In this document: positions 1 through 64,000 of the stretch, piece by piece
Position numbering within the stretch: the stretch's first letter is position 1
Layout of the letters: every line of letters begins with the position of its first letter
Assembly: GCF_013410405.1 (NCBI RefSeq)
Contig: NZ_JACCFK010000001.1
Location: 4,836,001 to 4,900,000 of the forward strand
DNA: 64,000 bases
From: Amycolatopsis endophytica
GTDB taxonomy: Bacteria > Actinomycetota > Actinomycetes > Mycobacteriales > Pseudonocardiaceae
Direction of reading: 5' to 3'
Made by a program: the position numbers and the translations under genes
Notes under the pieces: generated by a model
The model's input: only the letters and a program-made list of their open reading frames with translations
What the model was told of the DNA's origin: nothing
Database searches by the model: none

Positions 1-14
1 CGGCCGCCGGTGCG

Positions 15-680
15 ATGTGCCCGGGACGGCGGGTGCGCGATCGTCGGGTGGTGACCGCCTCCGCCCGCACCCTCGCACTGGACATCGCCGCGCCGCTCGC
101 CCTGTTCTACGGGCTGCGCGCGGCCGGTGCGGGCGACGTGCCCGCACTCGTCGTGGGGGCCGTCCCGCCCGCGCTCAACGTCCTGGTCACGGCGATCCGG
201 GACCGGAGCGTCGAGGCGCTGGCGATCGGGGTGCTGTTCGGCACGGTGCTCGGTGTCCTCGGCGCCCTGCTCGGCGGCGGGCCCCGGGAGCTGCTTGCCC
301 GCGGGGCGTGGTTCAGCGCCCCGGCCGGGCTGTGGGCGCTCGCGACGCTGCGCCGCCCGCGGCCGCTGTGCTACGAGGTGACCCGCGCCGTGATGCCCCG
401 CCGCGCGGCGCTGATGGACCGGTTGTGGGACACCGACGAGCGCTTCCGTGCGGCTTGGCGCACGATCACGATCTGCTGGGGCCTCGCCACCCTCGTCGAC
501 AGCGCCATCCGCGTGGTGATGGCCTACGGCCTGCCGGTCGCCCTGGTCCCGGCACTGGACACGGTGCTGACGATCGTCACCATCGTCGTCCTGCAGGTGC
601 CGACCCATCTGCTGATCCGCCGCACCGGGCACTGGCACAGCGTGTTCGGGCCGCTGCGCCGCCCGGGCCACGCGCGGTGA
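15..680 (+). CDS. VC0807-like integral membrane protein
   Basis: About 220 residues, rich in hydrophobic stretches. Roughly five to six membrane segments can be read, including one near the start (LALDIAAPLALFYGL), a Val/Leu/Gly-rich pair in the first half, and two near the end. The layout resembles the VC0807 family of small actinobacterial membrane proteins, whose function is unknown. The ATG used lies close to the window edge. Tandem GTG codons at 48 and 51, directly before the sequence TASARTLALD, are an equally plausible start, and no clear ribosome site separates them. It does not look co-transcribed with the convergent secreted protein that follows. Confidence 0.7.
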   Translation: MCPGRRVRDRRVVTASARTLALDIAAPLALFYGLRAAGAGDVPALVVGAVPPALNVLVTAIRDRSVEALAIGVLFGTVLGVLGALLGGGPRELLARGAWFSAPAGLWALATLRRPRPLCYEVTRAVMPRRAALMDRLWDTDERFRAAWRTITICWGLATLVDSAIRVVMAYGLPVALVPALDTVLTIVTIVVLQVPTHLLIRRTGHWHSVFGPLRRPGHAR

Positions 681-714
681 TCACCCGCCTGCCCGGTCAC
701 GATCCGCGCGCGTG

Positions 715-1296
715 TCAGGCGGCCGAGCCGTCCCCGGTTTCCGGCGCGCCCCGCGGACGGATCTTCACCTGCGGTGGCGTGCCACCCCCGCTCGACGACT
801 GACCACATCGGACGGATGCGGCAGGCGTGGCGGACGCCGGGGGTTCCGTTGTGGACGGTTGGCCGCTGGTCGTCGGCGGGGTGCTCGACGTGCTCGGCGG
901 ACGGGTGGTCGTGCGGGTCGGCGAGGGTGCCGAGGACGGGGGAGTGCAGGCGATCGAGAACCGCACGGTCACCGTGCCGTCCCCGGCGGGGCCGCCGCTG
1001 CCGGAACACGTGAAACTCGCCTGGTACCGCCCGGGCCGGTCGCCCGCCTTGCCGGTGCCGGTGAAGTGGCTGCCCGACCGGGTCAGCGACACCGGCGCCA
1101 CGAGACCGGGCGAGGTCACGGTGCCCGCGTTCCCGGCGCAGTAGGCGGTGAAGGCCAGCGGCTGCCCCGCCACCGCCGCGGTGGGACTGACCCGCAGGGT
1201 GGGCGGTGGCGCGGTCGCGCTCGCCGTGGTCAGGCCGAGCAGGCTGCCACCGAGGGCGAGCGCGCCGGCACCGGCGAGGATCCGGGTCCTGTGCAT
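715..1296 (-). CDS. Secreted Thr/Pro-rich protein, probable sortase partner
   Basis: A 193-residue protein with a clear Sec signal peptide (basic MHRTR, then a Leu/Ala/Gly core ending near TASATA). A beta-rich extracellular domain follows (about 30-115), then a Ser/Thr/Pro-rich stalk (about 120-165). The chain ends in APETG followed by DGSAA. APETG is close to the LPXTG/LAXTG sorting motif, but there is no hydrophobic tail or basic end after it. The start follows a good AGGAAG-type site. The sortase gene lies just upstream on the same strand, so the two are probably one operon. Cell-surface anchoring or a stalk function is inferred; the family is not characterised. Confidence 0.75.
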   Translation of the reverse strand: MHRTRILAGAGALALGGSLLGLTTASATAPPPTLRVSPTAAVAGQPLAFTAYCAGNAGTVTSPGLVAPVSLTRSGSHFTGTGKAGDRPGRYQASFTCSGSGGPAGDGTVTVRFSIACTPPSSAPSPTRTTTRPPSTSSTPPTTSGQPSTTEPPASATPAASVRCGQSSSGGGTPPQVKIRPRGAPETGDGSAA

Positions 1297-1331
1297 GGTG
1301 TGCTTCCTTTCCCCCGTTCCGCGTGCCCGGT

Positions 1332-1904
1332 TCAGGCGGGCACGGCGAAGACGATGATGTTGTCGCGGTAGCTGTGCGCGTCCCGGTCGAACGAGCCGCC
1401 GCAGGTGATGAGCCGTAGCTCCGGCCCCGCGGTATCGCCGTAGACGGCTTCGGACGGGAAGACGTCCTTGTCGATCTGCTCGGTGCGGCTCACCGCGAAC
1501 CGGACGACCGAACCGTCCTTCCGGGACACACTGACCTCGTCGCCGGGCACGAGTTCGCGGAGGCGGTGGAAGATTCCCTGCCGTCCGCCGCCGTCGACGT
1601 GACCGAGGATCACGGCAGGCCCCACCTCGCCGGGCGCCGGACCGTAGGAGTACCAGCCCGCCTGCCCGGGCGTGCCGACCGGCGGAACCTCGATGGTCTG
1701 GTCGGCGTTGAGTCCCAACGGGACGAGCGTCGAGTGCGCGCCGATCCGCGGGATGTCCACGGCACCGGGCTCGGCCGCGGGCTGGAACTGTTGTGCCGTC
1801 GAGGATTCGGACGCGGGCGCCGGCCGGTGAGCGGGCGAGCCCGCGCATCCGCCCACCAGCGCGAGGCCGATCAGCACGACCAGCCACCACACCCGTCTGC
1901 CCAT
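1332..1904 (-). CDS. Class F sortase (lipoprotein-like signal)
   Basis: A transpeptidase of the sortase superfamily, 190 residues. The N-terminus has a hydrophobic signal ending in a lipobox-like LVGGC (Cys20). The catalytic triad is visible: His102 in LGHVD, Cys168 in LITCGG and Arg180 in HSYRDN. The short length and the TCGG/SYRDN context fit the actinobacterial class F group rather than class A or E. The start chosen has GGGGG about nine bases upstream; an earlier ATG at 1931 lacks a ribosome site. The downstream secreted protein ending in APETG is the obvious candidate substrate (inference from adjacency and motif). Confidence 0.85.
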   Translation of the reverse strand: MGRRVWWLVVLIGLALVGGCAGSPAHRPAPASESSTAQQFQPAAEPGAVDIPRIGAHSTLVPLGLNADQTIEVPPVGTPGQAGWYSYGPAPGEVGPAVILGHVDGGGRQGIFHRLRELVPGDEVSVSRKDGSVVRFAVSRTEQIDKDVFPSEAVYGDTAGPELRLITCGGSFDRDAHSYRDNIIVFAVPA

Positions 1905-2006
1905 GACCGCCCCCAGTGAACGACGAAACACTGTCGCTGCGTACTCGTCCGGCGCGAGGCCCCGGTTGCCGCCGAGACCGAACCGTGATCGGCGACACCG
2001 CTCGGC

Positions 2007-2034
2007 AATTGGCTAATATACTTAGGTAATATCC
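2007..2034. promoter_or_regulatory. AT-rich promoter/operator before TetR-SGNH pair
   Basis: A short AT-rich block in very GC-rich DNA holds TAATATAC and GGTAATAT around CTTA, an imperfect inverted repeat 25-50 bases before the regulator start. This is the expected place for an autoregulatory TetR operator and a -10 element. The repeat is imperfect, so the assignment is tentative. Confidence 0.4.
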
Positions 2035-2059
2035 GAAGAAGCGAAGGCGAGGAGGCGGA

Positions 2060-2635
2060 ATGGCACGGGCGGGGCTGACCGCCGAACGGCTCACGCGCGC
2101 CGGAGCGGAGATGGCCGACGAGGCCGGGTTCGCGCAGGTGACCGTGAGCGCGCTGGCGAGGCGATTCGATGTCCAGGTCGCCAGCCTGTATTCGCACGTC
2201 CGGGGCTCACGGGACCTCCGGACCCGCATCGCGCTGCTGGCGCTGGACGAGCTGGCCGACCGCGCGGCGGACGCCATCGCCGGCCGGTCGGGCAAGGACG
2301 CGCTGGTCGCCCTGGCCGACGTCTACCGCGACTACGCCCGCGAGCACCCCGGCCGCTACGAGGCGTCCCGGCTGCGGCTGGACCCGGAGACGGCCGCGGG
2401 CAGCGCGGGCGTCCGGCACGCGCGGATGACCCGCGCGATCCTCCGCGGCTACGACCTCGCCGGAGACGACCAGACCCACGCGGTCCGGCTGCTGGGCAGC
2501 GTTTTCCACGGGTTCGTCGACCTGGAGGCCGCGGGCGGGTTCGACCACAGCACGCCCGGCTCGCAGGAGTCCTGGTCGCGCATCCTCGACGTACTCGACA
2601 CCGCACTCCGTACCTGGTCCAGGGGGACACCGTGA
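2060..2635 (+). CDS. TetR-family regulator (WHG-type C-terminal domain)
   Basis: A 191-residue TetR-family repressor. The helix-turn-helix lies at about residues 25-48 (TVSALARRFDVQVASLYSHV), ending in the SLYSHV recognition segment typical of the family. The C-terminal ligand domain contains FHGFVDLEAAGGF, a WHG-family hallmark. An AGGAGG ribosome site precedes the ATG. Its TGA overlaps the GTG of the following SGNH hydrolase, so the pair is co-transcribed and the hydrolase is the likely regulated gene. The ligand is unknown. Confidence 0.88.
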   Translation: MARAGLTAERLTRAGAEMADEAGFAQVTVSALARRFDVQVASLYSHVRGSRDLRTRIALLALDELADRAADAIAGRSGKDALVALADVYRDYAREHPGRYEASRLRLDPETAAGSAGVRHARMTRAILRGYDLAGDDQTHAVRLLGSVFHGFVDLEAAGGFDHSTPGSQESWSRILDVLDTALRTWSRGTP

Positions 2636-3780
2636 TCACCACACCCATCACCACCGGACTCGTCCGCGGCGCGCTGGAGCTGGAGACCACCCCGCACGGT
2701 CTACTGCCGCACCGGCTGCCGTCCTGGGCACGCGCCCAGGGCTCCGACGCGCAGCTCGCGATGGCCGAATCGCAACCCTCCGGCGTGCGGCTGGTCTTCC
2801 GGACCGCGGCCACGGTCGTGGAGCTGGAGACGCTGCCCACCAAACGCGTCTACGTGGACGTACCGCCGCGCCCGGAGGGGGTGTACGACCTGCTCGTCGA
2901 CGGCCGCCTCACCGCGCAGGCGGGTGCGGCGGGCGGCACCACGATCCGCGTCGACCTGGCCACCGGCGCCACGCGAACCTCGCCCGGCCCGGCCGCCACG
3001 GTGCGGTTCGACGGTCTGCCCGCCCGGCCCAAGGACGTCGGGATCTGGTTGCCGCACAACGAAACCACCGAACTCGTCGCGCTGCGCACCGACGCGGCCG
3101 TCGAGCAGGCACCCCGCGCCGGCCGGGTGTGGCTGCACCACGGCAGCTCGATCAGTCAGGGCTCGAACGCCACGAGTCCCAGCACCACCTGGCCGTCGCT
3201 GGCCGCGGCGCTCGGCGGTGTGGACCTGGTCAACCTGGGATTCAGCGGTGGCGCGCTGCTCGACCCGTTCACCGCCCGCACGATGCGCGACACGCCCGCC
3301 GACCTGGTCAGCGTCAAGATCGGCATCAACGTGGTGAACAGCGACGCGCTGCGGCTGCGGACGTTCGGTCCCGCCGTCCACGGGTTCCTCGACACGATCC
3401 GCGACGGCCACCCGGACGTCCCGCTGCTGGTCGTCTCGCCGCTGTACTGCCCGATCCACGAGGACACCCCGGGCCCCGGTGCCTTCGACTCCGAGGCGCT
3501 GCGGGCCGGGACGGTGCGGTTCCGGGCCACGGGCGATCCGGCGGAGCGCGCCGCCGGGAAACTCACGCTGCGGATCATCCGCGACGAGCTGGCGAAGATC
3601 GTGGCACAGCGCGACGATCCGCACCTGCACTACCTGGACGGCCGCGAGCTCTACGGGGAGGCCGACTTCGCCGAACTGCCGCTGCCGGACGCGCTGCACC
3701 CGGACGCGGCCGCGCACCGCCGGATCGGGGAGCGGTTCGCCAAGTTCGCCTTCGCGGGCCCGTTCGCCGCCGGTTTCTGA
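2632..3780 (+). CDS. SGNH/GDSL-type hydrolase with N-terminal beta domain
   Basis: A 382-residue predicted esterase/lipase. The first ~160 residues form a beta-rich accessory domain. The SGNH fold follows: block I reads HHGSSIS (Ser173 aligned with the nucleophile; Gly-Ser-Ser replaces Gly-Asp-Ser), block III is IGINVVN (Asn233), and block V is DALHP (Asp353, His356). The oxyanion Gly/Asn and the Asp-His pair are present, so activity is expected. There is no signal peptide, so it is cytoplasmic. The GTG start overlaps the TetR stop in a GTGA junction, which fixes the start. The substrate is not evident. Confidence 0.85.
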   Translation: MITTPITTGLVRGALELETTPHGLLPHRLPSWARAQGSDAQLAMAESQPSGVRLVFRTAATVVELETLPTKRVYVDVPPRPEGVYDLLVDGRLTAQAGAAGGTTIRVDLATGATRTSPGPAATVRFDGLPARPKDVGIWLPHNETTELVALRTDAAVEQAPRAGRVWLHHGSSISQGSNATSPSTTWPSLAAALGGVDLVNLGFSGGALLDPFTARTMRDTPADLVSVKIGINVVNSDALRLRTFGPAVHGFLDTIRDGHPDVPLLVVSPLYCPIHEDTPGPGAFDSEALRAGTVRFRATGDPAERAAGKLTLRIIRDELAKIVAQRDDPHLHYLDGRELYGEADFAELPLPDALHPDAAAHRRIGERFAKFAFAGPFAAGF

Positions 3781-3819
3781 CCTACCCCGCCGTTACGATG
3801 GCTCGGTGAACGAGGGGCA

Positions 3820-4182
3820 GTGGTGAGCGTCCGGGTCGAGCGGTTCCAGCGGATGGTCGACGCGCTGGCCGACGTGCAGCGCGGGAAGGGCGGTGAGTAC
3901 GAAACGTTCGGCGTGCGCGGCAAGCGGTTCGGCTACTACTGGCCGCGCACCCGCACCGTCGGGCTGAAACAGCTGTTGTCCGAGCAGCAGGCGCTGGTGT
4001 CCGAGCGGCCCGAGGTGTTCGAGGAGCAGTTCACGGCGGGCGGGTTCGGCTGGGTCGTCGTCCACCTGGAGGGCATCGAGGCCGACGAGCTGTCCGAACT
4101 GGTCTACGAGGCGTGGCGGCTGAGCGCACCCGAAGAACTCGTCGCGGCCCAGCCGGCGCCGCCCCGGTGGGCGAGCCGGTGA
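3820..4182 (+). CDS. MmcQ/YjbR-like protein
   Basis: A compact 120-residue alpha/beta protein resembling the MmcQ/YjbR fold (single-domain DNA-binding-like or double-wing proteins). It shows a typical basic strand (RGKRFGYYWPRTRTVGLK) and a hydrophobic C-terminal helix with AWRLSAPEEL. The molecular role of this family is not established. The start is one of two adjacent GTG codons (3820 or 3823) behind GAGGGG. It stands alone between the SGNH hydrolase and a DUF2087 gene on the same strand. Confidence 0.7.
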   Translation: MVSVRVERFQRMVDALADVQRGKGGEYETFGVRGKRFGYYWPRTRTVGLKQLLSEQQALVSERPEVFEEQFTAGGFGWVVVHLEGIEADELSELVYEAWRLSAPEELVAAQPAPPRWASR

Positions 4183-4281
4183 CGGCGCGACCGGGACATG
4201 CGGGTGATCCGGGTTCCGCCGCGCCGGTGGTGAGCGTGAAACCCGCTCGCGAGTGGGCGTGCCGCCCGGTAGTTTCGAGTC

Positions 4282-4758
4282 ATGGCCTCACCGGAAGCGC
4301 TGGTTTCGGCACTGGCCGATCCCGGACGACTGCGGCTCTTCGCCCGGATCTGCACCGCACCCGACGGGCTTCCGGCGGCGGGTGAACCCGCCAAGCTGGT
4401 GCGGCGCCTGGTGGCGGCCGGCCTCGTGACGTTCGACGGCGACCGCTGCCGGGCCGTGCCCGAAGCCTTTCGTGAAGCGCTGGCCAGACCGCCCGCCGAC
4501 CCGGTGGAGGCACTGTTCCGCGGCGGGCGGCTCGTGACGATTCCCCGCCCTGGCGAGCTACGGCAGGCCCTGTTCGCGAAGCTCGCCGAGCGGTTCGAAC
4601 CCGGCCGCCTCTACCGCGAACGCGACGTCCGCGAAATACTCACCGCCGTCCACGACGATCACGCCGCGCTCCGCCGCCACCTCGTCGACGACGGCTTCCT
4701 CGAACGCAGCAACGACGGCAGCAGCTACGGGCGCCCATCGGAAACGCGGCCCGGCTGA
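4282..4758 (+). CDS. DUF2087-domain protein with N-terminal HTH-like region
   Basis: A 158-residue protein. The first ~70 residues look like a degenerate winged-helix module (ALADPGRLRLFARI, then KLVRRLVAAGLVTFDGDR). The C-terminal ~75 residues match DUF2087, with the typical LFAKLAERFEPGRLYRERDV and DDHAALRRHLVDDGFLER segments. Such proteins are presumed small transcriptional regulators, but no target is known. The end meets a strong hairpin shared with the convergent gene downstream. Confidence 0.8.
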   Translation: MASPEALVSALADPGRLRLFARICTAPDGLPAAGEPAKLVRRLVAAGLVTFDGDRCRAVPEAFREALARPPADPVEALFRGGRLVTIPRPGELRQALFAKLAERFEPGRLYRERDVREILTAVHDDHAALRRHLVDDGFLERSNDGSSYGRPSETRPG

Positions 4759-4798
4759 TCCCGCCGGACGGCCTACCGAGGAGTCCGTGGTCCTGCGG

Positions 4799-4841
4799 GG
4801 TGGCGGGCCGGGCAGCGACGCGCGCTGCCCGGCCCGCCACC
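4799..4841. terminator. Bidirectional terminator hairpin, 19-bp perfect stem
   Basis: The arms 4799-4817 and 4823-4841 are perfect reverse complements around a five-base ACGCG loop. The hairpin sits between two convergent genes (the DUF2087 gene ends at 4758, the DUF5829 gene at 4845). There is no T run, as is common for actinobacterial terminators. Confidence 0.85.
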
Positions 4842-4844
4842 GGT

Positions 4845-5771
4845 TCAGGACGTGGCGGTGCCGGTGAAGGTCCAGACCGCGGTCGAGCCGGGGCCGACGA
4901 CCAGCTTCGACTGGCCGATCTGCTCGACGTGCCGCGGTACGGACTTGTTCAGCGTGAACACGACCTGCTTCAACCCGGCCTGCTCGCGGGGGACCGAGTC
5001 GTAGCGGATGGTGGTGCCGCCGCCGCTGGCGATGACACTGCCATCGCTCAGGGTGCGCACCTGGACGCCACCGGCCCGCAGCACCGGCACCATGGTGGCC
5101 AGGTCATCCGCGGTGACCCCGATGCGGATCGAGGCGATGTCCCGCATCAGGTGGTCCTGGTAGTCGTCGGGCAGGTAGCGCTCCCGGCTGACGTCACCGG
5201 CGTAGCTCGCGGGTTCGGTCTCGCTGCGCGGGTCGGCGAAGTACTCCGGCAGGTACTCCATCGCCCAGCCGTCGAACGCCTGGTAGGAGGTGGCGGTGCG
5301 GATCGTGTCGAACCAGGGGACCAGTACGCCGTCACCGAAGTCGCGGTTCTGGCGGTAGGGCACCGGCGTGATGCCCTGGTCCTCCAGGCGCTGCGTGACG
5401 GTCGCGAGGTCACCCTCGTGCTCGGTCGACAGCGCGGTGCCCGCGGAGCCGAACAACGCGTCCGTACCGGGCAGATCGCCCTCCGCGAACAGCTCGATGT
5501 AGGTCTCCCGGCCCTTGAGGTAGCGGCCCTTCCAGGTCAGGCCACCGCCGGTGGTGGTGCGGACCTCGAAGTTCGCGAACTCCCGCAGGTAGGCGGAGTT
5601 CTCGATGGCGTCGGCGGTGGGTCTGTCGAGCACGTCGTAGGCGTGGTTGTAGAAGAGCAGCTGCGGTACGCGGCTGTCCTCCTCGGCTTGCGCCGTCACC
5701 GCGCCGGACAGAGCCAGCCCGGACACGGCGAGGACGGTGATCAAGCGGCGCATCTTCCTGTGTGCTGTCAC
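4845..5771 (-). CDS. Secreted DUF5829-family protein
   Basis: A protein of about 308 residues with a Sec signal (KMRRLITVLAVSGLALSGAV ending at AQA). The mature part begins with VPQLLFYNHAYDVLD and carries many aromatic and acidic residues; it resembles the uncharacterised DUF5829 family of secreted actinobacterial proteins. There are no recognisable catalytic motifs. The start is uncertain: an internal ATG at 5753 has AGGA only two bases before it, too close to serve as its ribosome site, so the GTG at 5771 is preferred. It is transcribed alone, toward the shared terminator. Confidence 0.7.
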   Translation of the reverse strand: MTAHRKMRRLITVLAVSGLALSGAVTAQAEEDSRVPQLLFYNHAYDVLDRPTADAIENSAYLREFANFEVRTTTGGGLTWKGRYLKGRETYIELFAEGDLPGTDALFGSAGTALSTEHEGDLATVTQRLEDQGITPVPYRQNRDFGDGVLVPWFDTIRTATSYQAFDGWAMEYLPEYFADPRSETEPASYAGDVSRERYLPDDYQDHLMRDIASIRIGVTADDLATMVPVLRAGGVQVRTLSDGSVIASGGGTTIRYDSVPREQAGLKQVVFTLNKSVPRHVEQIGQSKLVVGPGSTAVWTFTGTATS

Positions 5772-5805
5772 GCGACCGAGTGAACCCGGTGCGGTCAAGG
5801 GGAAA

Positions 5806-6351
5806 CTAGGACAGGCGGGAGGTGAGGGTGGTGATCTGGTCGAACAGCGTGGTCAGCTCGGCGGTCCGCCGGTCCTGCAGCGCCAGGCTGTCGCCGTCGA
5901 AGTCGGCGAACAGGGAGAGCGAGACCTGCGCGCGGACGGCGATCATCTGGAAGTTGGCGACGATCTGGCGCCACTGCTCGACGGCGCGAACCCCGCCGTC
6001 GGCGCCGTAGGCGACGAACCCGACCGTTTTGCCCGTCCACTCCGGGCCGAGGCTGTCGACGGCGTTCTTGAAGGCGCCCGGAACGCCGTGGTTGTACTCG
6101 GGGGTCACGAAGACGAAGCCGTCGCACCCGTCGACGGCCTGGCTCCACCGGGTGACGTTGGGCGAATCGTACTGGCGGTTCGCGGCCGCCGGGACCACGG
6201 GCGAGGTGAACAGCGGCACGTCGAAGTCCCGCAGATCGAGCACCTCGAACCGGGCGTCGTCACGTTCGGACGCCGCCGCCTCCACCCACTTGGCCACCTG
6301 TTCGCCCTTGCGTTCGCTGCGCACCGAGCCGATGACGATGCCGATCTTCAT
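5806..6351 (-). CDS. NADPH-dependent FMN reductase
   Basis: A 181-residue flavodoxin-like oxidoreductase. It has the phosphate-binding GSVRSERKG near residues 8-16 and the family signature PEYNHG (84-89), followed by GAFKNAVD. It would reduce FMN, quinones or similar acceptors with NAD(P)H in the cytoplasm. Length and motifs are complete. The gene is upstream of the DUF5829 gene on the same strand with a 34-base gap, but a functional link is not evident. Confidence 0.9.
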   Translation of the reverse strand: MKIGIVIGSVRSERKGEQVAKWVEAAASERDDARFEVLDLRDFDVPLFTSPVVPAAANRQYDSPNVTRWSQAVDGCDGFVFVTPEYNHGVPGAFKNAVDSLGPEWTGKTVGFVAYGADGGVRAVEQWRQIVANFQMIAVRAQVSLSLFADFDGDSLALQDRRTAELTTLFDQITTLTSRLS

Positions 6352-6513
6352 GCCGTGACACCTTCCGGTCGTCCGATGTGATCACTACGAACCTACCTCC
6401 GGCCCCGCACCGCCGTCCGGGTGAGCCCGGTGTGCGGCGAATGGCGGCCGAGCCTGCCGCCCGCCGTCACGCGCCGCGTGGGCGTGGAATTCTTTGTCAC
6501 CTCGGCGGGGTCC

Positions 6514-6533
6514 GCGTCACTTACTGGTGACGC
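6514..6533. promoter_or_regulatory. Perfect inverted repeat before decayed sigma gene
   Basis: GCGTCAC and GTGACGC (7-bp arms) flank TTACTG, 18 bases upstream of a GTG codon (6551) that has a strong GAGGGAGG ribosome site. A TTGTCA hexamer at 6494-6499 could be a -35. The repeat is a plausible regulator site for the now-broken sigma operon. Confidence 0.45.
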
Positions 6534-6550
6534 TTGCTGAGGGAGGCTCC

Positions 6551-7199
6551 GTGAACAGACAGACCGGCACGACAGGCGGGCATGCGAGGAGCGAGCGCGC
6601 GCGGCTGCGTGGTGCACCGCCACGTCCGGTGGGGCCGGATCCGGCGTGACGCAAGAGCAAGGCGCCGGGCCGGGGGACGTGGCGGAGCGCGCCGCCACAC
6701 TGCGGAAGTGCCACTACGTCGAACTGGCCCGGTTCGCGGTCAAGCTCGGCAGCTCGATCCCGGACGCGCGGGTGTTCGCCCGAGGACGCGGTCACCGAAC
6801 TGGTGCTCCGGGAGTGCCGGGATCCCGGTGCGGAGCCGGTCCGCAACGAGCGAGCCTGGCTGTACCGGGCCGTGCGCAACATGGTGCTGGCAGCCCTGCG
6901 CCGGGGATCACGCATCGCCGACCTGGACGCGCACGAGGTGGTGGACCGGGCACAGCAGACGACCTGGTCGTCCCCGGAGCGGCATCTCGAGGCGGTGGAA
7001 GCCCTCCGGGCCGTCCGGGAACTCCCGGAGCGCTACCGGGACGCGGTCGTGCTCGCGACGGAAGGGTATTCGGTCAGGGAGATCGCGCAGGCGCTGCGGA
7101 TCTTCCGAAACCGCGGCGAAACAACGAATGTCGCGGGGCCGCTCCCGGTTGCGGACCCGGCTGGGACGGATCGAGGAGGCGAGGCCCCACGATGACTGA
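6551..7199 (+). pseudogene. ECF-type sigma factor, frameshifted
   Basis: Sigma-70 family sequence is spread over different reading frames. One frame encodes a stretch ending KLGSSIPDA (to about 6775). The next resumes with EDAVTELVLRECRDPG, covers region 2 and the start of region 4 (WLYRAVRNMV, then YRDAVVLATEGYSVREIAQALRI), and breaks near 7105. The third continues SETAAKQRMSRGRSRLR to the stop. Both breaks are explained by one extra base, in CCC near 6780 and in TT near 7104. The ribosome-site-supported GTG at 6551 opens a frame that stops near 6649, so the N-terminus may be damaged too. Without the shifts it would be a normal ECF-like sigma factor. Confidence 0.75.
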
Positions 7200-7873
7200 T
7201 GACCCGTTGTCCCGCCGCCTGACAGCCGCGGACGCCTATCTCGACGCGATCTTCACACCCGATATCGCGGAACCGGCCCGGAACGAGGCGTTCCGGGCGA
7301 ACGTGGTCGCGCGGACCGGAGGGGCGCGCCGTCCGCGCGCCAGGGTCGATCGGCTGAAGGAATCGGTGAGCGCGGCTGTCCAGGGCGAACCGGCGGCGGT
7401 CGAACGGCTGCTCGCCGCGATCCGTCCGTCCGTGGTGCGGTACTGCCGTGCTCGCCTCGGCGGACGGTCGTTCGCTTCCGCGGATGACGTCGCGCAGGAA
7501 GTCTGTCTCGCGGTACTGACGGCGCTGCAGTCCTACCGGGAGCACGGGCGCCCGTTCCTCGCCTTCGTGTACGGCATCGCGCGTCACAAGGTGGCCGACG
7601 CACATCGCGCGGAACCGGATGCCGAGGTGCCCGAAAGAGCCGGGAGCGGCGAAGGACCCGAACAGCAGACTGGGCTGACCGCGCGGATGACCGGGTTGTT
7701 GCGCGAGCTGCCCGACGAGCAGCGGGAGATCGTGGTGCTGCGGATCGTGGTGGGATTTGTCGGCCGAGGAGACCGCCGTCGCCGTCGGCTCGACGCCGGG
7801 CAAGGTTCGCGTCACGCAGCACCAAACTCTCGCGCGGCTGCGCACGCTCCTGGCGCGGAAGTCCTCAGCGTGA
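7192..7873 (+). pseudogene. SigD/ShbA-like sigma factor, frameshifted in region 4
   Basis: It starts at an ATG overlapping the preceding pseudogene's stop, behind GAGGAGG. Region 2 is well preserved (VVRYCRARLGG, SFASADDVAQEVCLAVLTAL, SYREHGRPFLAFVYGIARHK), as in the SigD/ShbA group. After LPDEQREIVVLRIVVG the frame is lost. Removing one T from the TTT near 7756 restores LSAEETAVAVGSTPGKVRVTQHQTLARLRTLL and a stop at 7873. Loss of region 4 should abolish -35 recognition. The 3' end overlaps the stop of the iron permease on the other strand by nine bases. Confidence 0.8.
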
Positions 7874-9955
7874 GCGGCTCCGGTGCAGCAGCCAGACGAA
7901 GTAGGGCACCCCGACGCACGCCGTCATCAGTCCGGCCGGCAGTTGTGCCGGGGCGATCACCGTGCGGCCCACCGTGTCGGCCACGGTCACCAGGATCGCG
8001 CCCAGCAACGCGGCCACCGGGAGGGCCCTGGCATGACGGCGCCCGACGAGTGCGCGGGCCGCGTGCGGGGCCACCAGGCCGACGAACGCGATGACGCCGA
8101 CCCCGGCCACCGCGGCCGCGGTCAGCAGCACCGCGCACACCAGCAGCACCAGACGCGACCGCGCCACCGGCACGCCCAGCACCCGCGGTGTCTCGTCGTC
8201 CAGTGACAGCAGGTCGAGCTCGCCACGGGCCCGCACCAGCAGCGGCACCACCACGAGCACGGCGAGCGCCATCGGCACCAGGTGCGTGAACGACCGGCCG
8301 TAGGTCGATCCGCCGAGCCAGGTCAGCGCCTTCGTCTCGTTCCACGGGTCGGACAGCGTGATCACCAAGGTCACCAGCGCCTGCGTCGCCGCCTGCACCG
8401 CGAACCCGATCAGCACCAGCCGTTCGCTGGCGAACCCGCCCCGCGCCGCGAGCGCGAACACGAGCACCGTCGCGGCCGCGGCGCCGATCCCGGCGAAACC
8501 GGTCTGCGCCCAGAACGAGATGCCCGGGATGAGCGTGATCGCGGTGACCGCGCCCAGACCCGCGCCGCCCACCACGCCGACGATTCCCGGCTCGGCCAGC
8601 GGGTTGCGCGCCACCGCCTGGATCAGCGCGCCCGCCAGCGCGAGCGCGGCGCCCGCCAGCACCCCCGCGACCACGCGGGGCAGCCGGTTGTCCATCACGT
8701 TCGTCACGATCGGCCCGGCCTGCCCGCTGACCCAGTTGACCACGTCGCCCAGCAGCAGTTTCGTGTCGCCCAGCAGCACCGAACCGACGACCACGCCCAC
8801 CGTCGCGACCACCAGGACACCGAGCACCACGCGGAACCGCGTGGGCGTGACACCGCCACGGGTCCCGGCGGCGGGCGGTTCCGCCGCCGACGCGCTGACC
8901 CGCACGTTGCGGGCCAGCAGCATCAGGAACACCGCGCCGAGGAGCGTCGTGACCACACCCGTGGGCACCTCCAGCGCGCCCTGCGCCCCGATCACCGCGC
9001 GCATCAGGACGTCGGCGCCCAGCAGCAGCACCACACCCAGCGCGGCGGAGACCGGGACCAGCGCGGCGTGCCGGTGCAGACCGGGCACCACCGCCGAGAG
9101 CAGGCGGACCAGCGCGGGCGCGGCCAGCCCGACGAACCCGATGGGGCCCGCCAGCGTCACCGCCGCCGCCGACATCAGCACCGCCAGCACGATCGCGCTC
9201 GCGCGGACCCGCCCCACGTGGACACCGAGCGTCCGCGCGTGGTCGTCGCCCAGGTACACCAGGTCCAGTCGCCGCGACAACGCGAGCAGCAGCACCAGCG
9301 CGCCCCCGACCACCGGCGCGAGCGTTCGTACCCCGCCGAGCCCGTTCTGCCCCAGCGCCCCGGACCCCCAGGCGTAGAGGCCCTGGGTCTCCTGGGCGAA
9401 CAGCAACAGCAGCACGCGGGTCACCGAGATCATCGCCAGCGCGATCGCCGTGCCCGCCAGCACCAGCCGCACGACACCGGCGCCGCCGGTGCCCGACAGC
9501 GCCAGCACGAGCGCCGCCGCGCCCAGCCCGCCCGCGAACGCGACACCCGCCGAACCCAGCAGCGGCAGCGAAATCCCGAACGCCGCGACGGCGACGATCG
9601 CCAGGTGCGCCCCGGCGTCCACCGCGAGCGTGTCCGGCGAGGCCATCACGTTGCGCGACACCGACTGCAGCACGGCGCCCCCGACGCCGAGCGCGACGCC
9701 GACGAGCAGCGCGGCCAGCAGGCGGGGGAGCCTGGACTCCAGTACGACGGCGGCCGTCCCGTCCCCGCCCTGGCCGGTGACCAGGCGCAGCAGGTCGAGC
9801 GCGTCGAGGGCCGAGGTCCCCTGGGTGAGGTGCACCGCCGAGCCCGCCACGATGAGCACGGCGAGCCCGGCGACGAGCAGGGCGAGCCTGCCGCCCCGCC
9901 GGGGAGGTGCCGCCCCGGCGGGAGCGGACGGCGGTGCGAGTGTCGCGCTGTCCAC
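7865..9955 (-). CDS. Iron-siderophore ABC permease, two FecCD domains fused
   Basis: A 696-residue inner-membrane permease made of two tandem FecCD/BtuC-type halves (about 20-350 and 370-696), an FhuB-like fusion, so it can supply the full permease dimer alone. Each half has the family's LPRLLAALLVG / LPRVVAGVLAG segment and a GxxGFVGL-type loop (GPIGFVGLAAPALVRLL; GVIAFVGLVAPHAARAL) that contacts the ATPase. About 20 membrane helices are expected. The start is GTG, eight bases after the substrate-binding protein gene. It is the last gene of the iron-regulated operon. Confidence 0.93.
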   Translation of the reverse strand: MDSATLAPPSAPAGAAPPRRGGRLALLVAGLAVLIVAGSAVHLTQGTSALDALDLLRLVTGQGGDGTAAVVLESRLPRLLAALLVGVALGVGGAVLQSVSRNVMASPDTLAVDAGAHLAIVAVAAFGISLPLLGSAGVAFAGGLGAAALVLALSGTGGAGVVRLVLAGTAIALAMISVTRVLLLLFAQETQGLYAWGSGALGQNGLGGVRTLAPVVGGALVLLLALSRRLDLVYLGDDHARTLGVHVGRVRASAIVLAVLMSAAAVTLAGPIGFVGLAAPALVRLLSAVVPGLHRHAALVPVSAALGVVLLLGADVLMRAVIGAQGALEVPTGVVTTLLGAVFLMLLARNVRVSASAAEPPAAGTRGGVTPTRFRVVLGVLVVATVGVVVGSVLLGDTKLLLGDVVNWVSGQAGPIVTNVMDNRLPRVVAGVLAGAALALAGALIQAVARNPLAEPGIVGVVGGAGLGAVTAITLIPGISFWAQTGFAGIGAAAATVLVFALAARGGFASERLVLIGFAVQAATQALVTLVITLSDPWNETKALTWLGGSTYGRSFTHLVPMALAVLVVVPLLVRARGELDLLSLDDETPRVLGVPVARSRLVLLVCAVLLTAAAVAGVGVIAFVGLVAPHAARALVGRRHARALPVAALLGAILVTVADTVGRTVIAPAQLPAGLMTACVGVPYFVWLLHRSRSR

Positions 9956-9962
9956 TGTGGAA

Positions 9963-10937
9963 CTAGACCTTCAGTGCGGCGATCGCCGCGTCGACGTACT
10001 GGGCCATCGACTTCGGGCCGCCGAACATCCACAGCTTGTCCGGGAACCGGTGCACCTTGCCGTTCTCGACGAAGGGCAGGTTCGTCCAGATCGCGTTGTT
10101 CGCCAGAGCCCCTGCGTAGGGGTCGGCTTCGGAATCGTTGGCCTCATACCAGAAGCGGACGTCGGGCAGCTGGGTCAGACCCTCCACGTCGGCCTGGGCG
10201 AGACCGTAGGCCGGGTCGCCCTCCATCGGCCACGCGTTCTGCAGGCCGAGGCGCTCGAACACCGCCGACACCAGCGAACCCTTGGTGAAGGGGCGGATGG
10301 AGACGGTCCCGGAGCTGACGTAGGCGTCGGAGAAGGCGACCTTCTCGCCGGTCGCGCCGAGGGCGTCCACTTCGGACCTGCCCTGGGCCAGCTTCTGGTC
10401 GAAATCGGACTTGAGCTGCGCGGCCCTGTCCTCGGTGCCGGTGGCCTTCGCGATCATGTCCAGGTTGGTGAACATCCCGCCGATCGGGTCCTTCGCGTCA
10501 CCGCCCTGCAGGACGATCACCGGGACGCGCGCCTCGATCTGCTCCAGCGCGCCTTCGGTGAGGCTGTCGGTGACGACGACGAGGTCGAGGTCCAGCGCGC
10601 CGAGCGTGTCGATGCTGGGTTCGCCGCGGGTGCCGAGGTCCTTCGGCGTCCCGTCCAGCGGCGCCGCGCTCACCCACGTGCCGTAGCCCTCGATGTCGGA
10701 CACGCCGACGGGCATGACGCCCAGCGACACCAGGTTCTCGACGCCGTTCCACTCGGTGGCCGCGACCCGCTCGGCCGGTCCGTCGAGGGTGACGGTCTTG
10801 CCGCGGGAGTCGACGACCGTGACCGGGTCGCCGCCGCCGGCGCCGGCCTGGCTGCCGGTTTCCTCGGTGGTGCCGCAGCCCGCCGCGAACAACGCGGCGA
10901 CCACGGACACCCCGATGAGCCCTCGGGTGATGCGCAT
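9963..10937 (-). CDS. Iron-siderophore ABC substrate-binding lipoprotein
   Basis: A 324-residue periplasmic-binding-type lipoprotein. The signal peptide ends in a lipobox (FAAGC, Cys at about 21), so it is lipid-anchored outside the membrane. The FecB/FhuD-like fold is visible in VAATEWNGVENLVSLGVMPVG, the DLVVVTDS strand and the C-terminal helix. It would capture a ferric siderophore and pass it to the fused permease. Spacing of 30 bases to the ATPase gene and 8 to the permease gene supports one operon. Confidence 0.93.
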   Translation of the reverse strand: MRITRGLIGVSVVAALFAAGCGTTEETGSQAGAGGGDPVTVVDSRGKTVTLDGPAERVAATEWNGVENLVSLGVMPVGVSDIEGYGTWVSAAPLDGTPKDLGTRGEPSIDTLGALDLDLVVVTDSLTEGALEQIEARVPVIVLQGGDAKDPIGGMFTNLDMIAKATGTEDRAAQLKSDFDQKLAQGRSEVDALGATGEKVAFSDAYVSSGTVSIRPFTKGSLVSAVFERLGLQNAWPMEGDPAYGLAQADVEGLTQLPDVRFWYEANDSEADPYAGALANNAIWTNLPFVENGKVHRFPDKLWMFGGPKSMAQYVDAAIAALKV

Positions 10938-10967
10938 GATTCTCCTTGAGTGGGGGTGGGGGAGTTC

Positions 10968-11795
10968 TCAGGCCGGGGTGGCGCGGAGGTCGTTGAAGCG
11001 CCCGACCGCGCGCGTGTGGATCCGCCCGTCGGAGGGATCGAGGTGGACGTCGACGCGGATGCCGTAGGCGCGCGTCAGGTTTTCGGCCGTCAGGACCTCG
11101 GCGGCGGCCCCGGACGCGGTGACCCGGCCGTTCTCCAGGAGCAGCACGCGGTCGGCGACCGCGGCGGCCTGGTCGAGGTCGTGCAGCACCACGCCGATTC
11201 CGACGCCGTGCTCGTCGGCCAGGTCGCGGACGACGTCGAGGATTTCCACCTGGTACCGCAGGTCGAGGAACGTGGTCGGCTCGTCGAGCAGCAGCAGCGC
11301 GGTGTCCTGCGCGAGGCAGGCCGCGAGCCACACCCGCTGCGCCTGCCCGCCGGAGAGCGCTTGCACGGGCCGCTCCGCCAGCGCGGTGAGACCGGCGAGC
11401 GCGAGGGCGCGGTCGACGGCCGCCGCCCCGTCGGGGTCCTGGCCGCCCCAGCGGGAGCGGTGCGGGTGACGGCCGAACTCGACCAGCTCCCGGACCGACA
11501 GGCCGGCGGGCGCGCTGCGCTGCTGGGACAACAGGGTGATGCGCCGCGCGAGCTCCCTGGCCGAGAGGGCTCGCAGGTCCGCGCCGTCGGCGAAGGTGAC
11601 CGCGCCCGCCGTCGGCGGGTGCAGCCGGGCCAGTGCCCGCAGCAGCGTGGACTTGCCGCTGCCGTTGGGGCCGATCAACGCGGTGACGGTGCCCGCGTCG
11701 AGCGAGACCGACGCGGCGTGCACGACGACGTCACGCCCGTAGGCGACGTCGAGTGAGCGTGCGGAGACGCCGGGAGCGGCGTGTGGCGGGAACAC
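10968..11795 (-). CDS. Iron-siderophore ABC transporter ATPase
   Basis: A 275-residue FecE/FhuC-type ATPase. Walker A is GPNGSGKS (42-49), the Q loop is near LLSQQR, the signature is LSGGQ (147-151), Walker B is LLLLDEP (167-173) and the switch His lies in VLHDLDQAA. It energises uptake through the fused FecCD permease. It is first in the operon, directly behind the iron box; the GTG start is about ten bases downstream of that box, implying a very short leader. Confidence 0.94.
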   Translation of the reverse strand: MFPPHAAPGVSARSLDVAYGRDVVVHAASVSLDAGTVTALIGPNGSGKSTLLRALARLHPPTAGAVTFADGADLRALSARELARRITLLSQQRSAPAGLSVRELVEFGRHPHRSRWGGQDPDGAAAVDRALALAGLTALAERPVQALSGGQAQRVWLAACLAQDTALLLLDEPTTFLDLRYQVEILDVVRDLADEHGVGIGVVLHDLDQAAAVADRVLLLENGRVTASGAAAEVLTAENLTRAYGIRVDVHLDPSDGRIHTRAVGRFNDLRATPA

Positions 11796-11805
11796 CCGCT
11801 CACAT

Positions 11806-11824
11806 TAAAGAAAGGCTAACCTAA
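11806..11824 (-). promoter_or_regulatory. IdeR/DmdR iron box
   Basis: Read on the minus strand the site is TTAGGTTAGCCTTTCTTTA. Its left half is identical to the canonical TTAGGTTAGGCTAACCTAA iron box and the right half is partly conserved. It lies about ten bases upstream of the transporter ATPase start, so Fe(II)-bound IdeR/DmdR should repress the operon when iron is plentiful. Confidence 0.8.
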
Positions 11825-11895
11825 GTTACAAGCGTGTCGTGCGGCACAGTGCCCGCCGGGGCCGCGAGGCGGCGTGCGGCGCCGAGGATTCGGTT

Positions 11896-12055
11896 ATGAA
11901 AGTCGACGAGCTGATCGAGACGGTGAAGAAGTCCGCCGGTGCCGAGACCGGGTACGCCGCGCCGTACGAGAAGGACGGCATCACGGTGATCGCCGCGGCG
12001 AGCGTGGCCGGCGGGGCCGCGCCATCAAAGACGGCAAGCTGTTCGGGACCGCGGG
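11896..12055 (+). pseudogene. GerW/YtfJ-like gene remnant
   Basis: It opens with MKVDELIETVKKSAGAETGY and AAPYEKDGITVIAAASVAGG, the N-terminus of GerW/YtfJ-family sporulation-type proteins. After GGAA the expected Gly-rich linker is missing, and IKDGKLFGTAG appears in another frame, so a deletion with a frameshift is likely. The rest is absent; the sequence runs into the end of the convergent DUF6236 gene. Confidence 0.65.
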
Positions 12056-13207
12056 TCAGCGGAGCTTGCCCAGCAACGTGCTCGCGGAGAGTTCGCGGCC
12101 GACGGCCAGCAGGTAGGACACGGGGGAGTCGCGAATCGTCGCCCGTCGGGAGCGGACCCGCCCGGCGAGGTAGGGCACGACCGACACCGCGACCGCGGCG
12201 CCGGCGACGGCCAGCTGGCCGCCCGCCGCGGCGAGACCGCCCAGGACGGTGCCGCCCGCGGCGCCGAGGTCGATCTTCTGGGCGAGCGCGCCTGCCGACG
12301 ATTCGATCCCGAAGCCGCGCAGCGCCCGCCGGAGCTCGTCGAGCCGCGGCCCGGTCTCCCGTTCGTAGAGCGCTTTCAGGTGTGCCGAGGCGACGGGCAG
12401 GCTCTCCACCTCGGCGATGTCCGCCAGCTGTGGCCCGAGGCTCGCGACGTGGTCGTGGAAGGCGGCCAGCTCGGCGCGGTGTCGCTCGCGGAACCGGATC
12501 AGCTTCCGCGTGGGCACCCGGTCGAGGTCGTCGGGCACCAGCACGCTCCGCAGCGCCACGTGGAGGTAAGCGCTTTCCGCGCTGTCCAGAGTTGAACGCG
12601 GCGCGGGGTCACCGGTCAGCAGTTCGCTGAGCCGGTCGAGGGCGCCGACCGCGGTGTGCATGCGCGGGTCGTCGGTGGCCGGGCGGAGCCGCTCGTGGCG
12701 TGCCATCGCGTCGGTGAGCACGGCGAGGTAGACCGAGCCCAGCGGCGGACGCAGGCCCAGCCATGGCCCGGCCGAGCGTCTCGCCAGCCCGGCCCGGACC
12801 AGCATCGCGGCCAGCCGGCTCGCCATCTTGGCGCCGGGCGCCTCGGCAAAGACCCAGACCAGTTCGGAATCCCCCGGCTCGGGCTCCGGGGCGCGCTGCG
12901 AGGGAGGTGGCTCGTAGCCACGCCAGGCACCGTCGTATCCGAGCCGGTAGCCGTTCAGGATGCGGTCCGGATCGGTGTCGATGACCTGCTCGAATGACGT
13001 GGCGACGGTGTCGAGCACCCTGGGACCGGGCGTGGTTTCGACGATGAAGTCGGATTCCCGGCGCAGCTGCCGGACCAGGTCCTGATCCCGGTCGGGCGCG
13101 CCCGGCGGGCGGACGCGGACGATCCCGTCCCAGGTCAGCAGGGCGAGTTTCAGCCAGTGGTCGTTCTGGAAGTGCATCCACGGGTAGTAGAGCGCGATCT
13201 GCGGCAC
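12056..13207 (-). CDS. DUF6236-family protein
   Basis: A 383-residue protein beginning MPQIALYYPWMHFQNDHWLK, the typical opening of DUF6236 proteins. Their members are found in many actinobacteria and have no assigned activity. The middle is rich in Arg/Glu helices (FRERHRAELAAFHDHV). Near the C-terminus two Gly/Ala/Val stretches (about 315-355) could be membrane-associated helices. It lies between a GerW-like remnant and the acyl-CoA ligase gene; it is upstream of neither in a tight operon, so context gives no function. Confidence 0.75.
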   Translation of the reverse strand: MPQIALYYPWMHFQNDHWLKLALLTWDGIVRVRPPGAPDRDQDLVRQLRRESDFIVETTPGPRVLDTVATSFEQVIDTDPDRILNGYRLGYDGAWRGYEPPPSQRAPEPEPGDSELVWVFAEAPGAKMASRLAAMLVRAGLARRSAGPWLGLRPPLGSVYLAVLTDAMARHERLRPATDDPRMHTAVGALDRLSELLTGDPAPRSTLDSAESAYLHVALRSVLVPDDLDRVPTRKLIRFRERHRAELAAFHDHVASLGPQLADIAEVESLPVASAHLKALYERETGPRLDELRRALRGFGIESSAGALAQKIDLGAAGGTVLGGLAAAGGQLAVAGAAVAVSVVPYLAGRVRSRRATIRDSPVSYLLAVGRELSASTLLGKLR

Positions 13208-13258
13208 GGGCCCCCCATCCTGCGACGTCGAGCACAGCGTCCCACGAACCCGGCTCGG

Positions 13259-14782
13259 CTACTCCCGCGGAACCCCGGCCAGGGCGCGCAGCGCGGGTTT
13301 GCGGACCTTGCCCGTCGCGGTCTTCGGCAGCTCGTCCACGAACCGGAACTGCCGCGGCACCTTGAACCCGGCGAGCCGTTCCCGCAACCGTGCCCGCAGC
13401 GCCCCGGCGTCCACTTCGGACCCGGCGACGACGAAGGCCAGTCCCACCTCGCCCCACCGCTCGTCCGGAACGCCGATCACCGCGGCCTCCATCACCTCCG
13501 GCAGCGCGAGCAGGGCGGACTCCACTTCCGCGGGGTAGACGTTCTCCCCGCCGGAGATGAACATGTCCCGGTAGCGGTCCCGGATGAAGAGGTAGCCCTC
13601 GGCGTCCAGCGAACCCGCGTCGCCCGTGCGGTACCAGCCGTCGGCGAGCACCTCGGCCGTGCGGGCGGGGTCGTTCCAGTAGCCCGCCATGACGTTGGGG
13701 CCGCGGACGATCACTTCGCCGACCTCGTCGACGTCCGCGTCGTCGCCGTCCGGGCGCACGACCCGCACGCTCGTGAAGAACACCGCTTTCCCGGCGGAAC
13801 CGGCCTTCCGTTCGGCGTCCGCCGAGTCGAGCACCGTGCACCCCGGTGCGGCTTCGGTCATTCCGTACGCCTGCTGCATCGTCACGCCCCGGTCGAGCCA
13901 GGTGCGCAACGTCGGCAGGGGAACCGGCGCACCGGCGGCGCCGATGGTGCGCAGCGCGGACAGATCCCGGCTGTGGAAACCCGGCTCGCGGGCCATCGCG
14001 TCGAGCATCGTGGGCACGGCGAAGAACGAGTTGATCCGCTGTTCCTCGATCACCCGCAGCGTTTCCGCGGCGTCGAAGCCACGCACGATCACCGCGCACC
14101 CGCCGCGCAGCAGCGTCGGGTTCACCGTGCCGTTGAGGCCGCCGATGTGGAACAGCGGCGCGAGGGCCAGGGTGCGTTCGTGCTGGGTGAAGTCGAAACC
14201 GAGGAGCTGGTTGACCGCGTTCCACGTCATGTTGCCGTGGGTGAGCACGGCGCCCTTGGGTTTCCCGGTGGTGCCGGAGGTGTACATGATCAGGCACGGG
14301 TCGTCCAGCTCCACCGGAACGTCCCGCGTGTCCGGCTGCGCCGCGGCGAGCAGTTCCTCGTAGGGCAACGATTCCGAGCCACCGGTCACCGGGGGCTCCG
14401 CGGCGACCCACCGCACTCCGGGCTGCCGCAGCGCGTCGGCGAGCGGGCCGTGGTCGCGTCCGTGCACGACGACCGAGGCGCCGGAGTCCCCGAGCACGGC
14501 GGACACCTCGGGTGCGGTCAGTCGCGCGTTCACCGGAACCCAGATCGCGCCGAGCTGCCCGCACGCGTACAGGGTTTCCAGCGCGGAGGGGTGGTTCCCG
14601 CCGGTCCACGCCACCCGGTCGCCGGGACCGGCGCCGAGACCGGCCAGCGCGGAGGCCGCGCGGCGGACGCGAAGCGCGAACTCACCGTGCGAGGTGGTCC
14701 GTCCCTCGAACCAGAGCGCGTCCCGCCCCGGGGACATCGCGCGCCGCCGCTCGGGCCACGAACCCAGACCCGCTTTACGCAT
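13259..14782 (-). CDS. Acyl-CoA synthetase (ANL superfamily)
   Basis: A 507-residue adenylate-forming ligase, complete in length. Motifs are the P-loop YTSGTTGKPKG, the YGMTEAAPG acyl-adenylate loop, GWYRTGDAG, the hinge near DRYRDMFISGGENV and the catalytic Lys in LPKTATGKVRK near the C-terminus. It should activate a carboxylic acid to its CoA thioester. Its start overlaps the end of the amidohydrolase gene by 8 bases, so the two are translationally coupled. That pairing, with a divergent MarR regulator, points to aromatic or related acid catabolism (inference). Confidence 0.92.
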   Translation of the reverse strand: MRKAGLGSWPERRRAMSPGRDALWFEGRTTSHGEFALRVRRAASALAGLGAGPGDRVAWTGGNHPSALETLYACGQLGAIWVPVNARLTAPEVSAVLGDSGASVVVHGRDHGPLADALRQPGVRWVAAEPPVTGGSESLPYEELLAAAQPDTRDVPVELDDPCLIMYTSGTTGKPKGAVLTHGNMTWNAVNQLLGFDFTQHERTLALAPLFHIGGLNGTVNPTLLRGGCAVIVRGFDAAETLRVIEEQRINSFFAVPTMLDAMAREPGFHSRDLSALRTIGAAGAPVPLPTLRTWLDRGVTMQQAYGMTEAAPGCTVLDSADAERKAGSAGKAVFFTSVRVVRPDGDDADVDEVGEVIVRGPNVMAGYWNDPARTAEVLADGWYRTGDAGSLDAEGYLFIRDRYRDMFISGGENVYPAEVESALLALPEVMEAAVIGVPDERWGEVGLAFVVAGSEVDAGALRARLRERLAGFKVPRQFRFVDELPKTATGKVRKPALRALAGVPRE

Positions 14783-15653
14783 CGCGCAGCCCGAGGGCGC
14801 GGATCGCGTTCTCCTTCATGATCAGCGGGCGGACCTCGTCGCGGATGTCGAGCGTGTCGAAATCGCGCAGCCAGCGTTGCGGGGTGATGAGCGGGAAGTC
14901 GGAGCCGAACAGTACCTTGTGCTTGAGCAGCGTGTTCGCGGCGCGAACCAGCTGAGGCGGGAAGTACTTGGGCGACCAGCCGGACAGGTCGACGTAGACG
15001 TTGGCCTTGTGGGTGGCGATGGAGATCGACGAGTCGGCCCACGGCACCGACGGGTGCGCCAGGATGATCGTCAGATCGGGGAAGTCGGCGGCCACGTCGT
15101 CGACCAGCATCGGGTCCGAGTACCGCAGCTTGATGCCGCGCCCGCCGGGCAGCCCCGCGCCGATCCCGGTCTGTCCGGTGTGGAACAACGCGGGCACGCC
15201 CAGGCTCTGGAACTCCTCGTAGAGCGGATAGACGCGGCGGTCGTTGGGTTCGAACGCCTGGATCGAGGGGTGGAACTTGAACCCCCGCACCCCGTGGTCC
15301 TCCACCAGCCGCCGCGCCGCCCGCACACCCGACAGTCCCCGGGCGGGGTCGATCGAGCCGAACGGGATGAGCGTGTCCGGGAACTGGGCGGCCGCGTCGG
15401 CGATCTCCTCGTTGGAGACCGGACGGTGGCCGGTGGCCATCTCGGTGTCGACGGTGAACACGACGGCGGCCATCTTCAGCGCCCGGTAGTGCTCGGCGAT
15501 GTCGGCGACCGTCGGCTGCGGCGCCTCTCCCTTGAAATACCGGGCGGCGGCGTCGAGCAGTTCGTCGTCCATCGTGAGATGACCGTGGTCGTCGGCGTGC
15601 ACGTGGGTGTGGACGTCGATCGCGACGAGCGCGTCCAGGTCGAGGTTCGTCAT
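14775..15653 (-). CDS. Amidohydrolase-2 family metal-dependent hydrolase/decarboxylase
   Basis: A 292-residue TIM-barrel protein of the amidohydrolase-2 family. Metal ligands are visible: VHTH near residues 14-17, LFHTGQTG, ILAHPSVPW and the Asp in LFGSDFPLI. Family members hydrolyse ring or lactone intermediates or decarboxylate aromatic acids (ACMS decarboxylase/gamma-resorcylate decarboxylase group). Coupling to an acyl-CoA ligase and a MarR gene fits a small catabolic unit. The exact reaction cannot be read from sequence. Confidence 0.88.
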   Translation of the reverse strand: MTNLDLDALVAIDVHTHVHADDHGHLTMDDELLDAAARYFKGEAPQPTVADIAEHYRALKMAAVVFTVDTEMATGHRPVSNEEIADAAAQFPDTLIPFGSIDPARGLSGVRAARRLVEDHGVRGFKFHPSIQAFEPNDRRVYPLYEEFQSLGVPALFHTGQTGIGAGLPGGRGIKLRYSDPMLVDDVAADFPDLTIILAHPSVPWADSSISIATHKANVYVDLSGWSPKYFPPQLVRAANTLLKHKVLFGSDFPLITPQRWLRDFDTLDIRDEVRPLIMKENAIRALGLRDA

Positions 15654-15693
15654 CGGGCCTCCCTCGCTTCCGGTGGTGACACTAGGCAGATAT

Positions 15694-15716
15694 GATTGAG
15701 GTTGTCAACGATTGAG
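15694..15716. promoter_or_regulatory. Candidate MarR operator between divergent genes
   Basis: The palindrome GTTGTCAAC (15701-15709) lies between two direct GATTGAG repeats (15694-15700 and 15710-15716). It sits in the 74-base gap between the amidohydrolase and MarR starts, where an autoregulatory MarR site is expected. Confidence 0.55.
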
Positions 15717-15727
15717 GGAGACCACGA

Positions 15728-16150
15728 ATGCCAGTGCTGACCGACGACCTCGGGTTCCTGCTCTCGCGGGCCAGCGGGCTCGTCGTCCGCGGCACCAACG
15801 CCGCGCTGGCGGCGGACGGGCTCCGCGTCCGGCAGTACTCCGTGCTGGTCCTCGCGTGCGACGCACGGGGCGGCGTTTCGCAGCGCGACCTCGCCCGGAT
15901 CCTCGGTCTGGACCCGAGCCAGATCGTGCAGCTCGTCGACGAACTCACCGCCTCCGGGCTCCTCGAACGCCGGTCCAGCCCCGCCGACCGCCGGACCAAG
16001 CTCATCGTGGCCACCGAGAAGGGCCGCATGGCCCGGGAAGAGGCGGCCGGGCACGCCGCCGCCGCGCTGCGCGAATCCCTGCACGCGCTGAGCGCGGCGG
16101 AGCGGGAAACGCTGCGGGTGCTGCTGCGGCGGGTGGTGCTCGCGCCGTAA
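15728..16150 (+). CDS. MarR-family regulator
   Basis: A 140-residue winged-helix regulator. The recognition region is QRDLARILGLDPSQIVQLVDEL, and the wing contains LLERRSSPADRRTKLIVATEKG with the conserved DRR motif. It is divergent from the amidohydrolase/acyl-CoA ligase genes, so it most likely represses them and responds to an aromatic or CoA-type ligand. The ATG follows GAGGGAG. Confidence 0.93.
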   Translation: MPVLTDDLGFLLSRASGLVVRGTNAALAADGLRVRQYSVLVLACDARGGVSQRDLARILGLDPSQIVQLVDELTASGLLERRSSPADRRTKLIVATEKGRMAREEAAGHAAAALRESLHALSAAERETLRVLLRRVVLAP

Positions 16151-16264
16151 CCGCTGGACAAAGTGCCCAGCCGAACCGGACATCGGGCGCCCAGATCGCG
16201 CAGGATGAGCAGCCGGGGACGCGACTGTTGCCCACCGCGGATCCCGTTGTGCAGGCTTCCTGCC

Positions 16265-17236
16265 ATGCACACAGCTGATGTCCGCGCGCTGCACCGCCTG
16301 ATGCTGGTGGCCCGGCGGCTCGACGAGGAGGCCATCGCCCTGCAACGGCAGGGGGCGATCCCCGCGTACGCGCCGTCGAAGGGGCAGGAGGCCGCTCAGG
16401 TCGGCAGCGCCGCCGCGCTCGATCCGGCCCGCGACTTCGCGTTCCCGAACTACCGCGATCTCGGCGCGGCGGTCGCGATGGGCGTCGACCTCGTCGCCTA
16501 CCTCTGCACGCACCTCAATGTGTGGCACGGCGGTCTCTACGACGCGAAGGTCTCCCGGCTGGCCCCGTTCAACGCCGTGGTCGGCGGTCCGGTCACGCAC
16601 GCGGTCGGGTGGGCGATGGGGGCGAAGCTGGACGACACCGGCGGTGTGGCGATCAGCTGGTTCGGCGACGGCGCCAGCTCGCAGGGCGACATCCACGAGG
16701 CGATGAACTTCGCCGGGGTGTACCGGCTGCCGGTGGTGTTCTTCTGCCAGAACAACGGCTGGGCGATTTCCCTGCCGACCGAACGCCAGGTGGCGGGCGG
16801 GTCGGTCGCCGCGCGTGCCGCGGGCTACGGCATGGCGGGGGAGCGGGTCGACGGCAACGACGTCGTGGCCGTGTTCGAGGCGACGCGGCGGGCGCTGGAC
16901 CGGGCGCGCGCCGGTGCGGGGCCGAGCGTGATCGAGGCGATGACCTACCGTCTCGGGCCGCACTCCACTTCGGACGATCCCGGACGGTACCGCGCACTGG
17001 AGGACGAGCGCGCGTGGCTGGACAAGGATCCGCTGGCCCGCGCCGCCGCGACCTTGAGCGCCGAGGACGTCGCCGCCGCGGAGGAGCACGCCGCCGAGGT
17101 CGTCGCCCGCGTGCGCGAGGGCCTGCTGACACTGCACGAGCGGCCCGGCGAGGAACTGTTCATCCACGTCTACCGCGAACCCACGCACGCGTTGCTGGAG
17201 CAGCAGCGCGCCTGGAAGGAGACCGCCGGTGCCTGA
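16265..17236 (+). CDS. 2-oxo acid/acetoin dehydrogenase E1 alpha subunit
   Basis: A 323-residue thiamine-diphosphate subunit. The ThDP/Mg motif runs from FGDGASSQGDIHEAMNFA to FFCQNNGWAIS, and the phosphorylation-loop region YRLGPHSTSDDP is present. It pairs with the E1 beta gene, which overlaps it by 8 bases. The first gene of a four-gene unit followed by a lipoyl protein and an alpha/beta hydrolase, a set that matches acetoin dehydrogenase better than branched-chain or pyruvate complexes. The ATG chosen begins MHTADVRALHRLM; upstream codons in frame look non-coding. Confidence 0.9.
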   Translation: MHTADVRALHRLMLVARRLDEEAIALQRQGAIPAYAPSKGQEAAQVGSAAALDPARDFAFPNYRDLGAAVAMGVDLVAYLCTHLNVWHGGLYDAKVSRLAPFNAVVGGPVTHAVGWAMGAKLDDTGGVAISWFGDGASSQGDIHEAMNFAGVYRLPVVFFCQNNGWAISLPTERQVAGGSVAARAAGYGMAGERVDGNDVVAVFEATRRALDRARAGAGPSVIEAMTYRLGPHSTSDDPGRYRALEDERAWLDKDPLARAAATLSAEDVAAAEEHAAEVVARVREGLLTLHERPGEELFIHVYREPTHALLEQQRAWKETAGA

Positions 17237-18218
17237 GTTCTCCCTCCAGCAGGCCCTCAACCTGGCCCTGTGCCACGCGTGCGAGGACGACGACCGGGTG
17301 CTGGTCTTCGGTCAGGACGTCGGTGTGCTCGGCGGCGTGTTCCGGGTGACCGACGGGCTGCAGGCCAAGTTCGGTGAGCGGCGCGTGTTCGACACGCCAC
17401 TGGCCGAGTCCGGGATCATGGGCATGGCGGTCGGTCTGGCGATGGCGGGCTGGCGGCCGGTGCCGGAGATCCAGTTCGACGGGTTCGCCTACCCGGCGAT
17501 CGACCAGATCGTCAACCAGGTCGCCCGCATGCACTACCGCAGCCGCGGGGTGCTGCCGATGCCGGTCACGCTGCGGCTGCCCAGCTTCGGGGGCATCAAG
17601 GCGCCCGAACACCACGGCGAGAGCCTGGAGGCGCTGTTCGCGCACGTGCCGGGGTTGAAGGTGGTGTCGCCGTCGTCGCCGTCGCAGGGCTACCACCTGC
17701 TGCGGCGGGCGATCGCCGATCCGGACCCGGTGATCTTCCTGGAACCCAAGTCCCGGTACTGGCACCGCGAGGAGTTCGATCCGGCGGCGCCCGTTCCGGA
17801 GATGCCGGTGGGCACCAGCCGGGTGGTGCGTCCCGGCAAGCACGCGACGCTGGTCGCCTGGGGCGCGATGGTGTCGCGGTGCCTGCGGGCGGCGGAGCTG
17901 GCCGCCGAGGACGGTGTCGAGCTGGAGGTGCTGGACCTGCGCTGGCTCAAACCGATCGACGCCGACGGGCTCGCCGCGTCGGTGGCCCGGACCCGGCGCG
18001 CGGTGGTCGTCCACGAGGCGCCGCTGACCGCGGGGCTGGGGGCGGAGGTGTCGGCGCTGGTGACCGAACGCTGCTTCGGCGAGTTGCGTGCGCCCGTGCA
18101 GCGCGTCACCGGCTACGACGTCCCGTACCCGTCCGGCGCGCTGGAGGACGAGTACCTGCCCGGCATCGACCGCATCCTGACCGCTGTGCAGACCACCTTG
18201 GAGTACCGCCGTGGCTGA
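17229..18218 (+). CDS. 2-oxo acid/acetoin dehydrogenase E1 beta subunit
   Basis: A 329-residue transketolase-like beta subunit with GQDVGVLGGVFRVTDGL, FDTPLAESGIMGMAVGLA, a pyrimidine-domain core (PEIQFDGFAYPAIDQIVNQ) and the C-terminal HEAPLTAGLGAEV segment. With E1 alpha it forms the alpha2-beta2 dehydrogenase that transfers an acyl group to the lipoyl protein. It overlaps its neighbours on both sides by 8 bases, so all three are coupled. Confidence 0.92.
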   Translation: MPEFSLQQALNLALCHACEDDDRVLVFGQDVGVLGGVFRVTDGLQAKFGERRVFDTPLAESGIMGMAVGLAMAGWRPVPEIQFDGFAYPAIDQIVNQVARMHYRSRGVLPMPVTLRLPSFGGIKAPEHHGESLEALFAHVPGLKVVSPSSPSQGYHLLRRAIADPDPVIFLEPKSRYWHREEFDPAAPVPEMPVGTSRVVRPGKHATLVAWGAMVSRCLRAAELAAEDGVELEVLDLRWLKPIDADGLAASVARTRRAVVVHEAPLTAGLGAEVSALVTERCFGELRAPVQRVTGYDVPYPSGALEDEYLPGIDRILTAVQTTLEYRRG

Positions 18219-18537
18219 AGTGACCTTCCCCCTGCCCGATCTCGGCGAGGGCCTGATCGGCGCGAAGGTGCTGGACTGGCTCGTCGCCGAGGGCGACTGG
18301 GTCGAGCGCAACACCCCGCTGGTGGAAGTGGAGACCACGAAGGCGGCGGTGGAGATCCCGTCGCCGCAGTCCGGGCGCGTGGCCCGGCTGCACGTCCGGG
18401 AGGACGAGGAACTGGCCGTCGGCGACCCGCTGGTCACCTTCACCGTCGACGACGACCAGGCCGGGATCGTCGGCACGGTGCCGCGCGAGGAGCGCGAGCC
18501 CGCGCGCCGGGTCCGTCTGTCGCTGCCGGAGGACTGA
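18211..18537 (+). CDS. Stand-alone lipoyl-domain protein (E2 N-terminal module only)
   Basis: A 108-residue protein made of one biotinyl/lipoyl domain. The lipoylation site is Lys44 in EVETTKAAVEI. The sequence starts with the E2-like VTFPLPDLGEGL and ends with a short Arg/Pro tail. There is no peripheral-subunit-binding domain and no acyltransferase catalytic domain, unlike a normal E2 (about 400 residues). The next gene, two bases on, encodes an alpha/beta hydrolase. In Pseudomonas-type AcoC these two modules are fused in one E2, so this looks like a split version. Confidence 0.88.
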   Translation: MAEVTFPLPDLGEGLIGAKVLDWLVAEGDWVERNTPLVEVETTKAAVEIPSPQSGRVARLHVREDEELAVGDPLVTFTVDDDQAGIVGTVPREEREPARRVRLSLPED

Positions 18538-18539
18538 CC

Positions 18540-19199
18540 GTGTTCGCCACCGCCGCCGACGGCACGAAGCTGTTCCACGACCACCGGCCGGGCCCGCGGC
18601 CGGTGCTGCTGATCCACGGGTTCGCCTCGGATTCGGCACGCACCTGGGCCGCCACCGGGTGGGTCCGCGCTCTCGGCGAGCGCGGTCACCTGCTGGTGGA
18701 CCTGCGCGGACACGGGCACAGCGACCGGGCCGCGTCCGGGTTCGCACCCACCGAGCAGGCTCGGGACGTGCTCGCGGTGCTCGATGCGGCCGGGATGTCG
18801 ACGGTGGATGTGGTGACCTACTCGATGGGCGGGGTGATCGGGTGGGAGCTGGCCCGCCTCGCGCCCGGCCGGATCCGCCGGATGGTGCTCGGCGGAATCG
18901 GCGGCCGCCCCGTCGAGGGCGACGACCTGCGCCGGGTGCGGGACGGCTTGGCCGGTGAGGGGCTGGACGCCTGCATCGAGGCCGTGTCCGGGAGCCGTCT
19001 CACGGGCGAGGCGCCGTGCCCGGTCCTGCTGGCCGCCGGTGAGGCCGACGAGATCGCCGCGGACGCCCCGGAGTTCGCGGCCGCGCTGGGCGTGCCGTTC
19101 GTGCCGGTCCCGCGGCGCAACCACCTGACGGCGGTGTCCAGCCGGATCTTCAAGCAGGCCGCGCTCGACTTCCTGGACGCGGCGCGCGCCGCGAAGTAG
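18540..19199 (+). CDS. Alpha/beta hydrolase, probable split E2 catalytic partner
   Basis: A 219-residue alpha/beta hydrolase with the HGFASD oxyanion segment, the nucleophile elbow TYSMGG (Ser95), an acid in AAGEAD (Asp170) and His195 in RRNHL. The GTG start is two bases after the lipoyl gene stop, so it belongs to the E1-lipoyl operon. Fused AcoC-type E2 proteins carry just such a hydrolase fold behind the lipoyl domain, which suggests this is the acyl-transferring half. A separate hydrolase role cannot be excluded. Confidence 0.82.
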   Translation: MFATAADGTKLFHDHRPGPRPVLLIHGFASDSARTWAATGWVRALGERGHLLVDLRGHGHSDRAASGFAPTEQARDVLAVLDAAGMSTVDVVTYSMGGVIGWELARLAPGRIRRMVLGGIGGRPVEGDDLRRVRDGLAGEGLDACIEAVSGSRLTGEAPCPVLLAAGEADEIAADAPEFAAALGVPFVPVPRRNHLTAVSSRIFKQAALDFLDAARAAK

Positions 19200-19297
19200 C
19201 GGTCCCGGCACGCCGGGTCAAGGGCCGTCACCCGGTCGGTTGGGGCACTCGCTATGATCGCGATCCCCACCGCCGAGAACTTCACAAGGACAACTAC

Positions 19298-20509
19298 ATG
19301 GAAACCGAGAGCGACCAGCAGGCTGCTTCAGCGGGTGTCCTCAGCAGCGCGGCCCACGCCGCCCGCCTGGTCATGTTGAAAACCATGGAAGAGAAGGTCC
19401 GTTACGCCTGCGAGGCCCTGGTGCAGCCGTCCACGTCGGACGTCCTGGCCTTCCTGTTGACCTACGGCGTGGTGACCAACCCCAAGCGCGAGCGGTCGTC
19501 CGTGGGCAAGATCGTCGACAAGTGGCGCGAGGAGCGCGGGATGGGCGACACCGGTGACCTGCCGCGGCTGTCCGTCGAGATGCTGAGCGAACTCGACGCC
19601 CGCCGCGACGCCGACAAGGACACCGCCGGGGACTCCGCCACCGTCACGCTCCCCGAGGTCGCGCCCGAGGCCGAGGCCAAGCCCGAGGTCAAGCCCGCGG
19701 CCACCGTCGAGGTCAAACCGGAGCCCGCGGCCGAGCCGGAGAAGGCCGCCGCCGAGCCGCCCGTGAAGGACGAGGACGCCGGGGCCACCGGCAAGCAGTC
19801 CTCGCCCGCGGGCTCGCGCGGCTTCTACCTCGTCGCGTTCATGTCGCTGCTGGTGTCGGTGGACACCTCGTGGCGGTTCTTCGGCGACAAGCTCGGCATC
19901 TCGAACATCTACGAGCGGGCCGCGATGTTCGCCGTGGTCGAGGTCGCCCTGATCGCGTGCGGTTTCGCGATGCGCGCCGAGATCCGCAGCCCGAGCGGCA
20001 AGCCCGGTCCGGCCCGGCTGATCCTGTGGGCGCTGTGCGCCGCGTCCGGCTACATGGCTTTCGACCTGGCCGGCCCGGTGTCCGGTCTCGCGCGGGTCAC
20101 GCTGGGCCCGGTGCTCGGCGTCGTCATGCTGCACCTGGCGCTGGGTATCGAACTGCGTCACTCGCGCCAGCGCATCACCACGTGGGCCCGCGTCAGCCGC
20201 GAGCTGAAAGAGCGCTTTCTGTCCCGGCTCGGCCTGGGCGACGACGAGCGCGACGCGCTGGCCCGCACCCGCGACCGCGCCGCGCGCCGCGCCGCGCATC
20301 TGGCCCGCGCGTCCTGGTTCACGCCGTTCCGCAAGACCCGCCTCGACCGTGCGCTGCGTTCGGCCAACGCGGCGCACGACGACCGGATGCGGGCGCGGCT
20401 GATGGCGGAGCTGGCCGCGGTCCAGCACGCCGACGAACTGCGCCGCCTCGACCTCGCCTCCCCCTGGTCGGACTCCCTCACCAACAGCCTCAAGTTCCTC
20501 AAGCGCTGA
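19298..20509 (+). CDS. DUF2637/Spd-like membrane protein
   Basis: A 403-residue protein in three parts. Residues 1-100 are a soluble helical region (KIVDKWREERG). About 105-165 is a low-complexity Ala/Pro/Glu/Lys linker (repeats of EVKP, AEPE). Then come about four membrane helices (172-290; GFYLVAFMSLLVSVDTSWRF, MFAVVEVALIACGFAMRAEI) and a long Arg-rich cytoplasmic tail. The membrane block resembles DUF2637/SpdB-like proteins of actinomycete conjugative elements, but no other transfer gene is nearby. TATGAT at 19253-19258 is a possible -10. Function unknown. Confidence 0.6.
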   Translation: METESDQQAASAGVLSSAAHAARLVMLKTMEEKVRYACEALVQPSTSDVLAFLLTYGVVTNPKRERSSVGKIVDKWREERGMGDTGDLPRLSVEMLSELDARRDADKDTAGDSATVTLPEVAPEAEAKPEVKPAATVEVKPEPAAEPEKAAAEPPVKDEDAGATGKQSSPAGSRGFYLVAFMSLLVSVDTSWRFFGDKLGISNIYERAAMFAVVEVALIACGFAMRAEIRSPSGKPGPARLILWALCAASGYMAFDLAGPVSGLARVTLGPVLGVVMLHLALGIELRHSRQRITTWARVSRELKERFLSRLGLGDDERDALARTRDRAARRAAHLARASWFTPFRKTRLDRALRSANAAHDDRMRARLMAELAAVQHADELRRLDLASPWSDSLTNSLKFLKR

Positions 20510-20523
20510 CTCTTCCCCACTGC

Positions 20524-20577
20524 GGCATTGGTGGCGTTCAACGCTACGAATGCCACAGTGGTGGCGTCTGACGCCAC
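20524..20577. repeat. Tandem stem-loops, likely terminator and dispersed repeat
   Basis: Two adjacent hairpins: GGCATTGGTGGCGTT pairs imperfectly with AACGCTACGAATGCC (20524-20554), and GTGGCGT pairs perfectly with ACGCCAC (20561-20577). A 17-base stretch here (20550-20566) matches 30489-30505 at 15 of 17 positions, in another intergenic hairpin. It probably ends the preceding gene and may be a dispersed intergenic repeat. Confidence 0.6.
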
Positions 20578-20667
20578 GCGGCAGGATGGCGTGGTGGCCG
20601 GGGTCACAGGCGAACCGATGGCCCCGGTGCTATGAAGGCGTCGCCGGAACGTGGACGAGGAGATGCG

Positions 20668-22194
20668 ATGCTGGTCGGAGTGCTGAAGGAGGCCGTACCG
20701 GGGGAGACCCGGGTGGCCGCGACACCCACGACGGTCGCCCAGTTGCTGAAACTGGGGTACGAGGTCGTGGTGGACCCGGGCGCCGGCGTGGCGGCGAGTT
20801 TCTCCGACGAGGCGTACACCGAGGCCGGGGCGTCCACCGGTGAGGCGGTGCGGGCCGACATCGTCCTGGGCGTCAACGCGCCGAGCGCCGACCAGCTCGA
20901 CGCCATGAAGCCGGGCGCGACGCTGATCAGCCTGCTGTCCCCGGCCCTGAACTCCGATCTGGTCGACGATCTGGCACAGCGTCCGATCACGGCGATGGCG
21001 ATGGACGCGGTGCCGCGGATCTCGCGGGCGCAGTCGCTGGACGTGCTCTCCTCGATGGCCAACATCGCGGGCTACCGCGCGGTGGTGGAGGCCGCGCACA
21101 CCTTCGGCCGGTTCTTCACCGGGCAGGTGACCGCCGCGGGCAAGGTGCCGCCGGCCAAGGTACTGGTGGTGGGTGCCGGGGTGGCCGGGCTCGCGGCGAT
21201 CGGCGCGGCGGGGTCGCTCGGAGCGGTGGTCCGGGCGACCGACCCGCGGCCCGAGGTCGCCGACCAGGTCGCCTCACTGGGCGGGGAGTACCTGTCCATC
21301 GAGCAGGCCGACGCCGAAGTCTCCGCGACCGGCTACGCCAAGGAGATGGACGACGACTACAAGGCCCGCGAAAAGCAGCTCTACACCGACCAGTGCCGCG
21401 ACGTCGACATCATCGTCACCACGGCGCTGATCCCGGGCAAGCCCGCACCGAAGATCATCAGTGCCGAAATGGTCGCCTCGATGCGGGCGGGCAGCGTCAT
21501 CGTCGACATGGCCGCGGCCAACGGCGGCAACGTCGAAGGCACCGTGGCGGGCAAGGCGGTCACGACCGGCAACGGCGTGACCATCCTCGGCTACACCGAC
21601 CTGGCCGGGCGGCTGCCGACCCAGTCCTCCCAGCTGTACGGCACGAACCTGGTCAACCTGATGAAGCTGGTGACCCCGGCCAAGGACGGCACCCCGGTGT
21701 TCGACCTCGACGACGTGGTCATCCGCTCGATGACCGTGGTGCGTGAGGGCGAGCTGCTGTGGCCGCCTCCCCCGGCGCAGGTGTCGGCGGCTCCGGCGAA
21801 AGCCGCTCCGGCCAAGGCGGTGAAGGAGCCGGAGCCGGAGAAGAAGATGTCGCCGCTCGCCCGGCTCGGCCTGACCGCGGTGGTCGGCGCGCTGCTGTTC
21901 CTGCTGGTCGCCGTGTCACCGCCGGCGTTGCAGGGACACCTGACGGTGTTCGCGCTGGCCGTGGTCATCGGCTACTACGTCATCGGCAACGTGCACCACG
22001 CGCTGCACACGCCGCTGATGTCGGTGACGAACGCGATCTCCGGGATCATCGTGGTGGGCGCGCTGTTGCAGGTGGGTCACGGCAACGCGGTGGTCACCTG
22101 GGTGTCCTTCGCCGCGATCCTGCTGGCCTCCATCAACGTCTTCGGTGGGTTCGCCGTCACGCGGCGGATGCTGTCGATGTTCTCCCGCAGCTGA
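20668..22194 (+). CDS. pntA: NAD(P) transhydrogenase subunit alpha, Re/Si-specific
   Basis: A 508-residue subunit carrying the NAD(H)-binding domain I and the N-terminal membrane helices of domain II. The nucleotide fold shows [22 protein letters not shown], followed by [16 protein letters not shown]; the mobile loop region is near [14 protein letters not shown]. About four helices lie after residue 400. With PntB it couples hydride transfer between NADH and NADP+ to proton entry, supplying NADPH. The ATG follows GAGGAG; pntB starts 22 bases after the stop. Confidence 0.96.
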
Positions 22195-22216
22195 GCCCCG
22201 GTCAGGAGACACGGTC

Positions 22217-23668
22217 ATGAACCTCGACTCGATCGCGCAGGCCGCCTACCTGGTGGCCGCCCTCTTGTTCATCCTGGCGCTGGCGGGCCTGTCCAAGCAC
22301 GAGACGGCCAAGACCGGCAACGGGTTCGGCATCGCCGGCATGGTGATCGCGCTGGCCGCGACCATCGCGCTGGCCGTGCACCGCGACATCTCCGCGCTCG
22401 GCATCGTGCTGCTGGTGGTGGCGATGGTGCTGGGCGCGGCCGTCGGCCTGCAGCGCGCCCGCGTGGTGCAGATGACCGGCATGCCCGAGCTGATCGCGCT
22501 GCTGCACTCCTTCGTCGGTCTCGCCGCGGTACTGGTGGGCTGGAACGGTTACCAGGAGGTCGAAGCCCATCCGGACGGGGCCGAAGCCCAGGCGCTGGCG
22601 GCGCTCGGGCTGAGCGGCATCCACTCCGCCGAGGTGTTCATCGGCGTGTTCATCGGCGCGGTCACCTTCACCGGGTCGATCGTGGCGTTCCTCAAGCTGT
22701 CCGCGCGGATCGACTCCAAGCCGCTCATGTTGCCGGGCAAGAACTTCCTCAACCTGGGCGCGCTGGCGGCGTTCGTGGTGCTGACGGTGTGGTTCGTGAT
22801 CGACCCGCAGCTGTGGCTGCTGATCGCGGTGACCGTGGTGGCGCTCGCGCTGGGCTGGCACCTCGTGGCGTCCATCGGCGGTGGCGACATGCCGGTCGTG
22901 GTGTCGATGCTCAACAGCTACTCCGGCTGGGCCGCGGCCGCGTCGGGATTCCTGCTGGAGAACAATCTCCTGATCGTCACCGGCGCGCTGGTGGGCTCCT
23001 CCGGTGCCTATCTGTCCTACATCATGTGCAAGGCGATGAACCGGTCGTTCATCTCCGTCATCGCGGGTGGTTTCGGAATCGAAGCAGGTCCGTCCGAGGA
23101 CACCGACTACGGCGAGCACCGGGAGATCACCGCGGACGGCGTGGCCGAACTCCTCGCCGACGCGAGCAGCGTGATCATCACGCCCGGCTACGGGATGGCG
23201 GTCGCGCAGGCGCAGCACGGCGTCGCGGAGCTGACCCGGAAACTGCGTGAGCGCGGCGTCGAAGTCCGGTTCGGCATCCACCCGGTCGCCGGTCGGCTGC
23301 CCGGGCACATGAACGTGCTGCTGGCCGAGGCGAAGGTGCCCTACGACATCGTGCTGGAGATGGACGAGATCAACGACGACTTCGCCGACACCGACGTCGT
23401 CCTCGTCATCGGCGCCAACGACACGGTCAACCCGGCCGCCGCCGAGGACCCCGGCTCGCCGATCGCCGGCATGCCGGTGCTGACCGTGTGGGAGGCGAAG
23501 AACGTCATCGTGTTCAAGCGGTCGATGTCCTCGGGCTACGCGGGCGTGCAGAACCCGCTCTTCTTCCGCGACAACACGGCGATGCTGTTCGGCGACGCGA
23601 AGGAACGGGTGGAGGACCTGGTGCACGCGCTGCCCGCCGGTGTTCCCGCCCGCGCGGGAGCCCGCTGA
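22217..23668 (+). CDS. pntB: NAD(P) transhydrogenase subunit beta
   Basis: A 483-residue membrane subunit with about nine helices in the first ~290 residues, then the NADP(H)-binding domain III. This has the fingerprint [40 protein letters not shown] and [12 protein letters not shown]. Length and all key segments are complete. It forms the proton-translocating transhydrogenase with PntA. The end is 4 bases from the convergent permease gene, with no room for a classical terminator. Confidence 0.96.
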
Positions 23669-23672
23669 CGGC

Positions 23673-25178
23673 TCAGACGGCGCGCAGGTCTGCTTCGACG
23701 GCTTCGAGTTCGGCTGTCGTGCCCTGCACCTTCGGGCCGGTGAACCACCTGCGCGCCGAGGCGAACCACCACACCGCGGCGCCGCCGAGGACGACGAGGA
23801 ACGCGATCGGCGTGTAGTTGAACGTGTCCACCGTGACCGGAGCGGCCTGGGGCAGCATGAACAACACGAAGATCACCACCACCCACGCCGTCGCGACGAT
23901 GCCCACCGGGCGGCCCCACCGCCCGAGATGCCAGGGGCCCCGCTCGAACGCCTCGCCCCTGCGGACGCGCAGGAACACCGGGATGACGTAGGCGACGTAG
24001 AGCCCGACGGTCGCGATCGAGGTGACCGCGGCGTAGGCGGTCGCGCTCCACAGGTAGGGCAGCGCGAGAATCAGCGCGCCCGCCGCGGCCAGCCACACCG
24101 AGTTCGTCGGCGTGCGGGTGCGCTTGTTGATCCGGTGCCACAACCGGGCACCGGGCACGGCGCCGTCGCGGGCGAAGGCGTAGATCATCCGCGAGTTCGC
24201 CGTCACCGACGCCATCCCGCAGAACAACTGCGCGCCGATCGCGATCAGCAACAGGAACTTGCCGGTGGTCGCGCCCGCCGCATCGATGAAGATCTGCGCG
24301 GGCGGCACGCCGGTCGCCGAGTTCACGGCGCCGTCGTAGTCCTGGATCGCGAAGGTCAGCCCGAGCAGCAGGATCCAGCCCGCGACGAGCGAAACCAGGA
24401 TCGAGCCGACGATGCCGCGCGGGCCCGCCTTCGCCGCGTTCTTCGTCTCCTCCGTCATGTGCGCCGAAGCGTCGTAACCGGTGAGCGTGTACTGCGCGAC
24501 CAGCAGCCCGAGCGCGAACACGTACGGCGCGAAACCCCAGCCGGTGTTGTTCACGAAGTGGCCGAAGACGAACGACGCCGGCTGGTGCCTGCCGGGCACG
24601 AACACGAGCACACCGACGATCACCAGCACGCCGATGAGGTGCCACCACACGCTGACGTTGTTCAGGATGGCCACCAGCCGCACTCCGAAGGTGTTCAGCA
24701 GCCCGTGCACGGCCAGGATGATCGCGAGCAGCAGGATCGTGTGACCCGGCGTCGCGCTGAACCCGAACTGCAGGTCCAGGAACGCGTTGAGGAACAGCGC
24801 GGCGCCGAAGTCGATGCCCGCCGTCACCGCGACCTGTCCGATGAGGTTGAACCAGCCGGTGAACCACGACCACGCCGCGGCCGTGCGCGGCGGGGCGAGT
24901 TTCGCGGCCCAGTAGTAGAGCCCGCCCGCGGTCGGGTAGCTGGAGCACACCTCCGCCATACCGAGCCCGACGAGGATCACGAACACCCCGACCAGTGGCC
25001 ACCCCCAGATCATCGCCGCGGGCCCGCCGGTGTCGAGTCCGAACCCGTAGAGCGTGAGGCAGCCGGAGAGGATGGAGATGATGGTGAAGGAGACGGCGAA
25101 GTTGGAAAACGCCGACATCGTCCGCCGGAGTTCCTGGGCGTAGCCGAGCTGGTGCAGGCGCGTGCTGTCCTCGTCCAC
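23673..25178 (-). CDS. APC-family amino acid permease (GABA/choline-type)
   Basis: A 501-residue transporter with about 12 membrane helices. The N-terminal LGYAQELRRTMSAFSNFAVSF segment and the first-helix motif near SFTIISILSGCLTLYGFGL are typical of the APC subfamily that includes GABA permease and Bat1-like proteins. TGYDASAHMTEET matches the conserved helix 6-7 loop of that group. It should import an amino acid or amine with protons. The neighbouring pntAB genes are convergent, so they give no clue to the substrate. Confidence 0.92.
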   Translation of the reverse strand: MDEDSTRLHQLGYAQELRRTMSAFSNFAVSFTIISILSGCLTLYGFGLDTGGPAAMIWGWPLVGVFVILVGLGMAEVCSSYPTAGGLYYWAAKLAPPRTAAAWSWFTGWFNLIGQVAVTAGIDFGAALFLNAFLDLQFGFSATPGHTILLLAIILAVHGLLNTFGVRLVAILNNVSVWWHLIGVLVIVGVLVFVPGRHQPASFVFGHFVNNTGWGFAPYVFALGLLVAQYTLTGYDASAHMTEETKNAAKAGPRGIVGSILVSLVAGWILLLGLTFAIQDYDGAVNSATGVPPAQIFIDAAGATTGKFLLLIAIGAQLFCGMASVTANSRMIYAFARDGAVPGARLWHRINKRTRTPTNSVWLAAAGALILALPYLWSATAYAAVTSIATVGLYVAYVIPVFLRVRRGEAFERGPWHLGRWGRPVGIVATAWVVVIFVLFMLPQAAPVTVDTFNYTPIAFLVVLGGAAVWWFASARRWFTGPKVQGTTAELEAVEADLRAV

Positions 25179-25297
25179 GGGTCACCTCGGTGATCGGCTC
25201 GAGCGGTGAAAGCGCGTTCACCGAAGGTAGTTGCGGCCGGTGGAAGCCGCAAGACGCGATCCCGGCCGCCAGGGAAACAGAGCCCGCGGTTGCGGGC

Positions 25298-26005
25298 TCA
25301 GCCGGTCCTGGCGAGCAGGTCGCGCACCGCGTCGGCGGTCGCGGGCGCGTCCTCCCAGACCGGGGTGTGTCCGGTGTGGAGGGTGCGCAGATCGCAGTCC
25401 GGCAGGCCCGCCGCGATCGTCTCGGCGTCGGCGACCGTGCGGGCGCGGTCGTGCACGCCGTGCAGAAGCGTGACAGGGCACGTGATTCCCGGCAGGAGCG
25501 GGGTCAGGTCCTCGTCCCGCTGGCTGCGCAGCACTTCCAGTGCCGCGGCCCGCGGTACTCCCGCGGCGTAGGCGAGCAGCACGTCCCGGACCTCCGCCGG
25601 GACCGGTTCGGCGAACGAGCGGTCCAGCACCGCGGCGTGCAGCCGCGGGCCCCATCCGTTCGCGATGGTGCCCAGGATGCGGTCGACGTCGCCGTGTCCG
25701 CGCATGTGCGCGCCGGTGTTGGCCAGCAGCAGTCCCGAAACCAGATCCGGCCGGGCGGCGGCCAGCGCGAGCGCGATCGCGCCACCGGTCGAGTGCCCGG
25801 CGACGAGCACCGGCCCGCCGTGCCGCTGCTCGATCCGGGCGGCCACGAAGTCCGCGACGTCGCCGATCCGCCACGGCCCCGGCCCGCCCATCCAGTCGAC
25901 GGCGTCCACGTCGACCGTGCCCGCCACACCGGCGGCGAGCCGGTCGAAGACACGCGGGCTGCACAGGGTTCCGGGGAGGGCGACGAGGATCGGCACGACC
26001 CCCAT
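25298..26005 (-). CDS. Alpha/beta hydrolase
   Basis: A 235-residue cytoplasmic hydrolase. The oxyanion region is ALPGTLCSP, the nucleophile elbow AGHSTGG (Ser72), an acid in HGVHDR, and the terminal His in LHTGHTPV. It is the last gene of a leftward run (CoA-transferase, CitE-like lyase, TRAP-type permease, small membrane protein, hydrolase), separated by 7 bases from the small membrane gene. A thioesterase or esterase step of the same pathway is plausible but not proven. Confidence 0.88.
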   Translation of the reverse strand: MGVVPILVALPGTLCSPRVFDRLAAGVAGTVDVDAVDWMGGPGPWRIGDVADFVAARIEQRHGGPVLVAGHSTGGAIALALAAARPDLVSGLLLANTGAHMRGHGDVDRILGTIANGWGPRLHAAVLDRSFAEPVPAEVRDVLLAYAAGVPRAAALEVLRSQRDEDLTPLLPGITCPVTLLHGVHDRARTVADAETIAAGLPDCDLRTLHTGHTPVWEDAPATADAVRDLLARTG

Positions 26006-26012
26006 CCTGCCG

Positions 26013-26285
26013 TCAGTCCTCGCCGCCGGACCAGCGGTGCAGGTAGGACATGACGAACCCGACCAGCCCGGTCACGGCGGCGGCCGCGGTCATCGGGATG
26101 CCGAGCACGCCGACGACATCCTCGACGAGCGCGCCGTCGCCGGACAGGATCCCGGCGGCCTGCACGAGGACCAGGATGATACCGAGCGCGAGGAAGACGA
26201 CCAGCCCGGTCTTGAAGACCGGCATGGTCACCCGCTTGAGCAGGCCCCGGACGGCGCCGTCGGTCGTTTCGGTGTGTTCGGGCAT
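26013..26285 (-). CDS. Small two-helix membrane protein, possible TRAP small subunit
   Basis: A 90-residue protein with two membrane helices (TGLVVFLALGIILVLVQAAGIL and PMTAAAAVTGLVGFVMSYL) and a short acidic end. It lies 25 bases downstream of the TRAP-type large permease. Its position suggests the role of DctQ, but typical DctQ proteins are about 160 residues with four helices, so it would be a reduced or different partner. Confidence 0.7.
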   Translation of the reverse strand: MPEHTETTDGAVRGLLKRVTMPVFKTGLVVFLALGIILVLVQAAGILSGDGALVEDVVGVLGIPMTAAAAVTGLVGFVMSYLHRWSGGED

Positions 26286-26310
26286 GGTGTGCTCCAGTGC
26301 GAAGAGGGGA

Positions 26311-27657
26311 TCAGCCGAAGAGGGGGAGGACGCCGACCGCGACCAGGACCCCGATGACCAGGACGGGCAGCACGAACCACAGGATGAGCCGCACGAACAT
26401 CCGGGCCGGGTTCACCCCGGCGATGCCGCTGGCGATGTAGATCGGCGCGGCACCGGGCGGGGACGCGCCCTCGGTGGAGGCGAAGATCAGGATGGCCACG
26501 GCCGCCGCGACGGGCGGCACGCCCGCGGCGACCAGTGCGCTGAAGCTGACCCCGCCGACGGCGGCGATCGTCGCGGTTCCGGTCAGCGGCGCGGAGATCA
26601 CGACGATCAACAGGCCCACCAGCGCCGCGATCACGACCGCGGGTGCGTCGATCCGGTCCATGATCGAGGACAGTTCCCCGACGAGCCCCAGCTCACCGAG
26701 ACTGGCCGCGGCGGCGAACGCGAAGAACAGCGTGGCGCCGATGACCGCGTACTTCGGCGCCATCGCGCCCAGCAGCTTGTTCCACTCACGCCCGGTGCGG
26801 GGCACGCGCTTCCACGCCACCAGCAGCGTACCGAGGATCATCAGCACCGGGATCCAGACGACGATGCTGATCTCGCCTGCCGCGTCCTCGCCGATCCAGC
26901 GCTCCAGCAGGCGCTGGCCGGTGTCGATGGTGAGGAACACCGGGATCGCGATGCCGAGGTAGACCAGCAGCGAGGTCCAGCCCTGCCGCCACGCGGTGCG
27001 CAACGGCAGGATGCTGTCCGCGGCGACCCGGTCGATCTTGTGCCGCCGCACCCAGATGAACACCACCAGGAAGCGGTAGAGCACGGTCCACAGCCCGCCG
27101 GCGAACGCGCCGACGAGCATCTGGTCGGCGGTGAGCACGGGAGCCACCGCCGCCGAGCCGAGGAGCAGGAACAGCGACGAGCTGGGCGGGATGGAGATCC
27201 CGAGCCCGGCGTTGCCCGCGACGAGGCTGGCCGCCAGGTCCGGGCGCCACTTCGAGCGCGTCATCCACGGGATGGTCACGGAGCCGACCGAGGCCGCGAT
27301 GCCCGATCCGGATCCCGCCGCGCCGCCGAGCAGCGCCGCCGCCGCGGTCGAGACGTACCCCGCGCCGCCGCGCACCCGTCCGAACAGGGCGTTGAGCAGC
27401 GTGACCTGGCGGTCGATCAGGCCGAGTTCGGTGAGCAGGGAGCCCATGAACACGAACGCGAGCGCGGCGAACACGACCTCCTCCGTCGCCGCGTCACCGA
27501 TGCCCGCCGCGACCAGTGACAGGACGTCGGTGCCGCCGAAGAGGCAGACCACGACGAAGCCGAGGACCATCGCTTCGCCGATGTTGCGTTTCAGAACCGC
27601 GTTCCACACCACGATGACCGCGATGTAGGTGATCAGCGCCCAGACGGCGACGCCCAT
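26311..27657 (-). CDS. TRAP-type large permease (DctM-like)
   Basis: A 448-residue membrane protein with about 12 helices. Family traits are GGAAGSGSGIAASVGSVTIP, NAGLGISIPPSSSLFLLLG and, in the second half, STEGASPPGAAPIYIASGIAG with the re-entrant PPG/PPS motifs of DctM and the ion-transporter superfamily. It would import a carboxylate by a sodium gradient. No substrate-binding DctP gene is seen nearby. Context (CoA-transferase and CitE-type lyase upstream) suggests a small hydroxy- or dicarboxylic acid. Confidence 0.85.
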   Translation of the reverse strand: MGVAVWALITYIAVIVVWNAVLKRNIGEAMVLGFVVVCLFGGTDVLSLVAAGIGDAATEEVVFAALAFVFMGSLLTELGLIDRQVTLLNALFGRVRGGAGYVSTAAAALLGGAAGSGSGIAASVGSVTIPWMTRSKWRPDLAASLVAGNAGLGISIPPSSSLFLLLGSAAVAPVLTADQMLVGAFAGGLWTVLYRFLVVFIWVRRHKIDRVAADSILPLRTAWRQGWTSLLVYLGIAIPVFLTIDTGQRLLERWIGEDAAGEISIVVWIPVLMILGTLLVAWKRVPRTGREWNKLLGAMAPKYAVIGATLFFAFAAAASLGELGLVGELSSIMDRIDAPAVVIAALVGLLIVVISAPLTGTATIAAVGGVSFSALVAAGVPPVAAAVAILIFASTEGASPPGAAPIYIASGIAGVNPARMFVRLILWFVLPVLVIGVLVAVGVLPLFG

Positions 27658-27699
27658 GTCGTACTCCTTCGTATCGGAGGGCGTGAAAGTGGGGAGGGG

Positions 27700-28521
27700 T
27701 CAGCCGCTCAGGCGCGCGGCCAGGTCGAGGACGCGGCGGGCGCGGTCGACGATCGGCTGGTCGACGAACGTCCCGTCCGGCAGGGCCAGGGCGCCCCGCG
27801 CGCCGGTGGCGTCGGCCGCCCGCACGATCTCGCGGGCCCGCTCGACCTCCTCGCCGGTCGGCGCGAACGCCTCGCGCACCACGGGGACCTGGCGCGGGTG
27901 GATGACCGACCGGCCGAACATCCCCAGCTCGCGTCCGTGCCGGGTGCCGGCGAGCAGGCCCGCCTCGTCCCGGACGTTGGCGAACACCGACATCGCGGGC
28001 GCGGGCAGACCCGCGGCCGCGGCGGCGAGCACCGCCCGCAGCCGCAAGTGGTCCAGCGCCGCGGGAGCGGTGATCGCCAGCGCCGAGACCAGATCCTGTT
28101 CCCCGAGGCCGATCCCGGCGACCCGCGGGTGGGCGGCGATCTCGTCGAGCGCGGCGATTCCGCGGGCCGACTCGATCAGCGTGTGCACCCGCAGGTGGTC
28201 GGGCAGGTCCGCGGTGATCGTGTCGAGTCCGGCGGCGGATTCGACCTTGGGCACCCGCACGCCGGACAGTCCCGGCAGTCCGGCGAGGGCCGCCAGATCG
28301 GCGCGCCCCCGGTCGCCGTCGTTGATGCGGACGTGGACGGGCGGCCCGCCGGGACGCGCGGCGAGGTAGTCGGCGACGGCGGCCCGCGCGCTGTCCTTGT
28401 CGGCCGGGGCGACGGCGTCCTCCAGGTCGGCGATCACGACGTCGGCGCCGCTCGCCGCGGCCTTGGCGAAGCGTTCCGGCCGGTCGCCGGGCACGTAGAG
28501 CCAGGTCAGCGGGGTGCTCAC
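27700..28521 (-). CDS. CitE-family CoA ester lyase
   Basis: A 273-residue HpcH/HpaI aldolase-fold lyase. It has LYVPGDRPERFAKAAASGAD, VIADLEDAVAP with Lys and Arg following, HVRIND, VPKVESA, LIESARGI and GLGEQDLV, which together hold the CoA and Mg sites of CitE-like enzymes. Members cleave citramalyl-CoA, malyl-CoA or citryl-CoA-type esters. The GTG start overlaps the CoA-transferase stop in a GTGA junction, so the transferase probably makes its CoA ester substrate (inference). Confidence 0.92.
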   Translation of the reverse strand: MSTPLTWLYVPGDRPERFAKAAASGADVVIADLEDAVAPADKDSARAAVADYLAARPGGPPVHVRINDGDRGRADLAALAGLPGLSGVRVPKVESAAGLDTITADLPDHLRVHTLIESARGIAALDEIAAHPRVAGIGLGEQDLVSALAITAPAALDHLRLRAVLAAAAAGLPAPAMSVFANVRDEAGLLAGTRHGRELGMFGRSVIHPRQVPVVREAFAPTGEEVERAREIVRAADATGARGALALPDGTFVDQPIVDRARRVLDLAARLSG

Positions 28522-29705
28522 GCGACCACCCCGGCTTCGCGCAGACCGGCGATCCGGGCGGCGTCGTAGCCGAGTTCGCCGAGGACCTCGTCGGTGTGCC
28601 TGCCCTTGGCCGGTCCCGGCCAGCGGATCCGGCCCGGGGTGTCGGACAGGCGGAACTGCACGTTCTGCAGCGTGACCTCGCCGAGTTCCTCGTCCGGCAG
28701 GTCCAGGAACGTCCGCAGCGCCTGGTACTGCGGGTCTTCGACGATGTCGGAGGCGTCGTAGACGAGCGCGATCGCGGCCTCGGCCTCCTCGAAGGCGGCG
28801 ATGACCTCGTCGCTGTCGCGCTCGGCGATCCACCGCGCGACGGCGGAGTCCAGTTCCTCGACGTGGGCGACGCGGCCCTGTCCGGTGGCGAACCACGGTT
28901 CGCCGATCAGCTCGGGACGGCCCACCAGCCGCATGACGCGTTCGGCGATGGACTGCGCGCTGGTCGAGACCGCGACCCAGCGTCCGTCGCGGGTGCGGTA
29001 GGTGTTGCGGGGAGCGTTGCTGTTGGAGCGGTTCCCCGTGCGCCGCGGCAGGACACCGAGTTTGCGGTACGCGGTGACCTGCGGTCCGAGCAGGCCCACG
29101 ATGGGTTCGATGATGGCCATGTCGATGACCTGCCCGCGCCCGGTCTGCTCGCGGGCCTGCAGGGCCAGCATGACGGCGTAGGCCATCGCCAGCCCGGCGA
29201 TGCCGTCGGCCAGCGCGAGCGGCGGGAGGACCGGCGGACCGTCCGGTTCCCCGGTGGAGGAGGCGAAGCCGCTCATCGCCTCGGCGAGCGTGCCGAACCC
29301 GGGCCGGTGGGCCATCGGGCCGGACTGGCCGAACCCGGTCATGCGCGCCACGATCAGGCGCGGGTTGATCTCCCGTAGCTCGCCGGGTCCCAGGCCCCAC
29401 CGTTCCAGCGTGCCCGGCCGGAAGTTCTCGATCAGCACGTCGGTGCGGGCGGCGAGCTCACGCAGGACCCGCTGACCCTCCGGTGTGGACAGATCGACGG
29501 CGGCGGCGCGTTTGTTGCGGGACAGGGACTTCCACCAGAGCCCGACGCCGTCGGCGGCCGGTCCGTGCCCGCGTGCCGGATCGCCCCGCTCCGGATGTTC
29601 GATCTTGATCACGTCGGCGCCGAAGTCCCCGAGCATCGCGGCGGCCGACGGTCCGGCGAAGAGGGTGGCGGCATCGACGACGCGCAGCGACGACAGTGGG
29701 CTCAT
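28518..29705 (-). CDS. CaiB/BaiF-type (family III) CoA-transferase
   Basis: A 395-residue family III CoA-transferase. N-terminal features are VVDAATLFAGPSAAAMLGDFGADVIKIEHPERGDPARG and the SRNKRAAAVDLSTPEGQRVLRELAARTDVLIENFRPG segment; the C-terminal small domain has VEDPQYQALRTF. It moves CoA between acyl-CoA and a free carboxylate. Coupled to a CitE-type lyase, it fits activation then cleavage of a hydroxy acid such as citramalate or malate. It is the first gene of the leftward operon, divergent from a GntR regulator. Confidence 0.93.
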   Translation of the reverse strand: MSPLSSLRVVDAATLFAGPSAAAMLGDFGADVIKIEHPERGDPARGHGPAADGVGLWWKSLSRNKRAAAVDLSTPEGQRVLRELAARTDVLIENFRPGTLERWGLGPGELREINPRLIVARMTGFGQSGPMAHRPGFGTLAEAMSGFASSTGEPDGPPVLPPLALADGIAGLAMAYAVMLALQAREQTGRGQVIDMAIIEPIVGLLGPQVTAYRKLGVLPRRTGNRSNSNAPRNTYRTRDGRWVAVSTSAQSIAERVMRLVGRPELIGEPWFATGQGRVAHVEELDSAVARWIAERDSDEVIAAFEEAEAAIALVYDASDIVEDPQYQALRTFLDLPDEELGEVTLQNVQFRLSDTPGRIRWPGPAKGRHTDEVLGELGYDAARIAGLREAGVVA

Positions 29706-29710
29706 GAGTC

Positions 29711-29719
29711 ATAAGTTAT
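29711..29719. promoter_or_regulatory. Candidate operator/-10 in divergent GntR intergenic region
   Basis: ATAAGTTAT is a perfect 9-base palindrome in an AT-rich island six bases before the CoA-transferase start. On the minus strand TTGTCA about 16 bases upstream of TAACTT looks like a promoter whose transcript would have almost no leader. An FCD-GntR protein bound here would block it. Confidence 0.45.
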
Positions 29720-29806
29720 AAGATGTCGCTGCGGTGACAATGACCTTGTAGCCGCCGTCACACCGGTAGCGTGGCGGTCGGCAGGACAACGAGGAGGAGC
29801 GCGGAG

Positions 29807-30472
29807 ATGAACGCAGGTCCGGGGGCGCGGCCGGGACCTCCGCAGAGCAAGGCGGACTACGTGTACGCCTCGCTGCTCGACGACCTGCGCAACGCCCGGA
29901 TCTCCGGCGGCACCCCGCTGCGGGCCACCGAGATCGCGCAGCGGCTCGGCGTCTCGATCACGCCGGTGCGGGAAGCGTTGCGGCGCCTGGAGAACGACCG
30001 CCTGATCCGGTACGAGCAGAACCACGGCGCGACGGTCATCGACCTCTCCGCCGAGGCGCTCGTCGAGTACTACAACGTGCGGGCCGTGGTGGAGGGACTG
30101 GGCGCCCGGCTCGCCGCGGACCACATCACGCGCGAGCAACTCGACTCACTGTGGGCCCGCCACGAGCAGATGGTGGCCGACGAGAAGGCCGGCCGCTACG
30201 ACACCCTCGGTGAGCAGAGCCGCGAGTTCCACCTCGCGATCACCGACATCGGCGGCCCCGCGTTCCTCGGCGGGCACGCGCGCGCGGTACGCAACAGCTT
30301 CCCGGTGCCGGCGCACGCCTCGCTGTGGCTCGACCCCGACCAGGCCCGCAACCACCTGACCGTGCACGAGCAACTGCTGAAAGCGCTGCAAGCCGGCGAC
30401 GGCGCCGCCGCCGAACGCATCATGATCGACCACGTCCGGTTCAGCGGCCACTACCGCCGCACCCGCGACTGA
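29807..30472 (+). CDS. GntR-family regulator with FCD domain
   Basis: A 221-residue FadR-type regulator. The winged helix (about 15-80) has LRATEIAQRLGVSITPVREALRRLENDRLI. The FCD effector domain holds the metal-coordinating Asp/His pattern (EFHLAITD and VHEQLLKAL). It is divergent from the CoA-transferase operon and is its probable regulator, sensing a carboxylic acid. The ATG at 29807 follows GGAGG-type sequence and is preferred over an upstream GTG. Confidence 0.93.
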   Translation: MNAGPGARPGPPQSKADYVYASLLDDLRNARISGGTPLRATEIAQRLGVSITPVREALRRLENDRLIRYEQNHGATVIDLSAEALVEYYNVRAVVEGLGARLAADHITREQLDSLWARHEQMVADEKAGRYDTLGEQSREFHLAITDIGGPAFLGGHARAVRNSFPVPAHASLWLDPDQARNHLTVHEQLLKALQAGDGAAAERIMIDHVRFSGHYRRTRD

Positions 30473-30490
30473 CCCCGACGATTCCCCCAT

Positions 30491-30504
30491 GCCACTTTGG
30501 TGGC
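30491..30504. terminator. Short hairpin between convergent genes
   Basis: GCCAC and GTGGC flank a TTTG loop between the GntR stop (30472) and the PNPOx-like stop (30514). The 17 bases 30489-30505 resemble part of the stem-loop element at 20524-20577. Confidence 0.55.
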
Positions 30505-30513
30505 GGGCCGGTG

Positions 30514-30969
30514 TCAGGCGCGTTCGGCCTTCCGCAACCCGCCGTCCGGCGTCCACCACTCGACCACCAGCATCGTCGCCTCGGGATCGAGGTGGGTGTG
30601 CACGACTTCGGTGATGTCGGCGCGGAAAAGGTCGCCTTCGGGGCCGTCGGTGATGGGCCCGGCGGGGACCGCCCGCCCGGCGATCTTCGCCTCACCGGGC
30701 CACTCCGCTTCCGCACCGTCGACGGGATCGACGGTGGCGCTGTGCAACGCGAACCGCGGCTCGCGAAGCAGATCCGCGCCCTTGCGGGAGCCCGGCATCG
30801 ACCCGAAGGTCAGTTCGCCGCCCTCGAACGCCGTTTCGATGCCGGAGATCCGCGGGCCACCGTCCGCCCGCACGGTGGCGATCGTCTGGTGCTTGCGCGC
30901 GTCGAACAGCGCCCGTACCGTCCGGGCGAACCGCGGCACCGCCTCCTCGACATCACGCCACGCCGTCAC
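30514..30969 (-). CDS. Pyridoxamine 5'-phosphate oxidase-like protein
   Basis: A 151-residue split-barrel protein of the PNPOx/F420-binding superfamily. Typical parts are [25 protein letters not shown], the [20 protein letters not shown] segment and the C-terminal [10 protein letters not shown] strand. Such proteins bind FMN, F420 or heme; which one is not clear here. The GTG start overlaps the GH13 gene stop by GTGA, so it is translated after a carbohydrate enzyme, an odd pairing. Confidence 0.87.
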
Positions 30970-33215
30970 GCGCCCATCGTCGCACGATCCACGTCCGGGG
31001 TGGTGACCAGCAGCGACATGCCCTGGTGCGGGTCGAGGTCGAGGCTGAAACTGTGCAGGTCGTCGACCACCGCCACCGGATCGCCCGCGAACATGTCGCG
31101 GATTTCGCCGCCGGGCGGCAGCCATCCGGACCGGACGGTGCCCGACACCGGCTCGGCGCGGAAGTTCAGCACCGTCAGCTGCACCTGGCCCGCCGTGGCC
31201 AGCTCGTGCACCATGACCAGCAGTCCCTTGTGGGACACGTCCGGGATGTCGACCTGACGGCTGGTCGCGATGCCGTAGTGGCCGCGCACCGCCAGGATCG
31301 CCTGCAACTGCCGTAGGAAACTCGTGTCGTCGTCGAGCTGGTCGGGGATCGGACCGTAGAGGCTGCGGCCACGCGGCATCCCGGCCTGGGACTTCGACGC
31401 CTCCGGTGCGACGCCCATGAGATCGTGGGCGGCGCGGTGGATCCAGCGGGTGTCGCCGCCCGCGATCAGCTCGCCGACCTCACCGGCGGGCAGCGTGAGC
31501 ATGCCGCACAGGTCCCACCCGGACAGCGCGAACACACCGGGCTGCAATGCGTTGAACATCGCCAGCAGCAGGTGCGCGCGCCGGATCCGGTGCACGTCGG
31601 TGCCCTCGCCGATCGAGTCCAGGCTCGGGAAACCCAGCGTGGCGGCGATGATCGTCGCGGTCGTGCACGCGATGCCGTTCGTGGTGAAGATCCGGTTGTA
31701 CGGGTGGTCCGGGCCGGTCAGCGCCCCGATGAGGTCCGCCCGGATCCGCCCGGCCAGCTCGCCGCCGGTGACCTCCTCACCCTTGTAGTGGTAGACGTCG
31801 TCCTGGTGCCCGGTCGCCCAGTGCACCAGCTCGTAGGTCAGCTCGTCGTGGTTCTGCAGCGCGTGCACCAGCGACGCGGGCTCGACGCCCAGATCCAGCG
31901 AGCTGCGCAGCGTCAGTCGCAGGAACTCGGTGTCCCCGGTGGCCAGCGCGTGCTGGTAGGCGGGCCGGTTGATGAAGTCGTAGGACAGGTCCGCGCCCGC
32001 TTCCGAGGTGACCCGGATGTCGTCGATGGTCAGGTTCAGCTCCTGGAAGGTGAACCCGCCGACCTTGCGGACCATGCTGCCGATCAGCTGGTTCGCCGCC
32101 TCCGACAGCGGATGCCCCTCCGACCACGCGGGCAGGCCCTCGGCGCTCTTCTCCACGCCGAGGAAGCCGTTGGCGTCCAGGCGGAGCCCGCCCGAGCCGA
32201 GGTCGGCCAGCGAGTGCAGGGCGTCGCCGATGACCAGGCGCATGCCGGCGAACGACGGGTCCAGCCAGTTGATCGAGGGCTGACCGTCCTTGAAGTAGTG
32301 CAGATACACCCACCGGCGGCGCACCCCGTCCGGTCCGGCGACCGCACGGGTGACGCTCCAGTTCGTCTCCTTCACACCTTCGGCGTAGAAGATCACGCGC
32401 TGCAGCGGGCCGATGATGTAGCCGGCCTTGTCCAGCCAGTCCTCGCACACCGCGTCGATGTTCACCGAGTCGCGGCCGGGCGGGACCTCGGGCAGGTGCT
32501 CCCAGTCCTCCTCCTCGATCTCGACCATGTGGTAAATGCCGGGGTAGTCGCCGACGTTCATCTCGGCGAGGCGGAAGTCGGCGCCCTTGCCGGTGTGGCC
32601 GGGCACGACGTCGTCGATGATCGTGCCGCCGTGGAAGGTCGCCATCCCGCACATGGCACGGAACTCGGCTTCGGTGCCGAACGTCGGATCCAGTTGGGTG
32701 CTGATCCGGTCGAAGTGGCCGTCGACGCTCGGGGTGTACTCCCAGCCCTGGATGCCGCCCGCCCGCTTGACCGGTCCGGTGTGGACGGCGTCGATCCCGA
32801 TGGTGGCGAACGCCTTCCACAGGTCCTCGTCGGCCAGCGCGGCCAGGAACGACTCGCCGGGCCGGGTGATCAGCGAGATCGGGTACGCGGTGAACCACAC
32901 CGACGCGGTTTCCACGGCGTGCCGCGACGCCGGGTGGGCGTAGGGGTTGCGCCACATGGTGCCCTGGCCGGAGAACTGGCGGCTGATCTCGTTGGCGTCG
33001 GCCAGCATCGACTGGCTGCGCAACCACTCCACGTACGCCGGGTTCCCGCCGTCGGCCGGGCCGTCGCGGGTGACCGACCGCCGCGTGAACGGCCACCGCA
33101 CGCGCGGACGGTGCCGCAGACTGCGCGGCCGCGCGGGATGCCGGTACTCCTCGTAGCTGATCTCACTGGGCTGGTGCGGGTGCTCCTCGTCCCCGGGATC
33201 CCGTTCGTCGTCCAC
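30966..33215 (-). CDS. GH13 alpha-glucosyl enzyme, trehalose-synthase-like
   Basis: A 749-residue glycoside hydrolase family 13 enzyme. After a ~55-residue basic/acidic N-terminal tail the (beta/alpha)8 barrel holds the nucleophile Asp in [10 protein letters not shown], the acid/base Glu in FTFQELNLT and the transition-state Asp in QNHDELT. The C-terminal domain ([16 protein letters not shown]) is the usual beta sandwich. Length and motifs resemble maltose alpha-glucosyltransferase/trehalose synthase relatives, but specificity is uncertain. The GTG start follows GGGGAGAG. It is cytoplasmic. Confidence 0.85.
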
Positions 33216-33282
33216 TGCACTCTCCCCGGACCCGCGTGGCGGGTCGATCGCCGACCGCCCGAGCGTACTTCGATCGGCTTCC

Positions 33283-34446
33283 TCATGCCCGCTTCGATCC
33301 GCCGACCACGGGCGCGAGCAGCGTCGCCGCGGCGACGAGGACGAGCACGACGATCATCGCGTGCCGCAGACCGTAGGCGTCGCCGAGGAATCCCAGCGCG
33401 GGCGGGCCGACGAGGAACGCGACATAGCCGACGGTGGCGGCGAGGGAGACCCGCGCGGTCGGGTCCGGTCCGGAATCGCCCGCCGCCGACAGCGCCACGG
33501 GGAACCCGAGCGAAGCACCCAGCCCCCACAGGACGACCGCGGAGCCGGCGACGACCTGGTTGTCCACGAAGATCACCAGTGCCAGCCCGGCGTCACCGGC
33601 GATCGCGCTCGCCCGCATGACCGCCGCCCGCCCGTAGCGGTCGAGGAAGAACCCGCCGATGAACCGCCCCGCCGTCATGGAGGCGGCGAAGACCGCGTAG
33701 ATCGCCGAGCCCAGCGCCGGGTCGAAACCGTGACCGTCGACCATCACCAGCGGAAGCCAGTCGTTCGCGGTGCCTTCGGCCAGTGCCATCGCGAGCACGA
33801 GAGCGCCGATCAGGAGCAGGCGGGAGTCCTTCCACACCGCCTGGGCCGTCTTCGGCGCCGAGGACTTCTCATGGCGGCCGACCTCGCCCGGGACGTGCCG
33901 GATGGCGAGGGCGAACACGGCGACGCCGAGGACGCCGACCGTCACCAGGTGCGCGGCGACGGAGAAGTCCGCCGCGGTGAGCACGATGCCCGCCGTGGCG
34001 CCGATCGTGGTGCCCAGGCTGAAAAACCCGTGCGCCGCGGGCAGCACCGAGCGGCCCACGACCCGTTCCAGCGCGGCGCCTTCGACGTTCAGGGCGACCT
34101 CGCCGCCGCCCATGCCGAGCCCGAACAGGAAGAGCCCGGCGGCGACGAGCGGGCTGGACGCGAGCGCCCCGCCCAGCCCGATCAGCGGCATGCTGACGAT
34201 CACCCCGAGCGTGCCCGCCATCGCGACCGGGCGCGCGCCCAGCCGTGCGACCAGCGCGCCGGAACAGAGGATCCCGCTCATCGAGCCCGCGGACAGCCCG
34301 AACAGCACCAGCCCCATTTCCGCCGTGGACGCGCCGAGCAGGTCCCGGATGGCCGGGGTGCGCGTGACCCACGACGAGATGGCCAGTCCCGGCAGGGCGA
34401 AGAGCGCGTACAGCGCGGATCTGCGGGCGCGCGTGGCGGTGTCCAA
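33283..34446 (-). CDS. MFS transporter
   Basis: A 387-residue major facilitator with about 12 helices; the motif A-like [16 protein letters not shown] and [16 protein letters not shown] lie in the expected loops, and the central cytoplasmic loop is around [16 protein letters not shown]. It resembles the YbjJ-like sugar/drug MFS group. The TTG at 34446 is chosen because GGAACGGAG precedes it; the TTG at 34479 overlaps the operator. It is divergent from a TetR gene that probably represses it. Confidence 0.87.
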
Positions 34447-34470
34447 GGGGTCTCCGTTCCTCGTGGCGTC

Positions 34471-34488
34471 TGTGTACAAACGTACACA
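34471..34488. promoter_or_regulatory. TetR operator, perfect inverted repeat
   Basis: TGTGTAC and GTACACA are perfect arms around AAAC. The site lies between the MFS start (34446) and the TetR start (34524), so the TetR protein most likely controls both genes from it. Confidence 0.75.
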
Positions 34489-34523
34489 CTTCGGTAGGAT
34501 CGTTCACGACGGCAGGGAGGGGC

Positions 34524-35081
34524 ATGGCTGGGACGAGACGGGTCGCCAACGATCCGGGACGCCGGGAGCGCATCCTCGACGCGGCGCTCGACGTGATCGC
34601 CGGGCACGGGGTGCACAAGACGACGCACCGCCGCATCGCCGAACGCGCACAGGTGCCGCTCGGTTCGCTGACCTACTACTTCGACGGCCTGGAGGCGATC
34701 TTCGAGCAGGCGTTCGCGCGGTTGTCGGAGCTGATGTCGCAGCGCTACCGGGACCGGCTCGCCGCCGCGCGCGACGCGGGCGAGGCGTGCGAGGTGGTCA
34801 CCGACCTCATCTGCGGGCCGGACTACGCCGGCTCGCGCGAGGTGGTGCTGCTGTTCGAGATGTACTCCTACGCCAACCACAACCCGGCCGTGGCCGACAT
34901 CGCGCGGCAGTGGCTGTTCCGCAGCCGCGATGCCCTGGAACGACACTTCCCGCCACGGGCCTGCCGGGCGATCGACGCGCTGGTCGAGGGCTGGCCGATG
35001 CACGAGGTTTTCGAGCGGGCGCCACTGGAGCGCGCCGCGGTGCTGGCCACGGTGACGGCGATCGCCGAGCACGTGTCCTGA
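34524..35081 (+). CDS. TetR-family regulator
   Basis: A 185-residue repressor. The N-terminal DNA-binding domain reads RERILDAALDVIAGHGVHKTTHRRIAERAQVPLGSLTYYF, with the SLTYYF end of the recognition helix. The C-terminal domain is helical and unassigned. A perfect palindrome lies 36 bases upstream of its ATG, next to the divergent MFS gene. The acyl-ligase-like gene starts 19 bases after its stop and may be co-transcribed. Confidence 0.92.
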   Translation: MAGTRRVANDPGRRERILDAALDVIAGHGVHKTTHRRIAERAQVPLGSLTYYFDGLEAIFEQAFARLSELMSQRYRDRLAAARDAGEACEVVTDLICGPDYAGSREVVLLFEMYSYANHNPAVADIARQWLFRSRDALERHFPPRACRAIDALVEGWPMHEVFERAPLERAAVLATVTAIAEHVS

Positions 35082-35100
35082 CCCGGGTACGGTCCGGGGC

Positions 35101-36510
35101 GTGGCTTCGCAGAGTGCCTTCCTGACCGCCGTGCTCGCTGCCCTGGCCCGCGGCGGGGACGACGTGCTGTTCGGCGGCGACGCTCCGGTGACCTACCGCG
35201 AGGCCCGTGATGTGTTGTTCCGCCTGCACGCGGGCCTCGGCGATACCGGCGTGGTGGCCGTCGACCTGGCGAACCGGCCCGACACCGTGCTCGTGCAGCT
35301 CGCGGCGATGCTGCGGGGCGCGCGTGTGCTGCTCGTGGCGGCCTCGGCGCCCCGCGCGGACCAGCTCGCCGCGGCGGCCGCGGCCGGGGTCACCACCGTG
35401 GTCACCGACCGGCCCGGCGCATGGTCCGGCGACGACGTCCGGACACCGGCCGACCTCGACGGCGAGCCGGTGCCCGTGGTGCTGCCCGCCGCGGTGGACG
35501 TGCTCTTCCCGACCGGTGGCACCACCGGCGTGCCGAAACTCATCCGCCACAGCGGGATCTACGACGGTATGGCGCACATCTTCACGCCGTCACCGTCGCA
35601 GCGCGAGCGGGTGCTCGTGGTCGCCCCGCTGACCCATCTGACCGGCCACGCGAGCGTCGTCGGCGCGCTGCTGCGCGGCGACTCGGTTTTCGTCCACAAG
35701 GGATTCGACGCCGGCGCGGTGCTCGACACGATCGGACGGCACCGGATCACGTCGCTGTCGCTGACCCCGCCGCGCCTGGCCGCGTTGCTCGACCATCCGG
35801 CGCGCCCCGGCACCCGGCTCGACAGTGTCCGGTCCCTCTCGCTGGGCGCCGCGCCGTTGCCGCCGCACCGCTTGGCGCAGGCGCTGGAGGTGTTCGGGCC
35901 GGTCGTCGGGCAGGGGTACGGCCTCACCGAGGCGCCCATGATCGCGAGCATCTCCGCCGCGGAGCTGGCCGGGCGCCCCGACCGGCTGTCCTCGGTCGGC
36001 CGGATCGTGCCGGGCATGGAAGCACGCACCGTCGACGGCGAGGTCCAGGTACGGGGACTGTCCATGATGGACGGATACCTCGGCGCGCCGCCGGTCGGCG
36101 ACGGCTGGCTGCGCACCGGCGACCTCGGCCGGTTCGACAGCGAGGGCTACCTCCACCTGCTCGACCGGGCCGACGACGTCGTCGTGCTGGGGGAGCACGG
36201 CACGAAGGTCGCGCCCGCCGTGGTGGAGTACGCCCTGGCGGCCCACCCGTGCGTGCGTGACGCCGCGGTGTTCGGTCTCCCCGGCGACGACGGACCCATG
36301 CTGCACGCCGTGGTGGTCGCCGACGGCCCGGTCAGCGCCGACGAGATCCGGAACCACGCGCGAACCACCTTCGACCGCGACCACTACGTCCCGGCGACGG
36401 TGGAGTTCGCCGACGCGCTGCCCCTGACCGGCGCCGGCAAGGTCGACAAGCGGGCCCTGCGCGCGGCGAGGACGGGCCGGCACGCGGAGGAGCCCGCCGA
36501 CGAGAAGTGA
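35101..36510 (+). CDS. Adenylate-forming ligase (ANL superfamily)
   Basis: A 469-residue ANL enzyme, slightly short. The P-loop is FPTGGTTGVPK, the acyl-adenylate loop GYGLTEAPM, then GWLRTGDLG, hinge LLDRADDVVV and the C-terminal catalytic Lys in LTGAGKVDKRAL. It should form an acyl adenylate and usually a CoA thioester. GTG start. It follows a TetR gene and has no carrier-protein domain or linked thioesterase, so the substrate is unknown. It may be part of the TetR/MFS-regulated unit. Confidence 0.87.
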   Translation: MASQSAFLTAVLAALARGGDDVLFGGDAPVTYREARDVLFRLHAGLGDTGVVAVDLANRPDTVLVQLAAMLRGARVLLVAASAPRADQLAAAAAAGVTTVVTDRPGAWSGDDVRTPADLDGEPVPVVLPAAVDVLFPTGGTTGVPKLIRHSGIYDGMAHIFTPSPSQRERVLVVAPLTHLTGHASVVGALLRGDSVFVHKGFDAGAVLDTIGRHRITSLSLTPPRLAALLDHPARPGTRLDSVRSLSLGAAPLPPHRLAQALEVFGPVVGQGYGLTEAPMIASISAAELAGRPDRLSSVGRIVPGMEARTVDGEVQVRGLSMMDGYLGAPPVGDGWLRTGDLGRFDSEGYLHLLDRADDVVVLGEHGTKVAPAVVEYALAAHPCVRDAAVFGLPGDDGPMLHAVVVADGPVSADEIRNHARTTFDRDHYVPATVEFADALPLTGAGKVDKRALRAARTGRHAEEPADEK

Positions 36511-36704
36511 GTGCGCGCTTCACCTGGCCGGAGCAACGCAGGGACTCCGACGGCGGTACCCATCGTGCCTCTTCGGCTCGACTGAACGGACCCTTTCCCG
36601 ACTTCACGTGGAAATGACAGAAGTCTTCCCTCGTAAGGCGGCAGACACGATCGACTCCAACCGGTTTCTTGGGGATGACAGATCATGTCACGACGGGAGA
36701 CGGT

Positions 36705-39700
36705 ATGCAGGGGAATCGCCGGATCGGCAATGCGCGGGGCTCCTACGATGTCGATGTCGTCATCTCGGACTTCGGTCGTGCCGTGACTCGCAAGCTCCGC
36801 ACGGGTCAGGGGTCGCCCGAAAACCATCTCCGCGGACCGTTCGAAAAGATGGTGGCCGCCCTCGCCGCGGGCCTGGGATTGACGATCACCACCATTGGCG
36901 AGACACAGCTGCCCGATCTCGCCATCCGGCCGGACTACGCGATCGACGTCAACGGCGCCCGCGTCGGATATGTCGAGTTGAAAAGACCCGGTCATGGAGT
37001 GCCGGGAACCTGGTCGAGGCCGGCCAAGCGTGACCGTGATCAGTGGGAGAAGCTCCAGCTGTTACCGAACGTCCTCTACTCCGACGGTGAGCAGTTCGCG
37101 CAGTACAGCTTCGGGAAGTTGCAGAGGGAAGTCGCGCATCTGGAACCCGGGCTGACTCATGCCGGCGGAAGACTGCACGCGGTGGGAAGCGGTTTCGCGC
37201 GCGTCATGACCGACTTTCTCTTGTGGGAGCCGACCCGGCCGCGCACGCTGAACGAACTCGTCCGCATGGTGTCGAGACTGTGCCGGCTGCTTCGCGACGA
37301 CGTGGCGGCGGAGATCACGCGCGAACAGGCCGGGCTGTCGGAGCTGCGCACGTTCAGCAGGCTCGCGACGGACTGGCGTCAGGTCCTGTTCCCGAATCTG
37401 ACCGATGCGCAGTTCGCCGACCAGTACGCCCAGACCATCACTTTCGCGCTCCTGCTCGCTCGTGTCGAAGGCGTCAGTTTCCCGGGCCGGTCGATCGGCG
37501 AGATCGCGCGGCTGCTGGGCAAGAAGCACTCCTTGATGGGACGCGCGCTGGCCGTGCTGACCGACCAACCGGACGAAGAGCACAGTCTCGCGCTCACCAC
37601 GATGCTGCGGGTTCTGAGCGTGGTGGACTGGGCGGAGTTTCCCGATGACTCGTACGAGATGCTGTACGAAGACTTCCTGATGGCGTATGACCCGTCGCTC
37701 CGCCGGAAAAGCGGAGTCTATTACACGCCGGCGTCCTTGGTCTCGTTCATGACCCGGTTCGTCGACGACGTACTTCGCGAGCGGTTGGGCCGGCGCCTCG
37801 GTTTCGCCGAACCTGACGTGATCGTGGTCGATCCCGCCATGGGGACCGGAAGCTTTTTGGCCGAGGTCGTGAACACCGTCGCTGCCACGGTCCGGGATGA
37901 CGAGGGGCCGGGTGCGGCTGCCCCTCGCCTCCGCGAGTTGGCAGGCCGCCTGATCGGTTTCGAGAACCAGGCTGCGCCGTACGCTATCGCGGAGTTGCGG
38001 ATGCACAGCTTGCTGAAGAAGCGCCACCGCGCCGAGGTTCCCAGGAGTGAGCGGCGGTTTCTCGCCGACACCTTGGACGATCCCGATGCGCAGACACTGC
38101 CGATCGGGTCGATGTACGAGGCGATCGACCGGTCGAGGCGTGGCGCCAACCTGGTCAAGCGTGAGGAGCCGGTGATGGTCGTGATCGGCAATCCGCCCTA
38201 TGCCGACAGGGCCAAGGGCACGGCGAAGTGGATCGAGACCGCCACCACCGCCAAGACCGTGCCGAGTCTGCTCGCGTTCCGCAAACCCGGAAACGGACGC
38301 CTTGAATACGTGCTGTCGAACGCCTATGTCTACTTCTGGCGCTGGGCGACGTGGAAGGCGTTCGATGCGCACCCTGGCCACCCGGCGGGAGTGGTGGCCT
38401 TCGTGTGCCCGGCCGGGTTCCTTTCCGGTCCTGGTTTCGCCGGCATGCGTGAGTACCTCCGTCGCACCGCGGACGAGGGCTGGATCATCGATCTCACCCC
38501 GGAAGGTCATCAGCCGCCGATGAACACCAGGTTCTTCCAGGGCAATCAGCAACCGATCTGCGTGGCGGTCTTCATCCGCCGAGGAGAACCGGATCCGGGC
38601 GCTCCGGCGCTCGTCCGGCGGACGTCCGTCGAGGGAACGACGGAACAGAAGACGGACGCGCTGGCGACGCTGACCCTGGATGGAGCCGGATGGGACGAGT
38701 GTTCGAGTGGCTGGAGCGAGCCATTCCAACCGGGCGGTCCGGGTGCCTGGACGGCCATGCCTTCGGTGGCTGATCTTTTTCCCTGGACGATGCCGGGGGT
38801 GAAACCGAACCGGACGTGGGTGTACGCACCGGATCCCGGCACTCTGCGGAAGAGATGGTCCGTCCTCACGCAGGCGCGGCCGGAGGACAGACCCGCTCTG
38901 CTCAAGGAAACGCGGGATTCCCAGATCGGCGCCGAAAAGCCCGCCGTTCCGGGCATGGCAGCCCATCGCGGAACCCTTCTCGACGAGACCGGTCCGTGCC
39001 CGGCGCTGACGCGTGTCGCCCACCGGCCGTTCGACCGGAAGTGGGTGATACCCGATGCGAGGCTGCATGACAGGCCGCGACCGCCGCTGTGGGGAACGGC
39101 GTCGGCGCGGCAGATCTTCCTGGTCGAACAACACGCTCATCCGATCACGGATGGCCCAGCTCTTCTGTTTTCCGCCCTGATCCCCGACATGGACTGTTTC
39201 ATGGGCCATCACGGCGGCCGCGTCGCCGCCCTCTACCGCGATCGGCCGGGCACGATTCCGAACCTCGCACCCGGGTTGCTCGATCTACTGGCACAGGAGT
39301 TCGACCAGACCGTCGAGCCGGCCGATCTCCTCTCCTACGTTGCCGCGGTGACGGCGCACCCCGGGTTCACCCGTCGTTTTGCCGGCGAGCTCAAGGTGCC
39401 CGGGATCAGGATTCCGATCACGCGGCGGCGACGTCTGTGGAATGAAGCGGTGCGCCTCGGCCGTGAAACGATCTGGCTCCACTCCTTCGGCGATCGTTGT
39501 GCCGATCCGGCCGCAGGCCGCGGCGGCATCCCGAGAATGACCACTGATGGCCCGGTCGTGCGAAGACCCATCCCGGACGACGAGGACGGCATGCCGGAGG
39601 TCGTCGATTACGACCCGCGAACCCGGACCCTGCAGGTGGGCCAGGGAGAGATTTCGCCGGTGTCTCCGGAGGTCATGACCTACCGGGTGTCGGGAACCCT

Positions 39701-40007
39701 CGTGGTCAAGCACTGGTTCGGCTACCGGAAACGGAAGCCGACCGGGGTCCGGTCCTCGCCGCTGAACGACATCACCGCCGGCACGTGGACCGCGGACATG
39801 ACCACCGAGCTGGTCAACCTCCTGCACCTCCTTGGCCGGTGTGTCGAGTTGGAACCGGACCAGGACAGGGTGCTCGACAAGGTCATGAACGGGCCGCTGT
39901 TCACGATCGATGACCTGGAGACGGCGGGGATCCTGCCGGTACCTGCCGCGGCGCGAAAAGCCCCGGCGACGCAGCAGGAGGCCGACCTGTTCTCAGCGGA
40001 CGAGTAG
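36705..40007 (+). CDS. Single-chain restriction-modification enzyme (type ISP/IIG-like)
   Basis: An 1100-residue protein. The N-terminal nuclease shows a PD-(D/E)xK pattern (Pro76-Asp77, then Glu91-x-Lys93 in VELKRP). After a helical linker comes an N6-adenine methyltransferase: GVYYTP (337-342), motif I DPAMGTGSF (376-384), motif IV NPPY (496-499). The C-terminal ~450 residues look like the type ISP target-recognition region. No helicase motifs are seen. It would both cut and methylate DNA. Of three in-frame starts (TTG 36669, ATG 36675, ATG 36705) only the last has a good site, GGGAG. Base use is lower in GC than neighbours (37 of 60 at 37081-37140 against 45 of 60 at 41641-41700), so transfer is likely. 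Confidence 0.9.
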   Translation: MQGNRRIGNARGSYDVDVVISDFGRAVTRKLRTGQGSPENHLRGPFEKMVAALAAGLGLTITTIGETQLPDLAIRPDYAIDVNGARVGYVELKRPGHGVPGTWSRPAKRDRDQWEKLQLLPNVLYSDGEQFAQYSFGKLQREVAHLEPGLTHAGGRLHAVGSGFARVMTDFLLWEPTRPRTLNELVRMVSRLCRLLRDDVAAEITREQAGLSELRTFSRLATDWRQVLFPNLTDAQFADQYAQTITFALLLARVEGVSFPGRSIGEIARLLGKKHSLMGRALAVLTDQPDEEHSLALTTMLRVLSVVDWAEFPDDSYEMLYEDFLMAYDPSLRRKSGVYYTPASLVSFMTRFVDDVLRERLGRRLGFAEPDVIVVDPAMGTGSFLAEVVNTVAATVRDDEGPGAAAPRLRELAGRLIGFENQAAPYAIAELRMHSLLKKRHRAEVPRSERRFLADTLDDPDAQTLPIGSMYEAIDRSRRGANLVKREEPVMVVIGNPPYADRAKGTAKWIETATTAKTVPSLLAFRKPGNGRLEYVLSNAYVYFWRWATWKAFDAHPGHPAGVVAFVCPAGFLSGPGFAGMREYLRRTADEGWIIDLTPEGHQPPMNTRFFQGNQQPICVAVFIRRGEPDPGAPALVRRTSVEGTTEQKTDALATLTLDGAGWDECSSGWSEPFQPGGPGAWTAMPSVADLFPWTMPGVKPNRTWVYAPDPGTLRKRWSVLTQARPEDRPALLKETRDSQIGAEKPAVPGMAAHRGTLLDETGPCPALTRVAHRPFDRKWVIPDARLHDRPRPPLWGTASARQIFLVEQHAHPITDGPALLFSALIPDMDCFMGHHGGRVAALYRDRPGTIPNLAPGLLDLLAQEFDQTVEPADLLSYVAAVTAHPGFTRRFAGELKVPGIRIPITRRRRLWNEAVRLGRETIWLHSFGDRCADPAAGRGGIPRMTTDGPVVRRPIPDDEDGMPEVVDYDPRTRTLQVGQGEISPVSPEVMTYRVSGTLVVKHWFGYRKRKPTGVRSSPLNDITAGTWTADMTTELVNLLHLLGRCVELEPDQDRVLDKVMNGPLFTIDDLETAGILPVPAAARKAPATQQEADLFSADE

Positions 40008-40033
40008 CGGGCCGTCGTCGTTCGCCGGAAGTG

Positions 40034-41071
40034 TCACCTGCGCGGTGCGGCCGTGGATTCGCGTACCACCAGGCGCGGTGGGAGTGCCACGGCGCGTGGT
40101 TCCCGGTCCAGGACCTCCACGCGCTCGACGGCGGCTTGCACGGCGAAACCGGCCATGCCGGGGATGTCCTGGCGGACCGAGGTCAGCACGATTCCCGGCA
40201 GGCGGGCGATCCGGGAGTCGTTGTAGCCGACGAGGGAGAGGTCCCGCGGCACCCGCACACCGGCCCGCACCATCACGTCGAGCAGGCCCACGGCGGATTC
40301 GTCGGCGGCCGCGACGACCGCGGTCGGCAGGCCGTCGCGCAGGAGTTCCCGTCCGGCGCGGGCACCGTCGTCCTCGGTGTAGCCGCCGGTGACCACCCGG
40401 AGGTGACCGGACAGGCCGTGGGCGCGCATCGCCTGCTCGTAGCCGATGCGGCGTTCGCGCGCGGCGGGCAGGTCGTCGCCGTCGACGTGGGCGATGTCGC
40501 GGTGCCCGAGGGAGACCAGATGGTCGACGGCCTGCCGGATCCCGTCGGCGTCGTCGCTGCGGACGACGTCGACGTTGCCCCCGGTGAGCCCCCGGCCCAC
40601 TTCGACGACCGCGACCTCCGCCGACACGGCGCGCAGTGCGCGGTCCCGTGGTTCCGGGCCGATGACGATCAGGCCCTCGCAGCGGTAGCGGAGCAGTTCG
40701 TCGATGACGTGGTCGTGGTCGCGATCGGGCGTGACGGCGCCCAGCACGAGGTGCCGCTCCAGCTCGCGCACCAGCGGGAACAGGTGCTCGACGAACTCGA
40801 CCTCGAAGGGACGGCGCAGGTCGAACACCACGCCCAGGTGGTAGGTCCGGTTGCTGCGCAGCGTCCGGGCCAGCGAGTCGGGGCGGTAACCGATTTCGGC
40901 GGCGGCGTCGAAGACGCGCTGGCGGGTCGCGGCGGAGGCGCCCTCCTTGCCGCGGAACACGAGCGAGACCAGTGCCCGCGAGACACCCGCCCGTTCGGCG
41001 ACGTCGGACATGGTGGGCTTGCGGCCCCGGCTCGACGCGCGGCCCTTCCGAACCGGCTCAATCCCCGTCAC
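40034..41071 (-). CDS. LacI-family regulator
   Basis: A regulator of about 345 residues. After a basic N-terminal tail the HTH is PTMSDVAERAGVSRALVSLVFRGKEGAS with the hinge helix at YRPDSLARTLRSNRT. The periplasmic-binding-like core holds CEGLIVIG, VAAADESAVGLL and LVGYNDSRIARL. It normally senses a sugar or cyclitol. It is divergent from the Moc-like oxygenase operon and a large palindrome lies between them, so it is the presumed repressor. GTG at 41071 has GGAAAGG seven bases upstream; GTG at 41077 is the alternative. Confidence 0.92.
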   Translation of the reverse strand: MTGIEPVRKGRASSRGRKPTMSDVAERAGVSRALVSLVFRGKEGASAATRQRVFDAAAEIGYRPDSLARTLRSNRTYHLGVVFDLRRPFEVEFVEHLFPLVRELERHLVLGAVTPDRDHDHVIDELLRYRCEGLIVIGPEPRDRALRAVSAEVAVVEVGRGLTGGNVDVVRSDDADGIRQAVDHLVSLGHRDIAHVDGDDLPAARERRIGYEQAMRAHGLSGHLRVVTGGYTEDDGARAGRELLRDGLPTAVVAAADESAVGLLDVMVRAGVRVPRDLSLVGYNDSRIARLPGIVLTSVRQDIPGMAGFAVQAAVERVEVLDREPRAVALPPRLVVRESTAAPRR

Positions 41072-41113
41072 GCTCACCCCTTTCCGGCTCCGACGGCCAG
41101 GTTACCGGCCCTC

Positions 41114-41173
41114 TTGACAGCCACCGTGGCGACGTTCATCATGCTTCTAGATCGAGATACTATCTCGTTCTAG
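41114..41173 (+). promoter_or_regulatory. Promoter with 27-bp LacI-type operator
   Basis: A perfect TTGACA (41114-41119) is followed at 17 bases by CATCAT, a usable -10. Just downstream, 41147-41173 is a 27-base palindrome: CTAGATCGAGATA, a central C, then TATCTCGTTCTAG, with 12 of 13 positions paired. It overlaps the expected transcription start of the desaturase-like gene (ATG 41188), the classical place for repression by LacI. Confidence 0.75.
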
Positions 41174-41187
41174 TAGAGAGGCGCGGG

Positions 41188-42270
41188 ATGCGGAACAAGG
41201 ACAGGCTGGCGCGCTACAGCCTCACCGGCCCGGAGGCGGCGCGCGCGGTGGAAGCCGGGCTCGCCGACGGCGACTGGTTCCGCAGCGCCGTGCCGCGCAA
41301 GCGGATGAAGGAGCTGATGCGCCGTTCGGACTGGCCCGGTCTGCGGGACACCGGGCTCTGGCTCGGCCTGATGATCGTCGCGGGCGGGCTGGGGATCTTC
41401 TTCTGGGGAAGCTGGGCGGCGGTACCGTGCTTCCTGGTCTACGGCGTGCTCTACGGGTCGGCTTCGGACTCACGCTGGCACGAGTGCGGGCACGGCACGC
41501 CGTTCCGGACCCGGTGGTACTCGCAGGTCGTCTACCAGCTGGCGTCGTTCTTCATGATGCGCGAGCCCACCGTGTGGCGCTGGCAGCACGCGCGCCATCA
41601 CACCGATACCCTCATCCTGGGCCGGGACCCGGAGATCGCCGTGATGCGGCCCGCCCGGCTGGCGCGCCTGCTGGCCAACCTGGCCGGACTGGTCGACGTT
41701 CCGGTCGCGCTGTGGGCGATGGTGCGGCATTCGGCGGGGCGGCTCGACGCCGAGGAACGCGTGTTCATCCCGGAATCCGAGTGGCACAAGGTGTTCCGCA
41801 CCTCGCGGATCTGGCTGGCGATCCACGCCGGCACGATCGCGGCGTGCTTCGCGTGGGGCAGTGTCCTGCCGGTCGTGCTGATCGGCGGCCCGCGGATCTA
41901 CGGGACGTTCCTGCACGTCGTCTACGCGGTGACCCAGCACGCCGGGATGGGGGAGAACGTGCTCGACCACCGGCTCAACACCCGGACCGTCCACATGAGC
42001 CGGATCCACCGGTTCCTGTACTGGAACATGAACTACCACGTGGAACACCACATGTTCCCGATGGTGCCCAGTCACCGGCTGCCCGAGCTGCACGAGGAGA
42101 TCAAGCACGATCTCGCCCCGGCCTACCCGTCGTTGTGGGCGGCCTACCGCGAGATCGTCCCGGCCGTGCTGCGGCAGTTGAAGGATCCCACGTTCTACGT
42201 CCGCCGCGAGCTCCCGCCGGGAGCCGCCCCGTATCACCCGCGGTCCGACGGACGCGCGCAGGCTCACTGA
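41188..42270 (+). CDS. Diiron desaturase-like oxygenase, MocD-like
   Basis: A 360-residue integral-membrane diiron enzyme. Histidine boxes are His98-x3-His102 (HECGH), HARHH (134-138) and HVEHH (284-288), with an extra ligand region at TQHAGMGENVLDH. Two to four membrane segments surround them. The gene is followed at once by a Rieske ferredoxin and a ferredoxin reductase, the arrangement of rhizobial mocDEF, where MocD with its electron chain removes the O-methyl group of a rhizopine. Fatty-acid or hydrocarbon hydroxylation is the alternative. The LacI regulator favours a sugar-like substrate. Confidence 0.87.
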   Translation: MRNKDRLARYSLTGPEAARAVEAGLADGDWFRSAVPRKRMKELMRRSDWPGLRDTGLWLGLMIVAGGLGIFFWGSWAAVPCFLVYGVLYGSASDSRWHECGHGTPFRTRWYSQVVYQLASFFMMREPTVWRWQHARHHTDTLILGRDPEIAVMRPARLARLLANLAGLVDVPVALWAMVRHSAGRLDAEERVFIPESEWHKVFRTSRIWLAIHAGTIAACFAWGSVLPVVLIGGPRIYGTFLHVVYAVTQHAGMGENVLDHRLNTRTVHMSRIHRFLYWNMNYHVEHHMFPMVPSHRLPELHEEIKHDLAPAYPSLWAAYREIVPAVLRQLKDPTFYVRRELPPGAAPYHPRSDGRAQAH

Positions 42271-42283
42271 GGAGGGAACGCCG

Positions 42284-42598
42284 ATGTCCCGGTGGATCGC
42301 CGCGTGCGCGGCCGACGACGTCGACGACGAGGACGTCGTCCCGTTCCGGCACGAGGGCCGTGACTACGCGATCGTGCGGTCGCCCGCGGGTGACTTCCAC
42401 GCGATCGACGGCCACTGCACCCACGAACGCGAATTGCTGTGTGACGGGCTGGTCCTGGGTTCCACGATCGAATGCCCGAAACACAACGGGCGCTTCGACT
42501 ACACCAGCGGCGAGGCGCTCGGCGCGCCGGTCCTCGTGGGCCTGCGCACCTATCCGGCGCGCGTGCAGGACGGGACCGTCCACATCGAGATCGACTGA
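42284..42598 (+). CDS. Rieske [2Fe-2S] ferredoxin, MocE-like
   Basis: A 104-residue soluble Rieske protein. Ligands are Cys45-x-His47 (CTH) and Cys64-x2-His67 (CPKH), both in standard context. The size is that of MocE/bacterial Rieske-type ferredoxins of non-heme oxygenases. It starts 13 bases after the oxygenase gene and its TGA shares a base with the reductase ATG, so the three are one operon. It would carry electrons from the reductase to the diiron oxygenase. Confidence 0.94.
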   Translation: MSRWIAACAADDVDDEDVVPFRHEGRDYAIVRSPAGDFHAIDGHCTHERELLCDGLVLGSTIECPKHNGRFDYTSGEALGAPVLVGLRTYPARVQDGTVHIEID

Positions 42599-43812
42599 TG
42601 GCCGGGCCGGGAATCGTCATCGTCGGCGCGGGGGAGTGCGGCACCCGTGCGGCGTTCACGCTGCGGGAGCTGGGGTGCACGGATCCCGTCACACTGATCG
42701 GCGCGGAACCGGCGCCGCCCTATGAACGGCCGCCGCTGTCCAAGAACTGGACGTCCACGCCGATCTGTGACCGGGCGATGCTCGACGACCGCGGCATCGC
42801 ACTGCTCGACGGGATCGCGGTCAGCAGGTTCGATCCGGCCCGCCGGACCGTGGAACTCGCCGGCGGAACGGTACTGGGATACGACCGTCTCCTGCTGGCG
42901 ACCGGGGCGCGGGCGCGACAGCCGCCCCCGCTCGGCGCGCCGGTCCGGACGCTGCGCACCCGGGCGGACGCCGCCGCGTTGCGGCCGGTGCTGACCTCCG
43001 GTGCCCGGATCGGGGTGATCGGAGCGGGCCTGATCGGGCTGGAGGTGGCGGCGTCCGCGGTGGCGCTGGGATGTTCGGTCACGGTGGTGGAGCAGGGTCC
43101 GCGCGCGATGGGGCGTGCCGTTCCGGCGCGGATCGCGGCGGCGGTCGAGCGACGGCACCGCGACGAGGGCGTGCGGCTGCGGTTCGGCACCACCGTCGCC
43201 GCTCTCGGGCGGACCTCGTCCGGGATCGACCTCGCCGGTGACGAGGTGGACGTGGTCGTGGCCGGTCTCGGCGCGGTGCCCGAGACGGCGCTGGCCGCCT
43301 CGGGCGGGCTGGCCGTCCGGGACGGGATCGTGGTCGACGGGCGGTTCCGCACCTCGGCGCCGGGCGTGTTCGCCGCCGGTGACTGCTGCTCGTTCCCGCA
43401 CCCGCTGTACCGGACCCGGCTGCGGCTGGAGTCCTGGCGCGCGGCGCGGGAACACGGAGCGGCCGCGGCGCGGGCGATGCTGGGGCTGGACGACGAGCGC
43501 TACGCCGGTGTCCCCTGGTTCTGGAGCGACCAGTACGAGCTGACGCTGCAGGTGACGGGTCTGCCCGCGGCCGCGGTGGCTGACGTCGTCCGGCCGCGGC
43601 CGGACGGGACGGAGATCTGGTTCGGCCTCGCCGCCGACGGCTCGCTCGTGGCTGCCGCGGGTGCGGGCACGGGCACCACGGTCGCCCGCGACATCCGGCT
43701 CGCCGAACTGCTCATCGCGCGCCGGGCCGCGCCACCACCGGCCGTCCTCGCCGATCCTCGCGCCGGGCTCAAGTCGCTCCTGCGTGCTCCGGAGCCGGCG
43801 CGTCCACGGTGA
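42598..43812 (+). CDS. FAD-dependent ferredoxin reductase, MocF-like
   Basis: A 404-residue reductase. It has the FAD dinucleotide motif GAGECG near residue 10, YERPPLSKNW, a second NAD(P)H Rossmann motif GAGLIGLEVAASA, the VFAAGDCCSFP FAD-site motif, and a C-terminal interface domain (VPWFWSDQYELTLQVTG). This is the BphA4/putidaredoxin-reductase fold. It overlaps the Rieske gene by one base (TGATG) and completes the three-component oxygenase system. Confidence 0.94.
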   Translation: MAGPGIVIVGAGECGTRAAFTLRELGCTDPVTLIGAEPAPPYERPPLSKNWTSTPICDRAMLDDRGIALLDGIAVSRFDPARRTVELAGGTVLGYDRLLLATGARARQPPPLGAPVRTLRTRADAAALRPVLTSGARIGVIGAGLIGLEVAASAVALGCSVTVVEQGPRAMGRAVPARIAAAVERRHRDEGVRLRFGTTVAALGRTSSGIDLAGDEVDVVVAGLGAVPETALAASGGLAVRDGIVVDGRFRTSAPGVFAAGDCCSFPHPLYRTRLRLESWRAAREHGAAAARAMLGLDDERYAGVPWFWSDQYELTLQVTGLPAAAVADVVRPRPDGTEIWFGLAADGSLVAAAGAGTGTTVARDIRLAELLIARRAAPPPAVLADPRAGLKSLLRAPEPARPR

Positions 43813-43826
43813 GGGACACGCTCGTC

Positions 43827-44377
43827 TCAGGCATCGCCGAACCACACGGGCAGCCGCACGGCCGGGTCCCGCGGGTCCTTGCCCACCCACGCCACGTGCC
43901 CGTCCGGCCGCAGCAGCACCGCGGGCACGTCCAGTTCCGCACGCACCTCGACGACCTGGTCGACCCGGTCCGCCCAGCCCGCTACCGAAAGACGGCCCGG
44001 TGCCCGGCCGCGGATCCGCGCCGCCGGTTTCCAGCCCAGGTTGACCACGTCCTGGACAGCGCTCGGGGCGGGCGCGCCGATCCGGTGCCTCCCGTCCCCG
44101 GGTGGCATGGCGCCGAACCGCAGCTGGGTCCGGCGCACCCTGGTGACCACCGCGGGCACCGTCTCCGGATCGGCGGTCACCGCCACTTCGCCGAGCAGCG
44201 TGTCCACTCGGGATGGTGCACGGGGAAGCCGGCACCGAGCAGCTTGCCCAGCGCGAGGAACCGGTCCAGGATCCCGCGCTGGTCCGGCACCTCCACGCTG
44301 CGTGCGTGCTGGCCGAGCGCCCGCACTTCATCGTGCGCCGGTACCGGCACCGCGCCGGACGCGCCGACCGGGGTAAC
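43827..44377 (-). pseudogene. FAD-dependent aromatic monooxygenase, C-terminal remnant
   Basis: The end encodes a thioredoxin-like C-terminal domain of the PheA/TetX type (LDVPAVLLRPDGHVAWVGKDP). Further upstream, in another frame, DEVRALGQHARSVEVPDQRGILDRFLALG matches the FAD-domain N-terminal region of the same family. The two parts are brought together by a large internal deletion and at least one frameshift near 44207. The catalytic FAD core is missing, so it is not functional. Confidence 0.78.
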
Positions 44378-44414
44378 TTGATTCGCTCCAGACAAGTGCT
44401 CTAGGGTTCGTCGC
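44376..44414 (+). promoter_or_regulatory. furA promoter and operator, leaderless
   Basis: TTGATT (44378-44383) and TAGGGT (44402-44407) are spaced 18 bases and would start transcription at or next to the furA GTG (44415), as known for mycobacterial furA. ACTTG and CAAGT (44376-44380 and 44393-44397) form an inverted repeat across the core promoter, a candidate FurA site. Confidence 0.6.
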
Positions 44415-47143
<2,729 letters not shown>

Positions 47144-47155
47144 TTCGTTGCATCG

Positions 47156-47193
47156 CGAGCCCGGCCGGTCCCTGATGGGATCGGCCGGGCTCG
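47156..47193 (+). terminator. katG terminator hairpin
   Basis: CGAGCCCGGCCG pairs perfectly with CGGCCGGGCTCG; the inner bases extend the stem to about 17 pairs around a TGAT loop. It lies 12 bases after the katG stop. Confidence 0.85.
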
Positions 47194-47935
47194 TCCCGTT
47201 TCCGCGCGGCCGTCTCCCGCGGGTGATCGATCCGGTGTTCCCGGACAGTCCGCTCGACCGGTGCGAAGCGCTGGAGCCACGCCTGGGCTGCGCGGTGAGC
47301 ATCAAGCTCGAAACGGCGAACCCGGTCCGCAGCTTCAAGGCCCATGGAACCGAACTCGTCGCGAGCGCGCTCGCCGGAACCGGTTCGCGGGCCGTGGCGT
47401 GCGCCAGCGCGGGCAACCTCGGCCAGGCCCTCGCGTGGTCCGGCCGCCGCCGGGGGATCGAGGTCACCGTGGTGGCTTCCCGCGCCGCACCGACCGTCAA
47501 ACTCGACCGCATCCGCGCGCTGGGCGCGGCCCTGGACCTCGTCGACGGCGACATCGAAGCGGCCCGTGAGCGCGCGGCCGCCCTCGCCCGGCGGGAGGGC
47601 ATCCGGCTGGTCGAAGACAGCCTGGACATCGACCGGCACGATCGACACCATCACCGACGGCGCCGCCGGCCGCCACCCCATCCCCGAGGTGCTGGACGAC
47701 CGGCGCCAGGTCGCCGACGACGTGGTCCTGGTCCGGGAAGCGGCGATCCTGACCGGAATGCGGATGCTGCTCGACCACGCGGGCCTCGTCGTCGAACCCC
47801 TCCGCCGCCCTCGGCATCGCGGCGATCCTGGAGAACCGCGAGCGCTTCGAGGGCCGCCACGTGGCCACGATCATCTGCGGCAGCAACGTCGACGCGGACG
47901 CTTACCGTCGCTGGACCGCGGCCGGGAGGCCGTGA
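47175..47935 (+). pseudogene. PLP-dependent threonine dehydratase/synthase-like gene, decayed
   Basis: The first part encodes a PLP enzyme N-terminus with the cofactor Lys context NPVRSFKAHG and the SAGN-like segment CASAGNLGQALAW. After DSLDID the frame is lost with material missing. TIDTITDGAAGRHPIPEVLDD continues in a second frame, and SAALGIAAILENRERFEG to the stop in a third. A deletion near 47640 and a shift near 47800 explain this. The true start is uncertain because the first codons overlap the katG terminator. Confidence 0.8.
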
Positions 47936-47968
47936 CGCCACGCGTGCCGCACCGTCCACAGCGGACGC

Positions 47969-48199
47969 TCAGGTTCCGGGCCCGAGCGCGCCCGGGAGGA
48001 GAGCGGCGACGGCGGCGCGGTGGGCGGGCGTGTCCTCCCACCGCGGCTCGCGTCCGGCCTCCACCACCCCGAAACCGGCGTGCACCAGCACCCGCGCCTG
48101 ACGCCCGTCGAGGTCCGGGCGGACCGCGCGCAGGTGCTGTTCCCACACCGCGATGTGCTCACGCCGCGCGACCAGCGGCTGCCGCAGGGACCGGGGGGT
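47969..48199 (-). pseudogene. TetR-family C-terminal remnant
   Basis: About 75 residues (EHIAVWEQHLRAVRPDLDG, RQARVLVHAGFGVVEAGR, then EDTPAHRAAVAALLPGALG and a stop) match the C-terminal helices of a TetR regulator. No DNA-binding half is present: the upstream side runs straight into the end of the molybdopterin subunit gene. It is a broken leftover. Confidence 0.6.
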
Positions 48200-50370
48200 C
48201 AGCCGAGCAGGTCCTCGATCCGGATCGGGATGTGGCGGACCCGGATGCCGGTGGCGTTGTGGATCGCGTTGGCGACCGCCGCCGCGACCCCGACCGTGCC
48301 GATCTCGCCGAGGCCGCGTGCGCCGAGGTCGTTGTGCAGCGTGTCCGGGTACTCGACGAACTGCACGTCGATCTCCGGGATGTCGGCGTTGACCGGGACC
48401 AGGTAGCCCGCGAGGTCGGCGTTGGCGAACCGGCCGCTGGGCTCCACCTCGAAGCCCTCGTGCAGCGCCGCCGACACGCCCCAGATCATGCCGCCCTCCA
48501 GCTGGCTGCGCGCCGCCCTGGGGTTGATGACCCGGCCGCCGTCGAAGACCCCGAGCATCCGCGACACCCGCGCCTCCCGCGTCAGGCGGTGCACCCGCAC
48601 CTCGGCGAAGTGCGCGCCGAACGAGCTGAACGAGTGCTTGGTCATCTCCTCGCCGGGCGCCGTCGAACCGACCGCCGTGATGCTGGAGCGGCCCACCGCG
48701 CGCAACACCTCGCCGAAGGTCATCGACCCGGTCGCACCGTGCACCCGGCCGTCGGCGTAGGTGGTCTCCTCGCCGTCGAACGGGGCGCCCGGAGCCGAGG
48801 CGAGCGCGAGCAGCTCGTCGATCACCTGGGCCGCGCCCGCCATGATCGCCGTGCCCGCGCTGGCCGTGGCGGTCGACCCGCCCGACATGCCGCCGGCGGG
48901 CAACGCCGAGTCGCCGAGGCGCGGCGTGATCCGCGCGGCCGGGATGTCCAGCGATTCCGCGCCCACCATCGCCATGACGGTCAGCAGTCCGGTTCCCGGG
49001 TCCGCGCCGCTGGTGCCGACGTCGGCGGTGTCGTCCGCGTTCAGCGTGACGCCCACCGACGCCGGGAACCGGAGCGCGGGGAACATCGCCACGGCCACAC
49101 CCATGCCGACCAGCCAGTCGCCCTCGGCGCGGCCCCGCGGCGCGCGCTCGGACCACCCGAACCGTTCCGCGCCGATGCGGAAGCACTCGTCCAGGTGCTT
49201 GCTCGACCACTGCAGGTCCTTGCCGGGCGGGGCCAGCGAGTTGTTCCGCTGCCGCAGCTCGATCGGGTCCATCCCGAGCGCCTCGGCCAGCTCGTCCATC
49301 GCGCTCTCCAGCGCGAACGAGCCGGGCGCCTCACCCGGGGCCCGCATGAACGTGGTCGGCGGGAGGTTCAGCGGCACGATCTTCTGGCTGATCGCCAGGT
49401 TCCGCGTCGCGTACCACTCGCGGGAGGTGCCGTGCGAGGTCGGCTCGATGAACGAGCGCGCGATGTCGGTGCTGCACCACGAGTCGTGACGCAGCGCGAC
49501 CAGCGTGCCGTCCCGCTCCGCCCCCAGCGTGATCCGCTGCACCGTCGCCGCCCGGCCCGCGGTCGCCGTGAACACCTGCTCCCGCGTCAGCGACGCCTTC
49601 ACCGGCTTGCCGAGCGCGCGTGACGCGGCGGCGGCCAGGAACGCCGGCGCGGAGGTGCGGCCCTTGCCGCCGAACGCGCCGCCCACGAACGGGTTCAGCG
49701 CCCGCACCGCCGACGGGTCCAGCTCCAGGGCCGTCGCCAGCTCGTAGGCCTGCAGATCGGAGCCCTGGTTTCCACTGTAGACGGTCAGCGTGCCGTCCTC
49801 CCACACCGCGACGGCCGAATGCGGCTCCATCGGGGTGTGGTTCTGCGGCGCCGTGTGGTAGGTCGCGTCGACGACCACCGGGCTCGCGGCGAAGGCGTCG
49901 TCGATGGAGTCGATCCCGTCCTCCAGCACCGTGAGCGTCGGCGGCGCGTCCGTGTGGCCGGGTGCGGCCTCCACCGCCGTGTCGAGCCCGTCTTCCAGCG
50001 ACGTCAGCGCGGGCCGCTCCCGGTAGGAGACCTCGACCAGCATCGCGGCGTCGCGCGCCTGCTCGAACGTCTCCGCCACGACGAAGCCGATCGGCTGCCC
50101 GACGTAGGCGACCTCCGTGTCACGCAGGGGTACCCACGTCTCGCCGAGCATCGGTGTCGCGACGGGGGCGAGCGCCAGCGGGTCGAACGGCGAGTACACC
50201 GCGAGCACGCCAGGCGCGCTCTTCGCCGCGGTGACGTCCATGCTCTCGATCTCGCCGTTGGCGATGGTGCTGACCACGACGTAGCCGTACACCATGCCGG
50301 GGAAGTTGTGGTCCACCCCGTACTTCGCGCTGCCGGTGACCTTCAGCGGCGCGTCCAGCCGTGCCGGCAT
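48199..50370 (-). CDS. Molybdopterin-binding subunit of a xanthine-oxidase-family enzyme
   Basis: A 723-residue large subunit of PaoC/YagR type. It has FVGGAFGGKG, the TFMRAPGEAPG loop, DPGTGLLTVMAM and the C-terminal GARGLGEIGTVG that carries the catalytic Glu. With the FAD and iron-sulfur subunits encoded just upstream it would oxidise an aldehyde or N-heterocycle with water as oxygen source. Its ATG overlaps the FAD-subunit stop by one base. There is no Tat signal in the set, so a cytoplasmic enzyme is expected. No PaoD/XdhC-type chaperone gene is nearby. Confidence 0.93.
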   Translation of the reverse strand: MPARLDAPLKVTGSAKYGVDHNFPGMVYGYVVVSTIANGEIESMDVTAAKSAPGVLAVYSPFDPLALAPVATPMLGETWVPLRDTEVAYVGQPIGFVVAETFEQARDAAMLVEVSYRERPALTSLEDGLDTAVEAAPGHTDAPPTLTVLEDGIDSIDDAFAASPVVVDATYHTAPQNHTPMEPHSAVAVWEDGTLTVYSGNQGSDLQAYELATALELDPSAVRALNPFVGGAFGGKGRTSAPAFLAAAASRALGKPVKASLTREQVFTATAGRAATVQRITLGAERDGTLVALRHDSWCSTDIARSFIEPTSHGTSREWYATRNLAISQKIVPLNLPPTTFMRAPGEAPGSFALESAMDELAEALGMDPIELRQRNNSLAPPGKDLQWSSKHLDECFRIGAERFGWSERAPRGRAEGDWLVGMGVAVAMFPALRFPASVGVTLNADDTADVGTSGADPGTGLLTVMAMVGAESLDIPAARITPRLGDSALPAGGMSGGSTATASAGTAIMAGAAQVIDELLALASAPGAPFDGEETTYADGRVHGATGSMTFGEVLRAVGRSSITAVGSTAPGEEMTKHSFSSFGAHFAEVRVHRLTREARVSRMLGVFDGGRVINPRAARSQLEGGMIWGVSAALHEGFEVEPSGRFANADLAGYLVPVNADIPEIDVQFVEYPDTLHNDLGARGLGEIGTVGVAAAVANAIHNATGIRVRHIPIRIEDLLG

Positions 50371-51329
50371 CAGCGGCTCCCCTCGGTGACTTCGAGCAGG
50401 GCGCGGACGATCGTCCGCGGCAGCAGGGTCAGTTTGAAAGCGTTTTCCGTCAGCGGCTGCGCGTCCTCGACGGCGAGCGCGGCCGCCGCGGCGAAGGACT
50501 CCTCCGTCGCCGGCTTGCCGCGCAGTGCCGCTTCGACGGCGCTCAGCCGCCACGGCACGGTGCCCACGCCACCGGCCGCCACCCGGGCGTCGGCGACGAT
50601 CCCGTCCCGCACGTCCACGGCGACCGCGGCCGAGCACAGCGCGAACTCGTAGGACTGCCGGTCGCGCACCTTGACGTAGGTCGAGCGGGCGGCCCAGTCC
50701 AGCCGCGGCACGATCACCTCGGTGATCAGCTCGCCGGGGCGCAGGTCGTGCTCGACCTCCGGGGTGCCGCCGGGGGTGCGGTAGAAGTCGGCCAGCTTGA
50801 CGGTGCGCTCACCGTCGGGCCCGGTGAGCCGGATCTCGGCGTCGAGCGCGACGAAGGCGACCGCGACGTCGCTGGCGTGGGTGGCGACGCAGGATTCGCT
50901 CGTGCCGAGCACCGCGTGCATCCGGTTCGCGCCGGAGATCGCGGGGCAGCCACTGCCCGGGTCGCGCCGGTTGCACGGCATGGACACGTCGCGGAAGTAG
51001 GTGCACCGCGTGCGCTGCATCAGGTTGCCGCCGATGCTCGCCATGGTGCGCAGCTGCTGGGAGGCGCTGAGCAGCAGGGCGCGCGAGATCACCGGGTACA
51101 CGCCGGGGTGCGCGGCGATGTCGGCCATCCGCTCGAGCGCGCCGATCCGCAGGCCCTCGGCCGTGTCGATGCCGTGCAGCGGAAGCCCGTTGATGTCCAG
51201 GACGTGCCGCGGCGTCAGGACGTCGAGCTTCATCAGGTCGACGAGCGTGGTGCCGCCCGCCAGGAAGGTGCCGGTCGAGCCCAGCGCGTCGCCGACGCTC
51301 GCCGGGGCGGTCAGCTCAAAGGGTCGCAC
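50370..51329 (-). CDS. FAD-binding subunit of molybdenum hydroxylase, PaoB-like
   Basis: A 319-residue subunit of the CO-dehydrogenase FAD-binding family. It has FLAGGTTLVDLMKLDV, SIGGNLMQRTRC and the C-terminal domain. The Cys-rich stretch CTYFRDVSMPC, NRRDPGSGC and ESCVATHASD resembles the [4Fe-4S] insertion of PaoB, so an extra cluster is likely. It lies between the 2Fe-2S and Mo subunits and overlaps both genes, so the three are made together. Confidence 0.93.
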   Translation of the reverse strand: MRPFELTAPASVGDALGSTGTFLAGGTTLVDLMKLDVLTPRHVLDINGLPLHGIDTAEGLRIGALERMADIAAHPGVYPVISRALLLSASQQLRTMASIGGNLMQRTRCTYFRDVSMPCNRRDPGSGCPAISGANRMHAVLGTSESCVATHASDVAVAFVALDAEIRLTGPDGERTVKLADFYRTPGGTPEVEHDLRPGELITEVIVPRLDWAARSTYVKVRDRQSYEFALCSAAVAVDVRDGIVADARVAAGGVGTVPWRLSAVEAALRGKPATEESFAAAAALAVEDAQPLTENAFKLTLLPRTIVRALLEVTEGSR

Positions 51330-51780
51330 CGGTGCTCCTCGTCGTTTCGGAAGCCTGGCGCACGGCCTTGACGATGTTCGGGTACGCCGAGCAGCGGCAG
51401 ATGTTGCCGGACATGAACTCGCGGACGTCGTCGACGTCCTGCTCGACGGCGGCCACCGCGGACATGATCTGCCCGGGCGTGCAGAACCCGCACTGCAGGG
51501 CGTCCTGGTCGGCGAACGCCTGCTGCACGGGGTGCAGTTCGTCCCCTGTGGACAGTCCTTCCACCGTGGTGACCGGTTTGGTCACGGTGGCGGCGAGGGT
51601 GAGGCACGACAGCACGGGCCTGCCGCCGACGTGCACCGTGCACGCGCCGCACTGGCCGCGGTCGCATCCCTTCTTGGGCCCGGTGATGTCGAGCCGCTCG
51701 CGCAGCGCGTCGAGCAGCGTCACACCGGGGTCGACGGTGAGGTGTTCGGGGTTTCCGTTCACTTCGAGTGAGATGTCCAC
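51316..51780 (-). CDS. [2Fe-2S] subunit of molybdenum hydroxylase
   Basis: A 154-residue ferredoxin-like subunit. The plant-type cluster is CDRGQCGACTVHVGG with the downstream Cys in VLSCLTL; the second cluster has CGFCTPGQIMS and NICRCSAYPNI. The GTG start is preceded by AGGGAAGAG. It lacks the N-terminal Tat signal found in PaoA. It is the first gene of the leftward three-gene operon and overlaps the FAD subunit by 14 bases. Confidence 0.95.
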   Translation of the reverse strand: MDISLEVNGNPEHLTVDPGVTLLDALRERLDITGPKKGCDRGQCGACTVHVGGRPVLSCLTLAATVTKPVTTVEGLSTGDELHPVQQAFADQDALQCGFCTPGQIMSAVAAVEQDVDDVREFMSGNICRCSAYPNIVKAVRQASETTRSTGATL

Positions 51781-51849
51781 TGAATCTCTTCCCTGACAAC
51801 GTGGTGGGTGAACGGCCCTGGGCGGGGCCGGTCGGCCGGGAACGTCAAC

Positions 51850-51899
51850 CGGATAAAAATCCGCTTGGGCTGAGATCGACGGTATCGGATTACAATCCG
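51850..51899. promoter_or_regulatory. Paired TetR operators
   Basis: Two 14-base palindromes lie 36 bases apart centre to centre: CGGAT-AAAA-ATCCG (51850-51863) and CGGATT-AC-AATCCG (51886-51899). Both are followed by CGCTT or CTT. They lie in the gap between the hydroxylase operon and the TetR gene, so this TetR protein probably binds both. Confidence 0.75.
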
Positions 51900-51981
51900 C
51901 TTCGCAACGAACAGTACCCCCGGAGTTACTCCAGGTCGGCGGGTTACCGTGATCGGGCACCGGAGGAGGCGAGGGAGGAAC

Positions 51982-52548
51982 ATGACGGGTTCGGTCAGCC
52001 CACGCCGTGCCGACACCCGGCGCAACCACGAACGCATCCTGGCCGTCGCGGCGCAGACTCTCGCCGCGACGGGCGAGGTGTCGTTCAACGCGATCGCGAA
52101 GCGGGCCGGGGTCGGCGTGGGCACCGTGTACCGGCATTTTCCGGCCCCCGCGGACCTCATCCTGGCCGTGTACGAGCGCGAGGTGCGGCAGCTGGTGGAC
52201 GTCGTGCCGGAGCTGCTGGAGCACGCCGGGCCCGCCGGGGCCTTCCGCACCTGGACGGCGGGCCACCTGGCGCGCTACATGATCACCAAGTGCGGTCTGG
52301 CGAAGGCGCTGGCCGCGGCGACCGCGGAGCGGGGAACGCTGCCCGGCGGTGGGGTCACATCCATCGGGAGCGCGATGGACGCCCTGCTGCGCGCCAACGC
52401 CGAAGCGGGCCTGGTGCGGCCGGACGTGACGGCCGAAACGGTGATGCGCGGGCTCATGGGCCTGCTCTACCTCGACCCCGACGGTGACTGGGAAGGTCAG
52501 GCGGCCGAGCTGGTCGAGCTCGTGTGGCGCGGCATCCGCGCCGGCTGA
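51982..52548 (+). CDS. TetR-family regulator of the molybdenum hydroxylase
   Basis: A 188-residue repressor with the HTH NAIAKRAGVGVGTVYRHFPAPADLI, a TetR hallmark ending in TVYRHF, and a helical ligand domain. Its start follows GAGGGAGGAA. It is divergent from the hydroxylase genes and sits next to two CGGAT...ATCCG sites. It should repress the operon until the substrate or a related molecule binds. Confidence 0.93.
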   Translation: MTGSVSPRRADTRRNHERILAVAAQTLAATGEVSFNAIAKRAGVGVGTVYRHFPAPADLILAVYEREVRQLVDVVPELLEHAGPAGAFRTWTAGHLARYMITKCGLAKALAAATAERGTLPGGGVTSIGSAMDALLRANAEAGLVRPDVTAETVMRGLMGLLYLDPDGDWEGQAAELVELVWRGIRAG

Positions 52549-52905
52549 CTCCCGAGGTCCGGCGCGGACGGTCGGTCTGCGCCGGTTCGCGTCCGGCATC
52601 CTGTCCCGCTGCTACGAACCGGAGTGCTCCCGCCGCGGTGCGTGCTGCCGCGCCGCATCCTCGCGGACCGCCCGCCTGCTCCGGTAACGCTCCCGTCGAC
52701 GCACCGGAAGTCTCATGGCCGGTCCGGGGCACTGCCGCGAGCGCGCTTGCGGACAGCGTCCGCAAGTGGTTAGGTTCCCCTTACTGGAGGCGGCCGGTGG
52801 CCGACGAGGGGGAGCGGCGGACTGGACCGGGCAGGTGATGTGGCTGCTCGCCGGGTCGACCCCCTGGTCCTGCTTCCCCGCCGCACGATCCGGAAAGGAC
52901 AGTCG
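52549..52905. other. Intergenic stretch, no gene found
   Basis: This 357-base gap between the TetR and MFS genes holds no convincing coding sequence; open frames have no family resemblance. It contains one perfect palindrome (52744-52764) and a GGAAAGGA ribosome site for the MFS gene. Confidence 0.6.
52744..52764. promoter_or_regulatory. Perfect 9-bp-arm inverted repeat, orphan TetR-type operator
   Basis: CTTGCGGAC, then AGC, then GTCCGCAAG. The size and symmetry are those of a TetR operator, and it lies upstream of an MFS exporter gene. No dedicated regulator sits beside it; the nearest TetR gene is linked to a different operator sequence. Confidence 0.65.
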
Positions 52906-54195
52906 ATGACCACGAGACTCACCGTCGCGGCGGTGCTGGTGGCGGCGTTCGCCGTGAGCACCGCCCAGACGATCGTCATCGCGGCGCTGCCCGCGTTCTC
53001 CCGCGAGTTCGGGGTGTCGGCCACCGCGGCGCCCTGGGCGCTCACGGCGTTCATGCTCGCCGCCGCGGTCGCCACCCCGATCGCCGGACGGCTCGGTGAC
53101 CTGTTCGGGTACCGGCGCATCGCGCTGGGCTGCCTCGGGTGTTTCGTCGTGGGCTTGCTCCTGTGCGCGCTCGCCGGCTCGTTCCCGCTGTTGCTGGCCG
53201 GACGGGCGATCGCCGGGCTCGCGGCCGGGGTGTTCCCGCTCGCGTTCGGGCTCGTGCGGCGCGCGGCGCCGCCGGAACGGCTGCCGGGTTTGATCGCGCT
53301 CCTGTCCGCGATGTTCGGGATCGGTGGATCGGCGGGCATGCTCGCCGCGGGCCCGCTGCTCGGCTCGTTCGGCACGGACGCGCTGTTCTGGCCGCTGCTC
53401 GCGCTGGGGCTCGTGGCGCTGGTGCTCATGGCGCTGCTGCCCGCCGGCGAAACCCGGTCCGGTGGACGAATCGACTTCGCGGGTGCGGCCCTGCTCGGCG
53501 GTGCCCTGGCCGGGCTGCTGCTGGGCATCAGTCAGGCCAGGGCGTGGGGAGCCGGGCCGGCCGTCGGGGTTTTCGCGGTGACGGCGGGGTTGTTCGCCGC
53601 GTTCGCCGCCGTGGAGTTGCGGACGCCGGGGCCGCTGGTCGACCTGCGGCTCCTCGGCAGGCGCGCGATGGCGGTCACGAACGCGGCGACCACGGTGATC
53701 GGCGCGGCGATGTTCGGGGTGATCACGCTGGTCCCGCACCTGGTGGCGGAGGACCGGATCGTGATCGCGCTGCTGCCGATGGTCGTCGCGATGCTGGTCG
53801 CCACACCGCTCGCGCCGCGGCTCGGCGGCAGGGTCGCGGTCCGGGCGGGCGCCGCGCTGGGCATCGTCTCGTGCGTGGCGCTGGCGTTCGCGCACGACGT
53901 GCTGTGGCAGATCGGCGTGGCGGGATTGTTCCTCGGCGCGGGGTATGGACTGGCCTTCGCCGCGTTCGGCACGCTCGTGGTGGACGCCGTCGAGCCGCAC
54001 CAGACCGGCGTGGCCACCGGAGTCAACACCATCGCACGGACGGCCGGCGGCGCGATCGGTGCCCAGCTCGCCGCGGTGCTGATCACCGGCGGCGGTTACG
54101 GCCTGGCGTTCACCGTGTTCGCGGTGATCGCGGCCGTGGCGCTCACGGTGACCACCGCGCTGCCCCGGCGCGCGCCCGCGCTCACACCCGCATGA
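52906..54195 (+). CDS. MFS multidrug-type exporter (DHA2-like)
   Basis: A 429-residue transporter. Helix 1-4 features (STAQTIVIAALPAFSREFGVS, WALTAFMLAAAVATPIAGRLGDLFGYRRI) match drug:H+ antiporters of the 14-helix group. The protein is shorter than usual: after ITLVPHLVAED the expected helices appear shortened, so a helix pair may be missing. The palindrome at 52744 suggests a TetR regulator. ATG after GGAAAGGA. Confidence 0.83.
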   Translation: MTTRLTVAAVLVAAFAVSTAQTIVIAALPAFSREFGVSATAAPWALTAFMLAAAVATPIAGRLGDLFGYRRIALGCLGCFVVGLLLCALAGSFPLLLAGRAIAGLAAGVFPLAFGLVRRAAPPERLPGLIALLSAMFGIGGSAGMLAAGPLLGSFGTDALFWPLLALGLVALVLMALLPAGETRSGGRIDFAGAALLGGALAGLLLGISQARAWGAGPAVGVFAVTAGLFAAFAAVELRTPGPLVDLRLLGRRAMAVTNAATTVIGAAMFGVITLVPHLVAEDRIVIALLPMVVAMLVATPLAPRLGGRVAVRAGAALGIVSCVALAFAHDVLWQIGVAGLFLGAGYGLAFAAFGTLVVDAVEPHQTGVATGVNTIARTAGGAIGAQLAAVLITGGGYGLAFTVFAVIAAVALTVTTALPRRAPALTPA

Positions 54196-54236
54196 GACGG
54201 CGGTCTCCCTTGGGCATCAAGGAAGAACGGAAACGC

Positions 54237-56036
54237 TCAGCCGCTCCGGCGGTGCACTGGGCCGGTGTTCCGGTCGAGGTTGAGCGCGGTGCTGATCAGC
54301 GCCACGTGGGACAGGGCCTGGGGCACGTTGCCGACCAGGCGTCGTGCGCCGGTGTCGTACTCCTCGGACAGCAGGCCGACGTCGCTGCGCAGGTCGAGCA
54401 GGCGCTCGAACAACGCGCGGCCCTCGCCGCGGCGGCCCTGCAGGATGTAGTTGTCGGCCAGCCAGAAGGAGCACGGCAGGAAAACGCCCTCGCCCGCGGG
54501 CAGGCCGTCCAGCTCCTGCGACCGGTCCGTCATCGGGTACCGCTGGACGAGGCCGTCCCGCAGCAGGTGCTTCTCGATCGCCGCCACGGTTCCGCGCGTT
54601 CTGCGGTCATCGGCGGGCAGGAAGCCCACCGCGGGGAGCAGCAGCAGCGCGGCGTCCACAGTGGATCCACCGTAGTACTGGGTGAACGTGCCCTGGTCAG
54701 CGTCGAAACCATGGCGGCAGACGTCGGTGAAGATCTCCTCGCGCAGGGCCTTCCAGCGGTCGAGGGGCCCGTCCAGCCCGAACTGCTCGACACCCCGCAC
54801 CGCGCGGTCCACCGCCGCCCACGCCATCACCCGCGAATGGGTGAAGTGCCGCCGCGGACCGCGCATCTCCCAGATGCCGTTGTCCGGATCGTCCCAGTGG
54901 GACTCCAGGAAATCGAGCAGCGAACGCTGCAGGCGCCAGGCGTCCCGGTCGGGCGGGATGCCGCGCGCGCGGGCCTGGTGCAGCGCGTCCATCAGCTCGC
55001 CGTAGGTGTCGAGCTGGAACTGCGCCGACGCGGCGTTGCCGGTGCGGACCGGCCGCGAACCGGCGTATCCGGGCAACCAGGGCAGTTCGGACTCGGTGAG
55101 CCGCCGTTCCCCGTCGATGCCATACATGATCTGCATCTGCTCCGGGGCGCCGGCCGTGGCGCGCAGCAGCCATTCGCGCCAGTCGCGGGCCTCGCGTTCG
55201 TACCCGGCCTCCAGCAACGTCATCAGCGTGAACGTGGCGTCGCGGATCCAGCAGAACCGGTAGTCCCAGTTGCGCACCCCGCCGAGCCGTTCGGGCAGCG
55301 AGGTGGTGGCCGCGGCGGCGATCCCGCCACTGGGAGCGTAGGTAAGCGCTTTCACCGTGATGAGCGACCGCACCACCGCGTCCCGGTAGGCACCCCGGTA
55401 CGTGCACCGGGCCGCCCAGTCCCGCCACCAGCGGTCGGTGTCACGCAGCGCGGTGACGACGTCGACCGGCTCCGGAGCGGACTGCCGCGCGCCGGTCCAC
55501 GACAGGCGCAGCCCCGCCCGCTCGCCCTCGCCGACGCTGAACTCCGCGGAGCAGACCGCGCGGTCGTCGTGGCGGTGGGGCACGTCGCCGTCGAGGATCA
55601 CCGCGTGGGGTCCGGAGATCGCACGCAACCGGTCGTCGTCGCCACGGATCCAGGGGTGGTCATGGCCGTAGTCGAACCGCACCGTGACCTCGCTGCGCAT
55701 CCGGACCCGCCCGCGCACCCCTTCCACGAGCCGCAGCACCCGCGGATGCTCAGGCCGCACCGGCATGAAATCGGTGATCCGCACGGTGCCCTCGTCGTTC
55801 GCCAGCTCCGTCTCCAGCATCAGGGTGTCGTGCCGGTAGGCGCGGCGGACGGTCCGGGCAGCGCCCGCCGGGGCCAGGGCCCACCGGCCGTGCTCGGCCC
55901 CGCCCAGCAGAGCGGCGAAACAGGCGCCCGAATCGATCCGCGGCAGGCACAGCCAGTCGATCGAACCGTCCCGGCCGACCAGACCGGCGGTCCGGGTGTC
56001 GCCGATCAGGGCGTAGTCCTCGATGCGCAGTGCCAC
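54237..56036 (-). CDS. Glycoside hydrolase family 15 protein
   Basis: A 599-residue GH15 protein of the bacterial trehalase/glucoamylase type. The N-terminal beta-sandwich begins IEDYALIGDTRTAGLVGRDGSIDWLCLP, and the (alpha/alpha)6 barrel shows RNWDYRFCWIRDATFT and, near the C-terminus, EGVFLPCSFWLADNYI, the region that holds the catalytic Glu. Mycobacterial relatives hydrolyse trehalose. No signal peptide. GTG start after GGAGGGAGC. It is divergent from a dehydrogenase gene, 113 bases apart. Confidence 0.92.
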   Translation of the reverse strand: MALRIEDYALIGDTRTAGLVGRDGSIDWLCLPRIDSGACFAALLGGAEHGRWALAPAGAARTVRRAYRHDTLMLETELANDEGTVRITDFMPVRPEHPRVLRLVEGVRGRVRMRSEVTVRFDYGHDHPWIRGDDDRLRAISGPHAVILDGDVPHRHDDRAVCSAEFSVGEGERAGLRLSWTGARQSAPEPVDVVTALRDTDRWWRDWAARCTYRGAYRDAVVRSLITVKALTYAPSGGIAAAATTSLPERLGGVRNWDYRFCWIRDATFTLMTLLEAGYEREARDWREWLLRATAGAPEQMQIMYGIDGERRLTESELPWLPGYAGSRPVRTGNAASAQFQLDTYGELMDALHQARARGIPPDRDAWRLQRSLLDFLESHWDDPDNGIWEMRGPRRHFTHSRVMAWAAVDRAVRGVEQFGLDGPLDRWKALREEIFTDVCRHGFDADQGTFTQYYGGSTVDAALLLLPAVGFLPADDRRTRGTVAAIEKHLLRDGLVQRYPMTDRSQELDGLPAGEGVFLPCSFWLADNYILQGRRGEGRALFERLLDLRSDVGLLSEEYDTGARRLVGNVPQALSHVALISTALNLDRNTGPVHRRSG

Positions 56037-56149
56037 CTCGCTCCCTCCTGACCGGACAGTCGTGGTGGTACCCGCAGATGTCCCCGGTCATGCGTCACCG
56101 GCCGCGCGGCGGGTACCCGGGCCGGGGCGGGCGACCGGAAGGAGAACTC

Positions 56150-57205
56150 ATGCGCGCGGTGACGGTGCGGCCCGGCAAGGCGGAGTCCCTGGCCGTGTCC
56201 GAAGTGCCGGATCCACGGCCGGGGCCGGGGGAGCTGGCGGTCGACGGGCTGGCACTGGGGATCTGCGGCACGGACCGGGAAATCCTCGCGGGGGACTACG
56301 GGTGGGCGCCGCCCGGCCGGGACCACCTGGTGCTGGGGCACGAGTCGCTGGGACGGATCCGCGAAGCGCCGGAGGACAGCGGATTCCGCCGTGGTGACCT
56401 CGTCGCCGGGGTGGTGCGCCGTCCCGATCCGGTGCCGTGCGGGGCCTGCGCGCACGGCCAGTTCGACATGTGCCGCAACGGCCGCTACACCGAGCGCGGC
56501 ATCAAGGAGGCCGACGGCTACGGCAGCACGTCCTGGACGGTCGAGGCGGACTACGCGGTGCGCCTGGACCCCGGCCTGGAACGGAACGGGGTCCTGATGG
56601 AACCGGCGAGCGTGGTGGCCAAGGCCTGGGACCAGATCGAACGGGTGGGCCGCCGCGCCTGGTTCGAACCGGAAACCGTGCTGGTCACCGGTGCCGGCCC
56701 GATCGGGTTGCTGGCCGCGCTGCTCGGCCGCCAGCGCGGGCTCGACGTGCACGTGCTGGACCGGGTGACGGGCGGGCCCAAACCGCGGCTGGTCGCCGAC
56801 CTCGGTGCCACCTACCACCACGGGGGACTGGACGAGCTCGGCCGGGAGCTGCGGCCCGACATCGTGGTCGAGGCGACCGGGGCGCCACCCGTGGTGCTGG
56901 GGGCGATGACCGTCACCGGCCCGTACGGCCTCGTCTGCCTGACCGGCGTCTCCTCGCCGGGCCGCCGGCTACCGGTCGACGCGGGCGGTCTCAACCGGGA
57001 GGTCGTCCTGGAAAACGACGCCCTGATCGGCTCGGTGAACGCCAACCTCGGCCACTTCCGGCTGGCGGCGGACGCACTGGCGAAGGCCGACCCGGAGTGG
57101 TTGTCCCGGCTGATCTCGCGCCGCGTGCCGCTGGAACGGGCGGAGGAGGCGTTCCAGCCCCGCGACGACGACGTCAAGGTCGTGCTCGACCTCACCGCGG
57201 TGTGA
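56150..57205 (+). CDS. Zinc-dependent glucose/alcohol dehydrogenase
   Basis: A 351-residue MDR-family enzyme of the glucose 1-dehydrogenase type. Catalytic zinc ligands include the Cys in GICGTDRE and GHESLGRI; the structural-zinc loop VPCGACAHGQFDMC is partly conserved. The NAD(P) motif is VLVTGAGPIGLLAALLG. It would oxidise glucose or a polyol. GGAAGGAG precedes the ATG. It is divergent from the GH15 gene, which could supply free glucose from trehalose (inference). Confidence 0.9.
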   Translation: MRAVTVRPGKAESLAVSEVPDPRPGPGELAVDGLALGICGTDREILAGDYGWAPPGRDHLVLGHESLGRIREAPEDSGFRRGDLVAGVVRRPDPVPCGACAHGQFDMCRNGRYTERGIKEADGYGSTSWTVEADYAVRLDPGLERNGVLMEPASVVAKAWDQIERVGRRAWFEPETVLVTGAGPIGLLAALLGRQRGLDVHVLDRVTGGPKPRLVADLGATYHHGGLDELGRELRPDIVVEATGAPPVVLGAMTVTGPYGLVCLTGVSSPGRRLPVDAGGLNREVVLENDALIGSVNANLGHFRLAADALAKADPEWLSRLISRRVPLERAEEAFQPRDDDVKVVLDLTAV

Positions 57206-57214
57206 GCGCCAGGG

Positions 57215-58060
57215 TCACCGGGCCTCCTTGGTGCGTTCCCCGGCCACGTCGCGTGTCGCGGCTTCCGGCTGCCCGCACCAGGCCGCGGTGGCCCGCTCCC
57301 GCCCGGACAGCCGGGTGCCCAGCAGTGACAGCAGCATCGCGACCGGGCGTACCAGGAGGATCGCCAGCACCGCGAGGACCCAGCCGCCCGCGGAGAGGTG
57401 GCCGAGCCGGTCGGGCGTGATCAGCGCGCCGAACACCAGCAGCGCGGCGAACTTGGTGATCTCGGACAGCAGGTCGCCGAAGGGCTCGAAGCGTTGCGCC
57501 GCCGACCGGTTCCAGCACGATCGTGCCCAGGTGGGACTGCTCGTGCGAGGCGAGGGCGAGGAAGATCAGGACGAACGGCAGGGCCAGCCCGTCGTTGAGC
57601 CCGGATTCCACTTGAGCAGGCGCCGCAACCGCAGGGGCACGTCGGACCGGCCCACGATCGCCGAGGCGAAGACCGGATCGGTGGGGGAGAGGATCGCGCC
57701 GAGCAGGAACGCGGTCGGCCAGTCCAGGCCGGCGAGGAAGTGGGCGGGCAGCGCGATGCCGACCATGGTCAGGGGCATCGCCGGACCCAGCGCCCGGCCG
57801 GAGGGCCGCCAGGACTCGCGCAGGGCCCGCAGGTTCGCGCGCTGGCCGTCGGTGAACAGCACGGTGAACAACGCGAGGTCGGCGAGCACGGACACCAGCG
57901 GGTCCGTGGGGCCGGTGCTGATCAGCCCGAACCCGCCGTCGCCGATCAGCGCGCCCGCGACGAGGAACATCAGCGCGGTCGACAGGATCGTGCGCGCGGC
58001 CAGCCCGGACAGCGAGACGCTGATCAGCAGGACGATCCCGAAAGCCAGGACGAGCGCCAC
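57215..58060 (-). pseudogene. Cation:proton antiporter, frameshifted and shortened
   Basis: The GTG start behind GGAAGGAAC and the first ~150 residues (LVLAFGIVLLISVSLSGLAAR, FLLGAILSPTDPVFASAIVGRSDVPLRLRRLL) are those of a CPA1-type antiporter. The frame breaks near 57605; VESGLNDGLALPFVLIFLALASHE follows in a second frame. Near 57480 a third frame takes over and ends GALITPDRLGHLSAGG and VLAVLAILLVRPVAM. Several membrane helices are missing. It cannot make a working antiporter. Confidence 0.85.
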
Positions 58061-58123
58061 GGCCGTTCCTTCCGGTCGGTTCCCGCAGGGCTACTCCGTG
58101 GGCGGGTGCCGTAACTGGCGCGA

Positions 58124-58786
58124 TCACGGTGAGCCCGTCCCGGCCCGGCTCGCGGACCTGGCGTCGCCCAGCCAGCGCACCACCTCGCGCACCGCCTCCC
58201 GGCTGCCCCGCAGCCGGATGGCGTGCTCGCCCAGCAGATTACGCCAGCCGCGGTGACCGAGCCACAGGTCGGACAGCGCGCGCAACGTGCAGTCGATGCG
58301 CACCCGCGCCGGGAGCGCGGGCGGATCGCGGTGCAGGGAGCAGCCGTCACGTCCGGCCGACACCCACCAGTGCGCCGGTGGCGGGACCTCGACGAACTTG
58401 AGGTGGATCGTGGCGGGACGGGCCATCGGGCCCGCCGCCCGGCAGATGTCCAGGAGCAGCGGCTCCGGGTGCCGCGGCGCGCCGGGCGGCGGCAGCCAGC
58501 GCCTGCCCCAGTCCCCGAGGTGCGCGATGACGCCGCTGAGGTCCCGGCCGGACTCCGAAAGCCGGTAGATCCCACGCTCACCGCCCCGCGCGAGGATTCC
58601 CGCGCGCTCCAGGTGGCGCAGGCGGGTCCGCAGCAGCGGCCGGGAAATCCCGGCCAGGCCACGAACCAGCCCGTCCACTGTGGCCGGTCCGTGCAACAGC
58701 TCGCGGACGATCAGCGGCACCCACGGCAGTGCGAGCACCTCGGAGGCCCTGGCGACGGGACAGTGCTGCCCGTAGCGGGTCGTCAC
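58124..58786 (-). CDS. HxlR-family regulator with C-terminal SCP2-like domain
   Basis: A 220-residue regulator. The N-terminal HxlR winged helix begins with the conserved Cys (QHCPVARASEVL), then LPWVPLIVRELLHGPATVDGLVRGLAGISRPLLRTRLRHLERAGIL. The C-terminal half resembles a sterol-carrier-like sensor domain (IHLKFVEVPPPAHWWV). GTG start, two bases after the neighbouring small gene, so they are co-transcribed. The target is unknown; the decayed antiporter lies just downstream. Confidence 0.86.
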   Translation of the reverse strand: MTTRYGQHCPVARASEVLALPWVPLIVRELLHGPATVDGLVRGLAGISRPLLRTRLRHLERAGILARGGERGIYRLSESGRDLSGVIAHLGDWGRRWLPPPGAPRHPEPLLLDICRAAGPMARPATIHLKFVEVPPPAHWWVSAGRDGCSLHRDPPALPARVRIDCTLRALSDLWLGHRGWRNLLGEHAIRLRGSREAVREVVRWLGDARSASRAGTGSP

Positions 58787-58788
58787 GA

Positions 58789-59001
58789 TCAGTCGTGCGC
58801 GGCCACCAGCCGGCGAAGCCGGTGGCGGGCCAGGCTGTGCAGCATCTCGGTCACCGCTTCGGACACGACGCGGCCGTCGAGGTCACGCAGCGCGGCGCGG
58901 ACCACACGGTCGATTTCGCTCGTGGCAACCGCATCGCCGAACTCGCCTGCCAGGCTCGCGCTGACGGAGGTGACCAGATCGTCGTGCCGGTGGCTGAGCA
59001 T
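58789..59001 (-). CDS. Small three-helix-bundle (DUF3562-like) protein
   Basis: A 70-residue all-helical protein (LVTSVSASLAGEFGDAVATS, then RVVRAALRDLDGRVVSEAV and LARHRLRRL), resembling the three-helix-bundle dimerization domain found alone or with arsenate-reductase-like genes. A strong GAGGAGGGAC site sits directly before the ATG at 59001, which fixes the start over the earlier one at 59031. It probably forms one unit with the HxlR gene. Function unknown. Confidence 0.8.
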   Translation of the reverse strand: MLSHRHDDLVTSVSASLAGEFGDAVATSEIDRVVRAALRDLDGRVVSEAVTEMLHSLARHRLRRLVAAHD

Positions 59002-59098
59002 GTCCCTCCTCGAAGTGTTCGGTGACGTCACATCCTCGCACCGTCACGCGGCCCGGCAGCTGACGATCTCCTGACAATGAGGATCTTTCGCGTTTTGT

Positions 59099-59130
59099 GT
59101 GTGGGCGGCGGGATTCCCGGCCGTCCACAC
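59099..59130 (-). terminator. Terminator hairpin after the two-component operon
   Basis: GTGTGGGCGGC and GCCGTCCACAC pair (one G-T) around a GGG-ATT-CCC inner stem, seven bases after the lipoprotein stop. No T run. Confidence 0.65.
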
Positions 59131-59136
59131 GCGCCG

Positions 59137-59352
59137 TCAGGACGACAGCGTCGTCGTGGCGGGCGCCGGAGCCGGCGGAACGGCCGTCGTCGTCGCCGAG
59201 GACTGGTCGGGCCGCTGCGTCAGCCGGGGCGTGGTCGGGGCCGTGGGGGAGGTGGTCGTCAGGGGTTCCGGCTCCTCCTGCGCGGTCACCCCGCACGCGG
59301 TGAGAACCACGGCGGCCAGCGCGGCCGCGGCCAGTGACCTCCAGCGAGTCAT
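59137..59352 (-). CDS. Short Thr/Pro-rich lipoprotein
   Basis: A 71-residue protein: signal peptide with a lipobox (VVLTACG, Cys at about 20), then a Thr/Pro/Ala-rich tail without a folded domain. It would be a small membrane-anchored extracellular peptide. Its ATG overlaps the histidine kinase stop (ATGA), so it is the third gene of the two-component operon and may be part of signal perception or simply a target. Confidence 0.75.
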   Translation of the reverse strand: MTRWRSLAAAALAAVVLTACGVTAQEEPEPLTTTSPTAPTTPRLTQRPDQSSATTTAVPPAPAPATTTLSS

Positions 59353-60725
59353 GGCATGACCTCCGGGAGTTCGACGACGAACCGGGCGCCACCGCCGGGC
59401 CGGTCCTCCGCCCGGACCCGGCCGCCCAGCCTGCGCACGTGCTCGGCGACGATGGCCAGCCCGAGCCCGCTGCCGGTGTCCCCGCCGCGCTGCCCGGCCC
59501 GGTCGCCGCGGGTGAAGCGTTCGAAGATCTGGTCCCGCAGGTGCTCCGGGACACCGGGTCCCGCGTCGTCGACCTCCAGCCGGACCCGGCCGCCGCCGCT
59601 GCGGACGCCCACCCGCACCGGGCCGCCGGCGTAGCGGTCGGCGTTGTCGAGCAGGTTGCCCACGACGCGGTCCAGGCGCCGCCGGTCCGCGCGGACCAGG
59701 GCCGGCGTCTCGCTCCCGTCGAGCGGCGGGACGGGCCGGCCGCGGTGCGCGGCGACGTTGGTGACCAGCGCGGTGAGGTCGAGGACCTCCCACGCCTCGT
59801 CGTCGCCGTGCCGGTCGGCGCGGGAGATCTCGAGCAGGTCGGTGACCATGTGCCGGAACCGGTGCACCTCCAGCACCAGCAGGTCGAGCGCGCGCCGGGC
59901 GGGATCGGGCAGGTCCCGGCGGCGCCGCTGCAGCACCTCCGCGGCGCTGGTCATGGTGGTCAGCGGGGAACGCAGTTCGTGGCTGACGTCCCCGGCGAAG
60001 CGGGCGTCGCGCTGGACCCGGTGTTCGAGCGCCTCGGTGGTGGCGTTGAACGTGCGCGCGAGCGGCGCGAGGTCGGCGTCGGCCTGGTCCGGCAGCCGCG
60101 CGGTGAGGTCACCGGCCGCGACGCGGGAGGCGGCGGCGGTCAGCGCCGTCAGCGGACGCAGCGCGCGACGGCTGGTCCACAGGCCGAGCGCGCCGCCGAG
60201 CACACCGCAGGCCAGCGTGCCGCCCCCGAGGAGGCTGCTGAGGAAGCGGAAGGTGCGGTCCAGTTCGGTCAGCGGGAACAGTTCGATGTAGGCGCCGCCT
60301 TCGCTGGGCACCGGCAGGGCGATGGCGAGCGCGGGGTAGTCGTGCACCCGGACCCGCTGCCGCACCGCGTGCCCCGACCGGGCGGCGGAGACGAACGCCG
60401 GGGGCAGCGCGGCGAGGTCGACCGGCCGCCCGCTGGTCAGCTGCGTGCCGGGCCGCACGAGGATGATGCTGGAGTTCGGCCCGGTCGCCAGCCCGGTGAG
60501 CAGTTCGTCCAGTCCGGTGGAGCGGGTGCGGATGGCTTCGTCGACCAGCCTGCCGTTGACCTCGGCCTGCTGGGTCGCGCTCTGGCTGCGCTGGTCCAGC
60601 ATGTAGCCGCTGGCCAGGTTCCAGGTCGCCAGCGCGAACATGCCCGCGACGAGCAGCGAACCGAGCCCGAACGCGATCGCCACCCGCCAGCGCAGCGACA
60701 GCACGTGCCGCCAGGGCCGTCTCAC
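59349..60725 (-). CDS. Sensor histidine kinase
   Basis: A 458-residue kinase. Two membrane helices (about 14-35 and 165-184) enclose a ~130-residue extracellular domain; a HAMP domain follows (188-240). The phospho-acceptor is His249 in FAGDVSHELRSPLTTM. The ATPase has DRVVGNLLDNADRY (N box), DDAGPGVP (G1), FTRGDR and GSGLGLAIV (G2). The GTG start overlaps the response regulator stop. Partner regulator is the gene upstream. The stimulus is unknown. Confidence 0.95.
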   Translation of the reverse strand: MRRPWRHVLSLRWRVAIAFGLGSLLVAGMFALATWNLASGYMLDQRSQSATQQAEVNGRLVDEAIRTRSTGLDELLTGLATGPNSSIILVRPGTQLTSGRPVDLAALPPAFVSAARSGHAVRQRVRVHDYPALAIALPVPSEGGAYIELFPLTELDRTFRFLSSLLGGGTLACGVLGGALGLWTSRRALRPLTALTAAASRVAAGDLTARLPDQADADLAPLARTFNATTEALEHRVQRDARFAGDVSHELRSPLTTMTSAAEVLQRRRRDLPDPARRALDLLVLEVHRFRHMVTDLLEISRADRHGDDEAWEVLDLTALVTNVAAHRGRPVPPLDGSETPALVRADRRRLDRVVGNLLDNADRYAGGPVRVGVRSGGGRVRLEVDDAGPGVPEHLRDQIFERFTRGDRAGQRGGDTGSGLGLAIVAEHVRRLGGRVRAEDRPGGGARFVVELPEVMP

Positions 60726-61402
60726 GGCCCTGGCTCGATCTTGTAGCCCATGCCCCGCACCGTCACGATCCGGCGCGGCTGGTCGGGATCGGTTTCGACC
60801 TTGCGCCGCAGACGGCGGACGTGCACGTCGAGCAGCCGCGTGTCGCCGAAGTAGTCGTAGCCCCACACCCGGCTCAGCAGCTGTTCCCTGGTCACGACCG
60901 TGCCGGGGGCCGCGGCCAGCTCGGCGAGCAGGCCGAACTCGGTGCGGGTGAGGTGGAGCTGCGTCCCGTCGCGGAACACGGTCGCCGCGTCGAGCCGCAC
61001 CTCCAGATCACCGGCGTGCAGGACCGCCGGGCGCCCGGGCGAGCGGCGGCGCAGCAGGGCGCGCATCCGGGCGGCCAGCTCGCCCGCGACCAGCGGCTTG
61101 GTCACGTAGTCGTCGGCGCCGGCCTCCAGCCCGGCGATGACGTCCCGGCTGTCGGACCGTGCGGTCACGATGATGATCGGCAGGTCCCCGTCGGCGCGCA
61201 GCCTGCGGCACACCGTGATGCCGTCCATCCCCGGCAGCATCAGGTCGAGCAGAACGAGGTCGACCCGCTCCGCCTCCACCGCGTCGAGCGCCGTTTCCCC
61301 GTCGGGCACGTGCAGCACGCCGAAGCCCTCGTCATCCAGCGCGAGGCTCAGGGCCTGTGCGATGCGGTGGTCGTCTTCCACCAGGAGGACCTGCGTCGGC
61401 AT
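60722..61402 (-). CDS. OmpR-family response regulator
   Basis: A 226-residue regulator. The receiver holds the acidic pair Glu9/Asp10-Asp11, the phosphorylation site Asp53 (LLDLMLPGMDG) and Lys102 (VTKPL). The C-terminal winged helix has LTRTEFGLLAELAAAPGTVVTREQLLSRVWGYD and RLLDVHVRRLRRKVE. It likely activates its own operon with the kinase and lipoprotein. ATG at 61411 with GGTGG upstream is an alternative start giving three more residues. Confidence 0.95.
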   Translation of the reverse strand: MPTQVLLVEDDHRIAQALSLALDDEGFGVLHVPDGETALDAVEAERVDLVLLDLMLPGMDGITVCRRLRADGDLPIIIVTARSDSRDVIAGLEAGADDYVTKPLVAGELAARMRALLRRRSPGRPAVLHAGDLEVRLDAATVFRDGTQLHLTRTEFGLLAELAAAPGTVVTREQLLSRVWGYDYFGDTRLLDVHVRRLRRKVETDPDQPRRIVTVRGMGYKIEPGP

Positions 61403-61525
61403 GCCTGCCATTGTTACCACCGCCGGAACGGGGCCGGCCCGTGCGTGGCGAGCGCGGCGGCGAAGCGGGGGAATCGTCAGGAACTTGTCAGGTGACCGGA
61501 GTTGCGCCGTGGGCAGAGTTGAGGG

Positions 61526-61942
61526 GTGACGCGTCCACCCGGGGCCGGGCCGTTCGTGGCCGATCTCGCCGGAGGAAGGCCGGAGGGCACGCACGTGCTC
61601 CGGCGGTGGGCGGCCGACCGGCTCGGCGGGCTCGGTGAGGACCACCTGCGCGCGGTGCAGCTGGTGCTCACCGAACTGGTGGTCAACGCGCACGTGCACG
61701 GCGGCGGTGGGCGCAGCGTTCGCCTGCGACGGCGGGATCCCTGCGTCGTGCGCGTCGAGGTCGAGGACAACGCGGTGTTCCGGTCCGGCACCCGCCAGCG
61801 CGCGGGCGGGCGCGGGCTGCTCCTGGTCAGCGCGGTGGCGCGGAGGTGGGGCATCAGCCCCGCACCGGACGGGGGCAAGCGGGTGTGGGCCGAGGTCGAC
61901 TGCGCGACCTCGCCCGGGCAGCCGTGCGCTTCCCGGGCCTGA
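61526..61942 (+). CDS. Anti-sigma/HATPase regulator (RsbW-like)
   Basis: A 138-residue GHKL ATPase-fold protein. The N box is QLVLTELVVNAHVHGGGG, the G1 region VRVEVEDNAVF (Asp present, the following Gly-x-Gly weak), and GRGLLLVSAVARRWG the G2 region. It resembles the short RsbW-like serine kinases of actinobacteria that bind sigma factors or anti-anti-sigma proteins. No partner STAS gene is adjacent. GTG start behind GAGGG. Divergent from the two-component operon. Confidence 0.85.
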   Translation: MTRPPGAGPFVADLAGGRPEGTHVLRRWAADRLGGLGEDHLRAVQLVLTELVVNAHVHGGGGRSVRLRRRDPCVVRVEVEDNAVFRSGTRQRAGGRGLLLVSAVARRWGISPAPDGGKRVWAEVDCATSPGQPCASRA

Positions 61943-61949
61943 ACTCCGG

Positions 61950-62306
61950 TCAGAACGAGTCCTGCCGCTGGTGCCACACCAGCCACCAGGCGTCGCCGCG
62001 GCGGACGAAGAGGCTGGAGCATGCGGCGTGGTACTCGTCCCGCGCGCCCGCGACCGCCTGGTAGGTGAGGTAAGTGATCCCGTCGGTGATGGGCACGGCC
62101 CGTTCGGCGCGCAGCCGGTGGCGCGGCCAGGTGAGGTTCGGCGCCCAGCGTTCGAGCGCTTCCCGGCGGGTCAGTGGGCCCTCCGGGAGCAGCACCCGTG
62201 CGTTGACCGCCATGATCCGGTCGTAGACGTCCGCGGCGCGGCCGCGCAGGGTGGCCTCCCACGCCTGCTGTTCCAGATCGAGGGGCCCGCCGAGATCGGC
62301 GCTCAC
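61950..62306 (-). CDS. SnoaL/NTF2-like protein
   Basis: A protein of about 118 residues in the NTF2-like (DUF4440/SnoaL) fold: LDLEQQAWEATLRGRAADVYDRI, TRREALERWAPN, then strands ending VRRGDAWWLVWHQRQDSF. Such proteins are small enzymes or binding proteins; the activity cannot be told. The GTG at 62306 gives the usual family length, but it has no clear ribosome site; an ATG at 62414 would add 36 residues of low-complexity sequence. Confidence 0.7.
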   Translation of the reverse strand: MSADLGGPLDLEQQAWEATLRGRAADVYDRIMAVNARVLLPEGPLTRREALERWAPNLTWPRHRLRAERAVPITDGITYLTYQAVAGARDEYHAACSSLFVRRGDAWWLVWHQRQDSF

Positions 62307-62525
62307 GGGACCGGGGCGGGGCACGGGCAAGTCGGTGAACCTCGGGGAGCGGCGCGCGGGAACACCAGGATCGTCGTCCGCGCGGTCCGCGACGGGGAAG
62401 CCGTGCAGCGGCATCGTCAGGTGATCGTCAGGTTGGGGCGGGCTTCCGCCGCGAAGGAGCCGCGTCGGTGGCGCTGGTGCGCGGCGAGGCACCGGAGAGT
62501 CCGGTTCTGCCCCGCTCGACGCCGG

Positions 62526-62785
62526 TCAGCCGCAGGTCACCTCGTCGCGGGGCAGGGTACCCGCCACCAGGAAACTGGTCGTCGTGTTGAGCGCGCACGC
62601 GTTGCCGCCGACCACGTAGGCGCCGTGACCGCTGCCCTCGAGGCTCACCAGCCGCGACCGGTCGCCGACCTTCTCGTCGATCAGCTCGCCGCCGCGGTGC
62701 GGGGTGGCCGGATTGTGCCGGTTCTGCACCACCAGCACGTTCGCCGGTCCCTCGTCCTCGACCGGGACCGGCGGCTCGGCCGGGG
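62526..62785 (-). pseudogene. Alpha/beta hydrolase (TAP-type) C-terminal fragment
   Basis: The last ~85 codons of a Streptomyces TAP-like hydrolase: NVLVVQNRHNPATP with the acid Asp replaced by Asn, GDRSRLVSLEGSGHGAYV with the catalytic His, and NACALNTTTSFLVAGTLP. The N-terminal catalytic part is absent; the sequence breaks off near 62785 against an opposite-strand remnant. Confidence 0.75.
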
Positions 62786-62787
62786 CG

Positions 62788-63096
62788 TCATCGAGGTGGC
62801 CGCCAGCGCGTACGGGCTCAAGCGCGTCCACTTCGTCGCCGAGCGCGGCGGCGAACACGTGCTGCGCCCGCACCACCGTTCGCGGGAAGGACGGCGGGCA
62901 CGGTTCGCCCAGCGCTTCCCCCGCACCAGCGCCGCGGCCGGCGCGGTCGCCCTCGCCATTCTCCTGGCCGCGCTGCCCGTCACCCTCCTGCACGGCATCG
63001 AGACCGTCATCCGGAGCCCGGTGATCGCCGAACAGATCGGCGCGTCCGGCTCCTCGGCTCCGTCGCCCAGCGGCCGAGCCACCGGGCTCCGGCGCG
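62788..63096 (+). pseudogene. Membrane protein fragment of unknown family
   Basis: An open stretch with strong GC third positions reads VIEVAASAYGLKRVHFVAER, then HHRSREGRRARFAQRFPRTS and a membrane helix AGAVALAILLAALPVTLLHG, then IETVIRSPVIAEQIGASG. It has no start and no sensible end: it collapses into low-complexity sequence at the stop of the J-domain gene. It is a real but truncated gene remnant; the family was not recognised. Confidence 0.55.
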
Positions 63097-63351
63097 CTAC
63101 TGGACCCGGGGTGGCCGCCGCCGTCGGCGGTGACGTTGCCGCAGGGCGTCGAACACCCCGGCGAGACCCCGGCGGCGGGACACGAACACGATGCGCTCCC
63201 CGCCCGCCCGCCGGTCGGCGCGGAACCGGGCGAGCTGCGCGACGAACTCGTCGGGATCGCCACCGAAGTCCGGGTGATGCGCGCGGACCAGCCGGCGGTA
63301 GGCCGCCTTGTCCGCGGCCGTCCAGTCCCGGCCGGTACCGTCCTCGTCCAT
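63097..63351 (-). CDS. J-domain (DnaJ-like) small protein
   Basis: An 84-residue protein with a J-domain core: YRRLVRAHHPDFGGDPDEFVAQLARFRADR, where HPD is the Hsp70-stimulating motif. The C-terminus is Arg-rich (QRHRRRRRPPRVQ) and could bind nucleic acid or membrane. It is a minimal J protein without zinc or peptide-binding domain. It presumably works with DnaK; no partner gene is nearby. Confidence 0.82.
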   Translation of the reverse strand: MDEDGTGRDWTAADKAAYRRLVRAHHPDFGGDPDEFVAQLARFRADRRAGGERIVFVSRRRGLAGVFDALRQRHRRRRRPPRVQ

Positions 63352-63509
63352 GCCATCCTCGCGGTTCGGCGCTGCTTTCCCCACATCGTAGAGGTGGGCG
63401 GCCCCGTGACGGGCATCACCGGAATCCGCCCGTGACAACCGATCGGCCCCGCGGGTCCTCACCCGAGAGTGGCGCACACGAGGTGCGCCCGCCGGAGGAG
63501 GGATGCAGG

Positions 63510-63698
63510 ATGTCACTCGGGGACAAGATCGGGACCACGGCCGAGAACCTCACGGGCAAGGCCAAGGAGGCCGCGGGTGCGGCCACCGGGGACGAGCGGC
63601 TGCGCGGTGAGGGCAAGGCCGACCAGGCCAAGGCCGGGATCAAGGAGGCGGTGCGCGACGCCGCCGACACGATCAAGGGTGCCCTGAACAAGGACTGA
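63510..63698 (+). CDS. CsbD-family stress protein
   Basis: A 62-residue, highly charged helical protein: MSLGDKIGTTAENLTGKAKE and then AAGAATGDERLRGEGKADQAK, the CsbD signature. Family members are induced by general stress under sigma-B-like control; their function is unknown. The ribosome site GGAGGAGGG precedes the ATG. Confidence 0.93.
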   Translation: MSLGDKIGTTAENLTGKAKEAAGAATGDERLRGEGKADQAKAGIKEAVRDAADTIKGALNKD

Positions 63699-63811
63699 CC
63701 GGTGGCGGCCGGGCCGGGGATGCCGTCCGGGTGAACACCGTCACCCGGTCCGGCCGTGACGAATCGGGCGCAGCCGTGTCGGTAGGGCATGGGACGAGGA
63801 AGGACGGCGGG

Positions 63812-64000
63812 ATGAGCACGCCCGTACCTGCCGATGCGCCGTCACCGCCGCTGGACGACACGACCCTGGTCGCGCGCGCCCGCGACGGTGACGTGCGCTC
63901 GTACGAGGAGCTGGTGCGCCGCTACCAGGCACCGATGTTCCGGCTCGCGGTGCGGATGCTGAGCAGGCAGGCCGACGCCGAGGACGTGGTGCAGGAGGTG
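63812..64000 (+). CDS. ECF sigma factor, partial at window edge
   Basis: The first 63 residues of an ECF sigma factor: DDTTLVARARDGDVRSYEELVRRYQAPMFRLAVRMLSRQADAEDVVQEV covers region 2, where the core polymerase-binding and -10 recognition begin (DAEDVVQEV). The gene continues past the window. ATG after GGACGGCGGG. No anti-sigma gene is visible on this side. Confidence 0.88.
   Translation, partial: MSTPVPADAPSPPLDDTTLVARARDGDVRSYEELVRRYQAPMFRLAVRMLSRQADAEDVVQEV

What the first reader, a model, noticed from the sequence alone, without database searches (positions are those of the whole stretch)
40034..43812. LacI-controlled MocD-MocE-MocF-like oxygenase cassette
A diiron desaturase-like protein with HECGH/HARHH/HVEHH boxes, a Rieske ferredoxin and a FAD ferredoxin reductase form one tight operon, divergent from a LacI regulator. 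Rhizobial mocDEF uses the same three-part logic to demethylate rhizopine (an O-methyl inosamine). A LacI regulator normally reads sugars or cyclitols, which fits a methylated sugar or inositol better than a fatty acid. A self-contained O-demethylase in an actinobacterium, without the rest of a rhizopine locus, would be little described.
Basis: partly seen in the sequence, partly recalled or inferred. Interest (0 to 1): 0.72.

Follow-up and report, generated by a model that had tools for sequence, protein, structure and literature searches.

The report
LacI-controlled MocDEF-type cyclitol demethylase cassette
An actinobacterium carries a small, apparently self-regulated set of genes related to the rhizobial enzyme complex thought to strip a methyl group from methylated inositols; its relatives often keep it beside inositol-eating genes, but this genome seems to lack that pathway, which makes its use here a puzzle.

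Summary
A LacI gene diverges from a MocD-like diiron oxygenase, a Rieske ferredoxin and a ferredoxin reductase. A 27-bp operator-like palindrome (41147-41173), unique in the genome, lies just after a promoter-like site. MocD is 60-77% identical to actinobacterial and about 55-61% to proteobacterial relatives, including one beside a curated MocR. The LacI groups with other moc-linked actinobacterial LacIs, not with 23 LacIs of its own genome. In Pseudonocardia acaciae and some relatives the oxygenase lies inside an inositol (iol) cluster; in rhizobia beside LacI, transport and one-carbon genes. An O-methyl-cyclitol demethylase is the best reading, untested here.

LacI divergent from mocDEF is already in print for rhizobia, and mocDEF without mocCABR for Pseudomonas syringae. 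And the host has no IolD, IolE or IolG over curated cut-offs, whereas all 11 other mocD-bearing genomes among 390 searched of its family have IolD. So: a new member of a known kind in an unexplained metabolic setting.

The parts
40034..41077 (-). LacI/GalR-family regulator, divergent from the oxygenase operon
   Evidence: PF00356 51.7 bits, PF13377 114.4 bits; in a 15-row clade (itself included) of moc-linked actinobacterial LacIs, SH-aLRT 99
41114..41142 (+). promoter-like TTGACA-17-CATCAT
   Evidence: 10 of 12 consensus bases; mean 0.1 in shuffles; consensus match only
41147..41173 (.). operator-like 27-bp palindrome CTAGATCGAGATA-C-TATCTCGTTCTAG
   Evidence: core unique in the genome; CG-centred LacI-like palindromes lie upstream of mocD in eight loci of relatives
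41188..42270 (+). MocD-type membrane diiron oxygenase
   Evidence: PF00487; ten His each conserved in 96 of 96 MocD-type rows, itself included; about 55-61% identical to proteobacterial MocD-type proteins
42284..42598 (+). MocE-type Rieske ferredoxin
   Evidence: PF00355 61 bits; TIGR02377 130.6 bits, cut-off 136.15, so just under
42598..43812 (+). MocF-type FAD/NAD ferredoxin reductase
   Evidence: PF07992 193.7 bits, PF14759 64.9 bits; a match in the same position in 11 of 17 actinobacterial loci

Best explanation
The cassette is a LacI-repressed, three-component O-demethylase for a methylated cyclitol, most likely a plant O-methyl-inositol such as pinitol or ononitol. MocF passes electrons from NAD(P)H to the Rieske protein MocE, which feeds the membrane diiron oxygenase MocD. 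MocD hydroxylates the O-methyl carbon; the hemiacetal falls apart to free cyclitol and formaldehyde. LacI sits on the palindrome over the expected start region and leaves it when the cyclitol or its product binds. Shown here: the genes, the family, the histidines, the operator-like site, and co-conservation with LacI, inositol genes and (in rhizobia) one-carbon genes. Inferred: substrate, demethylation, formaldehyde release, inducer and repressor action.
For: MocD homology to a locus with a curated MocR (743.5 bits, cut-off 650; L054; 57% identical). In P. acaciae (L009) mocD-mocE lie inside a set of iolD, a rhizopine-SBP-like gene, permease, ATPase, iolG-like, lacI, Gfo/Idh, iolG-like and iolE-like genes, with similar sets in L011, L050 and two further relatives, L105 and L110 (L106 is the same genome as L009). 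In L113 a LacI of the window's subclade diverges from a gene over the IolG cut-off (409 bits, cut-off 355) with TTAGAACGTTCTAA between them. Eleven of 11 other mocD-bearing genomes of the family have IolD, against 249 of 378 without mocD. In proteobacteria, 64 of 74 loci have a divergent LacI, 44 of 74 a PanB-like and 15 of 74 a purU-like gene near, as one would expect if a one-carbon unit is released. Outside: R. mesoamericanum mocDEF rose 1.5-2.1-fold with Mimosa exudate, whose most concentrated component is pinitol, though its authors think of rhizopine (PMC5789663, passages).
Against: The host has no IolD, IolE or IolG over cut-off and no rhizopine-SBP over cut-off (best 109 of 420 bits; the P. 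acaciae gene is itself under it, 169), so no route is seen for the freed cyclitol. The window has no sugar transporter, cyclitol dehydrogenase, PanB-like or purU gene beside the cassette. Three loci with mocDEF-lacI (L107, L109, L112; L108 is a near-copy of L107) have unrelated upstream genes, annotated in L109 as alkanesulfonate-type, and no inositol cluster was recognised within about 9 kb. S. ureilyticus (L008) and L050 have no matching LacI despite about 9 kb on each side. Eleven of 11 against 66% is weak because 10 of the 11 are one genus. No assay of an actinobacterial member was found in what I read.
Confidence: 0.6

Rival explanations
1. The same three-component demethylase, but for a methylated sugar or another O- or N-methyl compound outside the cyclitols; LacI reads a sugar.
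For: The host lacks core inositol genes, and its LacI is only 39-50% identical to those of relatives, far enough for a different ligand. Other stand-alone mocDEF-lacI loci (L107, L109, L112) show no inositol genes beside them. In L008 and L104 mocDEF is followed by an aldo/keto reductase and a creatininase-family protein (L104 by clustering with L008).
Against: The window LacI's own subclade (7 rows with itself, SH-aLRT 99) otherwise consists of LacIs beside inositol-type or Gfo/Idh-type genes (in L111 only a Gfo/Idh-type gene was called). MocD keeps the same invariant core across cyclitol-linked loci.
Confidence: 0.22
2. A hydroxylase or desaturase of alkanes, lipids or aromatics that happens to sit beside a LacI gene.
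For: PF00487 also covers lipid desaturases; P. syringae authors left an aromatic role open for mocDEF (PMC5132102, passages).
Against: The best NCBIfam match, the desaturase DesB, is 35.7 bits against a cut-off of 500. The tree puts MocD apart from five own-genome paralogues (support 80, long branches), two of them weakly DesA-like. His-284 is in 96 of 96 MocD-type rows while three of five paralogues have Gln there. LacI and, often, inositol neighbours are conserved.
Confidence: 0.08
3. A recently acquired or idle cassette with no present use in this host: a demethylase whose downstream pathway was never brought along or was lost.
For: No match in 18 other genomes of the genus. None of the left-flank genes tested lies in the 12.6-13.8 kb upstream of fur-katG in six genus members fetched. 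A type ISP restriction gene and a truncated aromatic-hydroxylase end flank it. No iol genes over cut-off.
Against: Reading frames are open, the conserved histidines are kept, and LacI and operator-like site are complete, so little decay is visible.
Confidence: 0.1

Closest known systems
mocDEF of the rhizopine catabolism locus (Rhizobium leguminosarum, Sinorhizobium meliloti)
   Same: Same three gene types in the same order; MocD 57% identical to the one beside a curated MocR (L054); same invariant histidines
   Different: No mocR, mocA, mocB or mocC recognised beside it; a LacI and not the GntR-type MocR adjoins; actinobacterial host
LacI (FixV-type)-divergent mocDEF clusters of rhizobia (R. 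etli pA and others; PMC3538637)
   Same: LacI divergent from mocDEF, cyclitol-like context
   Different: LacI of another clade; rhizobial sets often add a TIM-barrel epimerase, sugar ABC transporter, PanB-like, purU or IolG-like genes; none was seen beside the window cassette
mocDE inside the iol cluster of Pseudonocardia acaciae and relatives (L009 = L106, L105, L110)
   Same: MocD 73-77% identical; LacI in the same subclade
   Different: There the oxygenase is embedded in an inositol cluster with transporter and a PhyH-family dioxygenase, and no reductase gene was found adjoining; here lacI-mocDEF stands alone
Stand-alone mocDEF of Pseudomonas syringae (PMC5132102)
   Same: mocDEF without the rest of the moc locus, substrate unknown
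   Different: Sits beside a second xylose-isomerase gene; no LacI link is stated in the passages read

Membership tests
MocDEF three-component oxygenase | MocD-type PF00487 oxygenase with the conserved histidines | tested here: met
   Ten His each in 96 of 96 MocD-type rows, 94 distinct; 55-77% identity
MocDEF three-component oxygenase | MocE-family ferredoxin at the curated TIGR02377 cut-off | tested here: not met
   130.6 bits against 136.15; the two relatives scanned pass with 140.1 and 143.0. A near miss of 5.6 bits, so I call the cassette MocDEF-like
MocDEF three-component oxygenase | FAD ferredoxin reductase next in the operon | tested here: met
   PF07992 and PF14759, overlapping the Rieske gene by 1 nt
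MocDEF three-component oxygenase | O-demethylation of a methylated cyclitol | not testable with these tools
   Needs an enzyme assay
Rhizopine catabolism locus (moc) | mocR, mocA, mocB and mocC beside mocDEF | tested here: not met
   Neighbours are LacI, a type ISP restriction gene, a hydroxylase remnant, fur and katG; no rhizopine SBP over cut-off in the genome. The genome was not searched for mocR, mocA or mocC
Inositol (iol) catabolism | IolD, IolE and IolG in the genome over curated cut-offs | tested here: not met
   Best 229.3 of 715, 36.7 of 290 and 128.5 of 355 bits; genome 96.6% complete. P. acaciae's IolE-like (157.8) and IolG-like (313.6) proteins are also under cut-off but far above the host's
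Acyl-lipid desaturase | Match to a curated desaturase model over cut-off | tested here: not met
   DesB 35.7 of 500 bits
Alkane hydroxylase (AlkB) | Place in an AlkB clade | not tested
   No AlkB reference rows were in the tree; the NCBIfam scan (E up to 0.001) listed no alkane hydroxylase model
FixV-type rhizobial LacI | Window LacI in the clade of rhizobial moc-adjacent LacIs | tested here: not met
   Separate sets with SH-aLRT 99 and 100, 17 of 71 proteobacterial rows sampled

The most novel reading that the evidence does not exclude
A mobile, self-regulating 'cyclitol ether switch': LacI-MocDEF working in a genome that cannot burn inositol, so that demethylation serves another end, for instance freeing inositol for phosphatidylinositol and mycothiol synthesis, gaining the methyl carbon, or removing a plant osmolyte, rather than rhizopine or inositol feeding.
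Probability: 0.12. Interest if true: 0.6.

Novelty: new member of a known kind. Interest (0 to 1): 0.42.

Why it matters
If right, MocDEF is not mainly a rhizopine system but a wider tool by which soil bacteria, actinobacteria included, open methylated inositols, which are common soluble carbohydrates of legumes and other plants (general knowledge). The nesting in iol clusters of Pseudonocardia and the PanB-like and purU neighbours in rhizobia make the demethylase idea directly testable. A host without the usual iol genes poses a clean question about what the freed cyclitol is for.

Tried and rejected
A profile of 21 MocDs found no convincing relative in the PDB by sequence (best E 0.39, kinase fragments), nor did the single sequence. 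A fold search with a moderate model (mean pLDDT 78.8) gave 2 of 47 matches under E 0.001, chains of chloroplast Ycf2/Orf2971-FtsHi complexes (E about 5e-5, TM 0.54-0.56), whose identity I could not read, so I draw nothing from it. The MocD tree used 29 of the proteobacterial rows, does not resolve the order of the actinobacterial rows, and has very long branches to the paralogues; it held no outside AlkB or desaturase standards. I looked for an inositol-like cluster in the host at C2:788000-820000; it holds TIM-barrel, Gfo/Idh-like and sugar-ABC-like genes (by eye and weak matches), but its IolE- and IolG-like matches are far under cut-off, so I rejected it as an iol locus. Two creatininase-family genes of the host lie elsewhere; one seems to follow mycofactocin-type genes (recalled). 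The window's palindrome pattern was found only in the window's own sequence among the loci held by then. Composition does not mark the cassette as foreign. Paper searches: those for mocDEF and rhizopine gave the rhizobial and P. syringae papers cited and none on actinobacterial mocDEF; those for pinitol or methyl-inositol catabolism, desaturase-like O-demethylases and actinobacterial rhizopine or mocD gave nothing on actinobacterial mocDEF in the listings. Two actinobacterial papers that mention rhizopine only name it as a substrate of Gfo/Idh/MocA enzymes or in a reference (PMC12008989, PMC9603128, passages). That Bahar 1998 assigns 3-O-MSI demethylation to MocDEF is recalled; I saw only its title in reference lists, and it is not held.
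Full report
What is there. The window lies at C1:4836001-4900000 of a 7.2-Mb genome in two contigs. It belongs to the same family as Pseudonocardia acaciae: relative G266 has a contig of the same length (90,236) as the P. acaciae contig and an identical MocD. Four genes match the finding: lacI (40034-41077, minus) and, divergent from it, an oxygenase (41188-42270), a Rieske ferredoxin (42284-42598) and a reductase (42598-43812). Between the two transcription units lie a promoter-like pair of hexamers ending at 41142 and a 27-bp inverted repeat at 41147-41173, 14 bp before the oxygenase start. The repeat's 15-bp core occurs nowhere else in the genome with up to two mismatches. If it is the LacI operator, LacI would control only this cassette and, being in the shared region, perhaps itself.

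What the oxygenase is. NCBIfam lists only two weak matches, DesB (35.7 of 500 bits) and an arginine hydroxylase of guanitoxin synthesis (26.5 of 380). The closest are actinobacterial (P. acaciae 74%, Streptomyces ureilyticus 73%, an Actinomycetota MAG 65%, Janibacter 63%), then rhizobia, other proteobacteria and two actinobacterial MAGs near 56-61%. One of these, R. bangladeshense L054, has a protein over the curated MocR cut-off directly beside mocD, so it is a rhizopine-type MocD by annotation. In 96 MocD-type rows (94 distinct, window included) histidines 98, 102, 134, 137, 138, 251, 261, 284, 287 and 288 are present in all 96. Position 284 is Gln in three of five own-genome paralogues. The tree puts the window protein with actinobacterial MocDs, order unresolved. 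The Rieske protein misses the MocE-family cut-off by 5.6 bits, while the two relatives scanned pass.

Conservation of LacI. Of 17 actinobacterial loci, 12 hold a LacI matching the window's at over 50 bits. L009/L106 are one genome and L107/L108 near-identical. Of the five without, L104, L010 and L012 end within 0.5 kb upstream of mocD; L008 and L050 have about 9 kb on each side. Orientation varies: divergent as in the window only in L103; in L107-L109, L112 and L011 LacI follows the reductase on the same strand; in L111 and L113 it converges; in the iol-type loci it lies 3-4 kb upstream. A tree with 23 other LacIs of the host and 17 of 71 proteobacterial rows puts the window LacI in a clade of 15 rows, itself included, all moc-linked actinobacterial LacIs (SH-aLRT 99); its nearest subclade (7 rows with itself, 99) holds the LacIs of the iol-type loci and one LacI each of L111 and L113. 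One further weak LacI hit, in L103, fell with the proteobacterial rows. The tree is midpoint-rooted. LacI control of mocDEF thus appears to rest on two different LacI subfamilies. Relatives have CG-centred palindromes upstream of mocD (TTGGAGCGCTCCAA in six loci; TTGGACCGGTCCAA in L103; TTGGAGCGGTCCAA in L104) and between lacI and iol-type genes (TTAAAGCGCTTTAA in L009, L105, L106, L110; TTAGAACGTTCTAA in L113; TTGGAACGTTCTAA in L111). None of these was found in L008, L010, L011 or L050. The window's repeat is of another form, though its arm end CGTTCTAG resembles the L113 half-site; this likeness is by eye.

Neighbours in relatives. In P. acaciae the order is iolD, rhizopine-SBP-like (169 of 420 bits), permease, ATPase, an inositol/D-chiro-inositol dehydrogenase-like gene (380 of 540), lacI, Gfo/Idh, an IolG-like gene (313.6 of 355), an IolE-like gene (157.8 of 290), mocD, mocE, a PhyH-family dioxygenase and an SDR. 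The iolD stretch in L009 is cut by the locus end; the whole gene in G266 passes its cut-off. Several of the others are under their cut-offs, so single names are approximate; the set as a whole is an inositol cluster. Similar sets occur in L105, L110 and L011, and L050 has KduI/IolB, an IolE-like gene and an IolC over cut-off. L113 has an IolG over cut-off and a Gfo/Idh gene next to LacI; in L111 only the Gfo/Idh-type gene was called. L107, L109 and L112 share unrelated upstream genes, annotated in L109. In proteobacterial loci a LacI diverges from mocD in 64 of 74, a PanB-like gene is near in 44 and a purU-like gene in 15 (by tblastn against chosen references). The R. etli and Peteryoungia records are annotated with LacI, mocDEF and a ketopantoate-hydroxymethyltransferase gene, the latter also with purU and iolG. 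The one PanB-like protein scanned is far under the PanB cut-offs (132 of 272 and 107 of 208 bits). I read these genes as handlers of the one-carbon unit; this is inference.

The puzzle. In the host family mocD is in 12 of 390 genomes, the host included, and in none of the 18 other genomes of the genus. IolD over cut-off is in 260 of 390, in all 11 other mocD genomes, but not in the host, nor are IolE or IolG. In S. meliloti a functional myo-inositol pathway is essential for rhizopine use (title of Galbraith 1998, seen in reference lists). So the host either uses another route, does not feed on the product, or carries a cassette without present use. Six genus members were fetched around fur-katG; none of the left-flank genes tested (30966-40007) lies in the 12.6-13.8 kb upstream of fur there. 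Two others have the window's AMP-ligase gene at 35101 but none of the other genes tested near it. So the cassette lies in a variable segment.

What is in print. LacI divergent from mocDEF, and the link to inositol derivatives, is described for rhizobia (PMC3538637, passages). The mocD promoter of S. meliloti L5-30 is rhizopine-inducible, with proposed MocR boxes (PMC10107442, passages). R. mesoamericanum mocDEF is induced by pinitol-rich exudate (PMC5789663, passages). P. syringae has mocDEF without mocCABR (PMC5132102, passages). I found no paper on actinobacterial mocDEF in searches; the library lacks most subscription journals.

Verdict. A methyl-cyclitol O-demethylase under LacI control is the best explanation (0.6). 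As a kind it is known; the actinobacterial, partly iol-nested branch and the host without iol genes are what is new.

Noticed in passing
window 43827-44207 (minus): Truncated C-terminal end of an aromatic-ring hydroxylase (PF21274, 35.4 bits) directly after the reductase gene: a possible rearrangement scar.
   Followed up: partly
window 36669-40007 (+): Type ISP restriction-modification enzyme (PF18135) beside lacI, with lower G+C than its surroundings (about 65-67% at 37000-40000).
   Followed up: partly
L088 11694-12503 and 44 of 74 proteobacterial loci: A PanB-like protein, in L088 far under the PanB cut-off, stands near mocDEF, and a formyl-THF deformylase-like gene (purU) in 15 of 74: a possible built-in one-carbon outlet.
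   Followed up: partly
L009 10384-11469 and L103 5388-6521: A PhyH-family dioxygenase (Pfam for L009; L103 by clustering) lies near mocDE; in the iol-type loci it follows mocE directly or closely, and no reductase gene was found there.
   Followed up: no
L008 11793-13600, L104 1039-2825: mocDEF followed by an aldo/keto reductase and a creatininase-family protein (L104 by clustering); the latter family includes keto-inositol hydrolases (recalled), so another cyclitol route is possible.
   Followed up: no
L111 8401-9238, L112 11368-11754: The reductase match is split over frames in L111 and only partial in L112: sequencing errors or decay, not examined.
   Followed up: no
L136 (G000 C2:788000-807999): A cluster with TIM-barrel-like proteins, a protein starting like inositol-phosphate synthases, a Gfo/Idh-like gene and a sugar-ABC-like set (by eye).
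   Followed up: partly
window 47034-48101 (+): An open frame whose residues 71-196 match only the first part of a PLP-dependent enzyme (PF00291 positions 7-134 of 295), after katG: a truncated or frame-broken gene.
   Followed up: partly
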